DNA from: Treponema sp.
GTDB taxonomy: Bacteria; Spirochaetota; Spirochaetia; Treponematales; Treponemataceae
DNA: 5,312 nt
NCBI GenBank assembly: GCA_014804085.1
Contig: JAAVAM010000056.1
Span: 36,390 to 41,701, forward strand
Reading direction: 5' to 3'
Under the pieces are notes generated by a model. The model was not told the origin of the DNA. It saw nothing but the letters and a program-made list of their open reading frames with translations, and ran no database searches. Made by a program: the position numbers and the translations under genes. How positions within the stretch are numbered: the first letter of the stretch is position 1; every line of letters starts with the position of its first letter. Shown here piece by piece: positions 1 through 5,312 of this stretch.

Positions 1-206
1 CACAAATCCGCTCAAAGCGCGACGCACTGATTGACGAGGTGGAGTGGCGCATACAGCGATATCAGCAACAGTCAGCACTCGGAATCGAAACGACCGATTC
101 TGCGGAAGCCTATGCCGCAATTCTTGCCTATGTGCAGGAACTGCGCGACACAACCAAACAGGACGGATTTCCGAAAGAAGTGGTATTTCCCAAACTGGCG
201 GTATAA
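1..206 (+). CDS. Phage tail assembly chaperone-like protein, C-terminal part (5' partial)
   Basis: The gene enters from the left edge, reading from base 3, and stops at TAA 204-206, leaving 67 visible residues. It contains KRDALIDEVEW, a variable linker, then a helix with YVQELRDTTKQDGFP followed by KEVVFP near the end. This pattern (RDxL ... Y..xLRD...Q.GFP..V.(W/F)P) is typical of the C-terminal domain of small caudoviral tail-fibre/tail-assembly chaperone proteins, which help fold or attach tail fibres and are usually encoded just after the fibre gene. The family call comes from motif recognition. No start codon or RBS is visible because the gene is cut off. It points away from the repressor operon and converges with the membrane protein gene, with a terminator hairpin between. 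In canonical Mu the tail genes lie at the opposite end of the genome from the repressor, so this neighbourhood is unusual. It could alternatively be a late-gene remnant. Confidence 0.68.
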   Translation, partial: QIRSKRDALIDEVEWRIQRYQQQSALGIETTDSAEAYAAILAYVQELRDTTKQDGFPKEVVFPKLAV

Positions 207-248
207 AAGAATCGGGCGGCTGATATGCCGCCTCTCAATTATTCTTTT
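205..248. terminator. Bidirectional intrinsic terminator between convergent genes
   Basis: A 6-bp GC stem, GGCGGC (215-220) and GCCGCC (227-232), encloses a 6-base loop TGATAT. It is flanked by AAAAGAAT (205-212) on the left and its reverse complement ATTCTTTT (241-248) on the right. Read in either direction, the hairpin is followed by a T-rich stretch containing TTCTTTT. The T tracts are interrupted and the right one is 8 bases from the stem, so termination may be less efficient rightward than leftward. The element overlaps the stop codons of both the tail gene (204-206) and the membrane protein (239-241), as expected for a shared terminator. Confidence 0.7.
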
Positions 249-892
249 ACAAGTTGGTCTACGATTTTATAATCTTCAACAGGAATGAATATTTTTTGAC
301 CACGTGGAATTTCACTTTTTGAAACACCGATAAAAGTCGCGGATTCGCCTTTATCTGCTTCAATTCCAGGCGCATTTCCCGCTCCAATAACAAATGTCAT
401 TGTTTGCCCCGATAACAAATAATCATTTTCAATGGCAGATGTGTTTTCTTTTATTTTTATCTTTATCTCAATTTCTGTAAGCCAGCCATAATCTTCTTGT
501 CGATACATCGGGTATCTGTCATTTGCATTGTACTGAACAATCTCTGCCTTTGCATATTCTACACAATCGGGATATTTTTGAAGAACAGGAATACAGCGGC
601 GCGAAAAAGATTTTAGTATTTGCTCCAAAACTTGCGCATCGACATCACCGTGTACAGAATTTGAGATGGTTGCGTTCCAATCTATATCCACAATGTTATT
701 TTCCTGTTTCGTTTCCGTTTTTGCAGGAGAAAAGAAAAACGAATGAACGGCAATAATCGGAATGGCGACAAAAGCACAGACCGCAAGGGAAACACAAATA
801 AAACCGATTGTGAACTTGCGATTTTTTGAGACCAGTAAAAAAATGCCAACCACTAAAAGCAAAAAGGCTATAAATCCTAAAATGTAATACAT
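239..892 (-). CDS. Two-helix membrane protein in the lysogeny operon, function unknown
   Basis: This 217-residue protein starts at ATG 892-890. Two hydrophobic segments (about residues 2-21 and 29-54) are separated by a short positively charged turn, SKNRKF, and followed by a soluble domain of about 160 residues. That domain is rich in charged residues, with Cys100 and Cys110 and a lysine/isoleucine-rich strand, IEIKIKIK. Both helices lie at the N-terminus, so the soluble domain is likely on the same side as the N-terminus; with the basic loop inside, it would face outward. I do not recognise a family. The gene lies 16 bp downstream of the repressor on the same strand, and its Shine-Dalgarno AAGGG (907-903) sits just past the repressor stop, so it should be expressed in the lysogen. 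Such repressor-linked membrane proteins are often superinfection-exclusion or lysogenic-conversion factors; here that is only inference. The gene looks more AT-rich than the rightward genes, which hints at separate acquisition. Confidence 0.82.
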   Translation of the reverse strand: MYYILGFIAFLLLVVGIFLLVSKNRKFTIGFICVSLAVCAFVAIPIIAVHSFFFSPAKTETKQENNIVDIDWNATISNSVHGDVDAQVLEQILKSFSRRCIPVLQKYPDCVEYAKAEIVQYNANDRYPMYRQEDYGWLTEIEIKIKIKENTSAIENDYLLSGQTMTFVIGAGNAPGIEADKGESATFIGVSKSEIPRGQKIFIPVEDYKIVDQLVKE

Positions 893-908
893 AAATCAAT
901 ATCCCTTC

Positions 909-1736
909 TTAATACGGATTTCTGTGCAACCAAGAAATGACTTTGCCGTGAATACGTAGCATATTTTCTGCCTGTTCATAACTGATGATTTCGGGATTCG
1001 GATAGCGTTTTGCGTTTTCGGAACTGATGACGATTTTGCGCTCAAGCGGGCGGTACTCAAGATGTTTCACGCGGACATCTGCACCAATGCTGATGACATA
1101 TACGCCGTCGCCGTCAATCTGCGTTCGATCGAAAACAGCGAAGTCGCCGTTGAACAGATTCATATCCGTCATGCTGTCGCCGACAACGCGCACGATGCCG
1201 CAGTTCTTCGGATTCGCCCCGCCGAGCATTTCCAAGACGGTTGGAATGTATTTGTCAACTTCCTGTAATTGCGTTTCGGGCTGACCTCGCCCTGCGGCTG
1301 CCGTTTGCGTGAAAACAGGAAGCAGAACCAAAGCATCAAAGTCCGTTTCTTTTGCATCAAGGGGTATCATAGTGCCGTGTTTGAGCCTGAACACATCGAA
1401 AGTTTTTGCATATTTAGGTGCAGGCATGTTTTCCATCGGCGTGTCCGCCGGGTAATCTTTAATTTGTTCAAAACGTTGTTTTGTTATTTCCTCTTTTGAC
1501 ACCCCTGTTCGCTCTGAAATTTTTTCAAGAATTTGTGCTGAACTGCCAGCCATCAATTCTGAATATGGATATCCCATCTGCGCAAGTTTGGTAAGTATTT
1601 TTATAGGTGGCTTCGCTTTTCCGATTTCATAACTCGCCCAAGTTGTCTGTGGTATTCCCAATTCTTTTGCCAATTTTGTTTGGCTTAAGCCTAGCGATTT
1701 TCTCGTTTCTAGCAAATAATTCGTTAAATTTTGCAA
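909..1736 (-). CDS. LexA/CI-type phage repressor (HTH plus S24 self-cleaving peptidase)
   Basis: This 275-residue repressor should maintain lysogeny by binding operators in the divergent control region. Residues 4-61 form an HTH_XRE domain (LETRKSLGLSQTKLAKELGIPQTTWASYEIGK, with recognition helix around 29-38). Residues 62-137 are a linker. The C-terminal half is an S24/LexA-like domain: Ala148-Gly149 in TAAAGRG is the predicted self-cleavage bond, Ser188 in VVGDSM the nucleophile and Lys224 in VRVKHLEY the general base. All catalytic elements are present, so RecA-stimulated (SOS) induction is plausible. The start is TTG (1736-1734) with Shine-Dalgarno TGAGGT 5 bases upstream. The nearby ATG at 1749 runs straight into a stop (ATG AGG TAA), so TTG is the best choice. 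The length is normal to slightly long for CI-like repressors. It heads an operon with the membrane protein and is probably autoregulated, since operators lie between it and the early promoter. Mu's own c repressor lacks this protease fold. Confidence 0.93.
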   Translation of the reverse strand: MQNLTNYLLETRKSLGLSQTKLAKELGIPQTTWASYEIGKAKPPIKILTKLAQMGYPYSELMAGSSAQILEKISERTGVSKEEITKQRFEQIKDYPADTPMENMPAPKYAKTFDVFRLKHGTMIPLDAKETDFDALVLLPVFTQTAAAGRGQPETQLQEVDKYIPTVLEMLGGANPKNCGIVRVVGDSMTDMNLFNGDFAVFDRTQIDGDGVYVISIGADVRVKHLEYRPLERKIVISSENAKRYPNPEIISYEQAENMLRIHGKVISWLHRNPY

Positions 1737-1741
1737 AATTT

Positions 1742-1747
1742 ACCTCA
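1742..1747 (-). promoter_or_regulatory. Ribosome binding site that fixes the TTG start of the repressor
   Basis: On the minus strand TGAGGT lies 5 bases before TTG (1736-1734). No in-frame ATG or GTG has an equivalent site, and the only upstream ATG (1749-1747) is followed one codon later by TAA. A weak TTG start fits a repressor kept at low level. Confidence 0.75.
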
Positions 1748-1749
1748 TT

Positions 1750-1788
1750 TAGCAATATTTTCGCTTGACATTAGCGAAAATATTGCTA
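1750..1788. promoter_or_regulatory. Paired repressor operators (perfect inverted repeat over the early promoter)
   Basis: TAGCAATATTTTCGCT (1750-1765) and its exact reverse complement AGCGAAAATATTGCTA (1773-1788) are separated by 7 bases. Each arm is itself an imperfect palindrome (AGC-9 bases-GCT with several internal matches), so each could bind one repressor or Ner-like dimer. The arm centres, near 1758 and 1780, are 22 bp apart, about two helical turns, which would put two dimers on one DNA face. The left arm touches the -35 box and the right arm fills the -35/-10 spacer of the rightward promoter, so occupancy would block early transcription. A weak leftward -10-like TATAGC (minus strand, 1790-1785) lies in the same element and could serve the repressor, but I am not confident of it. 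The operator role is inferred from geometry and location. Confidence 0.8.
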
Positions 1789-1792
1789 TACT
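1765..1792 (+). promoter_or_regulatory. Early rightward sigma70-type promoter
   Basis: A perfect -35 TTGACA (1765-1770) and a -10 TATACT (1787-1792, 5 of 6 consensus) are separated by 16 bp. Transcription should start near 1799, leaving a leader of about 120 bases before the Ner-like gene. Embedding in the operator repeat marks it as the repressed lytic promoter. It probably drives the whole rightward run to the transposase, since no other promoter of this quality was seen downstream. Confidence 0.88.
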
Positions 1793-1803
1793 TTAATTAT
1801 CGG

Positions 1804-1823
1804 TAAAAAACAAAAGTTTTTTA
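1804..1823. repeat. AT-rich inverted repeat in the early leader
   Basis: TAAAAAAC (1804-1811) and GTTTTTTA (1816-1823) are perfect 8-bp arms around AAAA. The element begins just after the predicted transcription start. The stem is almost all A-T, so it is a weak RNA hairpin, but the runs of A and T could bend the DNA or bind a protein. I assign no function. Confidence 0.45.
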
Positions 1824-1836
1824 ACAGTTTGCAAAA

Positions 1837-1879
1837 AGCCCGAAAGAAAATCACTCTGCAAAGGCTTTTCTTTCGGGCT
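1837..1879 (-). terminator. Strong hairpin; intrinsic terminator on the minus strand
   Basis: AGCCCGAAAGAAAA (1837-1850) pairs perfectly over 14 bp with TTTTCTTTCGGGCT (1866-1879), with a 15-base loop. Read leftward, the stem ends in GGGC followed by TTTTTGC, which is terminator geometry. Read rightward, it is followed by AAACCACAACG with no T run, so it should not stop early transcription. As a leftward terminator it would keep antisense transcription from the early genes from entering the promoter region and the repressor operon. As part of the early leader RNA it would be a stable 5' structure. Which role matters is not decidable from sequence. Confidence 0.6.
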
Positions 1880-1889
1880 AAACCACAAC

Positions 1890-1906
1890 GCAGGGAAATT
1901 CCCTGC
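1890..1906. promoter_or_regulatory. Perfect palindrome abutting the Ner-like gene's ribosome binding site
   Basis: GCAGGGAA (1890-1897), a central A, then TTCCCTGC (1899-1906). The next bases are AAGGAG (1907-1912), the Shine-Dalgarno of the gene starting at 1918. As RNA it can form a 6-7 bp GC-rich stem right beside the ribosome site. As DNA it has the symmetry of a 17-bp dimer operator. Its sequence differs from the 1750-1788 operators, so it could serve a different protein, such as the Ner-like one. Function is inferred. Confidence 0.55.
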
Positions 1907-1917
1907 AAGGAGATTTT

Positions 1918-2172
1918 ATGTATTGTAACACAAGAAGCCCAAGTCTGCAACGGCTTGACGCGGACAAGGGCAAATGGGTCACCTACCAACTTCGGCTTCG
2001 CAAAATTACGCATGCCGAAATCGCGCGTAGGGCTGGCTGCACAAGATCGGCAGTCACGAATGTGCTTGCGGGTCGCGCATCCTCGATAAAAGTCTATGTC
2101 GTTCTTTGCGCGATTTTGGGCTTGTCCGCAATAAGCGAACTTCTAACAAATGTGAAAAGGAGCGCGATATGA
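1918..2172 (+). CDS. Ner/Cro-like helix-turn-helix early regulator
   Basis: This 84-residue protein has one recognisable DNA-binding unit at residues 20-75. A leading helix (WVTYQLRLRKI) is followed by HTH helix 2 (THAEIARRAG, about 31-40) and recognition helix 3 (TRSAVTNVLAGR, about 42-53), then a small helical tail (LCAILGLSAISELL). The pattern LRLRxIT..EIAR.AG.....V..VLAGR is that of small phage HTH proteins occupying the Ner position in Mu-like phages, where they repress the early and repressor promoters during lytic growth. The start ATG follows AAGGAG (1907-1912) at 5 bases. It is the first gene of the early operon and divergent to the repressor. Its stop (2170-2172) overlaps the next start in ATGA, implying translational coupling. 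Residues 1-19 are not clearly part of the fold. Role by position and HTH is well supported; target sites are not shown. Confidence 0.83.
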   Translation: MYCNTRSPSLQRLDADKGKWVTYQLRLRKITHAEIARRAGCTRSAVTNVLAGRASSIKVYVVLCAILGLSAISELLTNVKRSAI

Positions 2173-2735
2173 AAATGGCGGACAGAAACTGCAAATGGGG
2201 AATCGAACAGTATGGTGCTGAAAAATGGAATCAGCGTTGTGATTATGAGGATGACAAAGAAAGTCGCAAAGAGCGGCTTTTTGAAGAAGCCTCAAAATCA
2301 GAGAACATGGCAAAACTCTTTGCCATCATCAATAACTTTTTCGGCGAGGACATGGACTTCCACTACAAAGTGGATGTTGAAAAACGAAAAATCAATATCG
2401 CCTCTGGTGTAGACCTTTCAGACAGACCTTTTATCCGCTTTGCTTGGAAAAAATTCATCATAGAAAACTTTGGCGGCGGAATTGGCTGTAGCGAACCTTA
2501 CTGCCTTGATGACAGGGATTACAGCAAGCCCGTCAAAGAAGTCTATTACTGGATGGATATTCAATATTCATACAAGCATATCGATGGCGGTTCAAACGGA
2601 GCGTCGATTGGAACTGCGTACTTCAAAGAAGACGGCAAGTGGACTTTTGTTCCAGACGTTGACGAGGTACAAAAAAAGAAACTCCACGAACCTTGCTGTG
2701 AAAATTGCGGGGTGCATACGGAGGAGAAAATATGA
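2169..2735 (+). CDS. Early phage protein of unknown function with C-terminal Cys cluster
   Basis: I do not recognise this 188-residue protein. The start ATG (2169-2171) overlaps the preceding stop in ATGA and has AAGGAG (2157-2162) 6 bases upstream, so the longer upstream reading from 2106 is not needed. The protein is soluble, with no signal or membrane segment. Residues 1-50 are highly charged. Residues 45-100 (ENMAKLFAIINNFFGEDMDFHYKV...RFAWKKFIIENFGGG) look like mixed helix and strand. The tail has KKKLHEPCCENCGVH with Cys176, Cys177, Cys180 and His183, a possible small metal-binding or disulfide motif; Cys107 and Cys112 form another spaced pair. It sits between the Ner-like gene and DUF3164, where Mu-like phages carry variable early accessory genes, often host-takeover or anti-defence factors. 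That role is only a possibility here. Confidence 0.8.
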   Translation: MKMADRNCKWGIEQYGAEKWNQRCDYEDDKESRKERLFEEASKSENMAKLFAIINNFFGEDMDFHYKVDVEKRKINIASGVDLSDRPFIRFAWKKFIIENFGGGIGCSEPYCLDDRDYSKPVKEVYYWMDIQYSYKHIDGGSNGASIGTAYFKEDGKWTFVPDVDEVQKKKLHEPCCENCGVHTEEKI

Positions 2736-3004
2736 AATGGGATTTTTCAAATCCGATGTTTCCGAAGCCCAAGACGGAAAAAAGGCGTAGCCTTTCGCGA
2801 TGGCAGGAAGAATTGGAGTACACGCGCGTCCATTTCGGACGACTGCTTCATAATACGCCGCGAACATGTGTGTGCTGTCTTGAGTGGAGTGAAACCGAAG
2901 GCTACATCGACATTGTGTTCAACAACGGAACACGAAAACAGGTCATGGCGGTCGGCGATTCGCCCAAAGCCTTGATGCAAGACATTTTGAGCAAACTAAA
3001 CTAA
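2732..3004 (+). CDS. Small early phage protein of unknown function
   Basis: This 90-residue protein is not recognised. It starts at ATG 2732, overlapping the previous stop in ATGA, with an excellent Shine-Dalgarno GGAGGAG (2720-2726) 5 bases upstream. The upstream in-frame ATG-like extension from 2705 lacks this support. Residues 1-40 are basic and aromatic (MKWDFSNPMFPKPKTEKRR, then RWQEELEYTRVHFGRLL). The middle has CVCC (Cys46, Cys48, Cys49), and the rest reads as a short beta-rich unit (YIDIVFNNGTRKQVMAVGDSP) followed by a helix (ALMQDILSKL). The strand-loop-strand pattern with V.GDSP recalls small fragments of nucleic-acid-binding domains but is too weak for a call. Coupling to the previous gene suggests the two products act together or are made in fixed ratio. 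It ends 11 bp before DUF3164. Confidence 0.78.
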   Translation: MKWDFSNPMFPKPKTEKRRSLSRWQEELEYTRVHFGRLLHNTPRTCVCCLEWSETEGYIDIVFNNGTRKQVMAVGDSPKALMQDILSKLN

Positions 3005-3015
3005 AGGAGTTTTAT

Positions 3016-3624
3016 ATGGCAACCAACAAAGATTATTTGGAAGATGCGCAGGGACGGCTTATACCTATGTCAGCCGTCAAACCCATTGACAAAAAGCGAC
3101 ACGATGCTGTCCTTTCGATTATGAAAGACACTTTCGCGGAACGCGACCGCTTGATTGAATTCAAGCGGAACATTTGGATGCGGGTGCAGGAGTTCCTTGC
3201 GGAATCCGCCAAAGACAGCGGAGCGCGCAAATTCGGCGGCGCAAAGGGAAATGTCACGCTTACGAGTTTTGACGGCAAATACAAAGTCATTGTGGCTGTG
3301 AACGACACTATCCAGTTCAACGAAAAATTGCAAGTTGCGAAACAACTTATCGACAAATGCATTGCCGACTGGAGCGAGGGCGCGAACAAAAACCTCCGCG
3401 CGATTGTGGATGACGCTTTCAACGTGGGCAAGAGCGGTCTTGTCAGCACAAGCCGAGTATTGGGCTTGCGCCGTCTCCACATCACGGACGCAACATGGAA
3501 AAAGGCTATGGAAGCAATATCAGAATCAATGCAGGTTGCCAGTTCAAAAACCTACATGCGCTTTTACGAGCGTTTGCAGGACGGCAGTTTCAAACAAATT
3601 CCGCTTGGCATAGCGGTACTGTAA
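3016..3624 (+). CDS. DUF3164 family protein of Mu-like phages
   Basis: This 202-residue protein matches my memory of the DUF3164 family over its whole length. The N-terminal DAQGRLIPMSAVKPID (10-25) is followed by a long charged helical region (26-70), then a beta segment (GNVTLTSFDGKYKVIVAVND, 78-97). A helical region follows (QLIDKCIADWSEGANKNLRAIVDDAF), and the signature end is TYMRFYERLQDGSFKQIPL (179-197). The family is common in the early region of transposable phages; its biochemical role is not established as far as I know. The start ATG has AAGGAG (3004-3009) at 6 bases. It lies 11 bp after the previous stop and 12 bp before the next start. It is the best single marker, together with the transposase, that this is a Mu-type phage rather than a lambda-type one. 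Nothing suggests truncation. Confidence 0.88.
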   Translation: MATNKDYLEDAQGRLIPMSAVKPIDKKRHDAVLSIMKDTFAERDRLIEFKRNIWMRVQEFLAESAKDSGARKFGGAKGNVTLTSFDGKYKVIVAVNDTIQFNEKLQVAKQLIDKCIADWSEGANKNLRAIVDDAFNVGKSGLVSTSRVLGLRRLHITDATWKKAMEAISESMQVASSKTYMRFYERLQDGSFKQIPLGIAVL

Positions 3625-3636
3625 GGAGGCTCGCGT

Positions 3637-3762
3637 ATGATGGGCTTTATTTATCGGGTGGGAATCAGAATAAAGGACTTCGGCGAGCGCATTCACAACA
3701 GCGGCATTCAGCGCATGGGGATAGCGATTAAGAATGTCGCGCTCAAAATGAACGCGAGGTGA
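3637..3762 (+). CDS. 41-residue basic amphipathic protein
   Basis: A short gene between DUF3164 and the winged-helix gene starts at ATG 3637 (a second ATG follows at 3640) and stops at TGA 3760-3762. AAGGAGG (3623-3629) lies 7 bases upstream and overlaps the DUF3164 stop. The product, beginning MMGFIYRVGIRIKDFGERI and ending ALKMNAR, is strongly basic and alternates hydrophobic and charged residues, so it may form an amphipathic helix with membrane or nucleic-acid affinity. The good ribosome site, the fit into the 134-bp gap and the stop embedded in the next gene's ribosome site support it being real. I recall similar tiny proteins in Mu-like phages of anaerobes, but cannot name a family or function. 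Confidence 0.72.
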   Translation: MMGFIYRVGIRIKDFGERIHNSGIQRMGIAIKNVALKMNAR

Positions 3763-3763
3763 A
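3749..3763 (+). repeat. 15-bp repeat carrying a ribosome binding site, copy 1
   Basis: TGAACGCGAGGTGAA is identical to 4098-4112. It contains the Shine-Dalgarno GAGGTGA (3756-3762) that serves the ATG at 3768 with 5-base spacing. This favours ATG 3768 over GTG 3759, which has no upstream ribosome site. Here the repeat also encodes the end of the 41-residue protein (MNAR, stop). Confidence 0.7.
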
Positions 3764-3767
3764 GCGT

Positions 3768-4067
3768 ATGAACGAGAAACTTTCAAGCCAAGAACGGATT
3801 TTGGCAGAGGCGAAGGCTTTGAGCGAAAACCATCAAGACGGAATGAGCAACAAGAAACTTGCCTCGTTGCTCGGAACTTCGGAAACAAATATTTGCAGGG
3901 ATATGTCAATCTTTGAAAAATTCGGATTTGTTTCCCGAAACGGCAAAGGGCGATGGCGGCTCTCCGAGAAGTTCGGCGGAATTGCTGGGCAGATAATGAA
4001 AAGTTATCAGAAAGCCCGCTTGACGCTGAGCGAAGAAGAAGCGCGTTACGCTTCTGTGATGCAATAA
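3768..4067 (+). CDS. Winged-helix DNA-binding protein, IclR-N-terminal-like
   Basis: This 99-residue protein consists mostly of one winged-helix domain at residues 6-66. Helix 1 is SQERILAEAKALSE and helix 2 SNKKLASLLG. The recognition helix is SETNICRDMSIFEKFGFV, and the wing is SRNGKGRWRLS. The order (short helix, HTH, then a G-x-W/R wing) resembles the N-terminal domain of IclR-type and MarR-like regulators without a ligand domain. The tail (67-99) is helical and charged. I chose ATG 3768 because GAGGTGA precedes it by 5 bases; GTG 3759 would add only MKR. In transposable phages small HTH proteins in this zone are found beside the transposase and are thought to modulate early transcription; that role is inferred. 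The stop is followed within 7 bp by the 26-bp palindrome 4074-4099. Confidence 0.8.
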   Translation: MNEKLSSQERILAEAKALSENHQDGMSNKKLASLLGTSETNICRDMSIFEKFGFVSRNGKGRWRLSEKFGGIAGQIMKSYQKARLTLSEEEARYASVMQ

Positions 4068-4073
4068 AAAAAG

Positions 4074-4099
4074 CAAATTCCCCCACGTGGGGGAATTTG
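4074..4099. repeat. Perfect 26-bp palindrome, intergenic copy
   Basis: The left half is CAAATTCCCCCAC (4074-4086); the right half (4087-4099) is its exact reverse complement, with core CCACGTGG. The inner 24 bp (4075-4098) plus the following G are identical to the copy inside the next gene at 4442-4466. As RNA it folds into a 10-11 bp GC-cored stem with an ACGT loop. On the minus strand it is followed by GCTTTTTTT, so leftward it is a credible intrinsic terminator. Rightward it is followed by GAACGCG and lies 7 bp before the Shine-Dalgarno of the DUF3102-like gene, so it could modulate that gene's translation. No direct-repeat target duplication is obvious around it. Confidence 0.85.
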
Positions 4100-4112
4100 A
4101 ACGCGAGGTGAA
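4098..4112 (+). repeat. 15-bp repeat carrying a ribosome binding site, copy 2
   Basis: This is identical to 3749-3763 and begins at the right edge of the 26-bp palindrome. It provides GAGGTGA (4105-4111) for ATG 4116. The identity extends 5' of the ribosome site (TGAACGC), more than translation alone requires, which suggests duplication of a gene-start cassette. Confidence 0.65.
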
Positions 4113-4115
4113 ATT

Positions 4116-4964
4116 ATGGGTAGAAAACCATTGGAAAAAACAAACGAAGATGCGCAAGTGATGGATTTGGTGGCGAGTTCGGCGGCTTCGCGTGAAGTGG
4201 CAAAGCAAGAAATCAATGCCAAATTTCTTGCGCCTGGCGAAACCTACAATCTCCATGTCTGTTTGGAAAAGGCACGTATGTACCAAGACCAAATGGCGAG
4301 CGGAATGCTCGGTCTTGGTGCGCAGTTGCTGTTAATCAAAGAAAACGAACAGCACGGAAATTTTATGGCGGCAATTGAAGAACTGGGCTTGGCGCAGACA
4401 TCCGCAAATTATGCGATGGCAGCGGCTCGCAAGTTCGGCGTAAATTCCCCCACGTGGGGGAATTTGGAGTATTCCAAATTAAAAGCCCTTACCGTTCTTG
4501 AGGATGACGACATTCGCAAACTGAAAGACGGTGATGAAGTGGATGGTATTGGAGCGATTGACGACATCGCGAAAATGTCAGTCCGCGAACTCCGCGCTGC
4601 ACTCCGTAAGGAAAAACAAGAACATCAAGATGAACGCATGGCTCTTGAAGAGGTCGTGCGCAAAAAAGAAAGCACAATCTCGGCTCTTGAAATGCAAGCG
4701 GCGGGCATACAGCCGCCGACCAAAGAACAGGTTGCGGAGCGGTATCTTGACGAATTGCGCAAAAGTCTTGTCGGTGCGCTTTCAGTTGCAAAAGACAACC
4801 TCACCAGTGCGCGAATCCTCATCATGAAGGCACAAGAAATTGACGGAGTGACAGTTGAGCAACTCGACAAATGGGTTGAAGACGCAGACTGGATATCCGC
4901 CACTCTTGATGACACCTATCAGGAAGTTGTGCAAGGCATGGAAAATATCCATCCCGCGAAATAG
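4116..4964 (+). CDS. DUF3102-like early phage protein with coiled coil
   Basis: This is a 282-residue protein. Residues 1-35 are a flexible charged leader. Residues 40-108 (Y.LHVCLEKARMYQDQMASGMLGLGAQLLLIKENEQHGNFMAAIEELGLAQTSANYAMAAARKFG, read in short segments) match the DUF3102 pattern. That pattern is a helix with G..L..IKE, then an aromatic-rich segment and an HTH-like 'gls..sA...M..ArkF'. Residues 118-160 carry the conserved-looking EYSKLKALTVLED and MSVRELRAAL. Residues 157-195 are a predicted coiled coil (RKEKQEHQDERMALEEVVRKKE). The C-terminal 200-282 is helical. The family is widespread in phages and plasmids, probably DNA-associated, with no established activity that I can cite. 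Residues 110-117 (NSPTWGNL) are encoded by the repeated 24-bp palindrome and sit in the linker between two domains. The start ATG has GAGGTGA at 4 bases, and the stop is 11 bp before the transposase. Confidence 0.82.
   Translation: MGRKPLEKTNEDAQVMDLVASSAASREVAKQEINAKFLAPGETYNLHVCLEKARMYQDQMASGMLGLGAQLLLIKENEQHGNFMAAIEELGLAQTSANYAMAAARKFGVNSPTWGNLEYSKLKALTVLEDDDIRKLKDGDEVDGIGAIDDIAKMSVRELRAALRKEKQEHQDERMALEEVVRKKESTISALEMQAAGIQPPTKEQVAERYLDELRKSLVGALSVAKDNLTSARILIMKAQEIDGVTVEQLDKWVEDADWISATLDDTYQEVVQGMENIHPAK
4442..4465. repeat. Perfect 24-bp palindrome, copy inside the DUF3102-like gene
   Basis: The left half is AAATTCCCCCAC (4442-4453); the right half (4454-4465) is its reverse complement. 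It is identical to 4075-4098 and lies exactly 367 bp downstream of it. The next base, G, is also shared; other flanks differ. Its length is 8 codons, so it leaves the reading frame intact and contributes NSPTWGNL (residues 110-117). The other frames would read KFPHVGEF and IPPRGGI; none contains a stop. In the transcript it would form the same strong hairpin within coding sequence. Confidence 0.88.
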
Positions 4965-4968
4965 GAGG
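4963..4968 (+). promoter_or_regulatory. Ribosome binding site that decides the GTG start of the transposase
   Basis: AGGAGG overlaps the end of the DUF3102-like stop (TAG 4962-4964) and lies 7 bases before GTG 4976. A TTG at 4971 is in another frame and too close to the site. No in-frame ATG precedes Met9. Confidence 0.75.
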
Positions 4969-4975
4969 ACTTGCC

Positions 4976-5312
4976 GTGTACGAGGATTTTGCTTTGCAAA
5001 TGAAAGCGGCGCGTTCGGCAAAGGAGCGGGGCGCGGTCATAGCCGAAATGTGCCGTGTATTCGGATTCGGCAAAGACAGCGCATATCGCGCTCTGAAAGA
5101 AAACGGTTGGGAGAGCAACCGCAAAAAACGGAGCGATGCGGGAACGTCAAGTATCAGCAATGAGAATTTGAGTACCGTTGCCGCGCTCTTGCAGAACAGC
5201 CTCCGCAAAAACGGAAAGAAAACTATGAGTGTTGAAAACGCACGAAGCATAATGCTTCAGAATGGCTTTGACATTCCTGTGGGAAACCGTCAGTTGAGCG
5301 GGCTTCTCAAAA
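4976..5312 (+). CDS. Mu-type phage transposase, N-terminal part (3' partial)
   Basis: The reading frame stays open from GTG 4976 to the right edge, giving 112 codons. Residues 12-50 (AARSAKERGAVIAEMCRVFGFGKDSAYRALKENGW) form a helix-turn-helix like the DNA-binding N-terminus of Mu-like transposases. After a basic linker (SNRKKRSDAG), residues 60-112 (ENLSTVAALLQNSLRKNGKKTMSVENARSIMLQNGFDIPVGNRQLSGLLK) match the second HTH-like segment. In this family that segment precedes the DDE catalytic core (typically followed by a 'HPN..WQ.D' motif). The catalytic domain is outside the window, so activity cannot be judged. The family joins phage ends to target DNA by replicative transposition. The gene is coupled to the DUF3102-like gene (11 bp apart) and in Mu-like phages is usually followed by the B-type ATPase. 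The full length should be about 600-700 residues if intact. The call rests on motif pattern plus context. Confidence 0.75.
   Translation, partial: MYEDFALQMKAARSAKERGAVIAEMCRVFGFGKDSAYRALKENGWESNRKKRSDAGTSSISNENLSTVAALLQNSLRKNGKKTMSVENARSIMLQNGFDIPVGNRQLSGLLK

What the first reader, a model, noticed from the sequence alone, without database searches (positions are those of the whole stretch)
4074..4466. Identical 24-bp perfect palindrome present twice within 400 bp, once between genes and once inside a gene
The sequence (half AAATTCCCCCAC plus its reverse complement) occurs at 4075-4098 and 4442-4465. Apart from one following G the flanks are unrelated, so only the palindrome itself is shared. 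Two exact 24-bp copies so close are far beyond chance, and gene duplication would have carried flanks. This looks like a small dispersed palindromic element, comparable in behaviour to the Rickettsia palindromic elements or other short non-autonomous repeats, or a protein-binding site selected in two places. I have an impression of having seen its peptide translations in unrelated bacterial proteins, which would fit a genome-wide element, but cannot verify that here.
Basis: partly seen in the sequence, partly recalled or inferred. Interest (0 to 1): 0.8.

Follow-up and report, generated by a model that had tools for sequence, protein, structure and literature searches.

The report
A gene carrying its own operator
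In a Treponema prophage, and in relatives in several bacterial phyla and their phages, genes of one uncharacterised family carry inside their coding sequence a 24-letter palindrome that differs from gene to gene and that the gene's own protein is predicted to bind, so that the protein and its target likely change and travel together.

Summary
In detail: two exact 24-bp palindromes lie 367 bp apart in a Mu-like prophage of Treponema. They are not a mobile element. They lie just before and inside one gene, a DUF3102-like protein with a predicted ParB/Noc-type DNA-binding fold. The inner copy fills no insertion (position occupied in all 120 listed homologues). In 74 family genes the same codons form a palindrome (mean 9.4 of 12 pairs; 4.9 in synonymous shuffles; 60 of 74 at P<0.01; 53 of 67 without genes already known to carry one), but with different letters in different genes. 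The letters follow the protein's recognition helix: in 112 site-bearing genes, Arg at one helix position goes with C at site base 9 (55 of 56) and Asn with A (26 of 26); that rule predicted 103 of 106 held-out half-sites. A similar rule for a second helix position failed on the held-out set. In a related Treponema prophage both copies carry the same change. Phages B3 and Ps59 differ, over 4 kb, mainly in one 240-bp block holding helix and site. So the palindrome is very likely the binding site of the protein encoded around it. What binding does is not shown; feedback repression of the gene and the transposase genes behind it is my best guess.

The parts
4075..4098 (.). Site 1: perfect 24-bp palindrome between genes, 17 bp before the ATG of the DUF3102-like gene
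   Evidence: for the position of the ATG at 4116. Position conserved in G038 and G221 prophages.
4442..4465 (.). Site 2: the identical palindrome inside the DUF3102-like gene, from the third base of codon V109 into codon L117 (peptide NSPTWGNL, a linker)
   Evidence: codon phase and position. Same codons form a palindrome in most family genes.
4116..4964 (+). DUF3102-like gene, 282 aa (PHROG 1748): ParB/Noc-type DNA-binding domain followed by long helices (predicted)
   Evidence: PHROG 1748 at E 2e-46; Pfam DUF3102 14.7 bits, below the 24.4 cut-off; AlphaFold2 model, mean pLDDT 82.6, pTM 0.50; matches to Spo0J, Noc, ParB, SopB, KorB chains.
4395..4436 (+). Predicted recognition helix, residues 94-107 (QTSANYAMAAARKF); Q94, T95 and Y99 are the residues equivalent to helix positions L-25, L-24 and L-20 of the text
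   Evidence: Helix borders from the model; covariation of these columns with the site.
3759..4067 (+). Upstream small HTH gene (PHROG 1368, transcriptional regulator), same neighbour as in phages B3, Ps59, PhiKM and KP12
   Evidence: neighbours. Not the reader of the site by the B3/Ps59 comparison.
4976..5312 (+). Start of the next gene, by position the transposase A gene (C17:41365-43086), cut by the window end; the next frame C17:43105-43962 is by position transposase B
   Evidence: Frames; identity by gene order only, as in B3, Ps59 and PhiKM.
3016..3624 (+). DUF3164 gene, marks the Mu-like early region
   Evidence: PF11363 at 238.7 bits.
909..1736 (-). Prophage repressor (HTH + S24 peptidase domain)

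Best explanation
The palindrome is most likely the DNA-binding site of the very protein whose gene contains it: a ParB/Noc-type helix-turn-helix protein of the DUF3102 kind would bind it as a symmetric dimer, and would thereby hold down transcription of its own gene and of the genes behind it. Shown by calls: the site is there, it is palindromic beyond what the peptide requires, its letters differ between genes, one helix residue foretells one site base in held-out genes, and in one Treponema relative both prophage copies carry the same change. Predicted: the fold. Inferred: binding itself, dimer binding, and the effect. In the prophage the site just before the ATG and the one 326 bp into the gene could act together, by a DNA loop (367 bp is about 35 helical turns) or as a road-block to RNA polymerase; behind the gene follow, by gene order, the transposase genes, so binding would also limit transposition. 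Because site and recognition helix lie within about 150 bp of one reading frame, they can be inherited and exchanged as one cassette, which would keep every copy self-addressed and insulated from its relatives.
Confidence: 0.8

Rival explanations
1. Same self-binding protein, but its job is not repression: the site is a small centromere-like or loading site where the protein builds a complex on the element's DNA (segregation, DNA folding, pairing of copies, or marking the element's DNA).
For: ParB/Noc fold; extra copies of the element's own palindrome far from the gene, in gaps between late or structural-looking genes of phage contigs and at 14 kb in the window's contig; 7 of 42 genes have another near-copy within 10 kb against 25 of 1060 swapped tests (two of the seven are tandem genes counting each other, one region was picked by the pattern).
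Against: No family with a ParB N-terminal (CTP-binding) name was listed for 8 proteins at E<=1, so ParB-type sliding and spreading is unlikely; most chromosomal copies and phage B3 have a single site.
Confidence: 0.35
2. The palindrome acts as an mRNA hairpin; symmetry is kept by compensatory change of the stem.
For: Covarying symmetry inside a transcribed region is also what a hairpin gives; L105 keeps an odd 23-base palindrome (seen).
Against: A hairpin does not need the same letters in two separate copies (window, G221, Mae-JY22) nor letters that follow a helix residue. Mismatched pairs show no excess of G.T wobble: G.T 13, A.C 20, other 29 over 50 distinct sites.
Confidence: 0.05
3. The site is read by a neighbour: the small HTH regulator upstream or the transposase downstream.
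For: Both neighbours are conserved in Mu-like relatives; site 1 lies right behind the HTH gene.
Against: Between B3 and Ps59 both neighbour regions read are at least 93% identical per bin while the site differs; many chromosomal genes with a site have no such neighbours.
Confidence: 0.04
4. A small mobile palindromic element inserted at both places.
For: Two exact copies with unrelated flanks.
Against: Position filled in all 120 listed homologues, with only 1- and 3-residue length differences; only the prophage contig has copies in the host assembly; positions conserved in relatives while the letters change.
Confidence: 0.02

Closest known systems
ParB-parS and Noc-NBS (chromosome segregation, nucleoid occlusion)
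   Same: Predicted DNA-binding fold; palindromic site with a central CG in most cases; helix residue equivalent to ParB 173 changes with the site, as between ParB and Noc (PMC7383237, sections read).
   Different: No CTP-binding N-terminal domain listed; site is gene-specific and lies in the protein's own reading frame; specificity is diversified many times, not two-fold.
parS inside spo0J of Bacillus subtilis (recalled, not confirmed by a call)
   Same: Binding site inside the gene of the protein that binds it.
   Different: There the site is one of several near-universal parS copies; here it differs from gene to gene with the recognition helix.
Intragenic auxiliary operators, lac O2 in lacZ and gal OI in galE (recalled)
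   Same: Operator inside a coding sequence, able to work with a second one near the promoter.
   Different: There the operator lies in a target gene of an unlinked regulator; here in the regulator-like gene itself, in the linker behind its recognition helix.
SopB and KorB (plasmid partition and regulation)
   Different: Operators are outside the gene (recalled).
Rickettsia palindromic elements (recalled)
   Same: Palindrome read through in a reading frame.
   Different: No insertion, no spread through the host genome.

Membership tests
PHROG 1748 | Match of the window protein to the family profile | tested here: met
   E 2e-46, 159.5 bits, residues 1-271.
Pfam DUF3102 (PF11300) | Score over the curated cut-off (24.4 bits) | tested here: not met
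   Window protein 14.7 bits, E 0.037, so it is called DUF3102-like. Bacillota relatives such as L037 reach 201.6 bits; the ortholog in phage B3 is annotated DUF3102 in its record.
ParB/Noc family | ParB-type DNA-binding fold | tested here: inconclusive
ParB/Noc family | N-terminal CTP-binding domain | tested here: not met
   No such family listed by Pfam at E<=1 for 8 proteins.
ParB/Noc family | Partner ParA ATPase | not tested
   No systematic search; one plasmid (Alicyclobacillus) has a ParA gene some 4 kb away.
Intragenic operator bound by the gene's own product | Own-gene site kept beyond coding need | tested here: met
   60 of 74 genes at P<0.01 against synonymous shuffles.
Intragenic operator bound by the gene's own product | Protein determines the site letters | tested here: met
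   Met for one helix position by covariation and held-out prediction, 103 of 106 half-sites; not met as a simple rule for helix position L-24 (63 of 106).
Intragenic operator bound by the gene's own product | Binding and change of expression | not testable with these tools
   Needs the bench.
Rickettsia-type palindromic element | Insertion absent from orthologues | tested here: not met
   Position filled in 120 of 120 listed homologues, of 189 found.

The most novel reading that the evidence does not exclude
The DUF3102 kind is a class of self-addressed genes: each reading frame encodes a ParB-type DNA-binding protein and, in the linker just behind its recognition helix, that protein's own private 24-bp target. 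Helix and target evolve and are exchanged between phages as one cassette, giving dozens of insulated specificities that coexist in one genome, from Treponema prophages to Bacillota chromosomes and plasmids, enterobacterial, Pseudomonas and cyanobacterial phages.
Probability: 0.75. Interest if true: 0.93.

Novelty: new variant of a known kind. Interest (0 to 1): 0.88.

Why it matters
If true, it turns an uncharacterised family (up to 39 scored matches in one genome) into DNA-binding proteins with readable targets: each gene states its own site, so protein-DNA specificity can be studied from sequence alone, and hundreds of natural protein-site pairs become available to test how specificity diverges and stays insulated. 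It also shows a reading frame serving at once as peptide and as the target of that peptide's protein, and offers a handle on how Mu-like phages control their transposase.

Tried and rejected
Mobile palindromic element: rejected (no insertion; no copies elsewhere in the host assembly). mRNA hairpin: disfavoured and by identical letters in separate copies. Neighbour regulator or transposase as reader: disfavoured. Simple two-way rule for helix position L-24: failed on held-out genes. Protein searches of viral contigs gave nothing for the window protein and for L037, and four loci for L028, which I did not analyse further. Sequence search of the PDB: no ParB match; coiled-coil hits and weak unrelated hits (not evidence of absence). 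Rfam, RNA-model, promoter and tandem-repeat tools were not used. In one search I scanned one palindrome type in 6 genomes: 20 places; of the 16 given a locus 8 lie in DUF3102-like frames or pieces and 8 do not; in G660 both places are in two DUF3102 genes. Of 22 phage records matched I read 8 genes; of 4 plasmid records 3; the Latilactobacillus phage gene shows no clear site. Helix residues of plasmid and cultured-phage proteins were read by eye, not by a call.

Literature: 'DUF3102' 3 papers (listing; passages of PMC9927464: only annotation lists), the full family phrase the same 3, 'PF11300' 0, operators inside own coding sequence (listing), parS and spo0J (listings), phage B3 and palindromes (listing), embedded cognate sites (listing), ParB/Noc specificity (listing). 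PMC7383237: outline and sections 9, 10, 12. PMC5002424 and PMC12704722: passages only.

Full report
WHAT IS THERE. The region is the early part of a Mu-like prophage: repressor, a small HTH gene, DUF3164, another small HTH gene (PHROG 1368), the DUF3102-like gene (PHROG 1748), then, by gene order, the transposase genes. The same order HTH, DUF3102, transposase A, B is annotated in Pseudomonas phage B3 and, partly under other names, in Ps59 and PhiKM. The two palindromes are exact and beyond chance. One ends 17 bp before the ATG, the other lies 326 bp into the gene.

NOT AN INSERTION. 189 homologues were found and the best 120 aligned; the residues encoded by the palindrome are occupied in all 120, with length differences of one or three residues only. 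The host assembly has two exact copies and one copy with three mismatches, all on this contig. Among 97 relatives only the own genome has the exact 20-bp core; with three mismatches allowed 3 of 98 genus genomes match, and these three also carry the gene (7 of 200 genus genomes do).

SAME CODONS, DIFFERENT LETTERS. Scans for AAATTCCC-NNNCGNNN-GGGAATTT gave 46 genome stretches and 28 viral ones; 23 and 15 lie inside DUF3102-like frames. Because that set was chosen by the palindrome, I collected genes by protein or profile (7 of 196, 13 of 197 and 14 of 398 genomes). 89 frames, 76 distinct, 74 readable at the register. At the codons aligned to the window's NSPTWGNL, 59 of 74 have at least 9 of 12 pairs, with sequences such as AAATTCGTCAGCGCTGACGAATTT, AAATCCGTCACCGGTGACGGATTT and AAATCGGAAAACGTTTTCCGATTT. 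Shuffling synonymous codons with the gene's own usage gives a mean of 4.92 pairs against 9.42 observed; 60 of 74 have P<0.01. Seven of the 74 were already known to carry the pattern; without them it is 53 of 67. The peptide lies in a linker: in the model of the L037 domain residues 81-88 have pLDDT below 50. Three plasmid genes and five of eight cultured-phage genes (B3, Ps59, PhiKM, KP12, Mae-JY22; not PM105, Ps60, Bise) show it too, the five phages with five different perfect palindromes.

THE LETTERS FOLLOW THE HELIX. In 59 genes I asked which protein column outside the site tracks differences between sites after allowing for overall relatedness. The best columns are L-20, then L-24, R+31, R+30, L-21, L-25 (numbers count residues from the site); four of these six lie in the recognition helix. 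Permuting sites among proteins 2000 times never reached the observed maximum (0.415; largest 0.243), though this does not model the tree. At L-20, Asn goes with A at site base 9 in 40 of 40 half-sites and Arg with C in 48 of 48, the classic Asn-adenine and Arg-guanine pairs if Arg reads the opposite strand (established knowledge). At L-25, Gln goes with T at base 5 in 72 of 72 and Glu with C in 12 of 12; Arg with G in 8 of 12. By the motif G-x-S-x-(4)-N this column is ParB residue 173, which reads guanine as Arg and adenine as Gln (PMC7383237; the alignment is mine), and L-20 is ParB residue 178, a conserved DNA contact there.

HELD-OUT TEST. 63 further genes came from another class by profile (one, L291, appears to be the gene of locus L037). 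53 of 63 have at least 10 of 12 pairs. The L-20 rule predicted base 9 in 103 of 106 half-sites (commonest base: 65), and 15 of 16 (against 7) for genes under 70% identical to any training gene. The L-25 rule gave 102 of 104 (commonest base 100), no real gain. The L-24 rule failed, 63 of 106 (commonest base 81). Over all 112 genes used, Arg/Lys at L-24 goes with G at base 7 in 53 of 55, other residues with C, G or T; at L-20 Arg with C in 55 of 56, Asn with A in 26 of 26, Lys mostly with A (18 of 21). On a tree built without the helix, 5 of 9 Asn/Arg switches share a branch with a base-9 change (0.57 expected); the other four do not. Genes without a good palindrome are not in these counts.

TWO NATURAL EXPERIMENTS. 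In Treponema G221 the gene has Arg at L-24 where the window has Thr, and both its sites, again 367 bp apart, read AAATTCGCCAACGTTGGCGAATTT: an intergenic and a coding copy carry the same change. (Gene conversion between the copies would also keep them alike.) In G038 the two sites share the outer eight bases but differ inside; G133 has one site only. Phages B3 and Ps59 are at least 90% identical in every 60-bp bin from 2040 bp before the gene to base 240 and from base 480 to the end of the compared stretch, but 63-85% over bases 240-480, which hold helix and site; further upstream, towards the repressor, they diverge again. The HTH gene just upstream and the transposase start do not differ, so neither explains the change of site.

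WHAT IT DOES. Most chromosomal genes stand without a second near-copy within 10 kb (35 of 42), in G660 the scanned type occurs only inside its two DUF3102 genes, and B3 has one site in its whole genome. So the minimum function needs only the in-gene site; feedback on the gene's own transcription, with an effect on genes behind it, is the simplest (inference). Some elements add copies: the window's prophage (before the ATG and 14 kb away), Mae-JY22 (three exact copies in the 27 kb read), and phage contigs where copies lie in gaps between late-looking genes. These would fit extra operators or a structural role; I give the latter 0.35.

NOVELTY. Sites inside coding sequences and ParB-type specificity switches are known; a family-wide, gene-specific site inside the reading frame of its own predicted binder, co-diverging with the helix, I did not find in the searches listed under Tried and rejected. 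The library holds open-licence papers only, so this is not proof of absence.

Noticed in passing
G856, G880, G858, G245, G234 and others: DUF3102 genes are dispersed in up to 39 scored copies per genome (38 of 82 genomes of that class have one), often alone beside unrelated housekeeping genes; how they spread is unknown.
   Followed up: partly
L181, L185, L197, L206, L214: Two small genes of about 75-80 aa often flank these DUF3102 genes; they look like the DUF1659 and DUF2922 families (names recalled, not searched).
   Followed up: no
L205, L214, L218: Three genes without a linker palindrome have a strong one at or before the start of the frame instead (11-12 of 12 pairs), as if the site had moved out of the coding sequence.
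   Followed up: no
L105: A Treponema relative has an odd-length 23-base palindrome, AAATTCGACAAATTGTCGAATTT, one base out of register, so the fixed-register test scores it as absent.
   Followed up: no
G250, many contigs: AAACTCCCCGATAAACGGGAATTT-like sequences recur in over a dozen places, several within 250 bases of a contig start; probably the end of an unrelated repeat.
   Followed up: no
L063-L095 of the pattern scans, e.g. L069, L080, L086: In several viral contigs a second-site palindrome lies 25 bp from a long frame that looks like a tape-measure gene.
   Followed up: partly
G000:C17:26471-26494: The third copy lies between a minus-strand frame of non-phage look and the first minus-strand phage-like frames, possibly near the left end of the prophage.
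   Followed up: no
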